Positions 1 through 64,000 of a stretch of 64,000 nucleotides of DNA are shown here, in pieces. The DNA is taken from NCBI RefSeq assembly GCF_014652455.1, contig NZ_BMYV01000002.1, positions 186,001 through 250,000 of the forward strand, read 5' to 3'. The notes below the pieces were generated by a model, which saw only the letters and a program-made list of their open reading frames with translations, was not told the origin of the DNA and searched no databases. The first letter of the stretch is position 1. Every line of letters begins with the position of its first letter. Origin of the DNA: Litorimonas cladophorae. Lineage in GTDB: Bacteria > Pseudomonadota > Alphaproteobacteria > Caulobacterales > Maricaulaceae. Position numbers and translations under genes: made by a program.

Positions 1-756
1 GCAACGCTCGAAGATTCCTTGTCCGGCGTTGTCCGCCTTTCGGCAACGGAAGGTATTGGAACCAGTTGGTTGCCAGGCGTGATGCAAAAATTTCGTGCTG
101 AGCATCCCGATGTGTTGATTGATATCGGCATCGGATTTCAAAGCTTTAATTTGGCCCAACGTGAAGCCGACATCGCTTTGCGCTGGCGTAGCCCGGGTGA
201 GCAAAACTCACTCATTGGCCGCAAAGTTGCGGAGGTGGGATTTGGTCTCTTCGCGTCTCCTGATTATCTGTCGCGTCGCGGGTCGCCGTCGACACCCGAA
301 GACCTTGTCGAACATGATGGCGTTCTCGCGCAGATCATGGACGGCAAGTCGCTTTGGTTGATGGATGACGATGGCAAGATGATTTACAAGCCAAAACGCG
401 TGACTTTTAACACCAATTCAATTTGGGCGTTCGACCAAGCGCTAGTCCATGGATATGGAATCGGCGTGTTGCCCATGTGTGGCGTCAATGCAAAGGCGCT
501 CGGCTTGGTTCGTGTTCTACCAGAAATCGTCCATATGGAATCTCTATATTTGGTGGCGCATCAAGACCTCAAACGCTCCATGCGCATTCGGGCCGTTTTC
601 GATTATCTTGTCGGGGCGTTCCGCGAAGATGATGAGTTCTTCCAAGGTTTGAGCGCTTCCAATTATGATTGCGATGCCTGCGACGAAAACGGCGGGCACA
701 ATATGTTGTCTCCACGCGTGCATCGGCATAAAGGTCTGCAGATCGTTGCGGAGTAA
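1..756 (+). CDS. LysR-family transcriptional regulator, C-terminal part (5' end outside window)
   Basis: The reading frame is open from base 1, so the N-terminal winged-helix DNA-binding domain lies upstream of the window. What remains is the periplasmic-binding-protein-like effector domain of a LysR regulator. It begins with the family's usual strand (VRLSATEGIGTSWLP) and continues with the typical LIGRKVAEVGFGLFASPDYL segment near residues 75-95. The fold senses a small-molecule co-inducer; nothing visible here says which one. The C-terminal tail of about 40 residues (CDACDENGGHN and onwards) is longer than usual and may be lineage-specific. It is co-directional with ubiE 49 bases downstream, but no functional link is evident. 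Confidence 0.85.
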   Translation, partial: ATLEDSLSGVVRLSATEGIGTSWLPGVMQKFRAEHPDVLIDIGIGFQSFNLAQREADIALRWRSPGEQNSLIGRKVAEVGFGLFASPDYLSRRGSPSTPEDLVEHDGVLAQIMDGKSLWLMDDDGKMIYKPKRVTFNTNSIWAFDQALVHGYGIGVLPMCGVNAKALGLVRVLPEIVHMESLYLVAHQDLKRSMRIRAVFDYLVGAFREDDEFFQGLSASNYDCDACDENGGHNMLSPRVHRHKGLQIVAE

Positions 757-805
757 AAGTTGATCTAGCTTTTGCTCTCCAATCCTGCCGCCAATAGGGC
801 TAGCT

Positions 806-1570
806 ATGTCTGACAAAACTATCGATTTCGGTTTTGAAACCATTCCCGAAGCTGAGAAAATCAGTCGGGTCAAAGGTGTCTTCGATTCTGTAGCCTCCAA
901 TTACGACCTGATGAATGACGCGATGAGTGTCGGCATTCACCGCGTCTGGAAAAACATGACAATCACGCGTCTGAACCCGCAGCCCGGCGAGCGCTTACTG
1001 GATGTTGCTGGCGGCACGGGCGACATCGCACGCCGTTTTATTCGTGCCGCGGATGAGGTTCGGATGCGTCGCGGGGGCGAGCCTGCATCGGCCGTCGTCT
1101 GCGATATCAATGACCAAATGTTGCTGGCAGGCATCGACCCAGAAAAAGATCGTGGCCTGAACCTGACGCGTATTTGTGGCAACGCCGAGTGCCTGCCTTT
1201 CGAGGATGGTCAATTTGACGCTGTGACGATCTCCTTTGGTATTCGCAATGTGACGGACCGCATGGAAGCCCTTCGTGAGTTTCGCCGCGTGTTGAAACCT
1301 GGCGGGCGTTTGGGCATTTTGGAATTCACCACGCCGCCCGCTAAGTTTATCCAAGCCTTTTATGACGCCTATAGCTTTGCCGTCATCCCGCGTTTGGGCC
1401 AGATTTTGACAGGCGATCGTGATAGCTATCAATATCTTGTCGAATCTATTCGCAAATTTCCGCGTCAGGAAGTTTTCGCCGAGATGATCCGCGAAGCGGG
1501 CTTTGCCCAAGTCAGCTATCAGGATTACAGCACCGGCATTGCGGCCTTGCACACGGGCTGGAAGCTCTAA
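806..1570 (+). CDS. ubiE: UbiE, ubiquinone/menaquinone C-methyltransferase
   Basis: A class I SAM-dependent methyltransferase of 254 aa that C-methylates 2-polyprenyl-6-methoxy-1,4-benzoquinol in ubiquinone synthesis, and demethylmenaquinone where menaquinone is made. Family signatures are the N-terminal VFDSVASNYDLMN (residues 25-37), the SAM-binding motif LLDVAGGTGDIA (about 64-75), the acidic CDIND loop after motif II, and SFGIRNVTDR (about 142-151). Length matches the family (about 250 aa). In many alphaproteobacteria ubiB follows; here the next gene is on the opposite strand, so ubiE stands alone. The start ATG at 806 is the first in frame and gives the normal N-terminus. Confidence 0.95.
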   Translation: MSDKTIDFGFETIPEAEKISRVKGVFDSVASNYDLMNDAMSVGIHRVWKNMTITRLNPQPGERLLDVAGGTGDIARRFIRAADEVRMRRGGEPASAVVCDINDQMLLAGIDPEKDRGLNLTRICGNAECLPFEDGQFDAVTISFGIRNVTDRMEALREFRRVLKPGGRLGILEFTTPPAKFIQAFYDAYSFAVIPRLGQILTGDRDSYQYLVESIRKFPRQEVFAEMIREAGFAQVSYQDYSTGIAALHTGWKL

Positions 1571-1603
1571 AACGCGCGCTGATTCTCAGGGTGCAGTCCC
1601 CAC

Positions 1604-1630
1604 AAAAAAGCCGGCTTCAAATGAGCCGGC
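1604..1630 (-). terminator. Rho-independent terminator of the DUF6481-like gene
   Basis: On the minus strand a perfect 7-bp stem, GCCGGCT (1624-1630) with AGCCGGC (1610-1616) and a 7-base loop, is followed by six T. It lies 30 bases beyond the stop codon of the minus-strand gene at 1660-1998 and between that gene and the convergent ubiE. Confidence 0.8.
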
Positions 1631-1659
1631 CTCATATCTAGCTAGGAACCCAAAGGCGA

Positions 1660-1998
1660 TTAACGGCGCTTGTTTTTCCGGGCTGCATATTTCGCGTCAC
1701 GACGCGCCTTTTGTGCGCGGACCAATTCTTCTTGAGCTTTCTTTTGCGCTTCGATGGCGAGCAGCTTTTTGCGCTCTTCTTCGGCCTTGGCCGCGGCTTC
1801 TTCAGCCTCTTTGCGCTTGCGCTCTTCGCGACGTTCGGCGTCGCGCGCTTCACGTGCGGCGTTACGCTTGGCGCGTTCTTCCATGATGCGAGCCTTTTCG
1901 GCTGGGTCCAGCTGCTTTTCCTTGGCGCGCTTAAGCATGGCGAGTTTCGCCTCTTTTTGCTCTTTCAAGCGGTCGTTAAAATTCTGGCCGGGGATCAT
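1660..1998 (-). CDS. Small highly charged coiled-coil protein (DUF6481-like)
   Basis: A 112-aa protein made almost entirely of Lys, Arg, Glu and Ala, predicted to be one long helix or coiled coil. The N-terminus (NFNDRLKEQKEAKLAML) and the alternating acidic/basic body resemble the alphaproteobacterial DUF6481 family, whose function is unknown to me. It has no signal peptide or membrane segment, so it is probably cytoplasmic. Its highly basic C-terminus (ARRDAKYAARKNKRR) would suit nucleic-acid or ribosome contact, which is inference. It is monocistronic with its own terminator. Antisense reading frames over it are artefacts of the repetitive GCG/CTT composition. Confidence 0.75.
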   Translation of the reverse strand: MIPGQNFNDRLKEQKEAKLAMLKRAKEKQLDPAEKARIMEERAKRNAAREARDAERREERKRKEAEEAAAKAEEERKKLLAIEAQKKAQEELVRAQKARRDAKYAARKNKRR

Positions 1999-2644
1999 GG
2001 AAAACCTTATTGCTGCATCCGAAATTGGATTGGGCGCTATATCATGCTTGTGCGCTCAAAAATCAAGTGGTCGCGCACAGGCCAAATCGCAGGCGAACGA
2101 AGGCTGCTGCCGCCCATCAAGTGGAGGCTAACCGTTGGTCAATTCAACGGGGCATCGGCCCTCCGAAAATGGGACGTCCGCAGGATCGGCACTCACGACG
2201 GAATACCGAAGTAGAAAAATGTTTTACTCAAGTAAAAATCCTGCGGCGGTGTTTCTCAGATGGCGGCCGGAATTTATTTCCTGTCGTTCCAGACAGTTCA
2301 GCTCACACCCTCAGGCCCCTCTATATCCGCGTTACCGCATATAGATAAGCACACCGTCCCTCGATACCAGCCAGCCACGTATACTTGCCTGTCCCATGTC
2401 CGAGAGAACCATTTAAATATAGGGGCAAAATAGGCGGCGGGGATCAATCTCTTGTTATTTTTATAAGGTGTTGAAAATGAACAGGTAAGTTGGGGCGGAA
2501 GCGCGAATTGAAGTGACAAGTCAGCGCTACATACCTCGTTATCACAAGGCCCGTCCGTGTGATCCAAGAGACGCTACAGGTGGCTTGCAAGGGCTAGCCT
2601 CGCAATGACGAGAAGAATTTGGCGGTGTTAGAAAAAAGTTTCCC

Positions 2645-2755
2645 AAAAAAAAGACCCAGAGCGCTGATCAAGGATAAGCAGCATCTGGGCCATAAAATTG
2701 CAAACATCGGTGGACGCGCAACGTCCGCATTTGATCCTGTGAATCAAATGCAGTG
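2645..2755 (-). ncRNA. Candidate small RNA, unit 2 of a tandem pair
   Basis: On the minus strand this unit reads: a perfect 9-bp hairpin (2727-2735 with 2743-2751), a short GGACG/CGTCC hairpin near 2712-2726, a conserved single-stranded box CGATGTTTGCAA, then GGCCCAGA pairing with TCTGGGTC (8 bp with one G-U) plus inner GCTG/CAGC pairing, ending in eight T (2645-2652). The last part is a textbook intrinsic terminator. About 65 bases are repeated, loop excepted, 200 bp upstream at 2845-2913, and the loop is the most diverged part. That is the pattern expected of duplicated sRNA genes. No Rfam family was recognised. The 5' end is a guess. Confidence 0.45.
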
Positions 2756-2844
2756 AAGCGCCGAGCAGCTACGCTGATCGGGTAGGATTGAAATTTGCAA
2801 AGGATTTCGATTTCAAGAGATAAGCCGAGGCTCTGAGTGGGCGG

Positions 2845-2935
2845 CAAAAAAAGACCCAGAGCGCGAATACAAAGATCAGCAGCATCTGGGCCATAAAGTT
2901 GCAAACATCGGGGAAAAATCGATGTGAATTCTAGG
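2845..2935 (-). ncRNA. Candidate small RNA, unit 1 of a tandem pair
   Basis: This is the homologue of the unit at 2645-2755. On the minus strand it has a CATCG/CGATG hairpin (about 2904-2922), the same TTTGCAAcTTTATGG box, the same GGCCCAGA/TCTGGGTC terminator stem (2853-2892) and seven T (2845-2851). The 5'-proximal parts of the two units differ while the box and terminator are kept. Upstream of both units a TTGAAA is followed 24-25 bases later by CCTACC, a possible shared promoter context, but weak. No open reading frame explains the conservation. The 5' end is not determined. Confidence 0.45.
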
Positions 2936-3082
2936 TAGGGCAATGACTGGTCATGCGGGACTCATTTCAACTCCCTTACCCAAAAACGCCGCCTGACTGT
3001 GAAACAGAGGGCAGAAATATAGGACTCTTGGACAGATTCAGTGCGGTGCAAGGATAACTATGCCGAACTAAAACGAAGAAAC

Positions 3083-3625
3083 CTACTTCTTACTCTTACG
3101 CGGAATAATGTATAAGATGGATAGGTCGGGCTTTTTTCCAGTGATTTCTTGAATCAAGTTGGTTGCAAACATCGCGCCAGCCCCAAAGACAATCCATAGC
3201 GGTAGGCCAATGGCGGTCCCTAATGCAGCGATGCCAGCCCCTTGAGTTCCGAAAACCGCAAGACCAATCGCAGAGGCTCCCATACCTACTTGAGCAGCTA
3301 ACGAGCGTTTAAGCCAAAAACCTTTTATAAAAGAGAGGCACTTATTTGCTGAAGAGGTATCTATTTTCGAAATATTCAGTTGATCAAGTTTCAATTCGCG
3401 CGCGAAAATCTTGAGTATAGGTACGATAATTTTACCACGTTGGGTGACGAGAATGGATTCACGAATTTTCGATCGTTTACTCAAATCTGATCGTTTGAGA
3501 GCGAGCATCTGTTCGGCCCAGTAGACAAGGGCTTCTTTCTCACGGTCTGGCACAGTTGAAACCACTCTTTGAATCAATGCTCTTTGTTTCGATGAGTCCT
3601 CAAATTCTAGCCGTTGTTCAATCAT
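3083..3625 (-). CDS. Hypothetical protein with C-terminal membrane segments
   Basis: I do not recognise a family for this 180-aa protein. The N-terminal half (about residues 1-105) is soluble, charged and helical. Residues about 105-165 form two small-residue-rich hydrophobic stretches (GMGASAIGLAVFG and GLPLWIVFGAGAMFATNLI) that look like a membrane hairpin, and the C-terminus is basic (IPRKSKK). The start chosen is the ATG one base after the cobT stop (TAAG-ATG). An earlier ATG at 3649 would overlap cobT by 23 bases and add MMMAGGVK. It is probably co-transcribed with cobT, but nothing suggests a role in cobalamin synthesis. Confidence 0.65.
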   Translation of the reverse strand: MIEQRLEFEDSSKQRALIQRVVSTVPDREKEALVYWAEQMLALKRSDLSKRSKIRESILVTQRGKIIVPILKIFARELKLDQLNISKIDTSSANKCLSFIKGFWLKRSLAAQVGMGASAIGLAVFGTQGAGIAALGTAIGLPLWIVFGAGAMFATNLIQEITGKKPDLSILYIIPRKSKK

Positions 3626-3626
3626 C

Positions 3627-5444
3627 TTAACGCCGCCCGCCATCATCAAACAATTCCGCCAGCTTTTCTGTCATCACCCCGCCGAGCTGTTCGACATCCA
3701 TGATGGTGACGGCACGTTTGTACCAGCGGGTGACGTCATGACCGATGCCGATGGCGACGAGTTCGACCTCTGAGCGGTTTTCGATTTTGTCGATCATCAC
3801 GCGCAAATGACTTTCGAGGAGGCCGGATTTGTTCTGGCTTTGCGTGGCATCATCTACCGGTGCGCCGTCAGAAATAACCATCAGGATACGGCGCTGTTCG
3901 GGCCGCGCCATCAGGCGGCGATAGGCCCAGTCTAGGGCTTCGCCATCAATGTTCTCTTTCAACAGACCTTCGCGCATCATCAGGCCGAGGTTTCGTTTCG
4001 CGCGACGCCACGGCATGTCGGCGGCCTTATACACGATATGGCGCAGATCGTTTAGGCGCCCGGGACGCGGAGGTTTGCCCGCCGCCATCCAATCTTGGAA
4101 ACTCTTGCCGCCTTTCCACGCGCGTGTCGTAAAGCCGAGGATTTCGGCTTTCACGCCGCAACGTTCCAACGTCCGCGCCATAATATCGGCGGTGACGGCG
4201 GCGACCATAATCGGCCGCCCACGCATAGACCCTGAATTATCAATCAAGATCGTGACGACCGTATCGCGGAAGTCGGTTTCTTTTTCTTCCTTGAACGTCA
4301 ACGCTGACATCGGGTCGGTGATCACACGGGTCAGGCGCGCCGTGTCGAGCATCCCTTCCTCAAGTTCAAAGGTCCAAGAGCGTTGTTGTTGGGCCAGCAG
4401 GCGACGTTGCAAGCGGTTGGCCAGACGTGAAATCGCCCCTGAAAGGCCTTGCATGTGACCATCTAAATAGCCGCGCAGACGTTCCAGCTCTTCAGTATCG
4501 CACAGGTCTTCGGCCTTTATGACTTCATCATGCGCCGTGGAATAGACCGTGTAAGGATCGGGCATATTGGTCGGCTGCGGACGTTGCGGGTTGGCGTCGG
4601 GGGATTGTTCTGAATCATCCTGCTCGCCATCAATATTTTCCGCATCGACCATATCCTGCGGTTCGGAGTTTTCGTCTTCAATCGCGTCGGCGTCAGAAAC
4701 TTCGGTTTGCCCGGGTTGGTCTTCTTGGTCGTCCTCTGAGCTTTGATCATTCTGCTGATCATCTTCGTTCTCTTGGGACTCGTCGTCTTGGTTGTCTTCT
4801 TCTTCGGAATTGGCGCGTTCATCGGCCATGTCGAAATCGGCGATTAAATCTTGGACGAATTTTCCGAAAGTATCTTGGTCGTCGACCGCGGTTTTCAGAT
4901 CGTCAAAGCGACCTGCCGCTTTTAACATGATCTCTTCGCGCCACGCACCCATGATACCATTGGTGGACTTTGGCAGTTTGCGTCCTGTCAGTTGTTCGCG
5001 CGCGAAAAGGCCCACGGCCTCGGCAAAGCTTGTGTCGTCCTTGGCGATATCGGGTTTATCAAATCCGCGTTTCAAAGCGCGCGCATCCAGCGCCGCCATC
5101 AGATTATCGCCCAATCCGGATAAATGCCGTCCGCCGAGCGCTTCGACGCGGGCTTGCTCCATCGCTTCGAACACCTGACGCGCAGGGCCCGATTGGGGCA
5201 TATTGCCAGAATGAATATCTTTGTCATGAAGGGCGAGCCGCAAGGCCAGAGCGTCCGCTTCGCCCCGCGCTTTGGCGATCAGACGCGGCTTTGGTTTAGG
5301 CGGCAGCGATGGCAACATGACTTGATCGCGCACGATACCGGCGACATCTCCACCAAAGGAAATCTCTAACTCGGGCTCACCTGCAATGGCTTTGGTGGCC
5401 GCCCCTAGGGCGCGCTTAAAATTGTCAATCGGCGTAGAAGTCAT
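3627..5444 (-). CDS. cobT: CobT, aerobic cobaltochelatase subunit
   Basis: A 605-aa subunit of the CobN-CobS-CobT complex, which inserts cobalt into hydrogenobyrinic a,c-diamide in the aerobic cobalamin pathway. CobT and CobS form the chaperone-like AAA+ part. The C-terminal VWA domain carries a MIDAS motif (LIDNSGSM, Asp near residue 401) with the downstream [10 protein letters not shown]. The very acidic linker (about residues 205-281, runs of Glu/Asp/Gln) is typical of CobT. cobN is not in the window and cobS lies 2.2 kb upstream on the same strand, separated by an oppositely oriented lipase gene. The start ATG follows a clear gap and gives the usual N-terminus. Confidence 0.93.
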
Positions 5445-5584
5445 GGGGTGATGTAAGCCCGCCCGCAGGCGAGGTAAAGCCCGCCGTGAGCCCAGAACGC
5501 CGTGATGTTCAGTCGCATCTAACAGCCCAAAGCCGAGGCTCTCGGAAAAATTTCCGTTGGATTGGATTTTCTGATAGGGTGACG

Positions 5585-5611
5585 CCGTTAACAGCCAATT
5601 TGTGTTAACGG
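5585..5611. promoter_or_regulatory. Perfect palindrome upstream of the lipase gene (operator candidate)
   Basis: CCGTTAAC (5585-5592) and GTTAACGG (5604-5611) form an 8-bp perfect inverted repeat with an 11-base AT-rich spacer, 24 bases before the start codon at 5635. It sits in the divergent promoter region between cobT and the lipase gene. It has no T-run, so an operator is more likely than a terminator. An AAAGGGG ribosome-binding site follows. Confidence 0.45.
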
Positions 5612-5634
5612 GGCAACACTAAAGGGGCATTTCC

Positions 5635-7470
5635 ATGCAAACCCAAATTAATTCGTCTGTGAAAGACGTAGACATTTTTTCACGTTTAAAAATAACATCC
5701 AAAAAACTGCGACATGGCCTTCTCGCTGTGTCGACGCTCGCGATTTTGAGTGCCTGCACGACCGAAACCAAACCCAAAACCGACGTTGTAAAAGACGACA
5801 CGCTCACGGCAACAAATGCGAACAAGGATATCTATGTCGCTTTCGCGGGCGGCGGATGGCGCGCCCATACGGGGCACACGGCTTGGATGGTGGGGCTATT
5901 GGATAATGATCCAGATACGCCACCAATCGCGGCGCAACATATGAGCTTGGATGAAGCATTTACGAATGTGTCGGCGATCTCGTCCAATTCGGGCGGCAGT
6001 TGGTTTAATGTCATGCTATCTTACTCTGACAGTTTCAGAGCGGGTCTGGAAAAGCCTGCCGCCGCAACGAAATATCTGACGGATCCGTCGGCCTATTACA
6101 TCAATGAGAAAACGCTGTTTAATACGCTGTCAGGCGAGTCTCTGTCTTTGCTGTGCAGCGTGGACAATGAATTTTCGAACCTGCTCGCCATTGCCTGCAT
6201 GACCGATTTGAATTGGGATAATTTAATTGAAGATATTGTTTTTGGCCCCTTGTCCATGTCGAACGATCTGGCTGGAACCAGCTTGAACGGTAAGCAGGCT
6301 TGGACCGACCGTAAAACTATTTCGTTGGCCGCGACGGCGCTGACGGGGGACGTGGTTTTGGGTGAAAATGGATTTCTCAGCGGACACGAAAAATTCTATT
6401 ACGATGCGCCAGATTTAGGGGCCCTCAACATTGTTCCCGTGACCTTCGGGAGCGCAGCCGAGGCCAATGTGACGGCACCGAAGTTTTTCTCGGGCGGCAC
6501 AGGGTCCTTCACCCTGAGCTACGGAAAAACAGGCGACATCATCACGCAAGAGGAACCTAATAATTTGCGCGGAGTCTATGCTGACAGCATCAATGTGATC
6601 CATGCAGCTGCTGGCTCTAGCGCCGCGATTGGATTTCTGTCCAGTGACACCATTAACGCCAAAAACGCGGCTGCTCTCAAACTGCCATCAGGGGTTATTT
6701 GGGATGCGTCCTATGAAGCTGACGATCTGTCGGTCTTCGTCAATCTACCTGATCCGAATGGGGCGTCAAAAGCTGTTACCCGCGCGGCATCGCCAAGGGC
6801 GGATATTAATCACAATGCAAAAAACCGCATTATCAAAATCGCCGATGGCGGCGCGTTGGATAATTCAGGGGTCGCCCATTCGGTGATGCTCCACCAAGCC
6901 AATTATAGGTCATCTGTGCCCTTCGAAATTGTGGCTTTTGACAATGTGCAGAAAACTTATTCTTATGCGCCAACCCGTGTGGGAAACAGCGCGACGCCTG
7001 TCGCGCTCACGCAAGACATCGGCATCGATCTCGCTTTTTTGTTTGGCTATGGCTATACCCCCATCGCGGGCACCAATGGCCAAGACAGCGGCATGTGCAT
7101 GGAAGACTATTGCGTCACGACCCAAACCAATACAGTCAGCCAGCAAATATTCAATTCGGCGGGATTGAACGCTCCGACGCTTTGGCGATGGGCCTCAACG
7201 CAGACTGGGACGTCCCAACCGTGCGAGTTGATTTACACGCCCTATGCCGTGCAAACGGTCGCAAATGACATGATGGGGATCAAAGGGGGCTATTCAGGAA
7301 CGCTGCACAGCTTCACCGCCAATTGTCCATCTGCTGAGACGGCCCCTCTCAAAGCGGGTCATTGGGCCGCCTATGAAGATATGTACGCGGCCATTCAAAC
7401 GGGGTTGCAAGCGGAGAATAGCAAAGGCGTGAACTACCTCCGCACCGCGTTCAAACTGCCGACGCCTTAG
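5635..7470 (+). CDS. Secreted lipoprotein with cPLA2/patatin-like lipase domain
   Basis: This 611-aa protein has a signal peptide with a lipobox (AILSAC, Cys41) after an unusually long n-region, so it is probably an outer-membrane lipoprotein. The catalytic fold is suggested by AGGGWRAH (71-78, oxyanion-hole type), SNSGGSW (118-123, nucleophile Ser119) and ADGGALDNSG (catalytic Asp about 404). This is the Ser-Asp dyad layout of cytosolic phospholipase A2/lysophospholipase and patatin-like enzymes. The expected activity is acyl-ester hydrolysis of (lyso)phospholipids; substrate and localisation are inferred. It is preceded by a good AAAGGGG site and stands alone on the plus strand between cobS and cobT, so it is unlikely to share their function. 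Confidence 0.75.
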   Translation: MQTQINSSVKDVDIFSRLKITSKKLRHGLLAVSTLAILSACTTETKPKTDVVKDDTLTATNANKDIYVAFAGGGWRAHTGHTAWMVGLLDNDPDTPPIAAQHMSLDEAFTNVSAISSNSGGSWFNVMLSYSDSFRAGLEKPAAATKYLTDPSAYYINEKTLFNTLSGESLSLLCSVDNEFSNLLAIACMTDLNWDNLIEDIVFGPLSMSNDLAGTSLNGKQAWTDRKTISLAATALTGDVVLGENGFLSGHEKFYYDAPDLGALNIVPVTFGSAAEANVTAPKFFSGGTGSFTLSYGKTGDIITQEEPNNLRGVYADSINVIHAAAGSSAAIGFLSSDTINAKNAAALKLPSGVIWDASYEADDLSVFVNLPDPNGASKAVTRAASPRADINHNAKNRIIKIADGGALDNSGVAHSVMLHQANYRSSVPFEIVAFDNVQKTYSYAPTRVGNSATPVALTQDIGIDLAFLFGYGYTPIAGTNGQDSGMCMEDYCVTTQTNTVSQQIFNSAGLNAPTLWRWASTQTGTSQPCELIYTPYAVQTVANDMMGIKGGYSGTLHSFTANCPSAETAPLKAGHWAAYEDMYAAIQTGLQAENSKGVNYLRTAFKLPTP

Positions 7471-7484
7471 AGAGCGTAACCAGA

Positions 7485-7508
7485 GGGTTCGGTCAATTGG
7501 CCGAGCCC
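7485..7508. terminator. Possible hairpin between convergent lipase and cobS genes
   Basis: GGGTTCGG (7485-7492) pairs with CCGAGCCC (7501-7508), with one G-T pair and an 8-base loop, 14 bases after the lipase stop. Only two T follow, so termination would be weak. Confidence 0.35.
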
Positions 7509-7621
7509 TTCACCCAAGACTAACATTCGTGCCCATAGTCTTTGCCAGGGGCCATTCTCCATCCAATCGACATGAAAGCTATGTCTGGACAGGCTTGTCT
7601 CGGCGAAGTCACTTTTGGCGA

Positions 7622-8608
7622 CTAATCAAAGACAGCCGTCACAGCGCTCTCTTCCAAATCGCTTCCGAATGCACGTTGGAAGAATTCGCTGATAATTGGA
7701 CGTTCGAGTTCGTCGCATTTGTTCAGGAAGGTCAGGCGGAAGGCCTGTGCGATGTCGCCATCAAAAATGCGTGTGTTTTCTGTCCAGTTCATGACAGTTC
7801 GAGGTGACATGACGGTGGAAATATCACCAGCGACGAAACTCTTGCGCGTCATATCGGCGACGCGGACCATGCTCGCGATGATATCGCGACCTTCGGGCGT
7901 GTCGTAATCTGGGCTTTTGGCAAGAACGATTTTTTCTTCTTCGTCATGGGCCAGATAGTTAAGCTGGCAGACGATTGACCAACGGTCCATCTGGCCTTGG
8001 TTGATCTGTTGGGTTCCGTGATACAGACCTGTTGTATCGCCGAGGCCGACCGTGTTCGTCGTCGCGAAGATACGGAAGAACGGATGCGGCGTGATGACTT
8101 TGTTCTGGTCGAGCAAGGTCAGGCGCCCTTGCGCCTCAAGCACGCGTTGGATCACGAACATCACATCGGGGCGGCCCGCATCATATTCGTCAAAAGTCAG
8201 CGCAACAGGGTTTTGCAACGCCCAAGGCAAAAGGCCTTCGCGGAATTCTGTGATCTGCTGTCCGTCTTTGATAACAATCGCGTCCTTGCCGATCAAATCC
8301 ATGCGCGAGACATGGCTGTCGAGGTTGATCCGCACCAAGGGCCAGTTCAACCGCGCGGCAACTTGTTCAATATGGGTTGATTTACCCGTACCGTGATAAC
8401 CCTGGATCATCACGCGACGGTCAAAGGCAAAACCCGCACAGATCGCTTGGGTTGTACGGTCGTCAAAACGGTAAGCTTCATCAATCGCAGGCACATAATC
8501 GGAGCGTTTGGAAAAGGCGGGTAGCTCCATATCAAAATCAACGTCAAAGACCTCGCGAGCCGACACTGTGGTGTCCGGCTGGAACAGGGGGAACTTATCG
8601 TCAGTCAT
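7622..8608 (-). CDS. cobS: CobS, aerobic cobaltochelatase AAA+ subunit
   Basis: A 328-aa MoxR-type AAA+ ATPase that, with CobT, drives cobalt insertion by CobN in aerobic cobalamin synthesis. Walker A is GYHGTGKST (about residues 71-79) and Walker B is ALTFDEYD (about 133-140). The N-terminus [20 protein letters not shown] and the C-terminal segment ([14 protein letters not shown]) are typical of CobS. Length matches the family. Order on the minus strand is J-domain gene, cobS, then cobT, the usual alphaproteobacterial neighbourhood, but here a lipase gene on the other strand intervenes before cobT. Confidence 0.95.
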
Positions 8609-8719
8609 GGAGCTATCCGGTCTTTGAGTAGAATTTTGTCAGCTATATCGGAGTTTGTTACGATGCCAAGGCGCGATGCGTTTGCCAAGCGACAGAACCA
8701 ACACGCCTCCATGCAAAAA

Positions 8720-9337
8720 TTAGCCGAGATTTGTTGTCTTGAGCACTTTCATGGCACTAACAACGCGCTGGAAACTTTCTTCCGTGTTCCGCTTGCCTTG
8801 GTTGGCATCAGGATGAAGTTGTTTGACGAGTTGCGTGTAACGTTTGCGCACATCGGATTTAGAGGCTGTGTCATCCAAACCTAGATCGTTAAGGGCGCGA
8901 AGTTGCAGCTTGGATAAGCGGCGCGTCGGGATAGCTTTTTGTTGCGGCTCTGCACCATCGCCGAAGATATTATACCCTTCTTCGGTTGTTGCCGTGCCAC
9001 CCGCGCGGCGCTTTTTCTGTGCCGACGCGCGTTCGCCCGTATTCTTTTTGACATCCCAAGTTGGACGATGACCATGACGTGCGCCGATTTGCCATTCCTG
9101 AATTTCTTCATCGGTCTTGCCAGAGAAGAAATTCCAATTCTTATTATATTCGCGCGCGTGTTTTGTGCAGAAATTGAAGTAATCCCGCAGACGATCTTGG
9201 GACTTTGGCGCCTTACACCCGCCCAAGCTTACGCAGCCGGCCCATTCGCAGGGCAGCTCCTTCGCTTTTTTCTTTTTTTTCGACTTCGCCGCGCGAATAT
9301 CGATGCCTTTGGGTTTGTATTCGAAGCCGGACGCCAT
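8720..9337 (-). CDS. J-domain (DnaJ-like) protein
   Basis: A 205-aa protein with a C-terminal J domain: helices around residues 140-200 with the invariant HPD tripeptide in QLHPDANQG (about residue 174), which stimulates DnaK-type ATPases. The N-terminal 60 residues carry a lysine run and a cysteine cluster (PCEWAGCVSLGGCKAPK, then FNFCTKHAREY) that could bind a metal ion. This architecture is common next to cobS in alphaproteobacteria. The ATG at 9337 is chosen because it gives the conserved MASGFEYKPKG start; longer forms would run into bolA's leader. It is divergent from bolA, 47 bases apart. The client is unknown. Confidence 0.85.
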   Translation of the reverse strand: MASGFEYKPKGIDIRAAKSKKKKKAKELPCEWAGCVSLGGCKAPKSQDRLRDYFNFCTKHAREYNKNWNFFSGKTDEEIQEWQIGARHGHRPTWDVKKNTGERASAQKKRRAGGTATTEEGYNIFGDGAEPQQKAIPTRRLSKLQLRALNDLGLDDTASKSDVRKRYTQLVKQLHPDANQGKRNTEESFQRVVSAMKVLKTTNLG

Positions 9338-9384
9338 AGATAAGATCTTGTAGAAACGTGTTTGAAGAGTTGGGACCGCGCAAG

Positions 9385-9678
9385 ATGGGCATTTTGGTAG
9401 AGGCAATCAAGGGAAAACTGACCGAAGCGTTCACTCCGTCGCAGTTGGAGGTCATCGACCAGTCCCATTTACACGCTGCACATGGGGGCGCAGCCGAACA
9501 TAAAGCGGCCTTTCCCGAAAAAGACATGACGGATGAAACCCATGTACATGTCGTTATCACCTCTGATGTTTTTGCGGGCATGAACACATTGGCGAAACAT
9601 CGTGCGGTTCTGGCGGCGGTCGCAGAAGAAGTGGACCGTCTGCATGCGTTTTCGCTAGAGGCTAAAGCGCCGAGCTAG
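9385..9678 (+). CDS. bolA: BolA family protein
   Basis: A small (97 aa) BolA protein. The family partners with monothiol glutaredoxins in Fe-S trafficking and stress physiology. The BolA signature is present: LEVIDQSHLHAAHG, THVHVVITSDVFAGMNTLAKHR and VDRLHAFSLEAKAP at the C-terminus, including the conserved His residues. An in-frame GTG at 9358 would add nine residues (MFEELGPRK). The ATG fits homologue length better, but neither has a strong ribosome-binding site. It is divergently arranged with the J-domain gene, a pair often seen in alphaproteobacteria. Confidence 0.9.
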   Translation: MGILVEAIKGKLTEAFTPSQLEVIDQSHLHAAHGGAAEHKAAFPEKDMTDETHVHVVITSDVFAGMNTLAKHRAVLAAVAEEVDRLHAFSLEAKAPS

Positions 9679-9781
9679 CGGCTTGAGCAACAGTCGATAT
9701 CCGCCGACCACAGTCCAGTGCTTGCCAGAGCGTGGAAATTCCTTCAGCAAAGGTTAATCCGCAATTCTATAAGGGGACGCT

Positions 9782-11746
9782 ATGATGAGACGTGTTTTAT
9801 TGGCCTCCACCCTTTTAGCTCTCGGAGCCCTGACCACGGGCTGCGCTTCGACCGCTCAAGGTATGAAGGCCTCTGTCCTGACCACCTCTGTCCCGACGGA
9901 AGACTTGCGCGGTGAAATTCCCGAAGGGGGTGTATTGGCTGTCATCCGCTATCCCGCCATTGTCGAAGCCGATGCCAAAGATATTTACCATCGCGCCTAT
10001 GCCAGTCGGGCGATTGGGGGTCAGACGGGCAGGGGCGTGACCAATACGATTGAAACGGTTGCTGTCGCAGATAGCACGATCGTCAAATCTAACTACTTTG
10101 CGCTCTCGCTTTATAAGGAGCTCGCCGCGCGCTTGCCTGAACATTCTGTCCTGCTCTCGCCCCATGCCATCAAATTAGGCCCTGGCGGAGAGCTGACCTC
10201 GGAACCGATTACCGCTGCGGAGGATTTGCCCTCTGTCGTTTCTATTGATTTTGCGACGTATAGCTTTCCCGATAGCCGTAAGATGATGGGCGATGTTCCG
10301 CTCACCTTCGGGGATTTAGTTACGCCGCTGATCACTGTGCGCACAGATCATCGCGCGTCTGCGCCGACGCAGGGCTTGTTGCTCGCCTCACGTCCGCTTG
10401 TTTCTCGTGCGGCCGCAGAAGGTCGCGAGGCAGCATTAGAAACAATTACTGCCATGCAGTCAGGCGATTTATCGCCCGTAATTCCTGAGCTAGATTTTGT
10501 GTCTTATATCACCAATGACACACCGCAGGCCGTGTCGGTTGAAGGCTTGTCTATCCGCTCGGATACAAATTCAACGATGGTCTTGCCCGTCGAAAAAATC
10601 CGCATTCCTACGACCGAAATGGCACTGCTGCGCGGGGCCAGCGATGGCACGGTTGATCCCATTGACGACATTTACACGGAGGCGCTGTCCAATCGCATCA
10701 TCGCATTGATCAATGGAATCGACCCCGACAAAGCCATCATGATGGGCAAGGCAGCGTCTATTGCAGATTTCGACCCCAGCCTCGCCGCACTAACATTTGT
10801 TGGTTCCGATGACGATGATTATGCCGCCCGCGCCGCTTACGCCTCACGCCTTTTGGACGCGCAGCGGAAGTATTTATCTGTTCAATCCCTGCGTATTTTC
10901 GATGGAATTCACAATGGCGAGTTGGGCGCGCAGGTCCGTGATATGATCGCCGCTGAACATCAGGTTTTGGAAAAGCGGCGCACCTTGGCGCGTCAGCAGA
11001 ACCTTGCGACTGTGCTGGCGATTGCTAGCGTTGCGGCTGGCGCAGCGACAGCAGGTGGCAGTACAAACTGTCGCGGTGCCAGCAGCCAACGCGAATATGA
11101 TGATTGTATGCGGCGTCAAACCGCCCGTACCGCCGCCAGTTCGGCCATGGTGCAGGCGGGTATCTTTGCTGCGACTGAAGCTTATTCCAAGGCGCAGCTC
11201 TCACAGCAAGTTGGGACCAATTACCTCAATTCAATTGTGCCGGCTCTAGAGCAGCAAACAACCGTCACAGTGGATTTGCTGGATTCCAATGAGACGATCA
11301 CGGCCATTCGCTATGAGGATTTACAGGCCAAATTGCAGTCGCTTTATAGTTCTCGCCAACGCGCCCTCGATACTGTCGCGACCCAATGTGCTTATGTTGG
11401 CGAAGACGGAACAAAGCGTGGCACTTGGATGGGCGTTTGTGAAAATGGATTAGCCAATGGGTCAGGGGCAGGCGTGTTGAAAACCGAAGCCGATGTCATG
11501 GAATATTACGGTTATGCCCGCGCGGGTCTCGCGGATGGTCCGGGCTTGATGATCCGTCATACGGCGCTGGGCAGCATCTCTTATGAGGGCAGTTTTGCGA
11601 AGGGACGCCCCGATGGAACCGTCCGCGTCAGCCAATCTGGTCGCGAAGATCAAACACGTATTTATGTCGATGGCATGGACCGTGGCGCGTCAACGCAAAC
11701 GGCGGCCTCACCTTTTGCCGGTTCAACGGGCGGGGCTGTTAACTGA
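9782..11746 (+). CDS. Large lipoprotein with C-terminal MORN-like repeats, first gene of the VWA/motor operon
   Basis: This 654-aa protein has a lipobox LTTGC (Cys21), so it is probably anchored in the outer membrane or the periplasmic face of the inner membrane. I recognise no family for residues 25-400. A small-residue-rich hydrophobic stretch (about 405-430) is followed by CRGASSQREYDDCMRR, whose two cysteines may pair. Residues about 535-630 hold MORN-like units (GTWMGVCENGLANGSGAG, GYARAGLADGPGLM, YEGSFAKGRPDGTVRV). It is the start of a run of eight genes; its TGA overlaps the next ATG (TGATG). An AAGGGGA site precedes the start. Function unknown; envelope placement is inferred. Confidence 0.8.
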   Translation: MMRRVLLASTLLALGALTTGCASTAQGMKASVLTTSVPTEDLRGEIPEGGVLAVIRYPAIVEADAKDIYHRAYASRAIGGQTGRGVTNTIETVAVADSTIVKSNYFALSLYKELAARLPEHSVLLSPHAIKLGPGGELTSEPITAAEDLPSVVSIDFATYSFPDSRKMMGDVPLTFGDLVTPLITVRTDHRASAPTQGLLLASRPLVSRAAAEGREAALETITAMQSGDLSPVIPELDFVSYITNDTPQAVSVEGLSIRSDTNSTMVLPVEKIRIPTTEMALLRGASDGTVDPIDDIYTEALSNRIIALINGIDPDKAIMMGKAASIADFDPSLAALTFVGSDDDDYAARAAYASRLLDAQRKYLSVQSLRIFDGIHNGELGAQVRDMIAAEHQVLEKRRTLARQQNLATVLAIASVAAGAATAGGSTNCRGASSQREYDDCMRRQTARTAASSAMVQAGIFAATEAYSKAQLSQQVGTNYLNSIVPALEQQTTVTVDLLDSNETITAIRYEDLQAKLQSLYSSRQRALDTVATQCAYVGEDGTKRGTWMGVCENGLANGSGAGVLKTEADVMEYYGYARAGLADGPGLMIRHTALGSISYEGSFAKGRPDGTVRVSQSGREDQTRIYVDGMDRGASTQTAASPFAGSTGGAVN

Positions 11747-12558
11747 TGTTGCGCACAGCCCTCATAAGTGCGGCTTTGCTGTTGCCGACATTTGCTTATG
11801 CAGGTGACGATAGCGCGACAGCAATTTCGTCTGTGCCCGTCGCGGCGCAGAATCAAGACCGCTGCATTGCGCAAATGTCGGATTTCCCAACGGATGACCC
11901 AACGGCGCGCTATCAGTTTTTCAGATTGGTCAGTGATGTTGGTTTCGGCGCAGATGTCGAAACACGTCAGCTGTTTAATCATTATGGTCAGCCAAGTGTC
12001 GAAATAGGGACCCCTGTTTTGTCAGTTATTGAAGACATCGCGAACCCCGTCCTACGTCAGGCCGCGCCTGAAATCGTGGTGGCGAGCATGAACCATCTCG
12101 TTGATTTTGCGCAAACCTGCGATGTCTATATAACCGGCCAAACAGAGAGTTTGACGGCGTTCGACCCGACACTTGCCAATCCAGAGTTAAATACTGCCAT
12201 TGCCGAAGACGCGCTTTTCTTGCGTCAAATTCTGTCCGAAAGCCTCTCCCGCCTTGGTGCCGATAGTGACCCCATTTGGGCGGGCGCGACGCGTGCATAT
12301 AGCCGAAGCCTCGTCACGCAACGCGATTCCGTCGAATTTGCGGCGTTCGAAAGTGAGATCGCCGAGCTGGAAACCTTATTCATGGATGATCTGGATGGAC
12401 GCTTGGCGCGGTCAAATGATGTTATAAATTCAGAAATGGACCGAGAAATTTTGGGCGACTCTGTGCAGTTGTCCAATGATATGAATGAAGCAGCGATGAA
12501 ACAAGCGCGCCAAGATCGTCTCTATCGCTTGCTGAGAATATTCGGCGGCGGACGCTAG
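11746..12558 (+). CDS. Secreted hypothetical protein, second gene of the VWA/motor operon
   Basis: A 270-aa protein with a clean signal peptide (LISAALLLPTFAYA, cut near residue 19) and no membrane segment afterwards, so it is periplasmic. The rest is predicted helical. Two cysteines (CIAQMSD, about 41, and QTCDVYI, about 125) could form a disulfide. I do not recognise a family. Its start codon overlaps the stop of the lipoprotein gene by one base and its stop is 6 bases before the first VWA gene, so it is almost certainly translated from the same message. It may be a structural or accessory part of the complex; that is inference from context. Confidence 0.7.
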   Translation: MLRTALISAALLLPTFAYAGDDSATAISSVPVAAQNQDRCIAQMSDFPTDDPTARYQFFRLVSDVGFGADVETRQLFNHYGQPSVEIGTPVLSVIEDIANPVLRQAAPEIVVASMNHLVDFAQTCDVYITGQTESLTAFDPTLANPELNTAIAEDALFLRQILSESLSRLGADSDPIWAGATRAYSRSLVTQRDSVEFAAFESEIAELETLFMDDLDGRLARSNDVINSEMDREILGDSVQLSNDMNEAAMKQARQDRLYRLLRIFGGGR

Positions 12559-12564
12559 GGTCAG

Positions 12565-13518
12565 ATGAAGTCTCGTCGGCGCAATATTGCCGTTTTTTCT
12601 ATCTCGGCGTTGGATTTATTTGCCGCAGCGCTGGGGGCCTTTATTCTCATCGTGCTGGTGCTCTTCCCCTATTATAAATTGGGCGGCACAGATGTATCGA
12701 TGGAAGAGCTTGAGGAGCAAGTCCGCAAGCGGCGTTTCGCGGCCGAAAGCGTTCGCACAGATATGTCCGTTATCCGCGCCTTACAAAGCGAAATTCGCTT
12801 GCTGGATAAGCAGTATCTCACAACGCAGACGGAAATGAGCGAGACAGAGGACAAGCTTGCCGAAGTGTTGAAGGCGATCACCGAAGTTGAAATTCCCGAT
12901 CCTCAACCCCAACCTGAGCCGATTCCCGATCCGATGCCGACGCCGCGCCCTGAACCACCAGAGCCGCCTCGTTCTATCAATCGCGGCGTCCCATTTTCTA
13001 TTTTGGGTCTGGCAACCGATAGGCGTGAAGTTGTCATCTTGGTCGATATGTCAGGGTCGATGCAGGCGCATAAGTCCAAAGTCACGCAAGCTCTGAACGA
13101 GATTATCTCGCAGATGAAACCCGATAACCGCTTTGCGATCATCGGGTATCGAGGTGGGCCAACCTATGACAGCTTTCCCAGCAATGGCCAATTGGTGCGG
13201 GCCGATGCGGCAACATTGGCGCGTGCGCGAGATTTCGTAGATCGTCTGCCCAGTCGTTTTGGTGGTGGCACACCAACCCAAAGTGCGCTCATCCGAACGC
13301 TCAATTTAAAGCCCGAAGCTATTATTCTGATCAGTGACGGTGCGCCAGATGATGGACAACCCGGTGCGATTATTCGCAATGTTACCAACCGAAATCGCGG
13401 TCGCGCTGAGATTCATACCGTGGCTATTGGCGACTATACGTCAGACAAAAAACTGACGATTTTTTTGCAAGAGCTGGCCAATCGGAATCAGGGTGAATTT
13501 GTGGGGCGGTCCCGATGA
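12565..13518 (+). CDS. Single-TM VWA protein with intact MIDAS and an Asp in the TM segment
   Basis: A 317-aa protein. It has a short basic cytoplasmic end (MKSRRRN), one TM helix with an acidic residue near its start (SISALDLFAAALGAF, Asp17), a coiled coil (about 45-108), a Pro-rich linker (111-137) and a VWA domain (about 150-317). The VWA domain has a complete metal-ion-dependent adhesion site: DMSGS (161-165), Thr in GGGTPT (about 216) and Asp in ISDGAPDD (about 238). The Asp-bearing single TM resembles MotB/ExbD/TolR, which carry protons past a MotA/ExbB/TolQ partner; such a partner is encoded two genes downstream. It overlaps its paralogue by four bases (ATGA). The motor role is inferred. 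Confidence 0.8.
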   Translation: MKSRRRNIAVFSISALDLFAAALGAFILIVLVLFPYYKLGGTDVSMEELEEQVRKRRFAAESVRTDMSVIRALQSEIRLLDKQYLTTQTEMSETEDKLAEVLKAITEVEIPDPQPQPEPIPDPMPTPRPEPPEPPRSINRGVPFSILGLATDRREVVILVDMSGSMQAHKSKVTQALNEIISQMKPDNRFAIIGYRGGPTYDSFPSNGQLVRADAATLARARDFVDRLPSRFGGGTPTQSALIRTLNLKPEAIILISDGAPDDGQPGAIIRNVTNRNRGRAEIHTVAIGDYTSDKKLTIFLQELANRNQGEFVGRSR

Positions 13519-14498
13519 AGCGCCGCTCTGATCGACAAATCGAAGTCTTCTCTATGTCGGCGATTGATCTCTTCGCGGCGGCGATGGGGGCCTTCGCGCT
13601 GATCGCAATTATCTTGCTGCCCTATTACCAGAATGAGTTGCGTGAAAAGACACCTGATAATGCGATTGCGGAGCTGCTGCGCGCAGCTGAAGAGAGCTCC
13701 GTTGAAACGGAAGAGAAGAAAAAAGCGTTGGAAATTAAGCGCTCGGCGATGGCGCAAAATGTCTCTGATGTGAAATCCGAGGCACAAGAGTTGCTGAATA
13801 AGTTGCGCGCCGCTGAACAAAGTCTGCTCGAGAAGCAGGCTGCCGCAACCCCGCCACCGGCTGTTGTTGTTCCTGAGCCGATTGAAGAAGACCCCGGGCC
13901 ATTGCCTGAACCGGCGACGGTTTCTTTCCGCTTTCTCGGCATGAATACCACGGCCGATGACATTGTTGTCGCATTGGATATGAGCCGTTGCATGGGCGGT
14001 CACGAGGCCTCGGTGAATAAAGCCGTGGAGCGCGTCATACTTTCCCTACAGGATAATCACGCCGTCAAAGTCTTAGGCTTTCAGCAAACCGATGCGGGAC
14101 CACGTATCCGTCAATGGCCGGCCAATGGACGCCTTCGCCAAATTAATGCGGGCGGCACAAAGACGGGGGCGATTGATTTTGCCAAAGGTCTAACGCGGCA
14201 ATTTGGGGGCTCAGCCTCTATGTTGGACGCGTTTGACAAAATGCTATCTGGGCCTGGCGAAGCGATTTTCTTGATCAGTGACGGCTTGCCAAATCCACGG
14301 GCCAATGATGGCTTGTCGCCAAACCGTTTGATCTCTGAGATCACCCGCAGGAACGCCGGACGGAAAGAAATCCACGCGGTTGTTGTCGGCAATTATTTCG
14401 ATTTTCGCGGAACTGTTGAATTCATGGAAAACCTTGCGGCGAAGAACAATGGACAATTTATGGCCTTGGCTTCGACTTCCGCTGGCGTCTGTGATTAA
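13515..14498 (+). CDS. Paralogous single-TM VWA protein with degenerate MIDAS
   Basis: A 327-aa paralogue of the preceding protein with the same plan: MKRRSDRQIEVFSMSAIDLFAAAMGAF (Asp18 in the TM), a charged coiled coil (about 45-110), a Pro-rich linker and a VWA domain. The metal site is altered. DMSRC (155-159) has Cys in place of the last Ser, and the Thr loop reads FGGSASM, although ISDGLPNP is kept. This looks like a tandem duplication followed by specialisation into an active/inactive pair that could form a heterodimer on the channel subunit; MotB and ExbD act as dimers. Start overlaps the previous stop (ATGA). The partner role is inferred. Confidence 0.8.
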   Translation: MKRRSDRQIEVFSMSAIDLFAAAMGAFALIAIILLPYYQNELREKTPDNAIAELLRAAEESSVETEEKKKALEIKRSAMAQNVSDVKSEAQELLNKLRAAEQSLLEKQAAATPPPAVVVPEPIEEDPGPLPEPATVSFRFLGMNTTADDIVVALDMSRCMGGHEASVNKAVERVILSLQDNHAVKVLGFQQTDAGPRIRQWPANGRLRQINAGGTKTGAIDFAKGLTRQFGGSASMLDAFDKMLSGPGEAIFLISDGLPNPRANDGLSPNRLISEITRRNAGRKEIHAVVVGNYFDFRGTVEFMENLAAKNNGQFMALASTSAGVCD

Positions 14499-14522
14499 AG
14501 ATTGGGATTAGAAAGAAACCTC

Positions 14523-15311
14523 ATGAATAATACCTCTCTCATTCGTCGACTATTTGTCTTCCTTGTCGCCCTTGTCGGCGCGATTGTTACCATCGGAATT
14601 ATCCGCGTGGCCGCATCTCCTGCGCTGCAAGAAATTCTCCTCGATGCGGATGCGGATTTCTGGCCGTTCACGGTTCAGAATGTGATGTGGGTCGCATTAT
14701 TCATTGGTTTCGGGGAAATTTTCTTACGTTGGTCAGCTGCCAGTGATGAAGAAAACCAGCTCAAGCGCGGCTACCTTCCGACAGATGGGCGCGCGCTGGA
14801 TGGCGAAACATTAGGCCGGATCAAGACAGGTATTACCGACCGCCGCTTTGGTCGCGCCGCTTTCCTGCCGCGCATGATCGAGCGAACTATTGATCAATAC
14901 CGCATGAGCGGGAATGAAGACCAAGCCATCAGCGTTCTAAATTCCTCGCTGGAACTTTACATGCACGAAATTGATTTGCGCTATTCCATGTTGCGCTACC
15001 TCACATGGTTGATCCCGTCTCTTGGATTTATCGGGACCGTGATGGGGATTATGTTCGCGCTGCAATATGCGGGTGTTCCCGCCAATGCCGAAGCTGATGA
15101 TTTCCTCTATCAAGTCACCTCACGTTTGGGCGTGGCCTTCACGACAACCTTGCTTGCGTTGATCATGTCCGCCGTACTGGTGCTCATCCAATCGCTTGTG
15201 CAGAGCAAAGAAGAACGCGCCCTAAATGAAGCCGGCCAATATTGTCTCGATAATTTAATTCTGCGTTTGGGCACTGGGCCAGATGCCAATACGAATACTT
15301 CGTCTGAATGA
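14523..15311 (+). CDS. MotA/TolQ/ExbB-family proton channel subunit
   Basis: A 262-aa protein with four predicted TM helices (about residues 8-28, 50-70, 160-182, 200-222). The last two carry the family signature: WLIPSLGFIGTVMGIMFAL, and LGVAFTTTLLALIMSAVLVL with its TTT. Proteins of this family form pentamers around two MotB/ExbD/TolR-type single-TM partners and convert ion flow into mechanical work in the envelope. Here the neighbouring single-TM proteins with TM aspartates are the natural partners. The ATG at 14523 is preferred over a TTG at 14502 because of a GAAAGAAA site just upstream. Its stop overlaps the next start (ATGA). Confidence 0.85.
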   Translation: MNNTSLIRRLFVFLVALVGAIVTIGIIRVAASPALQEILLDADADFWPFTVQNVMWVALFIGFGEIFLRWSAASDEENQLKRGYLPTDGRALDGETLGRIKTGITDRRFGRAAFLPRMIERTIDQYRMSGNEDQAISVLNSSLELYMHEIDLRYSMLRYLTWLIPSLGFIGTVMGIMFALQYAGVPANAEADDFLYQVTSRLGVAFTTTLLALIMSAVLVLIQSLVQSKEERALNEAGQYCLDNLILRLGTGPDANTNTSSE

Positions 15312-15799
15312 AACGGCCTCCGATACAAAAGCTGAAGCATGCGAGTTATTTCTGGCCAGGGTTTATGCTGATTAGCTTAACTTATGCCGCATTCATGGCG
15401 GTCCCGACGAGAGAGGGTAATGACGTCGGCGCTGGGAACCCAGAGATATTTGTCGTTGCAGGATTACTGGGGGCTGTTTTTTGCTTTGCAATGATGTTGT
15501 TTTCTCCGTCTCTCAAGCTGTCCCCATCGGGCTTCGCGTTTAGGTATCCGCTGAAATCCTATTCCCATGCGTGGTTAGATGTTTCTGAATTTCGCGTCAG
15601 TAAATTCACAAAAGGGCGTCCCAGCGTGTCCTTTGACCTTTTGTCTGACACGCATGAGAAGACGAAAACTTTTGACGCCACTTTTGGATACGCGGCCGCT
15701 GATTTGGCAAAACTCTTTAATACTTACCGCGCTTATGCTCTCTTTGAAGAGTCAGAGAAAAATTACGCGATATTCGCGGATCAGGACGTTACATCATGA
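15308..15799 (+). CDS. Two-TM hypothetical membrane protein, possibly PH-like
   Basis: A 163-aa protein with two TM helices near the N-terminus (about 15-32 and 45-66) followed by a beta-rich domain. LKLSPSGFAFRYPLKSYSHA and WLDVSEFRVSKF resemble bacterial PH-like or STM3941-type membrane proteins, with the soluble domain on the cytoplasmic side. No catalytic residue stands out. It is translationally coupled at both ends: its ATG overlaps the stop of the channel gene and its stop overlaps the next ATG (both ATGA). Coupling this tight suggests it belongs to the same complex, possibly as a cytoplasmic regulator. Function not known. Confidence 0.65.
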   Translation: MKRPPIQKLKHASYFWPGFMLISLTYAAFMAVPTREGNDVGAGNPEIFVVAGLLGAVFCFAMMLFSPSLKLSPSGFAFRYPLKSYSHAWLDVSEFRVSKFTKGRPSVSFDLLSDTHEKTKTFDATFGYAAADLAKLFNTYRAYALFEESEKNYAIFADQDVTS

Positions 15800-17355
15800 C
15801 TAACCCCAATGACGGCTGGCAAGCCCCGCATGAACGTGATCAATTTGCGGTTCGCGAAGAACGCGCGCCTTGGCTGAAATACTCTGTTGGTCTCCTTGCC
15901 CTCCTTCTCGTGGGCGGCGGGGCAATTTGGCTGGCCTCAAAAGTGGTTGTCGCCGATGACGTGCCGACGATCGAACGGACGGATAATTCGGATGTAAAGC
16001 CTTCCGAGGTTGAACAACCCCAAGCCCCGAAATCCGCCGATGATCTAGCGTGGGTGAAAGCGCTCGAAACTGACACGGTCGAAGGTTATCGTGATTATCT
16101 GGCCGCGTTTCCGAATGGTCGCCATGTCGAAGACGCGCAGCGCTTGCTCAATGAATTTGACGAAAACGCGTGGCAATTGGCCGAGGAACGCGACACGGTT
16201 CAAGGTTATGAAGACTATCTCGCGAGCTGGCCAGAAGGCCTACACGCGACCGAGGCCCGCGACCGGATTGCGAAAATAAAGGCCGAAGAAGAGGCGCGTC
16301 GCAAAAACGCAGCCGAAGCCGCACGCCAAGAAGCGGCTGCGTGGAAAGCGGCGGCTCAAGCCAATACAATTCCATCTTATGAGGGCTATCTCTCTAAATT
16401 TTCGTCAGGCAAAAACGCGCCAGAAGCGCAAGCCCGCATTGATCGCCTGCGCGCCAGCGCCGCTGATGAAGGTGCATGGACCGCGGCCAAGGCCGTCGAT
16501 AGCGCCGATGCCTATCAGCAATATCTCACTAGCTTCCCACAAGGCGCGCATGTCGCCGAGGCCATTGCGCGAATTGAAACTTTGCGTCCAGGCCCAGGAA
16601 AAACTTTCAAAGATTGCGCCGCTTGTCCGACGATGGTGACACTCCCTGCGGGGACAGCCGAACTTGGCGCGGCGGAAACGGACGGCAACGCGAAACCGAA
16701 TGAAAAGCCAGCACGGCCTGTTACTTTTACCAATCTCTTTGCGATTGGCGTGACCGAAGTCACCTTTGATCAATATGGCGCATGCGTCAGCGCGGGCGGC
16801 TGTAAATCCATGCCGTCCGACAATGGCTGGGGGCAGGGTAGCCGCCCCGTCATTAATGTCAGTTGGTCCGATGCCGTTGCCTATGCACAGTGGCTGTCCA
16901 CCACCACGGGTAAACGTTATGGCCTGCCCTCTGATGCGCAGTGGGAATATGCGGCACGTGGCGGCGATACAGGGCTCTATCCGGGCGGCTCTGCCAAAGC
17001 GCTCTGCGCCTTCGCCAACGGCGCCGCCAAGGAGTCAGAACTCCCTTGGGCGAATGAGGCCTGTACGGATTTGGCGGGAGATCGCACTCTGCCTGCGGGG
17101 TCGTTGTCCAAGAATAAATTCGGCGTCGCGGATATGTTGGGGAATGTGGGAGAATGGGTGTTGGATTGTAACACGCTGAACCTGCGGGATGCGCCAGTTG
17201 ATGGCTCCGCCGATGCGCGGGGGTCTTGTTCGCAACGGATTGTGCGCGGGGGATCGTGGTTCTCTGGGCCCGATGATCTGCGCTATTCGGCCCGAGCGGT
17301 TCAACGTCGCGGCGATACCAATGATTTCACAGGCTTTCGGGTCGTGCGGAACTAG
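15796..17355 (+). CDS. Membrane-anchored FGE-sulfatase (SUMF1)-fold protein with four ~45-aa repeats
   Basis: A 519-aa protein with a cytoplasmic N-terminus, one TM helix (about 30-50) and four repeats of the W-x-x-A...Y-x-x-YL-x-x-(F/W)P-x-G-x-H-x-x-x-A type (about 84-260, third degenerate, helical, TPR-like). A formylglycine-generating-enzyme-like domain follows (about 275-519), with VTEVTFDQYGACV, VINVSWSDAVAYAQWLS, YGLPSDAQWEYAARGG, MLGNVGEWVLDC and RIVRGGSWFSGPDDLRYSAR. True FGE enzymes have two catalytic cysteines just after RGGSW; here that stretch has Ser/Gly/Asp, so the domain is probably a binding module. The whole C-terminal part would be periplasmic. It may be the ligand-facing part of the operon's complex (inference). 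Confidence 0.85.
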   Translation: MTNPNDGWQAPHERDQFAVREERAPWLKYSVGLLALLLVGGGAIWLASKVVVADDVPTIERTDNSDVKPSEVEQPQAPKSADDLAWVKALETDTVEGYRDYLAAFPNGRHVEDAQRLLNEFDENAWQLAEERDTVQGYEDYLASWPEGLHATEARDRIAKIKAEEEARRKNAAEAARQEAAAWKAAAQANTIPSYEGYLSKFSSGKNAPEAQARIDRLRASAADEGAWTAAKAVDSADAYQQYLTSFPQGAHVAEAIARIETLRPGPGKTFKDCAACPTMVTLPAGTAELGAAETDGNAKPNEKPARPVTFTNLFAIGVTEVTFDQYGACVSAGGCKSMPSDNGWGQGSRPVINVSWSDAVAYAQWLSTTTGKRYGLPSDAQWEYAARGGDTGLYPGGSAKALCAFANGAAKESELPWANEACTDLAGDRTLPAGSLSKNKFGVADMLGNVGEWVLDCNTLNLRDAPVDGSADARGSCSQRIVRGGSWFSGPDDLRYSARAVQRRGDTNDFTGFRVVRN

Positions 17356-17412
17356 CGTGAGATAAACGCGCCATTCATCCCACTTTCAGGCCATTTGTGC
17401 TAGGCGGAGGAC

Positions 17413-18420
17413 ATGATGATACGTGCGTTGACAGTTTCTCTCCTCTTGGCCGTCATGGCTGCGCCAGCCTATGCGCAGGATTCTGACCCAGAAACACCGC
17501 CTGCGACGAACCCGCAAACACGCCAGACAGATCAGTCCGAAGACGATTACCGTCGCTCGCAACGCCGCCGTGATACGGGCGATATTTTTGAAGATATCGG
17601 TATCAATCAAGGTAGCACAGGCAGTGGCGGCATATTAGGCCGCGAGGTCAAGGCGATTGATCGCTTGGACCAAGAATCCCGTCGTCACCTGAATAAACAA
17701 CGCGCCAAAGCGCTGGCTGAAGCCGAACCCGGCGAACCGATTGATGCGGCTTATGAGCCATCCGAAGCGGCCAAAACAGATGAATATACCGCGCGGCAGG
17801 AAGCCAATGCGTGGAAAGAAATGATGGAAGAGGCCAATAGCGGTCTTTCAGAGGCGACAGGCCAAAGTGGTGGGCAAGGTGGCGGCCAAGGCCAGCCCGC
17901 GGGCGATCCAGGTCAATCGCCTGACCAATCCGCGTCTGACCAAGCCGCATCTGGTCAATCTGGTTCTGGACCATCAGGCACGGGTCAAGCTGGCCAAGAA
18001 GGCGACTCGCAAACGCGTCCAAATAGCTCGCCGTTACGCGGTGGGTCGGCCAGTTCTGCGTCCTCTATTTTAGACCGCATTAAAGGTCGTGGCGGCAGCG
18101 CACCACAGTCGGGAACACCGCCAAGTTCATCCGAAAATCCACAAGGTCAATCCCAAGCGGGCCAACCCCAAGCGGCTGAAACGCAAACGGATACGAAGGC
18201 GAATATGGAGGCTGCAGCACAAGCTGCGGCAGAAGCCGATGCACGGAACCAAGCGCAAATCGCGGCTCCAGATGCCGCCGCGCCGAATGCGGCCGCCGAA
18301 GCCGCCGCACATCATCAAACTATGAGCCCGCTTGAACGCCTCAAAAACGATCCCATCGAACGTGATGATACAGGCGGACGAACCAGCGCGTCTGATTATT
18401 TAAATCGCAAGAAAGACTAA
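17413..18420 (+). CDS. Secreted low-complexity protein, last gene of the VWA/motor operon
   Basis: A 335-aa protein with a signal peptide (SLLLAVMAAPAYA, cut near residue 21). A short ordered-looking region (about 50-140) is followed by a long Gln/Gly/Ser/Ala/Pro-rich tract (about 145-300) that is almost certainly disordered. No lipobox, no membrane helix, no recognised domain. The composition resembles periplasm-spanning or surface-exposed flexible linkers. It starts 57 bases after the FGE-fold gene with an AGGCGGAGGAC site just upstream, so it could be part of the operon or have its own promoter. The convergent glsB-like gene begins 46 bases on, marking the operon's end. Confidence 0.65.
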   Translation: MMIRALTVSLLLAVMAAPAYAQDSDPETPPATNPQTRQTDQSEDDYRRSQRRRDTGDIFEDIGINQGSTGSGGILGREVKAIDRLDQESRRHLNKQRAKALAEAEPGEPIDAAYEPSEAAKTDEYTARQEANAWKEMMEEANSGLSEATGQSGGQGGGQGQPAGDPGQSPDQSASDQAASGQSGSGPSGTGQAGQEGDSQTRPNSSPLRGGSASSASSILDRIKGRGGSAPQSGTPPSSSENPQGQSQAGQPQAAETQTDTKANMEAAAQAAAEADARNQAQIAAPDAAAPNAAAEAAAHHQTMSPLERLKNDPIERDDTGGRTSASDYLNRKKD

Positions 18421-18466
18421 AAGCTCTCTGAAGGTTATTTGAATGGGCTTTAACGGATGGAATGCG

Positions 18467-18721
18467 TCAGGCGCGTTTGATGACGCGGATTAGGACCAGC
18501 AGAATAATCGCGCCGATTGTTGCGTTTAGGATTGATCCGATAATCCCGTTGCCAAACGCAAAACCCACGATGGGCAAAAGATAGCCTGCGATAAATGCGC
18601 CGACGATCCCGACAACAATATTCCCCAACAAGCCTAAGCGTTCGCTTTTTACGATTGCCGATCCCAGCCAACCCGCAATCGCGCCGATGACTAAGAATAC
18701 GAATAAGCTCTGTGGTTCCAT
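18467..18721 (-). CDS. GlsB/YeaQ/YmgE-family membrane protein
   Basis: An 84-aa protein of three TM helices, rich in Gly/Ile/Val, of the transglycosylase-associated protein family. Typical motifs are IGAIAGWLGSAIVK, LGLLGNIVVGIVGAFIAGYL and ATIGAIILLVLIRVIKR. Members are small inner-membrane proteins often induced by stress; the biochemical role is not established. A strong AAGGAG site lies 6 bases before the ATG. It is convergent with the VWA operon; no terminator is evident in the 46 bases between them. Confidence 0.9.
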   Translation of the reverse strand: MEPQSLFVFLVIGAIAGWLGSAIVKSERLGLLGNIVVGIVGAFIAGYLLPIVGFAFGNGIIGSILNATIGAIILLVLIRVIKRA

Positions 18722-18848
18722 TGTTTTCTCCTTGGCGGAAATGCTACGCTTGAACCGCGCGCCAGTAAATAAACAATATCGGTGACAATTTGGGTCGTAA
18801 AATCGCCCACTCGCTAGCGGTGGAGAGTAACCGCCCGACGCGCAATCT

Positions 18849-19613
18849 TTAGGCTGTGAACAACGGGATAACTAGGATAATGAGAAACGCCAAACGTCCC
18901 ATTGAAACTTGCTTAAATGAGAACTTTTTTTCTCTTCTCTTTTTGAGAGATGAGTTCATGCAATAGCGCACTGCTGCTAGGCTAGTGAAGAAGGTGATAG
19001 CTAGGAAAGCCTCTACCCACTCTAAGTTCAGGATACTTGGCATGCAAAATCTTGGCAATTTATAGAGGTCATAAAGACCCAGCGCGACGATGGAAATAAC
19101 GAAAGAAAACCCCGCTACAACGCCTATCAACGGATGGCGGTTCCCATGTACCGCGATGCTAAGACGTGGGTTTGGGGTATGGATTTTAATGTTTTCAAAA
19201 CCGAAGACTTCTTGTTGTATGCGTTCTAATTTTTCGATGACTTCATTTTCTGAAGCATTCAATTGTGCGCAAATGAATTTATCACCGTTTATGACGATGT
19301 CTTGCCAATCAACTTTTTCGTCCTTTAGCCAAGATCGTATTTTAGCGTAATAGGGCTTGAGTTCAGGACAACGTTTGAAAAGAAGTTGAAACGGGTCTTC
19401 ATAGGTACCGCGGGATACATACCGCAGTTGCATGAACTCTAACCCACCCTCCGAGCGATAGGTAAAGCGTTCATCTTCTGGCCGTCTTGAAATCAATAAG
19501 GCAACCGAATCCGCTAGCGTGAATTTACCTTCCGTTGTTTTGGATTTTTCAATGTCTTCAACGCGGTAAACTTTAATGGGTTCTCGTTTTTCTATTTCAC
19601 CTTTGTCGTTCAT
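18849..19613 (-). CDS. Hypothetical protein with soluble N-terminal domain and three C-terminal TM helices
   Basis: A 254-aa protein with a mixed alpha/beta N-terminal region (about 1-150), then hydrophobic helices at about 158-180, 198-218 and 235-253, with a basic stretch (KKRREKKFSFK) between the last two. I do not recognise a family. An open frame extends upstream to 19697, but that part runs through the acnA terminator hairpin, so the ATG at 19613 is taken as the start even though no strong ribosome-binding site precedes it. Lower GC than its neighbours hints at a different history. It is expressed either by readthrough from acnA or from a promoter I could not identify. Confidence 0.55.
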   Translation of the reverse strand: MNDKGEIEKREPIKVYRVEDIEKSKTTEGKFTLADSVALLISRRPEDERFTYRSEGGLEFMQLRYVSRGTYEDPFQLLFKRCPELKPYYAKIRSWLKDEKVDWQDIVINGDKFICAQLNASENEVIEKLERIQQEVFGFENIKIHTPNPRLSIAVHGNRHPLIGVVAGFSFVISIVALGLYDLYKLPRFCMPSILNLEWVEAFLAITFFTSLAAVRYCMNSSLKKRREKKFSFKQVSMGRLAFLIILVIPLFTA

Positions 19614-19650
19614 TTCGACGGTATGCGTGAAATTCCTTAATTCCCAAATA

Positions 19651-19688
19651 AAAAGGCCGCCTCGTGCAAATGCACCAAGCGGCCTTTT
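19651..19688 (-). terminator. Rho-independent terminator of acnA
   Basis: AAAAGGCCGC (minus strand, 19688-19679) pairs perfectly with GCGGCCTTTT (19660-19651). An inner GTGCA/TGCAC stem extends the hairpin. It begins 22 bases past the acnA stop codon. The inverted repeat with A and T tails could work in either direction. Confidence 0.9.
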
Positions 19689-19709
19689 CTTTATCATATG
19701 TTCCGAAGC

Positions 19710-22397
19710 TTATGCAGCTGCGGCTTCTGCTGCGAGGTTACGTAGGACGTAGTGCAGGATGCCTTCGTTTTTGTAATACTCGTGCTCATTATCTGTATCG
19801 ATACGAACATTGGTTGTGACTATTTTCACTTTTCCGTCTGGGTAAGTGATGTTCACATCCAGCGTACCGCGGGGCTTGAGGCCTTCGATGCCAGAGATAG
19901 AGACGGTCTCGTCACCTTTCAGGCCAAGTTTTTCCCAGCTGTCGCCCTCTTGGAATTCGAGAGGTAGGACACCCATACCGATCAAGTTTGAACGGTGAAT
20001 ACGCTCAAAGCTCGATGCGATAACGGCTTTCACGCCCAGAAGGATTGTACCCTTAGCGGCCCAGTCACGGGAGGACCCGTTTCCGTAGAGGCTGCCCGCG
20101 AAGATCACGAGGTCCTTCTTGTCGGCGGCGTATTTCTCTGCCGCTGCAAAGATGGACATGATGTCGCCGGTTGGGACGTATTTCGTCACGCCGCCCGTTG
20201 TACCCGGTGCCATCAAGTTTTTGATGCGGATGTTGGCAAATGTGCCGCGCATCATGACTTCGTGGTTACCGCGACGGGACCCGAAGGAGTTGAACTCATT
20301 CTTCGGCACACCGTTATCGGTCAGGTAATCACCTGCAGGGCCGTCATGTTTAATCGCGCCAGCTGGCGAGATATGGTCGGTCGTGATGGAATCGCCGAGA
20401 AGAGCGAGGATATTCGCAGTTTGGATATCTTCGACGGGTTTTGGCGTTGCGCTCATGCCGTCAAAGTAAGGTGGGTTGCGGACGTATGTGGATTTTGGTT
20501 TCCAGTCATAAGTCTTGCCGCCAGACACTTTGATGTCGCGCCATTGCTTGTCGCCTTTAAAGACATCGGCATAGCGCTCGGTGAACATTTTACGTGTGAT
20601 GATCTTGCGGACGACCTCTGCGATTTCGGCAGATGTTGGCCAGATGTCTTTCAAGAAGACATCATTGCCGTCTTTATCGACGCCCAGCGGATCGGCATCA
20701 AAATCATGATGCATAGAGCCAGCCAGCGCGTAAGCGACGACGAGTGGCGGGGACGCAAGGAAGTTAGCTTTGATATCCGGACCGATACGGCCTTCAAAGT
20801 TACGGTTACCTGAAAGGACCGAACAAGACACCAGATCGCCATCCGCAATCGCTTTGGAGATTGGCGCAGCGAGTGGGCCCGAGTTACCGATACATGTCGT
20901 ACAGCCATAGCCAACAACATCAAAACCTAGCGCGTCTAGGTCATCTTGCAGACCTGATTTTTCGAGATATTCCCCAACAACTTGGGAACCCGGTGCGGTC
21001 GATGTTTTGACCCAAGGTTTAACCTGAAGACCTTTTTCCCGCGCCTTCTTTGCCACGAGGCCAGCGGCCATCATAACGGATGGGTTGGAAGTGTTTGTAC
21101 ACGAGGTGATCGCCGCGATAACGACATCGCCGTGGTCGAGCGCATAACCTGCGCCTTCAACTTCAATCGCGCTGTCGCCGCCTGGTGTTTTCTTGAACTC
21201 ATCGCGCAAGATTTTTGCGAATTGAACGTTAGACCCTTTCAGGTCGAAGCGGTCTTGTGGGCGCTTGGGTCCAGAGATTGCAGGGCGAACACTGTCCATG
21301 TCCAAGCTGATCGTGCTTGTGAACGTTGGTGTGGAGTCATCACGCCAGAAGCCTTGGGCTTTTGCATAGGCTTCGACGAGCTCGATACGGGCTTCGTCAC
21401 GGCCAGTGGCCTGTAGGTAGTTCAATGTGTCTTGGTCGACAGGGAAGAAACCACATGTCGCGCCATATTCCGGTGCCATGTTAGCAAGGGTCGCTTGATC
21501 TTCGAGAGACAAGTGATCCAGACCCGAACCGTAGAATTCAACAAATTTACCAACAACGCCTTTGATGCGGAGCATTTCGACAACACGCAAGACAAGGTCA
21601 GTTGCGGTTGAGCCTTCTGGCAATTTACCTGTCAGTTCGAAACCGACAACTTCAGGGATCAACATGGAGATCGGCTGGCCGAGCATGGCCGCTTCGGCTT
21701 CGATACCGCCAACGCCCCAACCTAGAACGGAGAGGCCGTTGATCATGGTTGTGTGCGAGTCTGTCCCGACAAGTGTGTCAGGGAAGGCATATGTTTTGCC
21801 GTCGGTTGTTTTAGTCCAAACGGTCTGGGCCAAATGCTCCAAGTTTACTTGGTGACAAATACCTGTTCCGGGAGGCACAACAGCGAAGTTTTCAAAGGCT
21901 GTCTGACCCCATTTGAGGAAGTCATAACGCTCCATATTGCGCTCATATTCGCGTTTTACGTTTTTGGCTTCCGCGCCAGGTGTGCCGAAATAATCAACCA
22001 TGACAGAGTGATCGATGACCAGGTGAACAGGGTTGAGCGGGTTAATCGCTTCGGCAGAACCACCGAGCTTCACGATGGCGTCGCGCATGGAGGCCAAATC
22101 CACAACGGCGGGAACGCCTGTGAAATCCTGCATCAGCACACGGGCTGGACGATAGGCAATTTCATGTGTTGATGTTTTCGGGCCGAGCCAGTCTGCAATG
22201 GCTTGAATATCTTCCTTTTTGACCGTGTTGCCGTCTTCGTGACGCAGCAAGTTTTCGAGAAGAACCTTGAGGGAGCGTGGCAGTTTGGAAACGCCGCTCA
22301 GGCCGTTCTTCTCTGCGACTTTCAGGTCGTAATAAGTGTATGTGCCGCCGCGGACTTCCATCTCGCGTTCGCAGTTAAAGCTGTCCAATGATGCCAT
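19710..22397 (-). CDS. acnA: Aconitate hydratase A
   Basis: An 895-aa monomeric [4Fe-4S] enzyme of the TCA and glyoxylate cycles that isomerises citrate and isocitrate. The AcnA/IRP-type order of domains is complete. Cluster ligands are Cys433 ([11 protein letters not shown]) and Cys499 and Cys502 ([13 protein letters not shown]). The swivelling C-terminal domain carries [15 protein letters not shown] and [10 protein letters not shown], with the substrate-binding arginines. The ATG at 22397 is chosen because GAGGA lies 11 bases upstream; an in-frame TTG at 22415 would overlap that site. It is monocistronic, with a strong terminator immediately downstream. No regulatory motif was identified upstream. 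Confidence 0.97.
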
Positions 22398-22538
22398 GTC
22401 AGATGGGGTCCTCAAAAAAGGGGTCTAAGTGTGGGGGGCTTATGGCAAAGAGCGGCTCGTTTTTCAATGTCAGATAATGACGGAAGACATGGATAGCGTG
22501 CAAAGCCAATTGCATAGCCAGTTAATAATCAATCGCAG

Positions 22539-22814
22539 TTAATTGCGGACGCATACCGTCATTTGACTCGCAGCGAGCAAGCGCCAAGCGTAGTCGCACA
22601 GCCGCTTTCCGGCCATGCGAGCGGTTAGATAAGCATTTAGCGCGATTTCGGGTTCGGTGAAGGGCTCAAACCTACCCACATTTTGAGCCGCAAGAAGAAT
22701 ATAGAAGTGCAGTTTCTCTGCTGACTCCGCGACATCCCAATCAGAGTCGTTCTCTATGGCTTGCCGAACGGCATCCACGGCTGGAAAACCGCTCAACGGT
22801 AAATTTGTATGCAT
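22539..22814 (-). CDS. Small hypothetical protein
   Basis: A 91-aa soluble protein, mostly helical (VDAVRQAIENDSDWDVAESAEKL, then PEIALNAYLTARMAGKRL). No signal peptide or family recognised. A GGTGGGG stretch stands just before the ATG. Amino-acid composition is normal and the antisense frames are less plausible, which favours a real gene. It sits alone between acnA and yciB, both on the same strand. Confidence 0.5.
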   Translation of the reverse strand: MHTNLPLSGFPAVDAVRQAIENDSDWDVAESAEKLHFYILLAAQNVGRFEPFTEPEIALNAYLTARMAGKRLCDYAWRLLAASQMTVCVRN

Positions 22815-22922
22815 TGCCCCACCACGTCGTCGACATTTAGCCGAAATCCCCTCGACCGCTGCGGCCTGTCGCAGAAAATTTTCGTCAAATCAAGCCGGTC
22901 GGGAAAAGTCTGCTATACCGAC

Positions 22923-23531
22923 CTATTCATCCGTTTTCATGTGACCATATTTTGTCATGAATGGAATTTGAGAGGCCGTGAAGAGAATGGTAAGTGGAAG
23001 AAATCCGAAGACTTTGAAATTGGCCCAGAAATTTTCCGAGAAATTCCGCCAAATAACCTCGTTTAAAACGGCCATTGCAAAGAAGAATATCGCCCAACGT
23101 ATGGCTAAGATTTTCCATTTATCATCGGGCAACTCAAAGGCTGATCCCATAAACATCTTTATGACGTTCTTTTTGAAAACTACACCGCCCAAAATACCCA
23201 TGCCAAAGATGGCGTTCATCACTGTTGGCTTCATGAAGACGAAACGCTTGTCATCAAAGATAAAGGCCGCCAGCGCAAAAATGCCGATGACAAAAGTCGA
23301 AAAAATCAAAATCGGTGACGTGTGCTTATATTTAAGCCAAGCGTAACCCAGTGCGGCCACGGCGGCCACGGCAAGGACGCCAGCCGCCCATATCAGAGCG
23401 TCATCGGGATTATTGCGTTTTAAATAATGGAACGCGGCGAAAAACATCAGCAATGGACCGAAATCAATCCAGAACGGAAGTTTCTTTTTGCCCTCCAGCT
23501 TGACCGCTGGAGGAAGTGTTTCTTCAGTCAT
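22923..23531 (-). CDS. yciB: YciB/IspZ inner-membrane septation protein
   Basis: A 202-aa polytopic protein (five to six TM helices) of the YciB (intracellular septation protein A) family, which affects cell division and envelope integrity by an unsettled mechanism. Family features are FWIDFGPLLMFFAAF near the N-terminus, KPTVMNAIFGMGILGGVVF in the middle and LNEVIWRNFSENFWANFKVFG followed by a last TM helix. The N-terminal 18 residues are an extra hydrophilic tail. It starts 11 bases after the AGCS transporter gene, so the two probably share a transcript, though no functional relation is known. Confidence 0.93.
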   Translation of the reverse strand: MTEETLPPAVKLEGKKKLPFWIDFGPLLMFFAAFHYLKRNNPDDALIWAAGVLAVAAVAALGYAWLKYKHTSPILIFSTFVIGIFALAAFIFDDKRFVFMKPTVMNAIFGMGILGGVVFKKNVIKMFMGSAFELPDDKWKILAIRWAIFFFAMAVLNEVIWRNFSENFWANFKVFGFLPLTILFTASQIPFMTKYGHMKTDE

Positions 23532-23542
23532 ATAGGGGTGGC

Positions 23543-25015
23543 CTATTTCAGATCGTCTTGATCGACCAAGCCGTCACTCGCGATTTTGTCCTTGTCGAAA
23601 TATTCTTTCGCCAATTTAAACACGACAGGTGAGAGCAAGATGAGTGCAATCAAGTTTGGAGCCGCCATTAGCCCTGTTAGGCTATCCGCGATCAGCCAGA
23701 ACGTGTTGACCACCAAGTTATCTTCGCCAGTTTCGAAAGACATTGCGAAGGTCGAAGCAAATACGGCCAAGATCCAGAAGATGCGGAAGACGGGAATGGA
23801 CTTTTCTTTAAACAAGAACGCAGCACACCGCTCGCCGTAGTAAGACCAGCCAATGATCGTCGTGAAGGCGAAGATGCAGAGGCAGATCGTGACGATGTCC
23901 GCGCCAAATCCAACCAGGACAGAATCGAAAGCCTGCGCTGTCAGAGGCACGCCGGTTTCGCATCCTGCTGGGGTTGTCCCAGATTCAAGAATGGAGAGGA
24001 TACCCGGTGAGGCCAAACAATCTGAGGACACCACACCCGAAGTCAAAATAACCAATGCGGTGATCGTGCAGATGATCAGCGTATCAATGATTGTGCCCAA
24101 CATGGCGATGATGCCTTGGTTGACGGGATCATTATTCTGGGCTGCCGCATGTGCGATCGGGGCGGAGCCTTGACCCGCTTCATTTGAGAACAAGCCGCGC
24201 GCGACACCCTTCTGCATCGCGAGCATCATCAGGCCGATGGTAATCCCTGTACCTGCACCCTGCAGACCAAATGCGCCTTTGAAGATCAGACCAAATGCGG
24301 CCGGTACGGCTGTGATATTTGCAGCAATCACGATGAGGGCTGCAGAGATATAAATGATGGCCATGAAGGGAACGAGTTTGGACGCCACTGCGCCAATGCG
24401 CTTAATGCCGCCAAAGATCACGCCCGCAACGAGGATTGAAAGAATGACCGCGACAATCCGTGGGTCGAAATTATATTCACTTTTCAACGCATCCGCGATG
24501 GAGTTGGCCTGAACGGCGTTACCTGTCGAAAGTGAGCCAATAATGCCGAACAGGGCAAATGCACCTGCCAGCCAGAGCCACTTTGGCCCCAAACCATTTT
24601 TGATGTAATACATTGGTCCGCCAACGCGGTTACCATTGGCATCAATCTCGCGGTAGCGAACCGCCAAGACACCTTCGCCAAATTTGGTGGCTGTGCCAAA
24701 GATCGCTGTGATCCACATCCAGAAGACTGCACCGGGGCCACCAATTGCAATGGCGGCGGCAACACCCGCGATGTTGCCTGTGCCAACAGTGGAGGACAGC
24801 GCCGTCATTAAGGCCGCAAAAGGAGAAACATCACCTTCATGGGCTTCACCCGTGCGTTTCTTGAATAGTTGACGAAAGCCATATCCGATTTTGGTTAGCG
24901 AGATGAACCGCAATCCGACGGTGAGAAAGAAACCAACTCCAAGGAGAAGGACCATCATTGGTGGGCCCCAGACGAAGCCATTCAGGGCTTCCATCAACGA
25001 GTTGAACTTTTCCAT
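23543..25015 (-). CDS. Alanine/glycine:cation symporter (AGCS family)
   Basis: A 490-aa sodium- (or proton-) coupled alanine/glycine importer of the AGCS family with about 11 TM helices. Recognisable motifs are the N-terminal WGPPMMVLLLGVGFFLTVGL, the family signature SSTVGTGNIAGVAAAIAIGG (about 71-90), GPMYYIKNGLG, and GLFSNEAGQGSAPIAHAAA (about 275-293). An insert of about 30 residues with three cysteines (DCLASPG, GCETG) lies in a predicted periplasmic loop. It is divergent from the aminotransferase gene, 169 bases apart. No glycine riboswitch was seen in the leader. Confidence 0.93.
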   Translation of the reverse strand: MEKFNSLMEALNGFVWGPPMMVLLLGVGFFLTVGLRFISLTKIGYGFRQLFKKRTGEAHEGDVSPFAALMTALSSTVGTGNIAGVAAAIAIGGPGAVFWMWITAIFGTATKFGEGVLAVRYREIDANGNRVGGPMYYIKNGLGPKWLWLAGAFALFGIIGSLSTGNAVQANSIADALKSEYNFDPRIVAVILSILVAGVIFGGIKRIGAVASKLVPFMAIIYISAALIVIAANITAVPAAFGLIFKGAFGLQGAGTGITIGLMMLAMQKGVARGLFSNEAGQGSAPIAHAAAQNNDPVNQGIIAMLGTIIDTLIICTITALVILTSGVVSSDCLASPGILSILESGTTPAGCETGVPLTAQAFDSVLVGFGADIVTICLCIFAFTTIIGWSYYGERCAAFLFKEKSIPVFRIFWILAVFASTFAMSFETGEDNLVVNTFWLIADSLTGLMAAPNLIALILLSPVVFKLAKEYFDKDKIASDGLVDQDDLK

Positions 25016-25184
25016 AGGTATTCCCCTTGCCCGTTTTCGGACGAAATTCTGTCTGCGCGCCTTGTTCCGCGCCGTAAACCGAAAGGCAACGGAAAATTTC
25101 TCATAGAATCAGTGTGAGTGGTGGCGGAACCGCACAAAATCCGTTAACGGGGCGCCATTACTTTCACAGGAACACATTTTCATC

Positions 25185-26387
25185 ATGTTCGAATATCTCG
25201 TCCCGCTCCAACCTGACGCTATCATCGCGTTGATGCAGCAATGTAAAGCTGACACGAATCCCGATAAAATCGATCTGGGTGTCGGCGTATATAAAGACGA
25301 GGCAGGCGGGACGACGATCTTGCGCGCGGTCAAAGCCGCCGAAAAACAGCTTTGGGAAACAGAGACGACGAAATCTTATGTCGGCATTCGTGGCAATGAT
25401 GATTTCCGCCACGCCATGTTGCACCTCATTCTAGGGGGTGATGCTGGCAAAATCGACGATAGCTTGCTTGACCGTATTGCTAGCGCCCAAGCCGCAGGTG
25501 GGTCTGGCGCGTTGCGTCTGGGCGCGGAGCTGATCAAATCGGCAGCGCCTCATGCGACCGTCTGGGTATCCACGCCGACATGGGCGAACCACATTCCCCT
25601 CATCAGTTCCGCAGGCCTGAAGATGGAAAAATATCCCTATTACAACCGCGAAACCTTGGGCGTCGATTTTGACGATATGATCGCCCATTTGGACGCACAT
25701 GCCAAAGTGGGCGATGTTGTTCTGCTCCACGGGTGCTGTCACAATCCGACAGGCGCGGATTTATCGCCTGCGCAGTGGGATCAATTGGCGGACTTTATGT
25801 TGGCAAAACAGCTGACGCCTTATGTTGATCTGGCCTATTTCGGCCTGGGTCGCGGCATGAGCGAGGATTCCTATGGTCTACGCAAAGTCGTTGATATTTG
25901 TCCCGAAGTTCTGATCGCAGCGTCCTGCTCCAAAAACTTCGCTCTGTATAAAGAGCGTGTCGGCCTGGTTGCCGTTGTTTGCAAAGATACCGACACAGCG
26001 ACCATTGCGCGCTCTCAACTTGGCTCCATTCAGCGCCGCATCATTTCTATGCCGCCGGATCACGGTGCTAAGCTCGTCGCTGATATTCTCGGTGACAAAT
26101 CTCTGCGCGAGATGTGGGTGGCGGAACTGACCGAAATGCGTGAGCGTATGCGCGATTTGCGTAAGCAACTTTCCGAAGCCCTAAACGTGCAGGGCGGCGA
26201 AACCATGGCCGCCGCCGTCGTAGATCAAAACGGGATGTTTTCAACATTGCCTTTATCTGTTGATCAGGCGCGCAAGCTGCGCTCAGAATTCTCGATCTAT
26301 ATGACCGATAGCGGGCGCATTAATATTGCAGGCGCGAATAAGACAAATATCCCACGTCTGGCCGAAGCGATCTTATCCGTTCTTTAG
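25185..26387 (+). CDS. Aspartate/aromatic aminotransferase (class I, PLP)
   Basis: A 400-aa fold-type I aminotransferase of the AspC/TyrB subgroup, transferring amino groups between aspartate or aromatic amino acids and 2-oxoglutarate. Evidence: DLGVGVYKDEAGGTTIL near the N-terminus, CCHNPTGADL around the PLP-binding Asn, and SCSKNFALYKERVG with the Schiff-base lysine at residue 250. The usual Asp for the pyridine nitrogen is in YVDLAYFGLGRG. Substrate preference cannot be fixed by eye. It is monocistronic and divergent from the AGCS transporter, which would fit amino-acid metabolism, but the shared context is only suggestive. Confidence 0.93.
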   Translation: MFEYLVPLQPDAIIALMQQCKADTNPDKIDLGVGVYKDEAGGTTILRAVKAAEKQLWETETTKSYVGIRGNDDFRHAMLHLILGGDAGKIDDSLLDRIASAQAAGGSGALRLGAELIKSAAPHATVWVSTPTWANHIPLISSAGLKMEKYPYYNRETLGVDFDDMIAHLDAHAKVGDVVLLHGCCHNPTGADLSPAQWDQLADFMLAKQLTPYVDLAYFGLGRGMSEDSYGLRKVVDICPEVLIAASCSKNFALYKERVGLVAVVCKDTDTATIARSQLGSIQRRIISMPPDHGAKLVADILGDKSLREMWVAELTEMRERMRDLRKQLSEALNVQGGETMAAAVVDQNGMFSTLPLSVDQARKLRSEFSIYMTDSGRINIAGANKTNIPRLAEAILSVL

Positions 26388-26396
26388 ACGCCTGTC

Positions 26397-27167
26397 TTAC
26401 GGCGCAAGGCAGTGATCATATTGGCTCGTGCGAATAACCTCCGCGCGTTGTGCCAATGTGCTGGCGCGACCACTGACGTAGGGGCCGGCAGGGTTGACTT
26501 TCCACTTGTTGGGACTGGGTAAGACAGCGGCTAAAAGCGCGGCTTCCCGCGCGGTTAAATCCTTTGCGGTTTTGCCAAATCGGGCTTGGGCCGCGGCTTC
26601 CGCGCCAAATATGCCGTCCCCCCATTCCGCTACGTTCAGATAAACCTCCATCGTGCGTCGCTTGCCCCAAACTGTGTTGATATAAAGGGCGCCCCACGCT
26701 TCTAAGGCTTTGCGGGCGTATCCGCCGCCATTCCAAAGGAAGACATTCTTGGCCGTCTGCTGCGTGATGGTTGATCCGCCGCGGCGGCGACCACCTTGGG
26801 CGTTGTCTGTCAGGGCTTGTTCAATCGCTTCAAAATCAATGCCGCGATGTTCGCAAAATTTGGAATCCTCACCCCCCATGACGGCGCGGGGCAGGTAAGG
26901 GGATATATCTTCCAATGGGGTCCAGTCTTTGCGAATGGTTTCACCCGCGATTGCGCGTTGCACCATCAAAATAGTCCCAGGCACGAAAACCACGCGCAAG
27001 GCCAGCGCGTAGAGGTGCACAGCCAAAACCGCCCAGATCAGCCCATTAAAGCCTCTGCGCAAAATTTTGGCAAAATGCGATTTTGACGTTCCACGTGGAA
27101 CAGGACCGTTAATATCACCTGGCGATAAGGCGATCTCTGTTGTTTGAACGGGCTTATTGGATGTCAA
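26397..27167 (-). CDS. mtgA: Monofunctional peptidoglycan transglycosylase (GT51)
   Basis: A membrane-anchored glycosyltransferase that polymerises lipid II into glycan strands. One TM helix (about residues 40-60) precedes a GT51 domain with the catalytic Glu in GGEDSKFCEHRGIDF, the second motif RGGSTITQQTAKNVFLW, and RKALEAW...KRRTMEVYLNVAEWG. The start is uncertain: there is no ATG before the TM helix outside the ppk2 coding region. The TTG at 27167 (256 aa) overlaps the last codons of ppk2, and a frame open to 27329 overlaps it further. Translational coupling to the upstream PPK2 gene is therefore likely. Confidence 0.88.
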   Translation of the reverse strand: MTSNKPVQTTEIALSPGDINGPVPRGTSKSHFAKILRRGFNGLIWAVLAVHLYALALRVVFVPGTILMVQRAIAGETIRKDWTPLEDISPYLPRAVMGGEDSKFCEHRGIDFEAIEQALTDNAQGGRRRGGSTITQQTAKNVFLWNGGGYARKALEAWGALYINTVWGKRRTMEVYLNVAEWGDGIFGAEAAAQARFGKTAKDLTAREAALLAAVLPSPNKWKVNPAGPYVSGRASTLAQRAEVIRTSQYDHCLAP

Positions 27168-27972
27168 AGTCTTCAGGCCTGTAACCCGGGTCCGGATATT
27201 GCGGATCCATGTTTTCCAACGTTCGGCGGACGATGCCTGAAACGATGGCCCCGCGTGTTTTACGTTGGTCGGATGGAATAACATACCAGGGCGCGTGTTC
27301 GGTCGAGGTCCGCTGCACCATCGTTTCATAAGCCGCCATAAATTCAGGCCATAAAGCGCGATCGTCCAGATCAGCGGGATTAAATTTCCATTTTTTTTCA
27401 GGATTTATGAGACGGTCGCGCAAGCGTTCGCCCTGCACGTCTGGACTGATGTGAAGCATGAATTTCAGAATGGTCGTGCCACTTTCGACCAGTAGACGTT
27501 CAAAGTCATTGATCTGGGCATAACGTTGTTCAACGGTTTCGGCATCGGCGTAATTTTTAACTTTGACGACTAACACATCCTCATAATGGCTGCGGTTAAA
27601 GACCGTGATCTGTCCCTTTTTCGGCACGACATTATGGACGCGCCAGAGATAATCATGCGCTAGTTCGTTTTTTGTCGGGGCTTTAAAACTTGCGACATTC
27701 ACATTGAGGGGTGGAGTCCGGTGGAAGATGGCCGCAGTGGTGCCATCTTTGCCCGAAGTGTCCATCCCTTGTAAAACGATGAGGATCTTGCGCTCAGCTT
27801 CGCCATAAAAGCGGTGAGCGAGGTCGGAGATTGCGATGGCGTTTTCTTTTATTGCCGCTTTCGCCGCAGATTTATCGCGGTAAATATCCACGCGCGTTGA
27901 GCAGTCGGCCAAAGTAAAATCGCCACTTGTGGGCGCGAGAAACTCCGAATGAGGCAAGTCAGATGATGGCAT
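27154..27972 (-). CDS. Polyphosphate kinase 2 family protein
   Basis: A 272-aa PPK2 enzyme that phosphorylates nucleotides (GMP, GDP, AMP or ADP depending on class) using inorganic polyphosphate. Walker A is LQGMDTSGKDGTT (about residue 70) with the Walker-B-like region ITVFNRSHYEDVLVVKV. The lid-region DRLINPEKKWKFNPADLDDRALW and AYETMVQRTSTEHAPWYVIP are characteristic. The single-domain length fits the shorter PPK2 classes I/III. The ATG at 27972 follows CAGGAG at 5 bases. The end overlaps the likely start of mtgA. Nucleotide preference cannot be read from the sequence. Confidence 0.93.
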   Translation of the reverse strand: MPSSDLPHSEFLAPTSGDFTLADCSTRVDIYRDKSAAKAAIKENAIAISDLAHRFYGEAERKILIVLQGMDTSGKDGTTAAIFHRTPPLNVNVASFKAPTKNELAHDYLWRVHNVVPKKGQITVFNRSHYEDVLVVKVKNYADAETVEQRYAQINDFERLLVESGTTILKFMLHISPDVQGERLRDRLINPEKKWKFNPADLDDRALWPEFMAAYETMVQRTSTEHAPWYVIPSDQRKTRGAIVSGIVRRTLENMDPQYPDPGYRPEDFDIQ

Positions 27973-28009
27973 GAGGGCTCCTGTCAACCATGCCGTTTAA
28001 ATAGGTCAT

Positions 28010-28321
28010 TCAAACAGCGTCGGCCCAACCTCTATCAAGTGCGGCCCATCCAACAAAGCCAAAAAGACCGACAGCGGTCAAAATGAAAGGTTGCACCTCT
28101 GGCACGACGAACGTGTCCACGAGTGTGAGAAGGCTCGGCATCTGGCTAAGCGCGATGGCGCCGCCAATACAGGCTGCGCCGATCAGAATAGGCTGACGCA
28201 GCTTGGAGCGTGCTTCAATGCGCGCCAAGGTCGAGACAGTAAATCCTCCATCAGCAATAGGCGCCGCGTAACCTTGCAAGAGCGCGGCGAATTCTATGTC
28301 TTCATTTTGATCGTGGCTCAT
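28010..28321 (-). CDS. Small membrane protein, possible anti-sigma factor
   Basis: A 103-aa protein with a short N-terminal cytoplasmic part (about 1-40, containing EFAALLQGYAAPIADGGFT) and two TM helices (about 43-63 and 76-96). Its ATG overlaps the TGA of the ECF sigma gene (ATGA), the classic arrangement of a sigma factor and its membrane-bound antagonist. No zinc-binding HxxxCxxC motif is visible, so if it is an anti-sigma factor it is a minimal one. Role inferred from gene order. Confidence 0.6.
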   Translation of the reverse strand: MSHDQNEDIEFAALLQGYAAPIADGGFTVSTLARIEARSKLRQPILIGAACIGGAIALSQMPSLLTLVDTFVVPEVQPFILTAVGLFGFVGWAALDRGWADAV

Positions 28322-28857
28322 ACCAATCCTTTGCTATGGCTTAGGCGTGTATCAGATTTTTGCCGCGGGGCATAATCTGCCAGCACAGTTCGCAATTTGG
28401 CTTTACCGCGATTTACGTGACTTTTGACGGTCCCCAATGGCAAGCCTGTCGCCGTGGCGGCTTCTGGGTGCGTCAGGCCGTGTAGTAAACATAGCATCAC
28501 AACGGCGCGGCACTCTGGTGTTAACGTGTCCATTGCGCGTTCAACATCCAGGCCTTGACCGTTTGGTGCCGCAATTCCTCCCGCAACAAGGTCTGGCACG
28601 ACCTGATGTTGCGAGAGTTCACGACGCCGCTTGGCTTTGCGAGCGTGATCTAAAAACCTGCGATAGGCGATGCCGAACAACCAACTCCGAATTTTCTCGG
28701 GCTCAGCCAAATCGTTCAATGCCCCATGGGCCTTAATAAATGTGTCCTGCGCAAGATCATCTGCGAGTGCTTGGTTGCCGCAAAGTCGGCGCAGAAAGGC
28801 ACGGACCGCACCCTGATGGGTGCGGACAATTTTATCAAATGTTGGCTCTCTGAAAAT
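28318..28857 (-). CDS. ECF RNA polymerase sigma factor with non-canonical start
   Basis: An ECF sigma factor of about 179 aa. Region 2 is FREPTFDKIVRTHQG...LADDLAQDTFIKAHGAL and IRSWLFGIAYRRFLDHARKAK. Region 4 includes LDVERAMDTLTPECRAVVMLCLL and the HTH THPEAATATGLPLGTVKSHVNRGKAKL. The first ATG/GTG/TTG in frame is the TTG at 28719, which would delete most of region 2. The homologous coding sequence continues upstream without interruption to just after the TGA of the DUF6249 gene, which is in the same frame. An ATT at 28857 is proposed as the start; readthrough of that TGA is the alternative. It overlaps the following membrane-protein gene by four bases. Confidence 0.8.
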   Translation of the reverse strand: MFREPTFDKIVRTHQGAVRAFLRRLCGNQALADDLAQDTFIKAHGALNDLAEPEKIRSWLFGIAYRRFLDHARKAKRRRELSQHQVVPDLVAGGIAAPNGQGLDVERAMDTLTPECRAVVMLCLLHGLTHPEAATATGLPLGTVKSHVNRGKAKLRTVLADYAPRQKSDTRLSHSKGLV

Positions 28858-28866
28858 ACCGAAGGG

Positions 28867-29241
28867 TCAGAGCAGCGGATCAGAGGCTTTGCGTCCAATA
28901 AAAACCCAAAGTCCAACATAGGCTGCGCCAATTAATAGTGGGAACATTGCGATCCCACTCAGGCCGCGAATAGCGTCTTCTTCCCCGATGATGCCGCCGA
29001 AAAGGAAAAATGCCAAAGCCAGCGCGATGAGAATGATGCCGGTCCGTAAATCGGCGTGCCGATTGCGGGGACGAATGCCCAGCGCATAAATGGTGGCCGG
29101 CGAAATCGTTTCGCCCTTATTGGTCATGGCCTCCAAAACGGTCATGACGGCTTTTTTCGATTTATATCGATAGGCGACAACCGCCCAAACGATAAGGGGG
29201 GCAATTGCAAATAATGCGATGGGTACGAGTGTGTCTTCCAT
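28867..29241 (-). CDS. DUF6249-like membrane protein
   Basis: A 124-aa protein with an N-terminal TM helix (about 6-24), a cytoplasmic loop (about 25-65, AVMTVLEAMTNKGETISP) and two further TM helices (about 68-85 and 95-115). It resembles DUF6249 proteins, which are frequently encoded beside ECF sigma factors. The stop TGA is followed in the same frame by the sigma-factor coding sequence. An AAAGGAGA site lies upstream of the ATG. It is probably the first gene of the sigma operon. Function unknown. Confidence 0.75.
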   Translation of the reverse strand: MEDTLVPIALFAIAPLIVWAVVAYRYKSKKAVMTVLEAMTNKGETISPATIYALGIRPRNRHADLRTGIILIALALAFFLFGGIIGEEDAIRGLSGIAMFPLLIGAAYVGLWVFIGRKASDPLL

Positions 29242-29262
29242 GATGAGGTCTCCTTTTGATCT

Positions 29263-29275
29263 CTATACCCTATAG
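29263..29275 (-). promoter_or_regulatory. Short palindrome in the sigma-operon promoter region
   Basis: CTATA-CCC-TATAG, a perfect 5-bp inverted repeat, lies 22 bases before the DUF6249 start codon, just upstream of the AAAGGAGA site. It may be part of a -10 region or a small operator. Too short to be decisive. Confidence 0.3.
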
Positions 29276-29357
29276 ACGTCATGGGTGCCGCGAATGGATG
29301 CGCTCCGCTAAAAAAAGGTGCATCACGGGAAGTTAATTTGCGCTTTGTGCATAAATC

Positions 29358-30038
29358 ATGCGTATAAAAAGCATGAAAAATATTCTAAAACCCTACCTCA
29401 TCGCCTCTGTTTCGGCAGCCGCTGTCCTGTTTAGTGGATGTGCCGACGCGCAATCGTCGGACCAAGCTCCAAGCCTATCGCAAACCGAAGCCCAAGCTGT
29501 CGCGCAGGTAGCCACGCAAAAAAGTGTCGCAACTCCCATGATGCAACCAAACTGGGACATCCTTGCGGAAGGATCTCATATTCGATTTACAGCGCAACAA
29601 GAGGGCGCGGATTTCACAGGTGCATTTGCCGAATTTACAGGTGACATTGCTTTTGACCCTGATGCACCAGAAGCAGGGTCAGTCTCAATTTCTATTCCCT
29701 TAAGCGGTGTTGATGCGGGATCAAAAGATCGCAATTCGACCTTGCCAGCAAAAGTGTGGTTTTCGACCAAGGCCTTCCCAACGGCCGTGTTTACATCGGA
29801 TCAAATTTCCCGCGATGGTCAAGGCTATCTTGCAAAAGGGAGCTTGACCCTAAAAGGAAAGAGCGCGCCCGTGGCGCTGCCGTTTACCTTAGAAGTTGAT
29901 GGCGACCGCGCCGTAATGAACGGAACCGTCACAATCGATCGTACCATTTGGGATGTTGGGTCGTCCCCCTGGGACACGGATGAATGGGTCTCTCGGAGTG
30001 TCACATTGGACATTAAAGTGACGGCCAAGCGTAGGTGA
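29358..30038 (+). CDS. YceI-family periplasmic lipoprotein
   Basis: A protein of up to 226 aa with a lipobox (VLFSGC, Cys about 28) and a Gln/Ala-rich linker, then a YceI-like lipocalin-type domain (about 63-226). YceI features are IRFTAQQEGADFTGAFAEFTG, SVSISIPLSGVDAGSKDRNST, FPTAVFTS and the C-terminal AVMNGTVTIDRTIWDVGS. YceI proteins bind polyisoprenoid-type lipids in the periplasm; some relatives act as electron-transport accessories (cytochrome b561 fusions). Two possible ATGs (29358, 29373) both give a workable signal peptide. It is monocistronic. Confidence 0.85.
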   Translation: MRIKSMKNILKPYLIASVSAAAVLFSGCADAQSSDQAPSLSQTEAQAVAQVATQKSVATPMMQPNWDILAEGSHIRFTAQQEGADFTGAFAEFTGDIAFDPDAPEAGSVSISIPLSGVDAGSKDRNSTLPAKVWFSTKAFPTAVFTSDQISRDGQGYLAKGSLTLKGKSAPVALPFTLEVDGDRAVMNGTVTIDRTIWDVGSSPWDTDEWVSRSVTLDIKVTAKRR

Positions 30039-30104
30039 TAGTAACGTCTGATTCACATTAAATCTTGAAGGAATGTCAATTCGCTAGATGTTATCGTGCT
30101 TGCT

Positions 30105-31832
30105 ATGGGACACTTACGCAAAAAATTCCTCCTCAATGAGAGCGGGCAGATCGGTGTGATCTTTGCGTTGATGGCGGTGCCGCTATTGGCGCTGACATCG
30201 GCCGCAATTGATTATTCGCGAGTCACCCAAGAGCGCAGTTCGATTTCCAGCGCCCTGGATGCGGCTGTCTTGGCTGCCGCAAACAACAATGCGATCCCAG
30301 TTGAAGAAAAAGACGCCTATGCGGCGACACATTTCCGTTCGAATTATAATGGTGATTTGGTGTTGGGCTTAACATCCTCTGTCACGACTGAAAAAGTCCG
30401 TCTCGTCGCCAAAGGCGAACTGCCGCTGACCTTTGGGAACGTCATCGGAATTAAAGATCAAGTCATTGAGGAAGCCAGTGCCGCCACACTCATGACCGAA
30501 AATACGATTTGTGTTCTCGCGCTTTCAGAAACGGTCGATGGGGCGGTTTCCTATGACTCTGATCTAGAATTTGTCGCCAATGGCTGTTCTGTTCAGTCCA
30601 ATTCGACATCGGGAAGCGCCATTCTTGCGGAAAAAAATCTGTATAAACCGACGGCTGAGTCTTTCTGCGCCGTTGGTGGAATCAAAGGCGAGGTTGAGCC
30701 CCATGCCAAAGGGGAATGTAGCCCCATTGCGGACCCTTACGTTTCCGTTGCTCCCGCTGCGATTGGCGAATGTAAACGCGAGTTTTTGGTTGAAAACACC
30801 TCGCTCCTAAACGGCCTCATTCCCCTTGGTGACATTGTGCAGGCGCTGCCGTCTATAAACCCTATTCCGGTAGACGATGTTCTCGCACAACTTAAACTCA
30901 CTCATACAGGCCCACAATTCGGGACTGACAAAGGTCCAATTGATGAGCAGCGGGTCACGCTTGAAAAAGTCGCCAATTTGGGCGGCGAAGATATGCGGAA
31001 ACTCCTCGAGGCCTACGAGCCTTATGGGGAGTGGATGGAGTGTTTAGAGAACCCAAAACCCGTTTGTTATGGCTTTGATAACCCGTTTCTCAATACCAGT
31101 TTCAGGGAAGTACCAGCCGTGGGGCTTGTTGCTGAAATTTTTGAGATTTCCTATGGAGCGCTTTTAGCGCCCGTGGCAGAGCCAGAAATTGTGACGACGG
31201 GCCTTGTCGAGCTGATCAATGGACAGCTCTACAGCCGCAACAATATTGATAACGAACTTGTGCCAGTATCCGCCAACCTGACGGGCGGCAACATCTTGCT
31301 CTCGCCAGGTACTTATTGCGGCGGTTTGACTGTGGATGGACTAAATGTCCGTTTCTCGGCCGGCGATTATATCTTTAAAGACGGACCGCTGACCTTTTTG
31401 AACGAAAGCCAAGCCACAGCGAGCAATGTGACTTTCGGATTCACGGGTAGTGGCGCCACCATGAGCATTGAAAGCGGTTCCAGCTTAAAGATTAAAGCGG
31501 CTACGGATGGGCCCCGTAAAGGCTTAGCCTTCATGCAAATGATCGACCAATCCGCGGCGGGTAATCGCGCGCCAGAGGCTGGCGTCAATCGCATCGCAAG
31601 CGGTGGGCAGCTGTCTATGTCCGGTACAGCTTATTTCCCAGAGCAAACACTCATCATCACGGGTGAGAACACCCATATTGGATCTTCATCGCCTGCGGTC
31701 GGATTAATTGCTGACACAATTAGTTTCCGTGGTGCGCGTGGGTCACGTGTAGAATTGGCGGTGGATCATGTGAAAGCGGGAATTCCGCCGATTGAACCGC
31801 GCGCTGATGATGGTGTCCGCCTCGTCGAATAG
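30105..31832 (+). CDS. TadG/TadE-like pilus-associated protein with Flp-type N-terminal anchor
   Basis: A 575-aa protein starting with the TadG-type segment LNESGQIGVIFALMAVPLLALTSAAIDYSR, an N-terminal TM helix followed by VTQERSSISSALDAAVLAAA. Members are minor components linked to Tad/Flp pilus assembly. The large extracytoplasmic part has about seven cysteines and no VWA motif that I can see. Residues about 400-560 (NILLSPGTYCGGLTVDGLNVRF and similar) look like a right-handed beta-helix. The ATG at 30105 is preferred over a GTG at 30096. No other tad genes are in the window. Confidence 0.8.
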   Translation: MGHLRKKFLLNESGQIGVIFALMAVPLLALTSAAIDYSRVTQERSSISSALDAAVLAAANNNAIPVEEKDAYAATHFRSNYNGDLVLGLTSSVTTEKVRLVAKGELPLTFGNVIGIKDQVIEEASAATLMTENTICVLALSETVDGAVSYDSDLEFVANGCSVQSNSTSGSAILAEKNLYKPTAESFCAVGGIKGEVEPHAKGECSPIADPYVSVAPAAIGECKREFLVENTSLLNGLIPLGDIVQALPSINPIPVDDVLAQLKLTHTGPQFGTDKGPIDEQRVTLEKVANLGGEDMRKLLEAYEPYGEWMECLENPKPVCYGFDNPFLNTSFREVPAVGLVAEIFEISYGALLAPVAEPEIVTTGLVELINGQLYSRNNIDNELVPVSANLTGGNILLSPGTYCGGLTVDGLNVRFSAGDYIFKDGPLTFLNESQATASNVTFGFTGSGATMSIESGSSLKIKAATDGPRKGLAFMQMIDQSAAGNRAPEAGVNRIASGGQLSMSGTAYFPEQTLIITGENTHIGSSSPAVGLIADTISFRGARGSRVELAVDHVKAGIPPIEPRADDGVRLVE

Positions 31833-31857
31833 GTTCCGGTTTAATACTTATTTCTAA

Positions 31858-32478
31858 CTAATAGTCGGGCGCAGCGGCGACTAATTGGGCCATTCGGTCA
31901 GCATAGCGGAGTCTGACGTCCTTGGGCGATCCGTCAAAATGCAATCGAATATACAGCATTGCACTCCCCAATAATATGCGCGCGTCTGATTTATCGGGTC
32001 CTGGATTGATCATGCTGGACGTCATCATGGCTAGTTTCTGATTTTCAAACGCTTGGTAACGGCCGCGAATAGACGAAAAGGCAACTGACCAAGATAACAA
32101 CACCTTCATAATATCCGGGTCGGTCTCGCAGAGAGCAGATAGTTTAAGTGCCCATTCATGCATGAGTTCTTCACGCCTTAGCGTGGTCGGGTTTGGCACT
32201 TGTTTGATCAGATCAAAGATTTTGACCTCGACTTGACTCAGAACCGCATCCACCAAGGCTTCGCGGGTCGGGAAATATTTGAAAACTGTCGGCGTTGAAA
32301 CGCCTGCGCGTTGGGCCACATCGGCGTGAACGGCGCGTTCAATGCCCCCTTCGGCAAAGGCTGATATCGCATGTTGAAGTAGCTGGGCTTTGCGGGCGTC
32401 AGGATCCAACCGCCGTCGTGGTGGTGCATCAGCATCGGCGTCATGGGTTTTAGCCGGGGAAGGATCGGTGACGTGCAT
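31858..32478 (-). CDS. TetR-family regulator, probable regulator of alkB
   Basis: A 206-aa regulator with an N-terminal TetR HTH (about 27-75: LLQHAISAFAEGGIERAVHADVAQRAGVSTPTVFKYFPTREALVDAVL, quoted as separate helices) and a variable ligand-binding domain. The ATG at 32478 is taken as the start; a longer frame to 32553 would run across the intergenic palindrome. It is divergent from the alkane hydroxylase gene with 99 bases between start codons, which suggests it controls alkB and its own expression. The inducer is unknown but may be an alkane or fatty-acid derivative (inference). Confidence 0.88.
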   Translation of the reverse strand: MHVTDPSPAKTHDADADAPPRRRLDPDARKAQLLQHAISAFAEGGIERAVHADVAQRAGVSTPTVFKYFPTREALVDAVLSQVEVKIFDLIKQVPNPTTLRREELMHEWALKLSALCETDPDIMKVLLSWSVAFSSIRGRYQAFENQKLAMMTSSMINPGPDKSDARILLGSAMLYIRLHFDGSPKDVRLRYADRMAQLVAAAPDY

Positions 32479-32516
32479 TGCGTTCTCATGCGACTTTATG
32501 TCCAAAACTACAAGAC

Positions 32517-32543
32517 ATGATACGTTGTTGACAATATTATCAT
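32517..32543. promoter_or_regulatory. Inverted repeat between tetR and alkB (operator candidate)
   Basis: ATGATA (32517-32522) and TATCAT (32538-32543) flank an inner TTGT-TG-ACAA palindrome (32525-32534). The symmetry and the location between two divergent genes suit a TetR operator. A TTGACA-like -35 hexamer for alkB lies within it. Confidence 0.5.
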
Positions 32544-32577
32544 TAAAGGTCAAAGGATTTCAAACGAGACAAATAAT

Positions 32578-33711
32578 ATGGCCTTTTTATCGGAACATTT
32601 CGCGGCACACCCGACGCGTAAACGTCATTTATGGCTGGTTTCGCTCGCTTATCCCATGTTTCCCTTGGCGGGGACGGGTCTGGCTTGGTTCACAGGACAT
32701 GGGGCCTGGGTCTGGCTGACCGTCGTCGTGGCCTATCTGATCCTTCCCATTCTTGATGTTCTGGCTGGGGACGACACAACAGACCTCTTAGGTCAAATGG
32801 ATGCCGAGGCAGCAATGTCGCCCTTCTATAAATATATGGTCCATGGCCTACTGCCCGTCATATATTTGACTTGGATTTTAGGCGCAGCCTATGTCGCCAC
32901 GCAAAACCCAAGCCTGTTGACACTCATCGGGGTCGGCATTGGTCACGGTCTAGGTCTAGGGTTTGCCATTAATTCAGGGCATGAGGTCGGCCACAAAACG
33001 GACCGCGTCAGTAAATGGATGTCATTGCTCATGCTCGCGCCGAGCCTCTATGGGCATTTCAGGATCGAACATAATGTCGGCCATCATTCCGACGTTGCGA
33101 CCCCGCGCGATAGTGCGACAAGTTATTTCGGGGAAAGCTTCTGGCACTTCATTGGCCGCGAAGTCCCTGGCGCTTGGAAGCGGGCGTGGCGGATCGAATC
33201 CAAACGCGCGGCGCGAAAGGGGTATTCACGCTTTTCACTGCGCAATGAAGTCGTCGCGGCAACTTTGCTGGGTCTCGCCGCTTGGGGTGTGATGTTGAGT
33301 ATTTTTGGGTTCGTTATTCTGCCCTATTTGCTGTTCGCTTGGATATTCTCCGTGCACAGCCTGTCGCTACAAAATTATGTCGCCCATTATGGTCTACTGC
33401 GTGATCAGCGACCCGATGGGAAATATCTGCCCGCGCAGCCCGAACATAGTTGGAATTGCAACAAGTTGATGACCAACCTCATCACCTATAATCTCGCGCG
33501 TCATTCGGACCATCACGCGAACCCGTCGCGACATTATCAGAAGCTACGAAATTTCCCTGACGTGCCGGAGCTGCCGATGGGATATGGCGCGATGTTCCTC
33601 ATGGCCTATTTCCCGCCGCTCTTCCGTCGCGTCATGGATCCGCTCGTGCTGGCTAATGTCGATGGGGACATGACGCGTGTTTTGACAAAAGAGAAGATGC
33701 TGGCGGGTTAA
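32578..33711 (+). CDS. alkB: Alkane 1-monooxygenase (AlkB-type non-haem di-iron hydroxylase)
   Basis: A 377-aa integral-membrane di-iron enzyme that hydroxylates the terminal carbon of n-alkanes with electrons from rubredoxin. The histidine boxes are present: HEVGHK (about 134), EHNVGHHSD (about 164) and RHSDHHANPSRHYQ (about 308), with six TM helices between and before them. The family motif NYxEHYG reads NYVAHYG here (about 266), an unusual Ala for Glu. No rubredoxin or rubredoxin reductase gene is adjacent. It is divergent from a TetR gene. Substrate range is unknown; fatty acids or other hydrocarbons are possible. Confidence 0.9.
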   Translation: MAFLSEHFAAHPTRKRHLWLVSLAYPMFPLAGTGLAWFTGHGAWVWLTVVVAYLILPILDVLAGDDTTDLLGQMDAEAAMSPFYKYMVHGLLPVIYLTWILGAAYVATQNPSLLTLIGVGIGHGLGLGFAINSGHEVGHKTDRVSKWMSLLMLAPSLYGHFRIEHNVGHHSDVATPRDSATSYFGESFWHFIGREVPGAWKRAWRIESKRAARKGYSRFSLRNEVVAATLLGLAAWGVMLSIFGFVILPYLLFAWIFSVHSLSLQNYVAHYGLLRDQRPDGKYLPAQPEHSWNCNKLMTNLITYNLARHSDHHANPSRHYQKLRNFPDVPELPMGYGAMFLMAYFPPLFRRVMDPLVLANVDGDMTRVLTKEKMLAG

Positions 33712-33731
33712 GGCCGCCGTTGCGGCAGGAA

Positions 33732-35546
33732 TTATTCGCCTGCTGCTTCGCGCATCTCTTCGAGTTCCAGCCACTCTTCTTCTAATTCGCCAAGCTTCAT
33801 TTGCGCGGCGACTAAGGCGTCGGATTTCTTCATAAACAGGTCCACGTCTTTCGCATAAAGATCAGGGTCAGTCAGCGCCACATTCAACGTGTCAATCTTC
33901 GCGTTGATCGCTTCCATCTCTTTGGGAAGGCTCTCCAAACGAAATTTATGCTTATAAGAGAGCTTGCCCCCGGCTGGCGTCGGGGCGACGTGACCAGATT
34001 TAGATTTGTTTTTCGAACCTTTTCCGCTGAGCTTCTCAGCTTTCCGCGACTGCACACCTACGCCACGTTGGGCGACCATGTCGGAGTATCCACCCGCATA
34101 AAGCTGCCATTTCCCGTCACCCTCATAGGCGAGGGTACGTGTCACGGTGCGATCCAAAAAGTCTCGATCATGCGAGACAACAATGACTGTGCCAGAGTAA
34201 TCCGCAACGATCTCTTGTAAGAGGTCGAGCGTTTCCAAGTCCAAGTCATTTGTCGGTTCATCGAGAACCAGCAGGTTAGAGGGCAAGCGCAAACCGCGGG
34301 CCAATTGTAAACGGCCACGTTCTCCGCCTGAAAGGCGATGAACGGGTGTTCGTTTCTGCTCAGGCGCAAAGAGGAAATCTTTCATATAGCCGATAACATT
34401 ACGCGGTTGGTCATTGACGATGACGCTATCACCGCCCCCATCTGTCAGCGCGTCGGCAAGCGTCCAATCGGGGTCCAATGTTTCGCGGTTCTGATCAATG
34501 ACCAAGGGGTCGAGATTTGTCCCCAGTTCAACACGACCCAAGTCCGCTTCGAGCGTTCCCATGATCAATTTCAGGAGCGTCGTTTTGCCTGACCCATTCG
34601 GGCCAACCAAACCAATGCGGTCACCGCGTCCAATGCGCAGCGTTACATCGTCAATGACGGTGCGGCCGTCAAAAGCTTTAGAAACATTCGTGAGTTTTGC
34701 GACCTGCTTGCCCGAGGCGCGACCTTCGGTAACGGTCACATCCGCAAGGCCTTGGACCTTTTTCGCGGACTTTAGTTCTTGTTTTAAATTCCCAAGATCT
34801 TTGAGACGTTTGACATTGCGTTTGCGACGACCAGAGACGCCATGGACGACCCAATGTTGTTCGCGCACGATCTGGCGGGCCAGCTTGTGTCGGTCGAGTT
34901 CTTCCTGCTCTAAGAATTCGTCGCGCCAATCTTCGAAATGAGCAAAGCCCTTGTCGAGCTCTCGCGTTTCGCCGCGATCCATCCAAAGTGTCTTTTGCGA
35001 CAAAGATTCCAGAAAACGCCTATCATGCGAGATCAAAACTAGCGCGGCGCTCATGGAGCCCAACTCGCCTTCCAGCCATTCGATAACCGGAAGATCCAAA
35101 TGGTTTGTTGGCTCGTCCAACATTAAAATATCAGGTTCTGGCGCAAGCGTGCGCACCAAGGCCGCGCGCCGACGTTCACCACCAGACATGGTCGCAGGAT
35201 TTTCAGTGCCGTTCAATCCGAGGGCATCTAGCAAGTAAGGAATGCGATAAGCATCATCCGCGCCTTCAAGCCCGTCACGCACATAGGCATCTACATTAGC
35301 AAAAGCCGAGAGATCGGGGTCTTGCGGCAGGTAACGCCAGCTTGTGCCCGGTTTGATGAAACGCTCACCGCCATCTTCTTCCACTAACCCCGCCGCGATT
35401 TTCAGCAGAGTTGATTTTCCCGACCCATTTCGCCCAACCAGACAAATGCGATCCCGCGCGTGAACCGTTAAATCGGCACGCTCCAGCAAAGGCGTTGAAC
35501 CGAAGGTCAAGGAGATGTCTTTTAAGGTGAGTAAGGGTGGGGCCAT
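33732..35546 (-). CDS. uup: ABC-F family ATPase (Uup-like)
   Basis: A 604-aa soluble protein with two ABC domains and no TM segments. Walker A motifs are GRNGSGKST (about 38-46) and GPNGSGKTT (about 311-319), with signature sequences MSGGERRRAAL and LSGGERGRLQLARGL and Walker B LMLDEPTNHLDLP and LVLDEPTNDLDLE. The C-terminal coiled coil (about 545-604) and the basic linker after domain 2 are the Uup-type arrangement. ABC-F proteins act on ribosomes; Uup is linked to ribosome rescue and precise transposon excision. It is convergent with alkB, 20 bases apart. Confidence 0.93.
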   Translation of the reverse strand: MAPPLLTLKDISLTFGSTPLLERADLTVHARDRICLVGRNGSGKSTLLKIAAGLVEEDGGERFIKPGTSWRYLPQDPDLSAFANVDAYVRDGLEGADDAYRIPYLLDALGLNGTENPATMSGGERRRAALVRTLAPEPDILMLDEPTNHLDLPVIEWLEGELGSMSAALVLISHDRRFLESLSQKTLWMDRGETRELDKGFAHFEDWRDEFLEQEELDRHKLARQIVREQHWVVHGVSGRRKRNVKRLKDLGNLKQELKSAKKVQGLADVTVTEGRASGKQVAKLTNVSKAFDGRTVIDDVTLRIGRGDRIGLVGPNGSGKTTLLKLIMGTLEADLGRVELGTNLDPLVIDQNRETLDPDWTLADALTDGGGDSVIVNDQPRNVIGYMKDFLFAPEQKRTPVHRLSGGERGRLQLARGLRLPSNLLVLDEPTNDLDLETLDLLQEIVADYSGTVIVVSHDRDFLDRTVTRTLAYEGDGKWQLYAGGYSDMVAQRGVGVQSRKAEKLSGKGSKNKSKSGHVAPTPAGGKLSYKHKFRLESLPKEMEAINAKIDTLNVALTDPDLYAKDVDLFMKKSDALVAAQMKLGELEEEWLELEEMREAAGE

Positions 35547-35680
35547 GCGCGCGCGGATAGGCGAGACGCATCGAAAAGGGAACCTAAAACCCCATCACGG
35601 CGCCGGATAAACGCGATTGAACACCGCTTCGCCGCAATCCCTTCATACTTTCCTCACCCTGTCTTGGCAAAAGCTGACAC

Positions 35681-36490
35681 ATGTCCCCTCTTGGCCATCA
35701 TGTTTTAGTCTTTGATTCTGGCGTCGGCGGCTTGTCGGTTGTCGCGGAAATCCGTGCGCGGCAGCCCGACGCCTTTTTGTCCTATGTCGCCGATGATGTC
35801 TTTCGCCCCTATGGCAATAAGTCTGAAGCGCAATTGCGCGCGCGATTGCCAGGGCTCTTGGCCACACTTGTTGAAATGTTGGACGTCGATGCGGTCGTGG
35901 TGGCCTGCAACACGGCATCAACGACAGCGCTACCGCCTATCCGCGCGGCGCTGTCCGTACCTGTTATCGGGGTTGTGCCCGCGATCAAGCCTGCGGCTGA
36001 ACGCTCTGCCACGCGGGCGATCGGGGTATTGGGTACGCCCGGAACCGTACGGCGCGCCTATGTTGATACGCTGATCGCGGATTTTGCCACGGAATGCCAC
36101 GTGCTGTTGCAAGGCTCGACGCGTTTGGTCGCGGAAGCTGAGAAGAAACTTTCGGGTCAAGCTGTGGATATGGCGGTCTTGCGCGAAGAAATCGCTCCGC
36201 TGTTTGCGGGTCGCATCGGTGCAGATGTGGATGCCGTTGTTCTGGCGTGTACGCATTTCCCATTGCTGCGAGAGGACCTGCAAGCCAGCGTCACACAAAG
36301 TGTCAAATGGATCGATAGCGGCGCCGCCATCGCGCGTCGCCTAAGCGCGGTGCTGTCTGAAATAGTGGCGCGCACACTACCAGACCATCCAGAAACTGCT
36401 TTTCTCATTGGCCCAGACACAGATGATGCGCGGGCGAAAGCATTTTCTGATTATGGGTTCCACCGCACGATTGGCTTATTGCCCCAATAA
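35681..36490 (+). CDS. murI: Glutamate racemase
   Basis: A 269-aa cofactor-independent racemase supplying D-glutamate for peptidoglycan. The two catalytic cysteines are in VACNTASTTA (Cys76) and LACTHFPLL (Cys190). The N-terminal VFDSGVGGLSV and the VADDVFRPYGNKS segment are signatures. Length is normal. It is monocistronic: the divergent ABC-F gene starts 135 bases upstream and the convergent YqaA-like gene ends 4 bases downstream. Confidence 0.95.
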   Translation: MSPLGHHVLVFDSGVGGLSVVAEIRARQPDAFLSYVADDVFRPYGNKSEAQLRARLPGLLATLVEMLDVDAVVVACNTASTTALPPIRAALSVPVIGVVPAIKPAAERSATRAIGVLGTPGTVRRAYVDTLIADFATECHVLLQGSTRLVAEAEKKLSGQAVDMAVLREEIAPLFAGRIGADVDAVVLACTHFPLLREDLQASVTQSVKWIDSGAAIARRLSAVLSEIVARTLPDHPETAFLIGPDTDDARAKAFSDYGFHRTIGLLPQ

Positions 36491-36493
36491 TGC

Positions 36494-37099
36494 CTAGTGC
36501 GGCATGACGGCTTTTAGTCCGAAATATAATACGAGCAGCACGGCAAACAGCCCAAATGTGAAGATCGCAAAATGCTCTTTCATCCACCGCTCGGCCGTTT
36601 CGCCCATCAGGCGAACGATTCCAGCCACAGCCAAAAACCGTAACGTGCGTGATAAAACGCTAGCTGTGACGAAGATGCCAAAGCTAACGGGGATGGCTCC
36701 GCTCATGATTGTAATGACTTTATAAGGGAAGGGGGTAAATCCTGCGCCAAAGACCCAAAGCGCCCCGTCTTCATTCACTTTATCACTAAATGTGTTCATA
36801 CTATCGAGCTTCCCCATTCGCTCCAGAACGGGGCCGGCAATCGTATCAAAAAATAACATGCCCAAAAAATAGCCAAAGATACCGCCAAGAACCGAGAAGA
36901 AACTCGCAATCAGCGCCAGACGCCACCACGCTTTAGGGCGCGCCTGCACCATGGGCATCAACATAAGGTCCACAGGAATAGGAAAAAAGGAGCTTTCGGC
37001 AAAGGAAACCGCGCACAAGATCGGCGTCGCACGCTTGTGCCCAGCCGCCCGTTTTGTGGCGTCATACCACTTTTCAAGAAATGCAAGTTTACCCTTCAT
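36494..37099 (-). CDS. YqaA/DedA-like (VTT-domain) membrane protein
   Basis: A 201-aa inner-membrane protein of the SNARE-associated/VTT family, YqaA subgroup, with about five hydrophobic helices. Typical features are SFAESSFFPIPVDLMLMPM near residues 32-50, GGIFGYFLGMLFF, and GFTPFPYKVITIMSGAIPVSFGIFVTAS. DedA-type relatives include undecaprenyl-phosphate and phospholipid flippases. The ATG at 37099 (MKGKLAFLEKWYDATKR) is preferred; the longer frame runs toward the tRNA gene. Confidence 0.88.
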   Translation of the reverse strand: MKGKLAFLEKWYDATKRAAGHKRATPILCAVSFAESSFFPIPVDLMLMPMVQARPKAWWRLALIASFFSVLGGIFGYFLGMLFFDTIAGPVLERMGKLDSMNTFSDKVNEDGALWVFGAGFTPFPYKVITIMSGAIPVSFGIFVTASVLSRTLRFLAVAGIVRLMGETAERWMKEHFAIFTFGLFAVLLVLYFGLKAVMPH

Positions 37100-37215
37100 C
37101 AGGGGGCTGTATCTGCTGTAGGTTAAGGGCAGCTTTATGGCCAAAACAGTTGACGGCCCCGTCCAAATGAATAGAAGGCTGCTCACTACTCATCGTCATG
37201 AGTTTTGTATGGTAT

Positions 37216-37299
37216 GCGGGCGTGGCGGAATTGGTAGACGCGCGGGATTCAAAATCCCGTTCCTTTGGAGTGTCGGTTCGATTCCGACCGCCCGTACCA
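37216..37299 (+). tRNA. tRNA-Leu (anticodon CAA)
   Basis: Starts GCGGGCGTGGCGGAATTGG. The acceptor 5' strand GCGGGCG pairs with CGCCCGT (first pair G-U), followed by A and an encoded CCA (37297-37299). The D loop is GGTAGACGC. The anticodon arm CGGGA-TTCAAAA-TCCCG gives anticodon CAA. A variable arm of type II length (TTCCTTTGGAGT) is followed by the T arm GTCGG-TTCGATT-CCGAC. All cloverleaf elements of a class II tRNA are present. Confidence 0.97.
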
Positions 37300-37460
37300 C
37301 TTAACAAGTCGTCTTCTGAAACATCCGATAACGGGCAATAGCTGCGGTTCTGTGTTTGAATGACGGTTCCCCTGACGACCGAAAACAAATGTTAGAGTAC
37401 CCGATCAGAGAATCTGTAAAAATTCTCTGCGGATATAACACTTGCGCACACCGATGACTT

Positions 37461-37490
37461 AGCAGGCGAGAACACCTGCTAGGTTTGGTT
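37461..37490 (+). terminator. Possible weak terminator downstream of tRNA-Leu
   Basis: AGCAGG (37461-37466) pairs with CCTGCT (37475-37480), followed by a T-rich stretch (AGGTTTGGTTTT). A second hairpin, AGAGAAT with ATTCTCT (37407-37428), lies upstream. Either could help end tRNA transcription; both are short. Confidence 0.35.
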
Positions 37491-37553
37491 TTGACCTAAA
37501 TTCTCTTGCTGGAATGCCATAAGGACTCGATTCCTCTTCATCCCAAAAGATCA

Positions 37554-37721
37554 TTACATGTCGTAAAAGGCGGGCTTTTGCATACGGCGGCGTTCGCGGC
37601 CTTTTGGTTTGCGACCCTTCGGGGCCTCATACCAATCATCTGCATCCATGAGGGACAGACCGTCCGAAGCCATCATACGGCTGGACATAAACTCTTTAGT
37701 TTTACGATGACGCTTGGACAT
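37554..37721 (-). CDS. Small basic hypothetical protein, 55 aa
   Basis: A 55-aa protein, MSKRHRKTKEF...GRERRRMQKPAFYDM, strongly basic with a central acidic patch (DADDWYEA). The ATG at 37721 is set by GGAGG five bases upstream; the frame continues to 37841 but that part lacks protein-like composition. No family recognised. The small size, charge and good ribosome-binding site suggest a real, probably nucleic-acid-associated protein. A tandem 17-bp repeat lies about 90 bases upstream in its presumed promoter region. Confidence 0.6.
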   Translation of the reverse strand: MSKRHRKTKEFMSSRMMASDGLSLMDADDWYEAPKGRKPKGRERRRMQKPAFYDM

Positions 37722-37811
37722 AATTGCCTCCATAATACGTCGACGAGGCCCCTGAGAGCTGGGCCACGAATTCAAATTACACCATGTTATGTGTTTTTGG
37801 GAAGCGATTTT

Positions 37812-37845
37812 TTGTGACGCCCACATAATTGTGACGCCCACATAA
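37812..37845. repeat. Perfect tandem duplication of 17 bp
   Basis: The unit TTGTGACGCCCACATAA occurs twice with no gap (37812-37828 and 37829-37845). It lies upstream of the small basic gene (minus strand) and of astA (plus strand). It may be duplicated binding sites or a simple slippage product. Confidence 0.7.
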
Positions 37846-38007
37846 TATTGTAAGAGGTGTCACCATCTCACCGCAACATCGAAATTGGGGGTGAGCGCTC
37901 TCGTCTTGAACTCGGTATGGGGTCTGGCTATAGACTGGCCCTACACGGCAACTGCTGGCGCATCGGGCGGACGGCTTGCCGGACCTTTTAATCTTGAAAG
38001 GCCGCCC

Positions 38008-39000
38008 GTGACCGCTCTCTTTAGACCAGCGAACGCCGAAGATATTTCGGCGATCTACAAATTTACCTCAAAGGCTGATTCTGGCCTGACCACCGTTCCG
38101 AAAACAAAACAAGCCGTGACCGAATATGTCTCGGAGTCTTTGGATTTTCTCGCGCACAAACCTGGTGCAAACCGTTTGCTGTTCGTTGCCGAGCGTGAGG
38201 GTAAAATCTTGGGAATTTCTGGCATTATCCCGCGGTTGGGCGTCGATCGCCCGTTCTATTCGTTCAAACGCTCTCGTCATGCCCGCAAAGCGTCTCAGCT
38301 TGATCTGTCTGTCCGCTATGACACGCTGCAACTCACGACAGATTTCGATGATTACACCGAACTGGCGACAATCTTTATCGACCCCGAGTCTAGAGGGTCA
38401 GGCGCAGGGCGGCTGCTCTCAATCGGGCGTCTTGGGTTTATTCATGCTCATCGTGATCGGTTTGAGAAAGACTTGATGGCCGATATTCGCGGTTGGGTCG
38501 ATGAGGACGGTGTCTCTCCATTCTGGAAACATTTAACGTCGCGATTTATTCAAACCAATTTCGATGAGGCCGATCATCATTCTGCTGGCGATGCCGCCTT
38601 TATCGTCGAGTTGCTCCCGGCTTTGCCAATCCTCATGAACCTCCTACCAGAAGCCGCTGCCAATTGTGCGGGCAAGCCCCATGACCTCTCAGCGGGCGCG
38701 ATGAATTTGCTTCTTTCCGCAGGGTTTCAAGACACAGACCTCTGCGACATTTTTGATGGCGGCCCGGCCATTCGCTGTCGCACGGATCGCACGCTGATCT
38801 CTCAAACTGTTTATCAAGCCACAGGCGGCGGCGTCGCAGAGTCCGAATGCAAGTATCTGCATTTCACGGGGGAGGGAAAAAATTTCCGCGCTGCAATTGG
38901 GGCGGCTTATCCCGGTGCCGAGAAAGCGGGTCGCGAGGCATGTGACGCCTTGGGCACCATTACACCACTTGTTGCGCTCGCGCAGAATCGTCGAGGTTAG
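38008..39000 (+). CDS. astA: Arginine N-succinyltransferase
   Basis: A 330-aa enzyme, first step of the arginine succinyltransferase (AST) pathway: L-arginine plus succinyl-CoA to N2-succinylarginine. AstA signatures are FRPANAEDISAIYKF at the N-terminus, SVRYDTLQLTTDFDDYTE, and the acyl-CoA-binding TIFIDPESRGSGAGRLLS (about 150). The start is a GTG at 38008 with GAAAGG 7 bases upstream; the frame extends to 37885 without resembling AstA. It is the first of a plus-strand run astA-astB-M20-astD with gaps of 3 bases or less or overlaps, clearly an operon. Confidence 0.92.
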   Translation: MTALFRPANAEDISAIYKFTSKADSGLTTVPKTKQAVTEYVSESLDFLAHKPGANRLLFVAEREGKILGISGIIPRLGVDRPFYSFKRSRHARKASQLDLSVRYDTLQLTTDFDDYTELATIFIDPESRGSGAGRLLSIGRLGFIHAHRDRFEKDLMADIRGWVDEDGVSPFWKHLTSRFIQTNFDEADHHSAGDAAFIVELLPALPILMNLLPEAAANCAGKPHDLSAGAMNLLLSAGFQDTDLCDIFDGGPAIRCRTDRTLISQTVYQATGGGVAESECKYLHFTGEGKNFRAAIGAAYPGAEKAGREACDALGTITPLVALAQNRRG

Positions 39001-39003
39001 TTT

Positions 39004-40362
39004 ATGTCTTCGACTTCAAAAACAGTAGAGATGAATTTCGATGGTCTCGTTGGACCTAGCCACAATTATGCAGGCCTGAGCCACGGGAATATCGCGTCAT
39101 CTTCCAATCAAGGCAATGCCGCCAATCCAAAGGCAGCCGCTTTGCAAGGGTTGGCGAAAATGCGGAGGCTCCTAGACTTGGGCATCCCTCAAGCCGTCTT
39201 GCCGCCGCAAGAACGCCCTTATGTGTCAGGTCTTCGTGCTTTGGGATTTGGTGGAACCGACGGTCAGGTTTTAGAATCCGCTTTCGCGCACAGCCCTGCG
39301 CTGGTCGCGAACTACAGCTCGGCGTCCTGCATGTGGACGGCCAATGCCGCGACGGTCACGCCCAGCGCCGATAGTTCCGATGGTCGCGTGCATTTCACGC
39401 CCGCAAATCTGACCGCCATGCCGCATCGCGCGCTTGAAGATCAGCAAACCCGTCTCACCTTGTCTGCGATTTTCGCCGACCGAGACCATTTCGCCGTCCA
39501 CGCCCCATTGGCGCATACACCGCTATTGGGAGATGAAGGGGCCGCTAACCATAATCGGTTGTCTGCGTCCCATGGAACCGCTGGCGTTGAGGTCTTTATC
39601 TATGGACGCGACGCGCTGGGGCCAAAAACTGATCTCAAATTTCCGGGGCGGCAGACATTGCAGGCCTCAGAATCTGTTGCGCGGCTTCATGGTCTCAACG
39701 CTAAAAACGCTGTGTTCCATCCCCAAAGTGCCACCGCCATCAATGCAGGGGCATTTCATAATGATGTCGTGTGCGTCTCGAATGAGACGGTTCTGTTCTT
39801 CCATGAAAACGCCTTTGATGACCCAGCTGCGCTGAAAGCTAAAATCACGGCGCAGACAGACTTATTGGGGTTTGACCCTTATTTCCTAATGGCAGGCGCA
39901 GACGCCGTTCCATTGCCTGATGTGATTTCGAGTTATTTGTTTAATTCGCAGCTCGTGACTCTGCCCGACGGTGGCATGGCGCTGATCCTGCCTAGCCAAG
40001 TCGAAGAGACGGCCTCAACCAAAGCCTTTGTCGATCAAACGCTGGCGGGGGATAATCCGATTACGCAGGCACATTATCTGGACTTGCGGCAGTCTATGGC
40101 CAATGGCGGAGGCCCCGCGTGTCTGCGTTTACGCGTCGCGTTAAACCCCGCGCAATTTGCCGCTGTTCAAGAGGGCGTCATCATGACCTATGACAAGATC
40201 ACGCATTTAGAAAATTGGGTGAAAGCGCATTATCGCGACCGCCTTGCATGTGATGATTTGGGCGATCCTAAGTTCTTACAGGAAAGCCGCGACGCGCTTG
40301 ACGCATTGACGCAAATCTTGAACCTGCCCAACCTGTATGATTTCCAAAGGAGCGGCACATGA
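39004..40362 (+). CDS. astB: N-succinylarginine dihydrolase
   Basis: A 452-aa enzyme of the amidinotransferase fold, second step of the AST pathway: hydrolyses N-succinylarginine to N-succinylornithine, two ammonia and CO2. The N-terminal FDGLVGPSHNYAGLSHGN is the AstB signature. The nucleophilic cysteine is Cys373 in GGPACLRLRV, with the catalytic histidines expected around FHNDVVCVSNE. GAGG seven bases before the ATG supports the start. It overlaps the next gene by four bases (ATGA). Confidence 0.95.
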   Translation: MSSTSKTVEMNFDGLVGPSHNYAGLSHGNIASSSNQGNAANPKAAALQGLAKMRRLLDLGIPQAVLPPQERPYVSGLRALGFGGTDGQVLESAFAHSPALVANYSSASCMWTANAATVTPSADSSDGRVHFTPANLTAMPHRALEDQQTRLTLSAIFADRDHFAVHAPLAHTPLLGDEGAANHNRLSASHGTAGVEVFIYGRDALGPKTDLKFPGRQTLQASESVARLHGLNAKNAVFHPQSATAINAGAFHNDVVCVSNETVLFFHENAFDDPAALKAKITAQTDLLGFDPYFLMAGADAVPLPDVISSYLFNSQLVTLPDGGMALILPSQVEETASTKAFVDQTLAGDNPITQAHYLDLRQSMANGGGPACLRLRVALNPAQFAAVQEGVIMTYDKITHLENWVKAHYRDRLACDDLGDPKFLQESRDALDALTQILNLPNLYDFQRSGT

Positions 40363-41627
40363 ATGTCGATCACATTCCCCTCGGTAAGTTGACCGAAACG
40401 GACCAAGTTGCGCTAGATAAAATTGCCGCGCGCCAAGACGACATGTTGGCGCGGACAATTGGCTGGTCCAAGATCAATACGGGCAGCTGGAATGCCGCGG
40501 GATTAAATGATTTCTCAAAAGTTCTCGCCGAGGTCTTTGGCGAAACTGAAGCCGTCGTTGAGCTGGTTCCGACAGCTCCGATTGAGAAAGTCGATGCCAA
40601 GGGCAATATGCAGGGCTTCCAGTCTGGGCCTGTTTTGCGGGCCACGGCTCGCCCTGACGCGCCCAATCAAATTGTCATGACAGGGCATTACGACACTGTG
40701 TTCCCAAAAGGCACATTCACCGAGGTCACAGACCTTGGCGACGGGCGATTTAACGGTCCTGGCCTGACGGATATGAAAGGCGGCATTTGCGTGATGTTGG
40801 AGGCGCTGAAAGCCTTTGAATCCGGACCGCTAAAAGACCAACTTGGCTATTGCGTTGTTCTCTCCCCCGATGAGGAGACAGGCAATCATGCGTCCAATGA
40901 TATGATCATGGAGGCGGCGCGCAAAGCGCATCTGGGCCTAACATTTGAGCCCTGTATGGAAGACGGCAGTTTTTCTGGCGCGCGTAAAGGCAGCGCAGTT
41001 TGGGACGTCATCTTCCAAGGTAAATCCGCTCACGCGGGCCGCGAGCCCGAGAAGGGCCGCTCCGCGCTCATGGCGGCCTCTGATTTCGCCTTACGCATTG
41101 AAGCTTTAACGGATGCGCGCGAAGGCACGACATTCAACATTGGCTCAATTGATGGCGGAGACGCTGTGAATGTGGTGCCCGCGCTTTGTGTCGTGCGTCT
41201 CGGAGCACGCGCGCCTGATGCTCCGTCGGCTGATTGGGCGCAGGCCCAAGTAGATGCGGCGCTGGCTGAAGTTCTGAAACGTGACGGAATTACCGCTCAT
41301 ACGCATGGCGGATTCTACCGCCCCCCCAAACCTCGCAATGCCGCGCAGAATAAATTATTTGGCGACGTCGCCGAAACAGCTGAAGCCTTAGGCATAACTA
41401 TTCAATTCAAAGATACTGGCGGTGTGTGCGAAGGAAACAACGTTTTCGCGGCGGGCACGCCAAATATCGACACGCTCGGCGTGCGCGGTGGACGCATCCA
41501 TTCATCCGAAGAATTTTTGGTCGCGGACAGCTTGTCTGAAAGGGCGGGTCTTGCGACGCTGATCCTTCACCGTATTGCCGAGGGTCGCATCGATGCAAAA
41601 GCGATCAAAGCCCTGATGGGAAAATAG
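40359..41627 (+). CDS. M20-family metallopeptidase (carboxypeptidase G2-like) in the AST operon
   Basis: A 422-aa di-zinc M20 hydrolase. Metal-binding and catalytic motifs are TGHYDTVFP (about 109), GLTDMKGGI (about 131) and SPDEETGN (about 170, general base Glu). A lid domain with FQGKSAHAGREPEKG follows, and a C-terminal HSSEEFLV brings the last metal ligand. CPG2-like enzymes cleave N-acyl or folate-linked glutamate. The position between astB and astD suggests it does the job of AstE, splitting N-succinylglutamate into succinate and glutamate. This is inference from context: canonical AstE is a different (M14-like) family. Four-base overlap with astB. Confidence 0.88.
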   Translation: MNVDHIPLGKLTETDQVALDKIAARQDDMLARTIGWSKINTGSWNAAGLNDFSKVLAEVFGETEAVVELVPTAPIEKVDAKGNMQGFQSGPVLRATARPDAPNQIVMTGHYDTVFPKGTFTEVTDLGDGRFNGPGLTDMKGGICVMLEALKAFESGPLKDQLGYCVVLSPDEETGNHASNDMIMEAARKAHLGLTFEPCMEDGSFSGARKGSAVWDVIFQGKSAHAGREPEKGRSALMAASDFALRIEALTDAREGTTFNIGSIDGGDAVNVVPALCVVRLGARAPDAPSADWAQAQVDAALAEVLKRDGITAHTHGGFYRPPKPRNAAQNKLFGDVAETAEALGITIQFKDTGGVCEGNNVFAAGTPNIDTLGVRGGRIHSSEEFLVADSLSERAGLATLILHRIAEGRIDAKAIKALMGK

Positions 41628-41630
41628 AAT

Positions 41631-43016
41631 ATGTCCGATACTTTTAAATCGATTTGCCCAGCGACAGGTGATGTCGTCTGGGAAGGCGCGCCTGCCTCCG
41701 CTGCACAGGTTCAAACGGCTGTTGCCAAGGCCCGTGCCGCATTTGCAGACTGGTCCCTACGTCCGTTTCAATTTCGCGCAGATATTGCGCTGGCTTATGC
41801 GGAGCGCGTGCGTGAGCATAGTGAGGCCATTGCCCTCGCCATTTCGCGGGATATGGGCAAGCCGCTTTGGGAGGCCCGTACGGAAGCGGGCGCGATGGCG
41901 GGTAAAGTCGCTGTTTCGATCAAATCCTATAATGAACGTACGCCGACGGTCATCACGGATGCGACGCGTTTGGCCCATCGTCCGCACGGCGTGATGGCAG
42001 TCTTCGGCCCGTTTAACTTTCCTGGACATTTGCCCAATGGTCACATCATTCCGTCGCTTTTGGCGGGGAATACGGTTGTGTTCAAACCCTCCGAGCTGAC
42101 GCCGCAAGTCGCCGATATTATGGTGCAATGCTGGACGGAAGCCGGACTGCCAGACGGCGTGCTGAACCTTGTTCAAGGCGCACGTGAGACAGGCGCAGCC
42201 TTGTTAGATGCTGACATCGATGGATTACTTTTCACAGGCAGTGCGAAGACAGGCACATTTTTCCATAAACATTTCGCGGGCCGTCCCGAAGTTTTATTGG
42301 CGCTGGAAATGGGCGGCAATAATCCGCTCATCATTCAAGACCCCGTCGATGTTGACGCGGCGGCTGACCTTGCCTTTATGAGCGGATATATCACGGCAGG
42401 ACAACGGTGCACTTGCGCCCGCCGTTTGATCTTGCCTGAAGGTGCTTTTGGCGATGCCGTCATAGAGGTGTTATTGGCCAAAATCTCAAAAGTGAACATC
42501 GGGCGCTGGGATATCGATGATATCTTCATGGGGCCCGTGGTTAGTGTCGGCGCCGCCGAAGCGGCCAGTGCATTTGAAGCGGAACTTCTTTCAAAAGGGG
42601 CAAAGTCATTGTCAGCGCTTGACCGTGACGGCGCATTTTTGCGTCCGGGATTGATTGATGTCACAGGTATCTCGGTTCCTGATGAAGAGCTCTTCGCGCC
42701 ATTCCTACAGGTCATTCGTGTGCCGAATTTAGACGCCGCCATTACTCAAGCTAACGCCACGCGGTTTGGTTTGGCGTCAGGATTGATCTGCGACGACGGC
42801 GCAGTGTGGGACCACGCGTGTCCTCGTTTGCGAGCCGGTATCGTCAATTGGAATAAGCCCACAACGGGAGCCGCTTCGACACTGCCATTTGGCGGACCAG
42901 GTCTGTCTGGCAATCATCGCCCCGCGGCCTATTACGCTGCCGATTATTGTGCTTGGCCACAAGCCGGGCAAATCGCTGACGTCGCGGTTGGACCCCCGAT
43001 GCGGGGTATGACCTAA
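41631..43016 (+). CDS. astD: N-succinylglutamate 5-semialdehyde dehydrogenase
   Basis: A 461-aa NAD-dependent aldehyde dehydrogenase, fourth step of the AST pathway: oxidises N-succinylglutamate semialdehyde to N-succinylglutamate. Catalytic Cys260 lies in GQRCTCARR and general-base Glu226 in LALEMGGNN. FGPFNFPGHLPNGHIIPSL and the C-terminal NKPTTGAASTLPFGGPGLSGNHRPAAYY are AstD features. It starts three bases after the M20 gene. The transaminase AstC, step three, is not in the window. Confidence 0.94.
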   Translation: MSDTFKSICPATGDVVWEGAPASAAQVQTAVAKARAAFADWSLRPFQFRADIALAYAERVREHSEAIALAISRDMGKPLWEARTEAGAMAGKVAVSIKSYNERTPTVITDATRLAHRPHGVMAVFGPFNFPGHLPNGHIIPSLLAGNTVVFKPSELTPQVADIMVQCWTEAGLPDGVLNLVQGARETGAALLDADIDGLLFTGSAKTGTFFHKHFAGRPEVLLALEMGGNNPLIIQDPVDVDAAADLAFMSGYITAGQRCTCARRLILPEGAFGDAVIEVLLAKISKVNIGRWDIDDIFMGPVVSVGAAEAASAFEAELLSKGAKSLSALDRDGAFLRPGLIDVTGISVPDEELFAPFLQVIRVPNLDAAITQANATRFGLASGLICDDGAVWDHACPRLRAGIVNWNKPTTGAASTLPFGGPGLSGNHRPAAYYAADYCAWPQAGQIADVAVGPPMRGMT

Positions 43017-43042
43017 ATAAACCTGTGTGCAGAAAAGTGTAT

Positions 43043-43510
43043 CTATTCCGCCGCGTTTAGTGGCGGGAAGACGGCGGTTTTTTTAATCACTCCATAAGCA
43101 AAGCTTGTGTCGATGGACGCGATACTGCCAATGGGGTGAAGGTGTTGCCGCACAAAGGTTTCATAGCTCGCGAGATCCTCGACCACGACTTTCAATAGGT
43201 AGTCGGATAGTCCCGTCATCACGTGACATTCCAGAACGTGTTCGGTTTTGCGGATATGGTCCTCAAAACGTTTGATGACGTCCTGTGTATGTTTTTCCAA
43301 TCGCACGCGTACAAAAACCGTCACCGGTAGGCCGTAGGCTTTCGCATCGACTTGCACATTATAGCCTAGAATGACGCCCGATTTTTCGAGCGCGCGTAGA
43401 CGTCGCAAGCAAGGCGACGGGGATAGGCTAACGGCCTCGGCTAAATCATGATTCGTCATCCGGCCATTCATTTGAAGGGCGCGAATGATTTGACGGTCTT
43501 TACTATCCAT
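43043..43510 (-). CDS. Lrp/AsnC-family regulator (MdeR-like)
   Basis: A 155-aa Lrp-type regulator with an N-terminal HTH (MDSKDRQIIRALQMNGRMTNHDLAEAVSLSPSPCLRRL, described in parts: recognition helix near 31-42) and a C-terminal RAM ligand domain (about 70-145, VECHVMTG-type turn as LECHVMTGLSDYLLKV). The ATG at 43510 is the normal Lrp start; a longer open frame covers the operator. It is divergent from the methionine gamma-lyase gene, as in the Pseudomonas mdeR-mdeA pair, so it probably activates that gene in response to methionine or a related amino acid (inference). Confidence 0.92.
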   Translation of the reverse strand: MDSKDRQIIRALQMNGRMTNHDLAEAVSLSPSPCLRRLRALEKSGVILGYNVQVDAKAYGLPVTVFVRVRLEKHTQDVIKRFEDHIRKTEHVLECHVMTGLSDYLLKVVVEDLASYETFVRQHLHPIGSIASIDTSFAYGVIKKTAVFPPLNAAE

Positions 43511-43518
43511 AAGACTTA

Positions 43519-43541
43519 GTATTGGCAGAATCTGCCAATAC
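43519..43541. promoter_or_regulatory. Perfect 23-bp palindrome, operator candidate for the Lrp regulator
   Basis: GTATTGGCAGA (43519-43529), a single A, and TCTGCCAATAC (43531-43541) form an 11-bp perfect inverted repeat. It lies 9 bases before the regulator start and 82 before that of the lyase. Lrp/AsnC proteins bind palindromic sites of this kind, so it is probably the shared operator. Confidence 0.75.
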
Positions 43542-43622
43542 TGCAATCCAGACAGATGAAATAACACGATATTGGCTTCCAACCTGATATATTCTTCATA
43601 AAAGTATCGGGAGGGTAGACAG

Positions 43623-44801
43623 ATGCGCACCACGAAGAGTTTTGCCACGCGTGCGATACATCACGGATATGACCCCGCCCAAAATGAAGGGGCCTTAACG
43701 CCACCGTTGCATATGACCTCCACCTTTGTGTTCGAAACCGCCGAGCAAGGCGGCGCACGTTTTGCAGGCGAGGCCGAGGGCCATGTCTATTCGCGCATTT
43801 CAAACCCAACGCTGGATCTCTTGGAGCGCAGAATTGCGGTGTTGGAAGGGGCAGAAGCGGGTCTTGCGCTGGCGTCCGGTATAGGGGCGATAACGGCGGC
43901 GATGTGGACATTGCTGGAGCCGGGAGATGAGCTAATTGTCGACGAGACGCTTTACGGATGTACGTTCTCATTCCTGCATCACGGCTTGGCGAAATTCGGC
44001 ATTACTGTGACCCATGTCGATTTGACCGATCCTGAAAACCTCATAAAGGCAATATCGGCAAAAACGCGCATGGTCTATTTTGAAACGCCAGCAAATCCGA
44101 ATATGCGCCTTGTTGATATTGCGGCCGTGTCCGACATTGCCCACGCGGCGGGCGCGATTGTCATGGTCGATAATACTTATTCCACGCCGTACCTGACGCA
44201 ACCGATTACGTTGGGCGCAGATGTCGTTGTGCATTCCGCGACGAAATATCTGGGCGGTCATGGGGACGTGATCGCAGGTTTACTTGTGGGCGATCATGAA
44301 ACTGTCACGCGCATTCGTCTGTTCGGGATGAAAGACATGACGGGCGCCGTGATGAGCCCTTTTAATGCCAGTCTGGTCCTGCGCGGGATCAAGACGCTAG
44401 AGCTGCGCATGGACCGTCATTGTCAGAGCGCGATGGTGGTCGCGAAGATGTTAGAGGCCTCCGCCAATGTTGACCGCGTCTGGTATCCGGGCCTCATGAG
44501 TTTCGAACAACGGGACCTCTCGCTGCGGCAAATGTCAGATTTCGGCGGGATGATTGCGTTCGAATTAAATGGCGGTATCGCGGCGGGACGCGCCATGATC
44601 AACAAGACCCAGATGATCCATTGCGCAGTCTCGCTGGGGGATACGGAAACGCTGATCCAGCATCCGGCTAGCATGACGCATTCGACTTATACGCCTGAAG
44701 AGCGTCACCGTCACGGCATCAGTGACGGGCTTGTGCGATTGTCTGTCGGTTTGGAAGGTGTCGAAGATATTTTGGCAGATTTGGAGCAGGCTTTGGCGTA
44801 G
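43623..44801 (+). CDS. mdeA: Methionine gamma-lyase (PLP, Cys/Met metabolism family)
   Basis: A 392-aa PLP enzyme that splits L-methionine into methanethiol, ammonia and 2-oxobutyrate. The Schiff-base lysine is Lys208 in HSATKYLGGHGD. Cys113 in LYGCTFSFLHHG is the residue that distinguishes methionine gamma-lyase from cystathionine synthases and lyases of the family (the equivalent of Cys116 in the Pseudomonas enzyme). Other conserved stretches are ETPANPNMRLVDI and VDNTYSTPYLTQP. GGAGGG stands 6 bases before the ATG. It is divergent from an Lrp-type regulator. Activity on homocysteine or cysteine conjugates cannot be excluded. Confidence 0.9.
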   Translation: MRTTKSFATRAIHHGYDPAQNEGALTPPLHMTSTFVFETAEQGGARFAGEAEGHVYSRISNPTLDLLERRIAVLEGAEAGLALASGIGAITAAMWTLLEPGDELIVDETLYGCTFSFLHHGLAKFGITVTHVDLTDPENLIKAISAKTRMVYFETPANPNMRLVDIAAVSDIAHAAGAIVMVDNTYSTPYLTQPITLGADVVVHSATKYLGGHGDVIAGLLVGDHETVTRIRLFGMKDMTGAVMSPFNASLVLRGIKTLELRMDRHCQSAMVVAKMLEASANVDRVWYPGLMSFEQRDLSLRQMSDFGGMIAFELNGGIAAGRAMINKTQMIHCAVSLGDTETLIQHPASMTHSTYTPEERHRHGISDGLVRLSVGLEGVEDILADLEQALA

Positions 44802-44805
44802 GCGC

Positions 44806-45936
44806 CTAAAGCGCATCCGTCTGATAGATTTTGATCTTCAATCCGCCATGCGGAATTGGCGCACTTGGCGTTTTCCATGGCAATTTTGTGGCTTCGGCAA
44901 GCGATTGTTCTGTGGTGACCATTCCCACGCGCCAGCCGCTAAACCGCGCCCGCATCACTTCTCCGAAGTTTTGATAAAGCGAAAAAAGTTCGTTCTTATT
45001 GCCGATGCGGGTGCCATAGGGCGGATTGACCATGACCAACCCCGGCGGACCTTCGGGCGGCGCAATTTGCGATACGGGCTTCATTTCAAAATGACAGGCT
45101 GCCTCGACGCCCGCGCGTTTCGCATTATCTTTCGCATGGGCGATGACCTGCTTCTCGCGATCAGACCCATAAAAATGCGGGGTAGGTTCGCGGGTGAACC
45201 AGCCGTCTTTCATGGCTTGGACGGCGTCAGCGTCATAGCTGACGAGATGTTCAAAGGCGAAGCTGCGGTCGCGACCTGCCATCTTATTGGCCGCGATTTC
45301 TGCCGCTTCAATCGGAAAGGTTCCTGAGCCGCACATCGGGTCCAGCAAGGGCTCGGTGCGTTTATAACCGCAAGCGCGCAAAGTCATGGCCGCGATTGTT
45401 TCGCGCAAGGGTGCTTTGCCCAATGCCAATTTATGACCACGTTTATGCAGCGCCGTGCCTGATGTCTCGAGCGAAAGGATCACGAGGTTTCGCGCAATGC
45501 GGACCTTGATCAGGACGTCTGTTGTCTCGATGGAACTCGCGATACGCGCGCCAAATTCTTCGTGGATAGCGGTTTCGATCCGCTGCTCGGCTGCGCCGCC
45601 GTGGTAAATTTCGCTTTTCTTATTTGTGCTGACTTCGACCTTGATGCGGTGGCCGGGCGCAATGAAGTCGCCCCATGGGAACGCCCGCGCCCGTTTATCT
45701 AACTGCGCCAAATGCATCGCGCGAAATTCGCCAATTCGCGCCAGAACTTTTGATGCGCCGCGCAAGACGAGATTGGCCCGCCAGACATCTTTCCATCCAC
45801 CTTGGATCAAAACGCCGCCGCTAATAACTTTCGGTTTTCGAAAGCCTTGCTCGCAGACTTCAGCAAACAGTAAATCCTCCAGCCCCGGCAGGGTCACGAG
45901 GAAGATTTCAAATTCAGTTTGGGGCGCATCGGTCAT
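44806..45936 (-). CDS. THUMP-domain class I RNA methyltransferase (RlmL N-terminal-domain type)
   Basis: A 376-aa protein with an N-terminal ferredoxin-like/THUMP RNA-binding region (about 1-160) and a Rossmann methyltransferase. The SAM motif is LLDPMCGSGTFPIEAA (about 198-213) and the N2-guanine methyltransferase motif is VNPPYGTRI (about 291-299). It resembles the m2G2445-forming half of 23S rRNA methyltransferase RlmKL and the YpsC family. It lacks the RlmK half, as in many alphaproteobacteria. It is convergent with mdeA, 4 bases apart. The modified nucleotide is inferred from the family. Confidence 0.9.
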   Translation of the reverse strand: MTDAPQTEFEIFLVTLPGLEDLLFAEVCEQGFRKPKVISGGVLIQGGWKDVWRANLVLRGASKVLARIGEFRAMHLAQLDKRARAFPWGDFIAPGHRIKVEVSTNKKSEIYHGGAAEQRIETAIHEEFGARIASSIETTDVLIKVRIARNLVILSLETSGTALHKRGHKLALGKAPLRETIAAMTLRACGYKRTEPLLDPMCGSGTFPIEAAEIAANKMAGRDRSFAFEHLVSYDADAVQAMKDGWFTREPTPHFYGSDREKQVIAHAKDNAKRAGVEAACHFEMKPVSQIAPPEGPPGLVMVNPPYGTRIGNKNELFSLYQNFGEVMRARFSGWRVGMVTTEQSLAEATKLPWKTPSAPIPHGGLKIKIYQTDAL

Positions 45937-46172
45937 ATGTCGCTGCGCCTATCACGGAGCAAAGGAAGACGCACGTAGGGAATGCGGTATGCCGTTCCTT
46001 GCTAAGAGTAGACAAGATGCTGTTCAACAACTGGGTTTGAGGTTCACAGTTAATCGCGGCGACGCCGCCCCAAAATTTACCACTGGTGTCCATGTCATGT
46101 ATCAAGTGCAACTTGCTGGTCGGAAGCCGACCCAGGGAGACCAGCTCCCTGACCGAATGGCATTTGTCGCCG

Positions 46173-46469
46173 ATGCAACTTGGCTTGATTATCGGCTTAA
46201 TGATGGCTCTGGGAGCGTGCGGTGAGTCTGAACTTCGCCTGCATAGGCCAGACAATATCTCCAGCGATATCATTATCAACGTTGTGCAAGAGCGGGACGC
46301 TCCGTGGATTGTGAGCTATGAAAGTGGTCCGCGAAAAACGGCTGACATTTGGCCGCTTGGCAAAACTATTTCTCTGCGTCTCAGTGCGGAGGAGGATGGA
46401 CATACCTTATTCATACCAATCCTCGGGGTTCGTTTGCCTAGCGTTGCGGGACAGACGTCGCAGAGTTAG
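46173..46469 (+). CDS. Small hypothetical lipoprotein
   Basis: A 98-aa protein beginning MQLGLIIGLMMALGACGES, a short signal peptide with lipobox (LGAC, Cys15). The mature part is about 84 residues, beta-rich looking (DIIINVVQERDAPWIVSYES), with no recognised domain. The frame is open from further upstream (46086), but only the ATG at 46173 gives a signal peptide. No strong ribosome-binding site. 45937-46172 and 46470-46666 on either side hold nothing else I can support. Confidence 0.5.
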   Translation: MQLGLIIGLMMALGACGESELRLHRPDNISSDIIINVVQERDAPWIVSYESGPRKTADIWPLGKTISLRLSAEEDGHTLFIPILGVRLPSVAGQTSQS

Positions 46470-46666
46470 TTTGCAGTGAAGAAGCTCTCAACGTCTTCGC
46501 TTCCTTTCTTTCTAATGCGGAAATGAAACCCTCTGCTTGGTTGAGTGTGGGCGCTTTGTTGTTTTCCAATTCATTAAAAACTAACTCTGTTCATCACTTA
46601 TACAGCTTTGTGGAAATATGGCCCCGTTCTCAGAATTGAAGACCCTCACAAACGGAGACCCAGGTC

Positions 46667-47404
46667 ATGACATTTTTCTCGAAAACACTTATCGCCACTC
46701 TGGCGACGTCCTCTCTTGCCTTTGCAACGGCTGCGACAGCGCAAGACGCCTCGGATGACGGCTGGTCTGGTGAAGCGTCCCTAACGGGGTCGCGTACAAC
46801 GGGTAACACCGAAACAACCGACGTCGGCTTAGGCTTAAACCTTCAGAAAACGACAGATGTGTGGCGTCATACTTTCAAGGCTTCTGCTGACTTTGGCCGC
46901 GTCTCAGGCACAACAAGCCGTGAGCGTTTCGTCTTGGGCTATCAAATTGACCGCGATCTCTCCGACCGCCTCTATGTCTACGGCAATGGTGACTATTTCA
47001 GCGATAAATTCGGCTCCTATGAGGAAGGCTACTTCCTCGGCGCTGGTTTGGGTTACAAGGCTGTCTTACCTGGGCCGCTCGGTTGGGATTTGGAAGCTGG
47101 TCTTGGCTACCGTTCACAAACGTCGCAAAGCCCGTTTTCAGTCACGGATGAAGAGTTGGCGCTACGCGGTGCGTCAAAGCTCAAATATGCGCTGAATGAT
47201 AATGTCTCCGCTTACAACAACAGCGAAGTTATCTATGGTGACAGCAACACATATCTTTGGAACGAGACAGGTTTGACAGCGAATTTGATGGGCAATTTGG
47301 CCGCGCGTGCGTCTTTCCGTATCGATCACAATACCGATGTCGCTTCTGGCCTAGAAAAGACAGACACAATTAGCCGTTTCGGCGTCGTTTACACGATGAA
47401 ATAA
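46667..47404 (+). CDS. DUF481 (YdiY-like) outer-membrane beta-barrel protein
   Basis: A 245-aa protein with a signal peptide (cut near residue 26, ATAATAQDA) and a barrel of alternating-hydrophobicity strands: GWSGEASLTGSRTTGNTET, WRHTFKASADFG, RLYVYGNGDYFSD, YFLGAGLGYKAV and the C-terminal DTISRFGVVYTMK. DUF481/YdiY proteins are outer-membrane proteins of unknown function, some salt- or stress-induced. It is preceded by AAACGGAGACC and stands alone. A GC-rich hairpin follows the stop. Confidence 0.88.
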   Translation: MTFFSKTLIATLATSSLAFATAATAQDASDDGWSGEASLTGSRTTGNTETTDVGLGLNLQKTTDVWRHTFKASADFGRVSGTTSRERFVLGYQIDRDLSDRLYVYGNGDYFSDKFGSYEEGYFLGAGLGYKAVLPGPLGWDLEAGLGYRSQTSQSPFSVTDEELALRGASKLKYALNDNVSAYNNSEVIYGDSNTYLWNETGLTANLMGNLAARASFRIDHNTDVASGLEKTDTISRFGVVYTMK

Positions 47405-47415
47405 GAAAAAGCTTA

Positions 47416-47436
47416 GGCGGGCTGTTAAGGCCCGTC
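47416..47436 (+). terminator. Possible terminator after the DUF481 gene
   Basis: GGCGGGC (47416-47422) pairs with GCCCGTC (47430-47436), with one G-T pair and a 7-base loop, 11 bases past the stop. It is followed by TCTC, not a real T-run, so efficiency is doubtful. Confidence 0.4.
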
Positions 47437-47484
47437 TCTCGCACCTTCAAGGGCGCATAAGATAGCTTCAGGCGTACCGTGTAA

Positions 47485-50354
<2,870 letters not shown>

Positions 50355-50420
50355 CATAAGCCTCAAAGTGTTGGCTCACCTTAAGTCTTAGTTCACGAAA
50401 AACAAAACCCCCGCATCCAC

Positions 50421-50828
50421 ATGGACCCTACGAAAGTCGGGTTAAGCTCCGGGGCGCCACGCGTCACTCATCGTGACAAATTGGATTGTAGCGGGAAACG
50501 CATTTATGCTGCCGATCTTACATTCGTCGCGGCGAATGGAACCGCGTCGAAAACTCTTGTGAAAGATATGTTGGCGTCCAGAGATTTTGCCGCAGGTGCG
50601 GGTTTGACATCAAATATTCTTGAGGCGCTCTCGGTTTTATCAGGCGGTCGTGCCTCTGTCGTGAATGATAATGACAGCGTGGGCAAACCCGTTGGTTGGA
50701 AATCGAAAAGACGTTTAACCGTCAAAGATCGCGATGGATTGCAGGCCTTCGACGATCAATTCGCCATCCGTATTCCAAATACGCATAACTTGACTGGAAT
50801 ATCCGCCACGCGCGGCGGTAAGTTTTGA
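50421..50828 (+). CDS. Doubtful small ORF antisense to the thioesterase end
   Basis: A 135-codon frame with normal codon use over its first 95 codons (THRDKLDCSGKRIYAADLTFV) but no ribosome-binding site and no recognised family. Its last 38 codons are antisense to the well-supported thioesterase gene. It may be a genuine small gene, a decayed fragment, or chance. Otherwise 50355-50714 holds nothing I can support. Confidence 0.25.
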   Translation: MDPTKVGLSSGAPRVTHRDKLDCSGKRIYAADLTFVAANGTASKTLVKDMLASRDFAAGAGLTSNILEALSVLSGGRASVVNDNDSVGKPVGWKSKRRLTVKDRDGLQAFDDQFAIRIPNTHNLTGISATRGGKF

Positions 50829-51545
50829 CTCGACATGCCACCACCCGTCGCGGGTTTCTGGGCTGTCTGTCAAAAAATTGACGATCCAGCTCATGGAACT
50901 AACAGGCGCAAATTTCCGAAACAGAGGCATGGCAGCGGGGGGTAAGACGTCAGCCAAGCAGAGTAATGCTTCCACGCCAGACCGCGACTTTGAATCTAAA
51001 TGTCGAGACCAAGCCCGAATATAGCCCTCATCGCCCATCATGGGCCGCGCACCTGCTATCAGGCGCGTGTCGAAGTTATGGAAAAATGAGGGAACTGCAT
51101 TTCGCGCGGATTCCGGGGTGAACGAATCGCAGTCTTCAGGCGCCGGCGCCTCGGGTGCATCCATACCCACATGGATTGTTGAGCTTCGGGCTGCGCCGAA
51201 AAGAAAATCAGCGCGCCCGACAGCCTGATCGCCATTGCGAGCCACGGCACTGACATTCGTGACGTTCCTGCCGCGTCTTTCGAGATTAGCGGTAAGTGTC
51301 GGGTTTTCTTTCACAGGCCCAACAAAGTTGACGAGCGCGGACCTGAGAGGCGGCAGGTCCTCAATCTCCTCATGCGCGGTGGCAAGCATTAAAGCGGCGG
51401 TTAAACCGCCATAGGCTGTTCGGCCTTGTTTCCAATGCGGAGGAATATCCGCGCTATAAGTTCCATTCTGTGCGGTTAGAGTGCTGCGAATCTCTGACCA
51501 TCCCGCCATATGTTGCCCAGAAAGCGGTCGTCTCTTGTCTGTCAT
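50715..51545 (-). CDS. Acyl-CoA thioesterase-like protein (double hotdog, TesB/4HBT_3 type)
   Basis: A 276-aa protein with two hotdog halves, as in TesB-type and fungal-type thioesterases. The first half has IPPHWKQGRTAYGGLTAALML (about 35-55) and the acidic/hydrophobic RSALVNFVGPVKEN. The second has WHVESKLTAARGGYSSQVMRIWNTDG (about 235-260). Expected role: hydrolysis of acyl-CoA in fatty-acid turnover; substrate unknown. It is divergent from the ketopantoate-reductase-like gene with 229 bases between. Confidence 0.85.
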   Translation of the reverse strand: MTDKRRPLSGQHMAGWSEIRSTLTAQNGTYSADIPPHWKQGRTAYGGLTAALMLATAHEEIEDLPPLRSALVNFVGPVKENPTLTANLERRGRNVTNVSAVARNGDQAVGRADFLFGAARSSTIHVGMDAPEAPAPEDCDSFTPESARNAVPSFFHNFDTRLIAGARPMMGDEGYIRAWSRHLDSKSRSGVEALLCLADVLPPAAMPLFRKFAPVSSMSWIVNFLTDSPETRDGWWHVESKLTAARGGYSSQVMRIWNTDGELIVEGLQSIAIFDG

Positions 51546-51774
51546 TTGCTTTACCTGTTTGTCTTATGTCGACGTGCTTTTAGCTTTCGACACGCTGGAT
51601 CACTTTGGAATACTGCTTTGCCTTGGCAGAGAAGGGAAGGCTGCAATGTCGATGATGGGCTATTCGCGTCTATCGCAACACTGATCTTAGAATTATCTAC
51701 CCGAAATCTGATACAACTAGACAGCTTACGCGCATTAAGTTTGACATCGTGTCGCGCCGCGCGATGGTGGGGTT

Positions 51775-52791
51775 ATGACAAAGATCGCGATTTTAGGTGC
51801 TGGTTCTATCGGATGCTGGTTGGGGGGGCAGCTGGTGGCGGGTGGTGCAGATGTGACTCTCATTGGTCGCAAGCGATATGCCAAACAAATTGCGGAAAAT
51901 GGGTTGAAGTTGACGCATTTCGAGCGAGACGAAGTCTATCTGCCGAACCTGAATTGCACGACTGACGCTGCCGTTTTGGCTGATGCTGACATCATTGGGG
52001 TTTGCACAAAAAGTCAAGATACAGCCGCCGCGGCTCAACAAATCGCAAAATTCGGAAAACGAGGCGTGACGGTTATTAGCTTTCAAAACGGAATTCGAAA
52101 TGTCGAAATACTGAAGGATATACTACCTGACCATATGGGGATCATACCCGCGATTGTACCTTTTAATGTGACGCCGACAGGCCCGGGTTGTTTTCATAGC
52201 GGGACTGCGGGTGACCTTGTTCTGGGCTCCGCACCTTTGCCTTTGTTATCGGCTTTCCAAAACAGCGGACAAGGTGTGTCTGTCTCTGGTAACATTGTGG
52301 GTGATCAATGGGCAAAGATGATCGTCAATCTGAACAATGGCCTGAACACGCTAACTGGTGGCACGTTGCGAGAGGGCCTAATGCAGCGCGACTACCGGCG
52401 AGCCTTGGCGCTGTGTGTTGAGGAGGCCCTGTGTGTTGCAGACGCGGCAGGGGTGAAAGTGGGTACGTTTAATGGCCGCACACCATCTGCTTTGGTGAAA
52501 ACACTCCGATTGCCAAATTGGGCTTATGGGCTTGTTATGCAGCTGATCGTCAAAATCGATGCCAAGGCGCGGTCCTCTATGTTGGATGACTTAGAGGCAG
52601 GGCGCCCATCCGAAATCGATTTTTTGCAAGGTGAGATCGTTCGCCAAGCTGAAAAGGCGGGTGTCTCTGCACCTAAAAATGCCGCCATATTCGCCGCCGT
52701 ATCGGAGGCGTTTGAAAAGGGCATTAGTCCAAAAATAACGGGATCGGAAATTCTGGCGTTAGTTAAATCAACGGCCGCACAAACTCTGTGA
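51775..52791 (+). CDS. Ketopantoate reductase family protein (ApbA/PanE)
   Basis: A 338-aa NADPH-dependent oxidoreductase of the 2-dehydropantoate 2-reductase family. It has the N-terminal Rossmann motif ILGAGSIGCWLGGQL (5-19), the QNGIRN loop with the conserved Asn near residue 106, the Lys in DQWAKMIVNLNNGLNTL (about 182) and ARSSMLDDLEAGRPSEIDFLQG (about 262), as in PanE. Conversion of ketopantoate to pantoate is the default activity, but the family includes other 2-oxoacid reductases. A strong terminator follows the stop. Confidence 0.88.
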   Translation: MTKIAILGAGSIGCWLGGQLVAGGADVTLIGRKRYAKQIAENGLKLTHFERDEVYLPNLNCTTDAAVLADADIIGVCTKSQDTAAAAQQIAKFGKRGVTVISFQNGIRNVEILKDILPDHMGIIPAIVPFNVTPTGPGCFHSGTAGDLVLGSAPLPLLSAFQNSGQGVSVSGNIVGDQWAKMIVNLNNGLNTLTGGTLREGLMQRDYRRALALCVEEALCVADAAGVKVGTFNGRTPSALVKTLRLPNWAYGLVMQLIVKIDAKARSSMLDDLEAGRPSEIDFLQGEIVRQAEKAGVSAPKNAAIFAAVSEAFEKGISPKITGSEILALVKSTAAQTL

Positions 52792-52796
52792 AAAGT

Positions 52797-52839
52797 GCGT
52801 CGCCCAACGTTGGGAGGGATTGGTTGGGCGACGCTTTTT
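52797..52839 (+). terminator. Strong Rho-independent terminator
   Basis: GCGTCGCCCAAC (52797-52808) and GTTGGGCGACGC (52823-52834) form a perfect 12-bp stem with a 14-base loop, followed by five T. It lies five bases after the ketopantoate reductase stop. An A-run precedes it, so it may also serve the convergent hsp20 gene. Confidence 0.95.
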
Positions 52840-52911
52840 GATGCGCTCTCAGGTTAGGCTGGAAGCTAAGGGGGAAAGCATCCTGTCCTGATAAAGCGGC
52901 ATCCTTTAAAC

Positions 52912-53406
52912 CTAGGCAGCCTTTTTGATTTTGCCAGACTTGGCATCAATTAACTTTCCGTCAGGTTCAATTAGATCAGTGCCGATAGCGATTTTTTGTG
53001 GTTTCAAAGCTTCGGGCACTTCACGTACAAGATTGATCGTCAACAGCCCGTTCGTAAGGGCTGCGGAGCTCACGCGTACGTGGTCTGCCAATTGGAAGCG
53101 ACGCTCAAATCCGCGCTCTGCGATACCGCGATGAAGATACTCAACGGTGTCATTTTCAGCAGACGGGGATTGGTTGCCCGACACGGTCAAAACACCATCA
53201 TGGGTTTCGATGTCAATCATGTCTGTGCTGAAACCCGCGACAGCCAGTTCAATCTGAAACTTGTCTTCAGACAGTCGGGCGACGTTATAAGGCGGATAGC
53301 CCGCGCTCGATTTGGCGGCTTGAGATGCGGCAGCATCAATCATATTTGCCATACGGTCGAAACCGACCAAGCTGCGGTAAACGGGAGAGAAGTCATATTG
53401 TCTCAT
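52912..53406 (-). CDS. Hsp20-family small heat-shock protein
   Basis: A 164-aa small heat-shock chaperone of the IbpA/B type, binding unfolded proteins as an ATP-independent holdase. The N-terminus YDFSPVYRSLVGFDRMANMID is IbpA-like. The alpha-crystallin domain (about 38-130) has YPPYNVARLSEDKFQIELAVAGF, GVLTVSG and AERGFERRFQLADHVRV with GLLTINL. It is controlled by an RpoH-type promoter and a ROSE-like hairpin that covers the ribosome-binding site, described separately. Confidence 0.95.
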   Translation of the reverse strand: MRQYDFSPVYRSLVGFDRMANMIDAAASQAAKSSAGYPPYNVARLSEDKFQIELAVAGFSTDMIDIETHDGVLTVSGNQSPSAENDTVEYLHRGIAERGFERRFQLADHVRVSSAALTNGLLTINLVREVPEALKPQKIAIGTDLIEPDGKLIDAKSGKIKKAA

Positions 53407-53493
53407 TGTATCATCCTTTCAAAAGCGATGTGTTGTGCGGACCCCCAAAATTGGGCAATCCAGATAAAACAAACCCAATATTTGGCGTTTGCT
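53407..53493 (-). promoter_or_regulatory. ROSE-like RNA thermometer in the hsp20 leader
   Basis: The leader between the predicted transcription start and the ATG folds into three hairpins on the minus strand. The first is CAAAC-G-CCAA pairing with TTGG-GTTTG (53470-53491). The second has CCCAA/TTGGG within 53439-53461. The third, at 53412-53430, is CATCGCTTTTGAAAGGATG. In it the UCGCU box, matching the ROSE signature U(U/C)GCU, pairs with the Shine-Dalgarno AAGGA, leaving a bulged G. This would block translation until heating melts it. ROSE elements are known upstream of alphaproteobacterial hsp genes; the assignment is by motif and hand folding. Confidence 0.75.
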
Positions 53494-53499
53494 GAAACG

Positions 53500-53527
53500 A
53501 AATAGGAATACAGTCCTGCTGTTCAAG
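53500..53527 (-). promoter_or_regulatory. RpoH (sigma-32) type promoter of hsp20
   Basis: On the minus strand CTTG (53527-53524), a 17-base spacer, and CCTATTT (53506-53500). This matches the alphaproteobacterial heat-shock consensus CTTG-N17-CYTATNT exactly. The predicted transcription start, near 53493, falls at the first base pairs of the ROSE-like leader. Confidence 0.8.
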
Positions 53528-53624
53528 GCCTTCAACTGCAATTTTTACTCGCGGAATTGACTCGACTTTTGTGCGGCGAACCCTATCCCGAGTTCAATTC
53601 AATGCGTAGAAACGGGAGATTTTC

Positions 53625-54491
53625 ATGCGCTTTTATACCCCTCTTTTGACTACTTTGGCCGCAACTGCCTTGTCCGCATGTTCAGATGGAGAGACCGCAC
53701 CGGCGCCTGAGTCTGAAGCTCAACCCGAAGTTAAAGTCGTCACCATGGACGATGTTTTGGCGCATCCTCGCCGTGCAAAAGACGCAGCCCGCGATCAATT
53801 TCGTAACCCGAAAGGGACGTTAGCGTTTTTCGATGTTGGCCCGGGAAAGCGCGTCGGCGAAATCTGGCCGGGCTGGTATACGAATGTAACCGCCCCATAT
53901 TTGGCCGCGAATAATGGGCAATATGTTGCCGTTCTATATCCAGCTGGTGTAAACACGGGTCTGGATGAGCGCATCGCGAAATATAAAGAAACCTATGCTG
54001 ACAAAGACGTCTATGGCGAAATTGAATATGCGGCGTTTTTGAAAGATACAGGCCCTATTCTAGCTGAGGGTCAGGAGCAACTTGACGTATTATTGACGTT
54101 CCGGAATGTCCACAATTGGATGGGTAGCGATTACGCACAGGACGCATTCAATCGTTTCTACGACGCGCTAAAGCCAGGTGGCACTCTAGGTGTGGTCGAG
54201 CACCGCTTGCCTGAAACAGCGGTTCAAAACCCAAAAGGCGGCACAGGTTATGTGCAAGAAAGCTATATCAAAGATTTGGCAATCAAAGCGGGTTTTGAGT
54301 TTGTTGGGTCGAGTGAGATTAATGCAAATCCTCGCGACACAGCGGATCACCCCTATGGCGTCTGGACTCTGCCACCAAGTTCGCGTTTGCCCAAACCAGA
54401 CAGCGAAGAGGCCTCAGACTTCAATGCAGAAGCATTTAAGAATATTGGCGAGTCTGACCGTGCAACTTTGAAATTCCGGAAACCAAAATAG
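53625..54491 (+). CDS. Lipoprotein with class I methyltransferase fold (COG4798-like)
   Basis: A 288-aa protein with a signal peptide and lipobox (ALSAC, Cys19), so it is exported and lipid-anchored. The rest resembles the predicted methyltransferases of COG4798: RVGEIWPGWYTNVTAPYLA in place of SAM motif I (about 84-102), LDVLLTFRNVHNWMG (about 156-170), FNRFYDALKPGGTLGVVEHRLP and DHPYGVWTLPP near the C-terminus. SAM is not known to be available in the periplasm, so the catalytic role is unclear. It is followed by an SCP2 gene and may share its transcript. Confidence 0.8.
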   Translation: MRFYTPLLTTLAATALSACSDGETAPAPESEAQPEVKVVTMDDVLAHPRRAKDAARDQFRNPKGTLAFFDVGPGKRVGEIWPGWYTNVTAPYLAANNGQYVAVLYPAGVNTGLDERIAKYKETYADKDVYGEIEYAAFLKDTGPILAEGQEQLDVLLTFRNVHNWMGSDYAQDAFNRFYDALKPGGTLGVVEHRLPETAVQNPKGGTGYVQESYIKDLAIKAGFEFVGSSEINANPRDTADHPYGVWTLPPSSRLPKPDSEEASDFNAEAFKNIGESDRATLKFRKPK

Positions 54492-54565
54492 CACTAGTCA
54501 TGGGGGCGTCGCGTCCCCATATATGTCTCACCAAAAAACTAACCTCTGATGTTATGGAGAAACCC

Positions 54566-54859
54566 ATGGAAAATGCTGAAATCGCAGCCAAGATGAACGA
54601 AGCCCTCGCGAAAGCGGGCGGTCTAGATAAATCAGTAAAATTTGATTTCGGTGATGATGGTCAGGTTTATGCCTCTGGCACCACGGCTGAAGTCGCTGAT
54701 AAAGAAGCTGATTGCACGATCAGCGTCGACAAGGCGGACTTTATTGCATTGGCCTCTGGTTCGCTTGATCCGATGATGGCGTTTATGTCCGGCAAACTGA
54801 AAGTTGCTGGCGATATGTCTGTTGCGATGGGCTTACAAAGCCTGTTCTCGAACATGTAA
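54566..54859 (+). CDS. SCP2 sterol-binding domain protein
   Basis: A 97-aa protein consisting of a single SCP2-like lipid-binding domain: VKFDFGDDGQVYASG, EADCTISVDKADFIALASG, DPMMAFMSGKLKVAGDMSVAM. Such domains bind hydrophobic ligands (fatty acyl-CoA, isoprenoids). The ATG at 54566 follows GGAG at six bases. A terminator follows 10 bases after the stop. It lies 74 bases behind the methyltransferase-like lipoprotein gene. Confidence 0.9.
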   Translation: MENAEIAAKMNEALAKAGGLDKSVKFDFGDDGQVYASGTTAEVADKEADCTISVDKADFIALASGSLDPMMAFMSGKLKVAGDMSVAMGLQSLFSNM

Positions 54860-54869
54860 ATTGAAGATC

Positions 54870-54906
54870 GGCGCGTCCTCTCTAAAGAGTCTGGTCGCGC
54901 CTTTTT
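54870..54906 (+). terminator. Rho-independent terminator directly before the hydrolase start
   Basis: GGCGCG (54870-54875) and CGCGCC (54896-54901) enclose a 20-base loop containing a small CTCT/AGAG hairpin. Five T follow (54902-54906). The next ATG starts at 54908. Confidence 0.75.
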
Positions 54907-54907
54907 A

Positions 54908-55876
54908 ATGTCTACTATCCTCCCAAATTTTGAAGAAGCTGAGATCGTCCTACCTGGGGGGCGAGCTGTTCCTGCGATCTTAGAGCCGCGGCTCAAGACC
55001 TATTTTGTGGAACGCGATGGGGTACGTCTTCGGGTGATGTTTGCGAGCGCTGCAACGGATAATCCGCGCGGTTCGATTATCTTTTCTCCCGGCCGGACCG
55101 AATTTATCGAAAAATACTTTGAGACAACGGCAGATCTGATTCAGCGTGGATTCAATGTCCTGATGATCGACCCGCGAGGCCAAGGCTTATCTGACCGCCT
55201 CATTGATGATCGCCTAAAGTCCTATATTGGGGATTTCCAAGACTACGCTGATGATATGGCTTATGTCGCAGAGCAATTCGCGCCGCTTTTGCCGCGCCCG
55301 CATGTGGCGATGGGACACTCGATGGGCGGAACTGTTGTTCTCCAAGCTGTTTTGTCGGGTGTCCTGAAGGCCGATGTTGTGGTTTGCAGCGCACCGATGT
55401 TGGGGTTGTTCGATCTCGAAACGTCCCTGATGCGCGTCGCGATTGTCGCGCTATCCCGTCTAGGTTTTGATAAACGCAATCTTCCTTTTCAAAGACAGCG
55501 TTCGGGTTTGCCGATTCCATTTCAAGGAAACAAACTGACGTCGGATAAAGAACGATATAAAAGTTGGGCGGCTTACTTTCAGACAACCCCAAGGTTACGG
55601 GTTGGACAACCCACATATGGCTGGATCCGGGCTGCTGTTGCGTCGATGGCTTATGTGAACCGGAACGCACCGAATTTGAAAATTCCGGGTTTAATGCTGG
55701 GGGCTGGGGCCGACCCTATCGTTGATCCTGCAAGTATTGAGCGTTTCGCGCTGTCTGCTGGCTGCGAGTATTCTGTTATTCCTGGTGCGCTGCATGAATT
55801 ATTCTTGGAACGAGACGTGTACAGAGATGATGCGCTGGCACAGATGGATGCATTTTTTGAAGCACAAAAGATCTAA
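54908..55876 (+). CDS. Alpha/beta hydrolase (lysophospholipase/monoacylglycerol lipase type)
   Basis: A 322-aa serine hydrolase. The nucleophile elbow is MGHSMGGT with Ser138, the oxyanion region is IIFSPGRTEF (about 57-66) and the catalytic Asp is probably in GAGADPIVD with His in GALHELFLE near the C-terminus. Residues DPRGQGLSDRL resemble the PldB lysophospholipase group. The likely substrate is a lysophospholipid or monoglyceride. The ATG stands two bases after the terminator T-run and has no ribosome-binding site, so either transcription starts at or near the ATG (leaderless) or a downstream GTG in YFVERDG is the real start. Confidence 0.85.
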   Translation: MSTILPNFEEAEIVLPGGRAVPAILEPRLKTYFVERDGVRLRVMFASAATDNPRGSIIFSPGRTEFIEKYFETTADLIQRGFNVLMIDPRGQGLSDRLIDDRLKSYIGDFQDYADDMAYVAEQFAPLLPRPHVAMGHSMGGTVVLQAVLSGVLKADVVVCSAPMLGLFDLETSLMRVAIVALSRLGFDKRNLPFQRQRSGLPIPFQGNKLTSDKERYKSWAAYFQTTPRLRVGQPTYGWIRAAVASMAYVNRNAPNLKIPGLMLGAGADPIVDPASIERFALSAGCEYSVIPGALHELFLERDVYRDDALAQMDAFFEAQKI

Positions 55877-55903
55877 GTCTTTCTCGCGCGCTCAAAAGTC
55901 AGG

Positions 55904-57040
55904 TTAGCGGTTCGGCCCTCGGGTTTTTTGATGAATGCTGCGAATCGTCTTTCTCGCAAAGTGATATGGGCTCGAGGCGATCCGCGTCATGCGTCTAATT
56001 TTTCGCCACCTTTTGCGCGGTTTATATTGCGGTGTTAGTAGCGTGAAAAATACATCGCTCACCGCCTCCCAACTATATGTTTTAGCGTGGGCGACCGCAT
56101 CTTTCGGGTCCAGTTCTAGAGCCGACAGGCAAGCTGTCCGCAGGTCCTCATCCACCACCCCGCTGTTGGAGCCAGGTATAATGTCTACAGGACCGGAGAC
56201 AGGAAAGGCGGCTACTGGCAGACCTGAGGCCATGGCCTCTATGATGACCAGGCCGAATGTGTCGGTCCGTGATGGAAAGACAAAGACATCTGCATCCGCA
56301 AAATGCCGGGCCAAATCGGTTTCAAATTTTGGACCCGTGAAGGTGACATTTGGATAAGCCTTCTTCAGTTCTTCGAGCTGAGGCCCATCGCCCACAACGA
56401 CTTTGGAGCCAGGAAGGTCGAGATCGAGGAAGGCTTTGAGGTTCTTCTCCACCGCGACGCGCCCAACATTGATCCAGATTGGCCGCTCTAGCCCGTCATA
56501 TACATCATCTGGCGCTGATTTCTTATCGGGATTGAACAAAGTGGTATCGACACCGCGCGCCCAAGGCGAGAGATTCGTAAATCCGCGTGCGCCTAAGAAC
56601 TCGACCATTGACGGTGTCGTGACCATGGTCCGTCCGCCAGCGTTATGGAACCCTCTCACATATCGGTAGGTCCAACTTATCGGAATGAAGGGGAAACGCG
56701 CCTTCACATATTCGGGAAATTTTGTGTGGTAACTTGTCGTAAACGGCATGGCCCACTTCACGCAAAGTGCCTTTGCCATTTGGCCGAGTGGCCCCTCCGT
56801 CGCAATATGTATGGCTTCAGGCGCAAATGCGATCATGCGGCGTTTCACGTCGCGATAAGCGAAGGGTGCGAGGCGGATATCGGGATAGGTTGGAAGCGGA
56901 AGCGTGAAATAGCCGTCGGACGGCGCAATGACCTCAACGACATGACCCCGCTCACGTAATCTGGCCACTGTTTTATCCAAAGTTCGGACGACACCATTGA
57001 CCTGTGGGTGCCAAGCATCTGTGACGAGCAAGATTTTCAT
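55904..57040 (-). CDS. GT4-family glycosyltransferase
   Basis: A 378-aa GT-B retaining glycosyltransferase. The N-terminal MKILLVTDAWHPQVNGVVRTL is typical of glycolipid-type GT4 enzymes. The nucleotide-sugar-binding ADVFVFPSRTDTFGLVIIEAMASGLPVAAF carries the E-x7-E motif (about 286-315, given here as overlapping parts). A basic tail follows (RKRWRKIRRMTR). It resembles MgtA/SqdX-like glycosyl- or sulfoquinovosyl-diacylglycerol synthases, so a membrane glycolipid product is plausible. The ATG at 57040 gives the usual start; 57076 is an upstream alternative. It is convergent with the hydrolase gene. Confidence 0.88.
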   Translation of the reverse strand: MKILLVTDAWHPQVNGVVRTLDKTVARLRERGHVVEVIAPSDGYFTLPLPTYPDIRLAPFAYRDVKRRMIAFAPEAIHIATEGPLGQMAKALCVKWAMPFTTSYHTKFPEYVKARFPFIPISWTYRYVRGFHNAGGRTMVTTPSMVEFLGARGFTNLSPWARGVDTTLFNPDKKSAPDDVYDGLERPIWINVGRVAVEKNLKAFLDLDLPGSKVVVGDGPQLEELKKAYPNVTFTGPKFETDLARHFADADVFVFPSRTDTFGLVIIEAMASGLPVAAFPVSGPVDIIPGSNSGVVDEDLRTACLSALELDPKDAVAHAKTYSWEAVSDVFFTLLTPQYKPRKRWRKIRRMTRIASSPYHFARKTIRSIHQKTRGPNR

Positions 57041-57395
57041 GAGTTGGTAAAAGTCCTCAAGCTGCGAATTGGTCATCCACAGTTATTCCATAGCGGGTCT
57101 GTCGACGAATGTAACTGATTAGAGGCCCGTCAGCGTGCTTAGGACGTAAACGCAGGAGCATGTCTATAGGCGGCCATCGCGCCGCGAATCGAAACGCCCG
57201 AGAGCCTTGGTTCATCACTTCGTTTCGCCCCCGAAATCACTAGGAATTTTCGGCGTAAAGTACATATTTTTCAAGGGTGTGGCGATCTGTCGTCTTGGGT
57301 GTGGACACAATGTGGACAGAACGCTTCGGGACAAAAAATACGCCGAAAATCCAAGGGGTTAAGACTTTGGAAACCTTTTTTCGTCTCTAAGTAAC

Positions 57396-57442
57396 ACACT
57401 AGCTGTTGACGCTTTAGCCCAAATCAACACTATATGTAGTAG
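57396..57442 (+). promoter_or_regulatory. Two NrdR boxes upstream of nrdA
   Basis: Box 1, ACACTAGCTGTTGACG (57396-57411), and box 2, ACACTATATGTAGTAG (57427-57442), match the NrdR consensus acaCwAtATaTwGtgt, the second well and the first partly. Their starts are 31 bases apart, three helical turns, the usual NrdR spacing. NrdR represses ribonucleotide reductase genes when (d)ATP is bound. The rest of 57041-57544 shows nothing else that I recognise. Confidence 0.75.
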
Positions 57443-57544
57443 AGGAATACGGTTTACCCAACATAGCGTCCCACTGGGAACTTACGTAAAACTGCGTGGG
57501 AGGGATGGATTTGTTCGAGCCGTTTGGGGACAAGGAAGAGTAAA

Positions 57545-59506
57545 ATGATAGAATCAAACGAAGACTTCCGCACGGCTGAAGCAACCGCGGAGATGAACCA
57601 ATTGGAAACGCAGAATATGGACGTACTTGCCGCTGATTTGGACGATGTGAATGCCCCGTCTGGTATTCCAATGAGCGACACGATTGCAGTGCGAGAGCCT
57701 GAGCTTGAGTTCAAGCCTCGCCCAGACCGCCCAAAACAAGACAAATCCCGCAATGCTCTCCTCACAGACTTCGGCAAGCGGACGTTGCTAGACCGCTATC
57801 TCCTTCCTGAAGAAAGCTTTCAGGATATGTTTGGGCGTGTCGCTCAGGCCTATGCCGATGACACGGAACATGCGCAGCGTCTATATGACTACATGAGCCA
57901 GCTCTGGTTCATGCCAGCCACGCCCGTACTCTCTAACGGCGGTGCGAAGCGCGGATTACCGATCTCCTGTTTTCTAAACGCAGTAGATGACAGTCTTGAT
58001 TCGATCGTTGATGTTTGGAACGAGAACGTCTGGTTGGCGTCAAATGGCGGCGGAATCGGAACTTATTGGGGCAATGTACGCTCTATCGGCGAGAAGATTG
58101 GCCGCGCTGGAAAAACATCCGGTATTATCCCGTTCATCCGCGTTATGGACAGCTTGACCCTGGCGATCTCTCAGGGCTCCCTGCGTCGAGGGTCTGCCGC
58201 AGTTTATCTGGATATTCACCATCCCGAAATTGAAGAATTCCTCGAAATTCGTAAGCCTTCAGGCGACTTCAACCGCAAGTCTCTAAACTTGCACCATGGC
58301 TTGAACATCACAGATGATTTCATGGAAGCCGTAGCTGCGGGCGAAGAATATCCGCTGAGAAGTCCACATACAGGCGAAACGATTAAACACGTCGATGCGC
58401 GAAAGGTTTGGCAGAAAATTCTCGAGATGCGTCTCGCGACGGGTGAACCATATATGGTGTTCTCCGACACCGTGAATAAATCTCTCGCGAAACATCAGCG
58501 CGATGCCGGGTTGAAAGTTCAGCAATCCAACCTTTGCGCGGAAATCATGCTCGCGACAGGTCGTGACAAATATGACCGCCAACGTACGGCTGTGTGTTGT
58601 CTCTCCTCTGTAAATGCCGAGACATATGAAGAATGGAAAGACGTCCCGGGCTTCATCGAAGACATTATGCGGTTCTTAGATAATGTTTTGCAGAGCTTCA
58701 TTGAAGACGCGCCGACACCGATGAATGATGCGAAATATTCAGCGATGCGTGAGCGTTCTGTTGGTCTTGGCCTCATGGGCTTTCACTCCATGTTGCAAAG
58801 CAAAGAGATTCCATTCGAAAGCGCGATGGCGAAGTCTTGGAATATGCGTCTTTTCGCAAAAATTCGTGGTGATGCCGACAAAGCATCCGTGAAATTAGCC
58901 GAAGAGCGCGGGCCGTGCCCTGATGCTGCTGATATGGGCGTCATGGAGCGTTTTTCGCATAAAATGGCGGTTGCTCCGACGGCATCCATTTCCATCATTT
59001 GCGGCGGGACATCTGCAGGCATTGAGCCAATCCCGGCCAATATTTACACGCATAAAACGTTGTCGGGCTCCTTTACGGTCCGGAATAAGCATCTTGAGGC
59101 TGTCCTAGAGGCCAAAGGTAAGAACACCGAAGGTATTTGGGCGACAATCTTAGAAAATGAAGGCTCAGTTCAGCATCTTGGTTGTTTGGATGAGCATGAA
59201 AAAGCGACGTTCCGTACCGCTTTTGAAATCGATCAGCGCTGGGTGATTGAGCATGCGGCCGATCGTGCGCCGCTGATTTGTCAGGCGCAGTCGCTCAACA
59301 TCTTCCTGCCAGGTGATGTCGATAAATGGGACCTGCATATGCTGCATTGGACTGCTTGGGAAAAGGGCGTGAAATCGCTTTATTATTGCCGTTCAAAGTC
59401 AATTCAGCGCGCTGGTTTTGCGGGCTCAGAGGCCAAAACCGAGATTGAGAAGTCTATGGAAGCTGCGGCGCCTACGGATTACGACGAATGCTTGGCCTGC
59501 CAATAG
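57545..59506 (+). CDS. nrdA: Class I ribonucleotide reductase alpha subunit
   Basis: The 653-aa large subunit that reduces ribonucleoside diphosphates. Active-site parts are GLPISCFLNAVDD (redox cysteine), SNLCAEIML (thiyl radical cysteine with Asn and Glu) and TAVCCLSSVN (second redox cysteine). The C-terminal CLACQ is the shuttle cysteine pair. No N-terminal ATP-cone is visible, so overall activity regulation by dATP through that domain is probably absent. The ATG at 57545 follows AAGGAAGAG. A terminator follows and nrdB is not the next gene. Confidence 0.95.
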   Translation: MIESNEDFRTAEATAEMNQLETQNMDVLAADLDDVNAPSGIPMSDTIAVREPELEFKPRPDRPKQDKSRNALLTDFGKRTLLDRYLLPEESFQDMFGRVAQAYADDTEHAQRLYDYMSQLWFMPATPVLSNGGAKRGLPISCFLNAVDDSLDSIVDVWNENVWLASNGGGIGTYWGNVRSIGEKIGRAGKTSGIIPFIRVMDSLTLAISQGSLRRGSAAVYLDIHHPEIEEFLEIRKPSGDFNRKSLNLHHGLNITDDFMEAVAAGEEYPLRSPHTGETIKHVDARKVWQKILEMRLATGEPYMVFSDTVNKSLAKHQRDAGLKVQQSNLCAEIMLATGRDKYDRQRTAVCCLSSVNAETYEEWKDVPGFIEDIMRFLDNVLQSFIEDAPTPMNDAKYSAMRERSVGLGLMGFHSMLQSKEIPFESAMAKSWNMRLFAKIRGDADKASVKLAEERGPCPDAADMGVMERFSHKMAVAPTASISIICGGTSAGIEPIPANIYTHKTLSGSFTVRNKHLEAVLEAKGKNTEGIWATILENEGSVQHLGCLDEHEKATFRTAFEIDQRWVIEHAADRAPLICQAQSLNIFLPGDVDKWDLHMLHWTAWEKGVKSLYYCRSKSIQRAGFAGSEAKTEIEKSMEAAAPTDYDECLACQ

Positions 59507-59557
59507 GCATTCAGCGCAGATATCGTTTCGGTTAATATCGTCCCGAAACACCAAAAT

Positions 59558-59588
59558 AAGGGGCTGCCATTACCATGGCGGCCCTTTT
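59558..59588 (+). terminator. Rho-independent terminator of nrdA
   Basis: AAGGGGCTGCCAT (59558-59570) and ATGGCGGCCCTT (59575-59586) pair with one bulged base over a 4-base loop (TACC) and are followed by TT. It lies 52 bases past the nrdA stop. Confidence 0.7.
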
Positions 59589-59770
59589 CACAATGGGTTC
59601 AGGTTGCGCCCAGTAGGTTTCCTTCACGTACGAGAGATGGTGATTTTTTTGGCGAATGCCTAAAAAATTTTAAGACTGTCATATTTATGTGGCAAATTTC
59701 CCGTATAACTGGTAAGAAATAAAATCAGTCCGATATATTTTGGGGCTGATTGAGAGACGTGGCGCAACCT

Positions 59771-60511
59771 ATGGCCCTGAAGGGACAGACATTTCTGGAT
59801 AGTAAATATCGCGGTTCATCGGCGATAGTCGCTATTATTGTGGGCTTTTCGCTTTCCTCGACAGTCTTCGCTCAATCTAGCATGCCTGCGGAATCGCTAG
59901 AGAACTCCAAAACGACCGTTCAGCCGAGCGAGGGATTGAGTTTCAACTTACCTGCGAGCCCAGATTTTACATCCCAAACGGGACCTTTGCTTGAATTGCC
60001 TCCGAGTGCGGTTGGATCGACTCTTTTTAAATTGGACCTCACCGACCCTGGTTGCGCCAATGGATCGGGAGCCTGTTTACGCCGCTCGGACCAAATGGAC
60101 TTAGGTTTAACAGATACATTTCGCCGTCGCTCGGAAAAAGGATTGGATCTTTCTCTTACCCCGCGGGCTTCTCTGCGTTTTGACGACGAGATAAGCTCTA
60201 CCGCCGTGGGTGCCGTGATTGAAATTGGCGAAGATCTAAGAACAGGCTCTGAATTCAAAAGCAATACATGGTATTTCTTTGCAGGTGCAGATGCCGAGGC
60301 TTTAACATATTCACCCAGTTCCGTCGGGCGTATCACCTCTGGTGAGTTCCATTTGCAGGACCGAATTATCGTTGGTGATGCGCAGGCAGGCCTCGGATAC
60401 CGAATTGGTGACGCAGATGTTTCGTTGTCTTATATGAGACGTGAGGCCTCAACTGAGGAATTTACCTATAAAGAAGACGCCGCTGCCCTTTCCTTTACTT
60501 GGAAACGTTAG
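59771..60511 (+). CDS. Predicted outer-membrane beta-barrel protein
   Basis: A 246-aa protein with a signal peptide (cut near residue 35, TVFAQSS). After a Pro/Ser-rich stretch with a likely disulfide (DPGCANGSGACLRR) come alternating strands: LDLSLTPRASLRFDDE, AVGAVIEIGEDL, TWYFFAGADAEALTYS, AGLGYRIGDADVSLSYMRREAS and the terminal ALSFTWKR. The barrel is small (about eight strands). No specific family recognised. The ATG at 59771 is preferred; GTG 59759 is possible. 59507-59770 otherwise holds only the nrdA terminator. Confidence 0.65.
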   Translation: MALKGQTFLDSKYRGSSAIVAIIVGFSLSSTVFAQSSMPAESLENSKTTVQPSEGLSFNLPASPDFTSQTGPLLELPPSAVGSTLFKLDLTDPGCANGSGACLRRSDQMDLGLTDTFRRRSEKGLDLSLTPRASLRFDDEISSTAVGAVIEIGEDLRTGSEFKSNTWYFFAGADAEALTYSPSSVGRITSGEFHLQDRIIVGDAQAGLGYRIGDADVSLSYMRREASTEEFTYKEDAAALSFTWKR

Positions 60512-60533
60512 GCTGGACTCTTCTAGACGCTGA

Positions 60534-60549
60534 CTGAACGACAGTTCAG
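60534..60549. terminator. Hairpin between convergent genes
   Basis: CTGAAC (60534-60539) and GTTCAG (60544-60549) enclose GACA; TGA/TCA extends the stem across a bulge. It lies between two convergent surface-protein genes. No T-run on either strand. Confidence 0.35.
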
Positions 60550-60550
60550 A

Positions 60551-61945
60551 TCAGGGGATCTGCACTCTAAAACTCAAACTAGCCGTATTTCCAGCATAGA
60601 GCGTTTCGGGACGAGCATAACCCTTCGGCGAAAAGCAAACATGTTTTACATTTGAATCATATCCAGACGTGGGCGTGTATAGGCACTCTCCAACATTGGA
60701 TGGGCGAGCGACCAGGTTGGAATAGCGCAAGTCGGTCGCGGCCGTAAAAGTAAGGCCACTTGTCCCCGCGTCAAACAACACAGGTCCGGAAGCGGGGCCA
60801 GCACCATCCATGTCACCATTAAAAAATTCGACTTCCTCTGGCAGGCTGTCGACCAGGAAAATACTATTCAGATCGGCTGGGCCATTGCCCGTGTTTTGTA
60901 TATCAATTGTGTATACCACATCACTACCCGGAACCGCGTAGACGGTAGGATTGTCGGCCGCCATGGCCAATGATTTTGACGCTTCAAAAAGCGCCGACTG
61001 ATTTGAGTCGAATGCGGCATAGTAGACTTGTTCTGCTGTATGGGTGCGACTCGAGTCACCTACCAGAGTTTCTTCTTCGATCGCGAGCTGGATGGCATTA
61101 TTGGGCAAGGGATCACTGCCATATAGCACGGCCCACCCGCCATCGCCGCCATTCTCAGCTGCTTGTGTTGCGACGGCGGTGTCAAAATCACCAGACACCG
61201 TGTAGTTGTACGCAGGTGAATTCCCGACCCCCCGAATGGAATTTCCACCCAAGGCGAATACATAGCTGACGCCATTCACCGTTCCAGATCCAGGTTGGGC
61301 GACAATATAGCCTAAGGTCTCGGTTCCTCGCGTGCCGCTCAGTTGGCCAATATGTTTGCCGACGCAAAAATTTGTAAGCGTTGGCGGTGCGCCTCGGTTG
61401 GAACAATTATTGGTCCAAAAAACGCTCGCGCGCGAATCAGCGAAGGTCATAACCTGCCCGAAAATGGCCATGGCGCTGAAACCAGAAGTCAAAGAGGTCG
61501 TGACATTTTCGGTTGTTGTGTTGGACCAACCTACATTTTTGCCGCTCACATTCGTAGATTGAACCGTTCTCGCCTCAATCTTTCGTCCATCGGCTAAAGT
61601 ATGAGCCCCAGTTTCAACTACAAGGCAGTGCACATCGGATGCGGAGAGACTTGCGGGGTCTTCAAATCTCTGGGCACGTACTTCAAAACTTAAGGGCCCT
61701 ACATTTCGGACACGCGTATGGGCTTCATTATTGCTGCTGGAGGCAAGGACATAGGTACAGCTGACAACGGGTGCGACATAATCATTTGCCAATGTAACCG
61801 TCTTCCAGCTCACACCTACAGACGGAACTCGATGTGTCTCAATGAATGTATCAAGTACCATGACGTTGGTTTGGGCCGCGGTCAGCGTCGGTAAACCGAA
61901 AATTGAAAGGCAAAAAAGCCAGATGATTTGTCGAGCAATACTCAT
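60551..61945 (-). CDS. Secreted protein with DUF11-type repeat domain
   Basis: A 464-aa protein with a signal peptide (LFCLSIFGLPTLTAAQ, cut near 25). Residues about 325-464 form a DUF11-like immunoglobulin-type domain (YAVPGSDVVYTIDIQNTGNGPADLNS, ending RPETLYAGNTASLSFRVQIP, quoted in parts). The region between has Cys pairs and many Asn/Ser/Thr, as in surface proteins. The ATG at 61945 is chosen because it gives the signal peptide; the frame is open to 62050 but would overlap the divergent lysK start. Surface or extracellular location is inferred; no function known. Confidence 0.75.
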   Translation of the reverse strand: MSIARQIIWLFCLSIFGLPTLTAAQTNVMVLDTFIETHRVPSVGVSWKTVTLANDYVAPVVSCTYVLASSSNNEAHTRVRNVGPLSFEVRAQRFEDPASLSASDVHCLVVETGAHTLADGRKIEARTVQSTNVSGKNVGWSNTTTENVTTSLTSGFSAMAIFGQVMTFADSRASVFWTNNCSNRGAPPTLTNFCVGKHIGQLSGTRGTETLGYIVAQPGSGTVNGVSYVFALGGNSIRGVGNSPAYNYTVSGDFDTAVATQAAENGGDGGWAVLYGSDPLPNNAIQLAIEEETLVGDSSRTHTAEQVYYAAFDSNQSALFEASKSLAMAADNPTVYAVPGSDVVYTIDIQNTGNGPADLNSIFLVDSLPEEVEFFNGDMDGAGPASGPVLFDAGTSGLTFTAATDLRYSNLVARPSNVGECLYTPTSGYDSNVKHVCFSPKGYARPETLYAGNTASLSFRVQIP

Positions 61946-62041
61946 GACGCTATCATAGGTGGTATAATTTAATATTCGTAAACAGGGCTGCTTCTTCCGT
62001 CCTATGTTGACGCTGTCCCACCCAAGGCTTATCCGCGCGCT

Positions 62042-63640
62042 ATGACACATGAAGTATATATGACCTCCAAAGCTTGGCCCTTCGATCAGGCACGCGCGAT
62101 TTTACGTCGGTTGGATATCGAAAAGAAACGCGGGATTGATCGGGCGGGCCGTCCCGTAGTGTTCGAAACGGGATATGGCCCGTCGGGCTTACCGCATATT
62201 GGGACATTCGGAGAGGTCGTTCGGACAACAATGGTCAGAAACGCATTCATAGCGTTGACCGAAGGCAAAATCGAAACCCGTCTCATCTGCGTTTCCGATG
62301 ATATGGATGGCATGCGGAAAGTTCCGAGTACGGTCCCGAATCCCGAAGATCTTGAGCAATTTATGCAAAAGCCCCTGACCGATGTACCGGACCCATTCGG
62401 GACGCATGATAGTTATGGAGCGCATATGAACGCGCGCCTGCGGGCTTTCTTAGATGGTTTTGGATTCGAATATGAATTTATGTCGGCAACGGAGCTATAC
62501 CGAACTGGGGCCTATGACGCGTATCTGCTGAAGGCACTGGCGAAATTTGACGATATTATGAAAGTCATGTTGCCAACGCTCGGCGAAGAGCGGCGCGCGA
62601 CGTATTCTCCATTCTTACCGATCAGTCCGTCGACGGGTCGCGTTCTCTATGTGCCGATGAAGTCTATAGATGCCGAAGCGGGTACAATCACTTTTGACGA
62701 TGAGGATGGAACAGAAGTCACGCTCCCCGTCACGGGCGGAAACGTGAAACTGCAATGGAAGCCTGACTTCGGCATGCGGTGGGCGGCACTCGGCGTCGAC
62801 TTTGAGATGTTCGGCAAAGATCATCAGGATAATGCGCCGCTCTACTCTCGGATTTGTAAAATTCTCGGTGGCGAACCTCCGGTCCAATTCGTTTATGAGC
62901 TATTTCTCGACGAAAAAGGCGAGAAAATTTCTAAAACCAAAGGGAACGGAATTTCTGTCGAGGATTGGTTGAAATATGCGCCGCCAGAAAGCCTGTCGCT
63001 CTTTAATTTCGCGAAACCACGTGCGGCGAAGAAGCTCTATTTCGACGTTATACCAAAGACTGTCGATGAATATTACCAGCATCTCTCTGCCTATGGGCGT
63101 CAAGATGAGGCGCAGCGCGCAGCTAATCCAGTTTGGCATATCCACAATGGACAACCGCCAGCGGAAGACCCGCCGCTAACATTTGCACTCCTGCTGAACT
63201 TGGTCAGCGCTGCCAATGCGTCTGACAAAGAAACCCTATGGGGCTTCATTCGCAAATATGCCCCAGATGCAACGCCAGAAAGCAATCCTGGGCTGGATCG
63301 GATGACGGAATATGCTGTTAGGTATTACGAGGATTTCGTAAAACCGAATAAGGCCTACCGCGCACCCACAGACCAAGAGCGTGCAGCATTGAGTGATCTT
63401 GTCACCCGTTTTCGAAGCGTTTCTACAGAGGAGGCTACTGACGGAGAAGCTCTTCAAACTATGATTTTTTCGGTCGGCAAGGACCATAATTTCGAAAATT
63501 TACGTGATTGGTTCAAAGCCATTTACGAAGTGTGTTTAGGGCAAAGCCAAGGTCCGCGTTTTGGATCATTCGTTGCGATTTACGGCCCCGCTGAGACGGC
63601 TGATTTGATTGATATGGCCCTCTCTGGCGCAAGAGCCTGA
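62042..63640 (+). CDS. lysK: Class I lysyl-tRNA synthetase
   Basis: A 532-aa class I (archaeal-type) lysine-tRNA ligase, found in archaea, spirochaetes and alphaproteobacteria instead of class II LysS. The HIGH motif is SGLPHIGTF (about 46-55), with [13 protein letters not shown] after it. The KMSKS loop is [10 protein letters not shown] (about 296-305). The C-terminal helical domain (about 340-532) is the class I-type anticodon-binding part. The ATG at 62042 is used; MTSKAW at 62060 is possible. It is divergent from the DUF11 gene. Confidence 0.95.
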
Positions 63641-63692
63641 TTACCAGCCAGACAATCTGCGATCACCTCACCTGACGTAATTCATTTACGTT

Positions 63693-63711
63693 ATTCCACA
63701 ATATGTGGAAT
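63693..63711. promoter_or_regulatory. Palindrome upstream of the last gene
   Basis: ATTCCACA (63693-63700), ATA, TGTGGAAT (63704-63711), a perfect 8-bp inverted repeat, 9 bases before the ATG at 63721. A second short one, ACGTAA/TTACGT, lies at about 63675-63691. They could be an operator or an mRNA hairpin near the start. Confidence 0.4.
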
Positions 63712-63720
63712 GGTAGTCGC

Positions 63721-64000
63721 ATGATCAGGTGTGTTCAGCTTCTTTTGACGCTCGGTATCGTTTTCGGCATGAGTTCGGAGGCTTTTGCCGCCGACGCGCT
63801 GACGATCAGATCCCAACTCTCTGGCGGAGAATATTCTGTCGCCTATGAAGAGGCCAAAGCTCTGGAGACGGCCGAAGGTTATGGTTTGGCGGCTGAGGCC
63901 CTACTGTCCGAAGTTATATTAGGTCGCGCCGAAAAAAATAAGAAGCAATCTAAACGCGCGCGAGCCTATGCGGAAGCGGCGCTTGAGTTGGATCCGACGA
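63721..64000 (+). CDS. N-terminal part of a secreted protein, TPR-like (3' end outside window)
   Basis: The frame is open from an ATG at 63721 to the window's end: 93 codons. It starts with a signal peptide (LLLTLGIVFGMSSEAFA, cut near residue 24). The mature part begins ADALTIRSQLSGGEYSVAYEEA and is helical, with TPR-like pattern (AYEEAKALETAEGYGLAAEALLSE and YAEAALELDPT). The protein is probably periplasmic. It may be co-directional with lysK but is 80 bases away with its own palindrome. No ribosome-binding site is clear because the palindrome occupies the region. Confidence 0.6.
   Translation, partial: MIRCVQLLLTLGIVFGMSSEAFAADALTIRSQLSGGEYSVAYEEAKALETAEGYGLAAEALLSEVILGRAEKNKKQSKRARAYAEAALELDPT

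What the first reader, a model, noticed from the sequence alone, without database searches (positions are those of the whole stretch)
9782..18420. Eight-gene operon: ion-channel subunit plus two TM-Asp VWA proteins, lipoprotein and FGE-fold receptor - candidate undescribed envelope machine
Seen: consecutive plus-strand genes with overlapping or near-touching starts and stops (TGATG, ATGA three times). They encode a MORN-like lipoprotein, a periplasmic protein, two VWA proteins each with one TM helix containing Asp, a four-TM MotA/TolQ/ExbB protein, a two-TM protein, a membrane-anchored FGE-fold protein, and a disordered secreted protein. Known: MotAB, ExbBD, TolQR and Zorya ZorAB pair a channel of this family with single-TM, Asp-bearing partners whose periplasmic domain does work on peptidoglycan or a receptor. 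Inferred: here the periplasmic effector is VWA, making a new ion-driven machine with an outer-membrane lipoprotein and a ligand-binding module. It has no helicase or nuclease, so it does not look like Zorya defence.
Basis: partly seen in the sequence, partly recalled or inferred. Interest (0 to 1): 0.85.

Follow-up and report, generated by a model that had tools for sequence, protein, structure and literature searches.

The report
Proton-motor operon with von Willebrand axle
A conserved set of bacterial genes appears to encode a membrane motor of the TolQ type whose moving part ends in two different von Willebrand-type domains, linked to an outer-membrane lipoprotein and a receptor-like protein that, in relatives, carries a protein kinase; the motor idea was published in 2025, but the kinase link and the uneven axle look new.

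Summary
The operon is real: eight plus-strand genes, ATGA/TGATG overlaps; core genes in the same order in 38 of 38 related alphaproteobacterial loci (29 with all seven, nine incomplete). The channel model resembles TolQ (Z 15.3) and both pore threonines are invariant in 30 of 30 channels. Every ExbD/TolR hit in this genome lies beside another ExbB/TolQ, so the two VWA proteins, each with a transmembrane Asp, are the best partners. This motor core is not undescribed: Williams-Jones et al. 2025 (MBE) predicted "TPH-vWA" motors on the same logic. Not found in print: (1) the tandem VWAs are unequal; in 51 of 51 pairs the first keeps the metal-site SxS and TPT, the second lacks both; (2) gammaproteobacterial relatives carry the FGE-fold protein fused to a Ser/Thr kinase with FHA proteins, and their genomes mostly hold the same MORN lipoprotein; (3) the window's genome has no FHA and no kinase over cut-off. 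Against: two of 13 gamma loci have VWAs and kinase::FGE but no channel gene. Best reading: an ion-driven TolQ-like motor with an asymmetric VWA axle, working between inner membrane and an OM lipoprotein. Role unknown. New variant of a known kind.

The parts
9782..11746 (+). Predicted outer-membrane lipoprotein, 654 aa; lipobox Cys21 (9842-9844), C-terminal MORN-type beta sheet (about residues 530-640)
   Evidence: Cys21 invariant 14/14; residues 541-640 pLDDT about 74-89, rest of model poor
11746..12558 (+). Secreted periplasmic protein, 270 aa, family of its own; adjacent to the lipoprotein in the gammaproteobacterial loci where it was detected
   Evidence: (no Pfam)
12565..13518 (+). VWA1: TM helix with Asp17 (codon 12613-12615), presumed coiled coil, Pro-rich linker, VWA domain with intact MIDAS motif (DMSGSM 13045-13062)
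13515..14498 (+). VWA2: TM helix with Asp18 (codon 13566-13568), VWA-like domain with degenerate MIDAS motif (DMSRCM 13977-13994; GGSAS in place of GGTPT)
14523..15311 (+). TolQ/ExbB-type channel subunit, 262 aa (ORF open from TTG 14502), with an extra N-terminal helix; pore Thr172 (15036-15038) and Thr209 (15147-15149)
15308..15799 (+). Small membrane protein, 163 aa, optional accessory
   Evidence: 2 of 38 relatives
15796..17355 (+). Membrane-anchored FGE-fold protein: short N-terminal tail, TM about 34-52, helical repeats (by eye), FGE domain (16624-17349) without the first catalytic Cys (Ser490)
17413..18420 (+). Secreted, low-complexity (Gln/Gly/Ser/Ala-rich) protein, 335 aa; the N-terminal part is the better conserved

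Best explanation
The operon encodes a proton- (or sodium-) driven inner-membrane motor of the TolQ/ExbB kind. Five copies of the channel protein surround two single transmembrane helices, one from VWA1 and one from VWA2, each bringing the ion-carrying Asp (stoichiometry and pairing inferred). In place of the TolR/ExbD domain, the axle continues as a presumed coiled coil and a proline-rich arm long enough in principle to cross the periplasm (inferred), ending in VWA domains. VWA1 can bind a ligand through its metal site; VWA2 has lost that motif in every pair seen in this subfamily and is probably a structural or regulatory partner, so the axle is asymmetric. The likely periplasmic clients are the MORN lipoprotein at the outer membrane and the non-catalytic FGE-fold receptor. 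In Gammaproteobacteria the receptor carries a Ser/Thr kinase with FHA partners, so there the state of the machine is reported to, or controlled from, the cytoplasm; the alphaproteobacterial form in the window works without that kinase. Shown: gene order, families, folds of single parts, residues, co-occurrence. Inferred: complex, rotation or pulling, client identity, and the physiological role (my guess: sensing or maintaining contact between the membranes).
For: PF01618 over cut-off; AF2 model pLDDT 87 whose best structural matches are TolQ Z 15.3, then ExbB 13.9. Thr172 and Thr209 align with TolQ T145 and T178 (counted) and are invariant in 30/30 channels. TM Asp in 51/51 VWA2 and 50/54 VWA1; the other four VWA1 rows were cut short by my ORF finder or a contig end, and the three of them that recur in A1 show the Asp. 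The genome's TolQ-TolR and ExbB-ExbB-ExbD-ExbD sets lie together on contig C1; this channel, on C2, has no ExbD. In 51 of 51 pairs the first VWA has SxS and TPT and the second lacks both. Order kept in 38/38 alpha loci. Lipoprotein in 12 of 16 genomes of the gamma, desulfobacterial and Thiomargarita set, downstream and inverted in several. Kinase::FGE fusions in L074, L070 and L079; FHA in L074, L067, L079 and L190; PP2C in L079; kinase Lys, catalytic-loop Asp and DFG in 5 of 5 fusions examined. Independent published prediction of the same motor logic.
Against: No complex could be modelled here. Two of 13 gamma loci (L069, L070) have the VWA pair, kinase::FGE, lipoprotein and 270-aa protein but no channel gene in six-frame search; the genome of L070 has a second locus with a channel (L125), and that of L069 a second VWA pair at a contig start whose surroundings I did not see. 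Foldseek gives no E below 0.001; ZorA and MotA/PomA rows (Z 9-11) are no better than unrelated helical bundles in the same list, such as a designed nanopore at 11.2. Sequence similarity to solved TolQ is weak (E 0.011). Four of 16 genomes lack the lipoprotein, among them G071, which has the VWA pair. Loci with a single VWA exist (L079, L190, L191), so a heterodimer is not needed in all relatives, and in the sister family both VWAs keep DxSxS in four of four pairs. A further sub-threshold MotA_ExbB hit in the genome (C2:57377, 21.2 bits) was not examined. No phenotype is known.
Confidence: 0.68

Rival explanations
1. Primarily a signalling receptor: the channel and VWA pair form a force- or PMF-sensing input for the FGE-kinase/FHA pathway, analogous to the threonine phosphorylation pathway (TagQRST-PpkA-Fha-PppA) that senses outer-membrane damage for T6SS; the window's kinase-free form is a reduced version.
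For: Kinase::FGE fusion and FHA in the loci, PP2C in L079; the published TPP has an OM lipoprotein, a periplasmic protein, an IM kinase, Fha and PppA (PMC11881912, passages), and PpkA has a VWA domain (PMC1262709, passages). One gamma copy (L070) lies roughly 8 to 33 kb from T6SS genes on the same contig: a TssC-type hit, VgrG, a ClpV-like AAA protein, T6SS FHA and TssK/VasE.
Against: The window's genome has no kinase over cut-off, no FHA and no TssC. TssC in 6 of 14 gamma/desulfobacterial genomes (one of them a contig-end fragment) and 0 of 5 alpha genomes, so T6SS is not the general output; and the T6SS-adjacent copy is one without a channel gene. 13 of 15 alpha relatives have no kinase and 14 of 15 no FHA over cut-off.
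Confidence: 0.35
2. Not a motor: the VWA proteins are a passive trans-periplasmic tether or scaffold, and the channel serves a TolR/ExbD-type partner encoded elsewhere.
For: Channel sequence is far from solved TolQ/ExbB (E 0.011 at best); two loci have VWA pairs without a channel gene; VWA domains are common adhesion modules (general knowledge).
Against: All three ExbD hits of the genome sit next to other ExbB/TolQ genes; Asp and pore Thr are conserved; VWA2 is followed by the channel in all 37 alpha loci whose DNA reaches it.
Confidence: 0.16
3. A Zorya-like anti-phage system.
For: Weak PADLOC matches: ZorA2 1.9e-4 for the channel, ZorB1 0.027 for VWA2.
Against: No helicase or nuclease gene among the eight; channel 262 aa, so no long ZorA-type tail; no other credible defence match in the operon; kept in the same order in 16 of 60 related genomes including most of the genus sample, unusual for defence islands (general knowledge).
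Confidence: 0.03

Closest known systems
TPH-vWA motors (Williams-Jones et al. 2025, Mol Biol Evol msaf138, PMC12204202; section 8 and passages read)
   Same: TolQ-like channel without TolR/ExbD, mostly heterologous pairs of TM-Asp vWA proteins, Thr ring, PMF-driven axle idea
   Different: [quoted passage not shown] the main text has no occurrence of kinase, formylglycine, sulfatase or MIDAS. The window's subfamily has another TM motif (SALDLFAAALGAF against SFLDIMSCGFGA in the sister loci), a channel 22-28% identical to six sister channels, a degenerate VWA2 metal motif and the MORN lipoprotein. That the sister loci are the Idiomarina type is my inference.
TolQR / ExbBD
   Same: Channel fold and pore threonines; single-TM Asp partner
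   Different: Extra N-terminal helix in the channel; partner ends in VWA, not the TolR/ExbD domain; no TolA/TonB, TolB or Pal match among the eight proteins
AglRQS (gliding, Myxococcus)
   Same: Two different single-TM partners per channel (recalled)
   Different: Agl partners are TolR-like, not VWA (recalled)
GldKLM / PorKLM (T9SS)
   Same: An FGE-fold envelope protein (GldK) beside an ion-driven motor (motor part recalled); FGE matches GldK 1e-22 and PorK/GldK structures 4e-16
   Different: Closest FGE homolog is PvdO; no GldL/GldM match in the operon; GldK is a lipoprotein, here a TM anchor
T6SS threonine phosphorylation pathway
   Same: OM lipoprotein, periplasmic protein, kinase and FHA logic in the gamma form
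   Different: No motor in the TPP as described; here the kinase is fused to FGE and the VWA is on the axle; the window form lacks the kinase

Membership tests
MotA/TolQ/ExbB 5:2 motors | Channel subunit of PF01618 with TolQ/ExbB fold | tested here: met
   44.6 bits against 22.9; TolQ Z 15.3, rmsd 3.1 over 208 residues; Foldseek E only about 1e-3
MotA/TolQ/ExbB 5:2 motors | Two pore threonines (TolQ T145, T178; essentiality recalled) | tested here: met
   T172 and T209 aligned with them, invariant in 30/30
MotA/TolQ/ExbB 5:2 motors | Single-TM partner with a TM Asp | tested here: met
   51/51 VWA2 and 50/54 VWA1, the other four rows truncated before the helix; essentiality untested
MotA/TolQ/ExbB 5:2 motors | Pentamer around a dimer, ion flux, rotation | not testable with these tools
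   No complex prediction or assay available
TPH-vWA motors (2025) | tolQ homolog with paired TM-vWA genes and no tolR/exbD beside it | tested here: met
TPH-vWA motors (2025) | Asp ringed by Thr in a modelled complex | not testable with these tools
   Residues present; complex not modelled
Zorya | ZorA with long cytoplasmic tail, ZorB with peptidoglycan-binding domain, ZorC/D or ZorE effector (recalled) | tested here: not met
   Channel 262 aa; partners end in VWA; no effector match in the operon
T6SS threonine phosphorylation pathway | Ser/Thr kinase, FHA protein and a T6SS in the genome | tested here: not met
   Window genome: no kinase over cut-off, no FHA, no TssC. In the gamma form kinase and FHA are present, T6SS only in some
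Catalytic formylglycine-generating enzyme | Catalytic cysteine pair (recalled) | tested here: not met
   First Cys of human FGE aligns with Ser490, invariant Ser in 12 of 12 rows
T9SS GldKLMN | GldL and GldM beside GldK | tested here: inconclusive
   No GldL/GldM match among the eight proteins in NCBIfam; remote homology not excluded

The most novel reading that the evidence does not exclude
A TolQ-type rotary motor with an obligately heterodimeric axle, one VWA metal-active and one metal-dead, that is physically and genetically coupled to a Ser/Thr kinase, FHA and phosphatase pathway through an FGE-fold receptor: a motor used to sense or set the mechanical state of the cell envelope and report it by phosphorylation. 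Alphaproteobacteria such as the window's have kept or inherited the machine without the kinase.
Probability: 0.33. Interest if true: 0.85.

Novelty: new variant of a known kind. Interest (0 to 1): 0.6.

Why it matters
Known 5:2 motors are thought to pull or turn envelope parts; a branch wired to kinase and FHA proteins would join such motors to bacterial phospho-signalling. The unequal VWA pair gives a clean test of whether the two helices of an axle must differ. A cultured marine bacterium, Algimonas arctica KCTC 32513, carries the seven core genes in order (L059), so the published prediction can be tested there.

Tried and rejected
Zorya and other defence: PADLOC matches only weak. Catalytic FGE: rejected on the Cys-to-Ser change. 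A universal metal-active/metal-dead rule: rejected, because in the sister family both VWAs keep DxSxS in the four pairs where both passed the filter (L176, L184, L185, L194). Kinase elsewhere in the window's genome: none over cut-off; one sub-threshold hit of 21.6 bits. T6SS as general output: rejected. Lipoprotein full model: poor (pLDDT 51), only the MORN end usable; its N-terminal fold is left open (a FlgT row, Z 6.2, is not interpreted). Direction of kinase gain or loss: the channel tree groups gamma and alpha with weak support (87/69), the three single-VWA rows have long branches that may meet falsely, and three sister FGE proteins scanned show no kinase, so it is left unresolved. An FHA domain at the N-terminus of the L194 FGE protein, suspected by eye, was not confirmed. 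Viral collections were not searched. Papers: the listings of searches show no report of the kinase-FGE-motor combination; the library holds open-licence papers only. Distribution: the genome-contig scan used two short peptide patterns, so distant members are missed; two surveys sampled 369 genomes (class of the L074 genome) and 398 (phylum of the window), and clear members (E < 1e-80) besides the query genomes were 5 and 0.

It showed that L069 and L070 have no channel gene, that L178, L181 and L183, which had printed nothing because my ORF filter hid them, are sister loci with FGE, channel and two VWAs, and which VWA1 rows were truncated. For the channel-less loci I lowered the main confidence from 0.70 to 0.68 and the novel case from 0.35 to 0.33, and raised the no-motor rival by 0.01.


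Full report
1. Observation. Stop/start overlaps are TGATG once and ATGA three times. Pfam gives VWA for genes 3 and 4 (gene 4 below cut-off), MotA_ExbB for gene 5 and FGE-sulfatase for gene 7; genes 1, 2, 6 and 8 have no credible family. NCBIfam places the FGE protein nearest PvdO (1e-47) and then GldK (1e-22), none over its cut-off. The lipoprotein's C-terminal sheet is MORN-like by sequence and fold.

2. Conservation. VWA1 matched 20 of 60 related genomes, the window's own included; in 16 of these a second, full-length match lies directly behind it, and the other four are weak partial hits. tblastn of the 15 other loci found the order lipoprotein, 270-aa protein, VWA1, VWA2, channel, (small TM protein), FGE, disordered protein as far as the contigs reached. 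A scan of one genome per species for 84,980 species returned 57 loci: 38 alphaproteobacterial (records named Hellea, Robiginitomaculum, Algimonas, Hyphomonadaceae or 'Caulobacterales', among them Algimonas arctica KCTC 32513), 13 gammaproteobacterial or taken as such (titles Lysobacterales, Xanthomonadales, Chromatiales, Gammaproteobacteria and one 'Proteobacteria'), one Desulfococcaceae, two Thiomargarita, and three weak VWA-only hits. In the 38 alpha loci, order and strand are kept in 38, with all seven core genes in 29; the small TM protein is in 2; 32 of 38 show neither bolA/dnaJ nor acnA of the window's flanks in the DNA held. Order therefore seems held by the operon more than by general synteny.

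3. The gammaproteobacterial form. In L122/L123, L126 and L128 the order, reading from VWA1, is VWA1, VWA2, one or two small genes, channel, a secreted/TM protein, the FGE protein, the disordered protein, with the lipoprotein and the 270-aa protein downstream and inverted. FHA was confirmed by Pfam for two small genes between VWA2 and channel in L067 and for the secreted/TM protein in L074; the small gene in L074 gave no match, and those of L126 and L128 were not scanned. Pfam on L074: Pkinase 4.8e-37 and FGE 8.9e-46 in one 809-aa protein; L070: Pkinase 2.4e-31 and FGE 4.4e-49. In five fusions examined (L074, L067, L126, L128, L079) the kinase Lys, the catalytic-loop Asp (HxD) and DFG are present, with a hydrophobic segment after the kinase. 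The Desulfococcaceae locus L079 has kinase::PEGA::FGE, three FHA, two PP2C, the channel and one VWA protein. A divergent secreted CHAT/TPR gene stands before VWA1 in L074; ORFs of similar size and place occur in L067, L126 and L128. The lipoprotein profile hits 12 of 16 genomes of this set, with one or two full-length copies each.

4. Loci without a channel. In L069 and L070, VWA1, VWA2, the FGE protein, the 270-aa protein and the lipoprotein are present but no channel is found by tblastn or by six-frame profile search. The L070 genome has a second locus with channel, VWA pair, FGE, lipoprotein and 270-aa protein (L125). The L069 genome has a second VWA pair near a contig start, not examined further. 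Either the copies share a channel, or a VWA/kinase::FGE unit can work without one.

5. Kinase-free in the window. G000 has no FHA and one sub-threshold kinase hit. Of 15 alpha relatives, 14 lack FHA over cut-off and 13 lack a kinase over cut-off. Whether the kinase was lost here or gained elsewhere is open.

6. The motor. The channel model (pLDDT 87) matches TolQ best (Z 15.3, rmsd 3.1, 208 aligned), then ExbB (13.9); ZorA (11.3) and PomA/MotA (9-10) follow but stand among unrelated helical bundles. The TolQ match starts at about residue 32, so the first helix is extra. Foldseek alone gives E about 1e-3 at best. T172 and T209 align with TolQ T145 and T178 and are invariant in 30 of 30 sequences including six of the distant sister family. 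In G000, TolQ (C1:167172) is beside TolR (C1:167710), and ExbB (C1:55622, 56229) beside ExbD (C1:56647, 57181); the names are by adjacency and family. The window's channel (C2:200871) has no ExbD; one more sub-threshold MotA_ExbB hit (C2:57377) was not examined.

7. The two VWAs differ in kind. In 51 of 51 pairs the first gene carries SxS at the metal-site positions and TPT in loop 2, and the second carries C, Y or F at the third position and no Thr in loop 2. Of 54 first-type rows 53 have DxSxS and one (L066) NxSxS; the grouping itself used SxS, so gene order and loop 2 are the independent evidence. The TM Asp is present in 51 of 51 VWA2 and 50 of 54 VWA1; the other four rows were cut short before the helix, and three of them show the Asp in A1. 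The split is shared by alpha and gamma loci. Relatives with one VWA exist: L079 and L191 with an intact motif, and L190, whose motif my pattern did not find. The Thiomargarita partner L129 has the same TM helix and a coiled coil but no VWA match.

8. A sister family. Channel hits of intermediate score (best E per genome about 1e-26 to 4e-15; 34 of 369 and 14 of 398 genomes) were examined around a subset. Ten loci (L176, L178, L179, L181, L183, L184, L185, L187, L188, L194) hold two tandem genes matching the VWA profile beside the channel, nine of them also an FGE gene, L179 being the exception. The TM motif is SFLDI..CGFGA or near it, and both VWAs keep DxSxS in the four pairs where both passed the filter. 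FGE with PEGA repeats was confirmed in L176, L184 and L194.

9. Prior art. Williams-Jones et al. 2025 (PMC12204202; section 8 read, passages) predict a family of TM-tethered vWA proteins that pair with TolQ homologs without TolR/ExbD, mostly in heterologous pairs, with Asp and Thr ring in AF3 models. Their main text has no hit for kinase, formylglycine, sulfatase or MIDAS. Kaur et al. 2020 (PMC7159879) treats vWA, FGS and FHA domains in other systems, without ExbB or MotA (passages). The TPP comparison rests on passages of PMC11881912 and PMC1262709; that TagR is FGE-like is recalled.

10. Mechanism. Shown: parts, order, residues, folds of single chains, co-occurrence. Inferred: a 5:1:1 motor; a VWA arm reaching the MORN lipoprotein (a presumed coiled coil of about 60 residues plus about 30 Pro-rich residues, roughly 19 nm by my arithmetic); the FGE protein as receptor; kinase coupling in gamma. 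The physiological role is not shown; envelope sensing or tethering is my guess.

Noticed in passing
window 3627-5444 and 7622-8608 (-): CobT and CobS cobaltochelatase subunits (both over the NCBIfam cut-off) separated by a 611-aa plus-strand lipoprotein-like ORF (5635-7470) without Pfam or NCBIfam match; CobT is itself a VWA-type protein (recalled) but belongs to another system.
   Followed up: partly
window 18849-19697 (-): 282-aa membrane protein with no family, between the operon and aconitase; no hit in the 15 relatives' loci.
   Followed up: no
L074 39-4899, L067 223-5426: DUF3450, ExbB-like, TonB-like and further genes form another energising cluster next to the gamma form (DUF3450, MotA_ExbB and TonB_C confirmed for three L074 genes).
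   Followed up: no
L074 5839-8961 (-): Secreted CHAT (caspase-like) protein with TPRs, divergent from VWA1; ORFs of similar size at the same place in L067, L126, L128, not scanned.
   Followed up: partly
L129 8383-10807 (Thiomargarita): Axle-like protein with the SALDLFAAAMGTF helix and coiled coil but no VWA match, next to a caspase-domain/Lcl_C protein: the periplasmic domain on this helix seems exchangeable.
   Followed up: partly
L069 and L070 (L204, L124): VWA pair plus kinase::FGE, lipoprotein and 270-aa protein without a channel gene; the L070 copy lies on the same contig as T6SS genes (L202/L203; T6SS FHA, TssK/VasE, ClpV-like AAA, VgrG).
   Followed up: partly
L176, L178, L179, L181, L183, L184, L185, L187, L188, L194: Sister operons with FGE protein (nine of ten), channel and two TM-VWA genes, probably the kind described in 2025.
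   Followed up: partly
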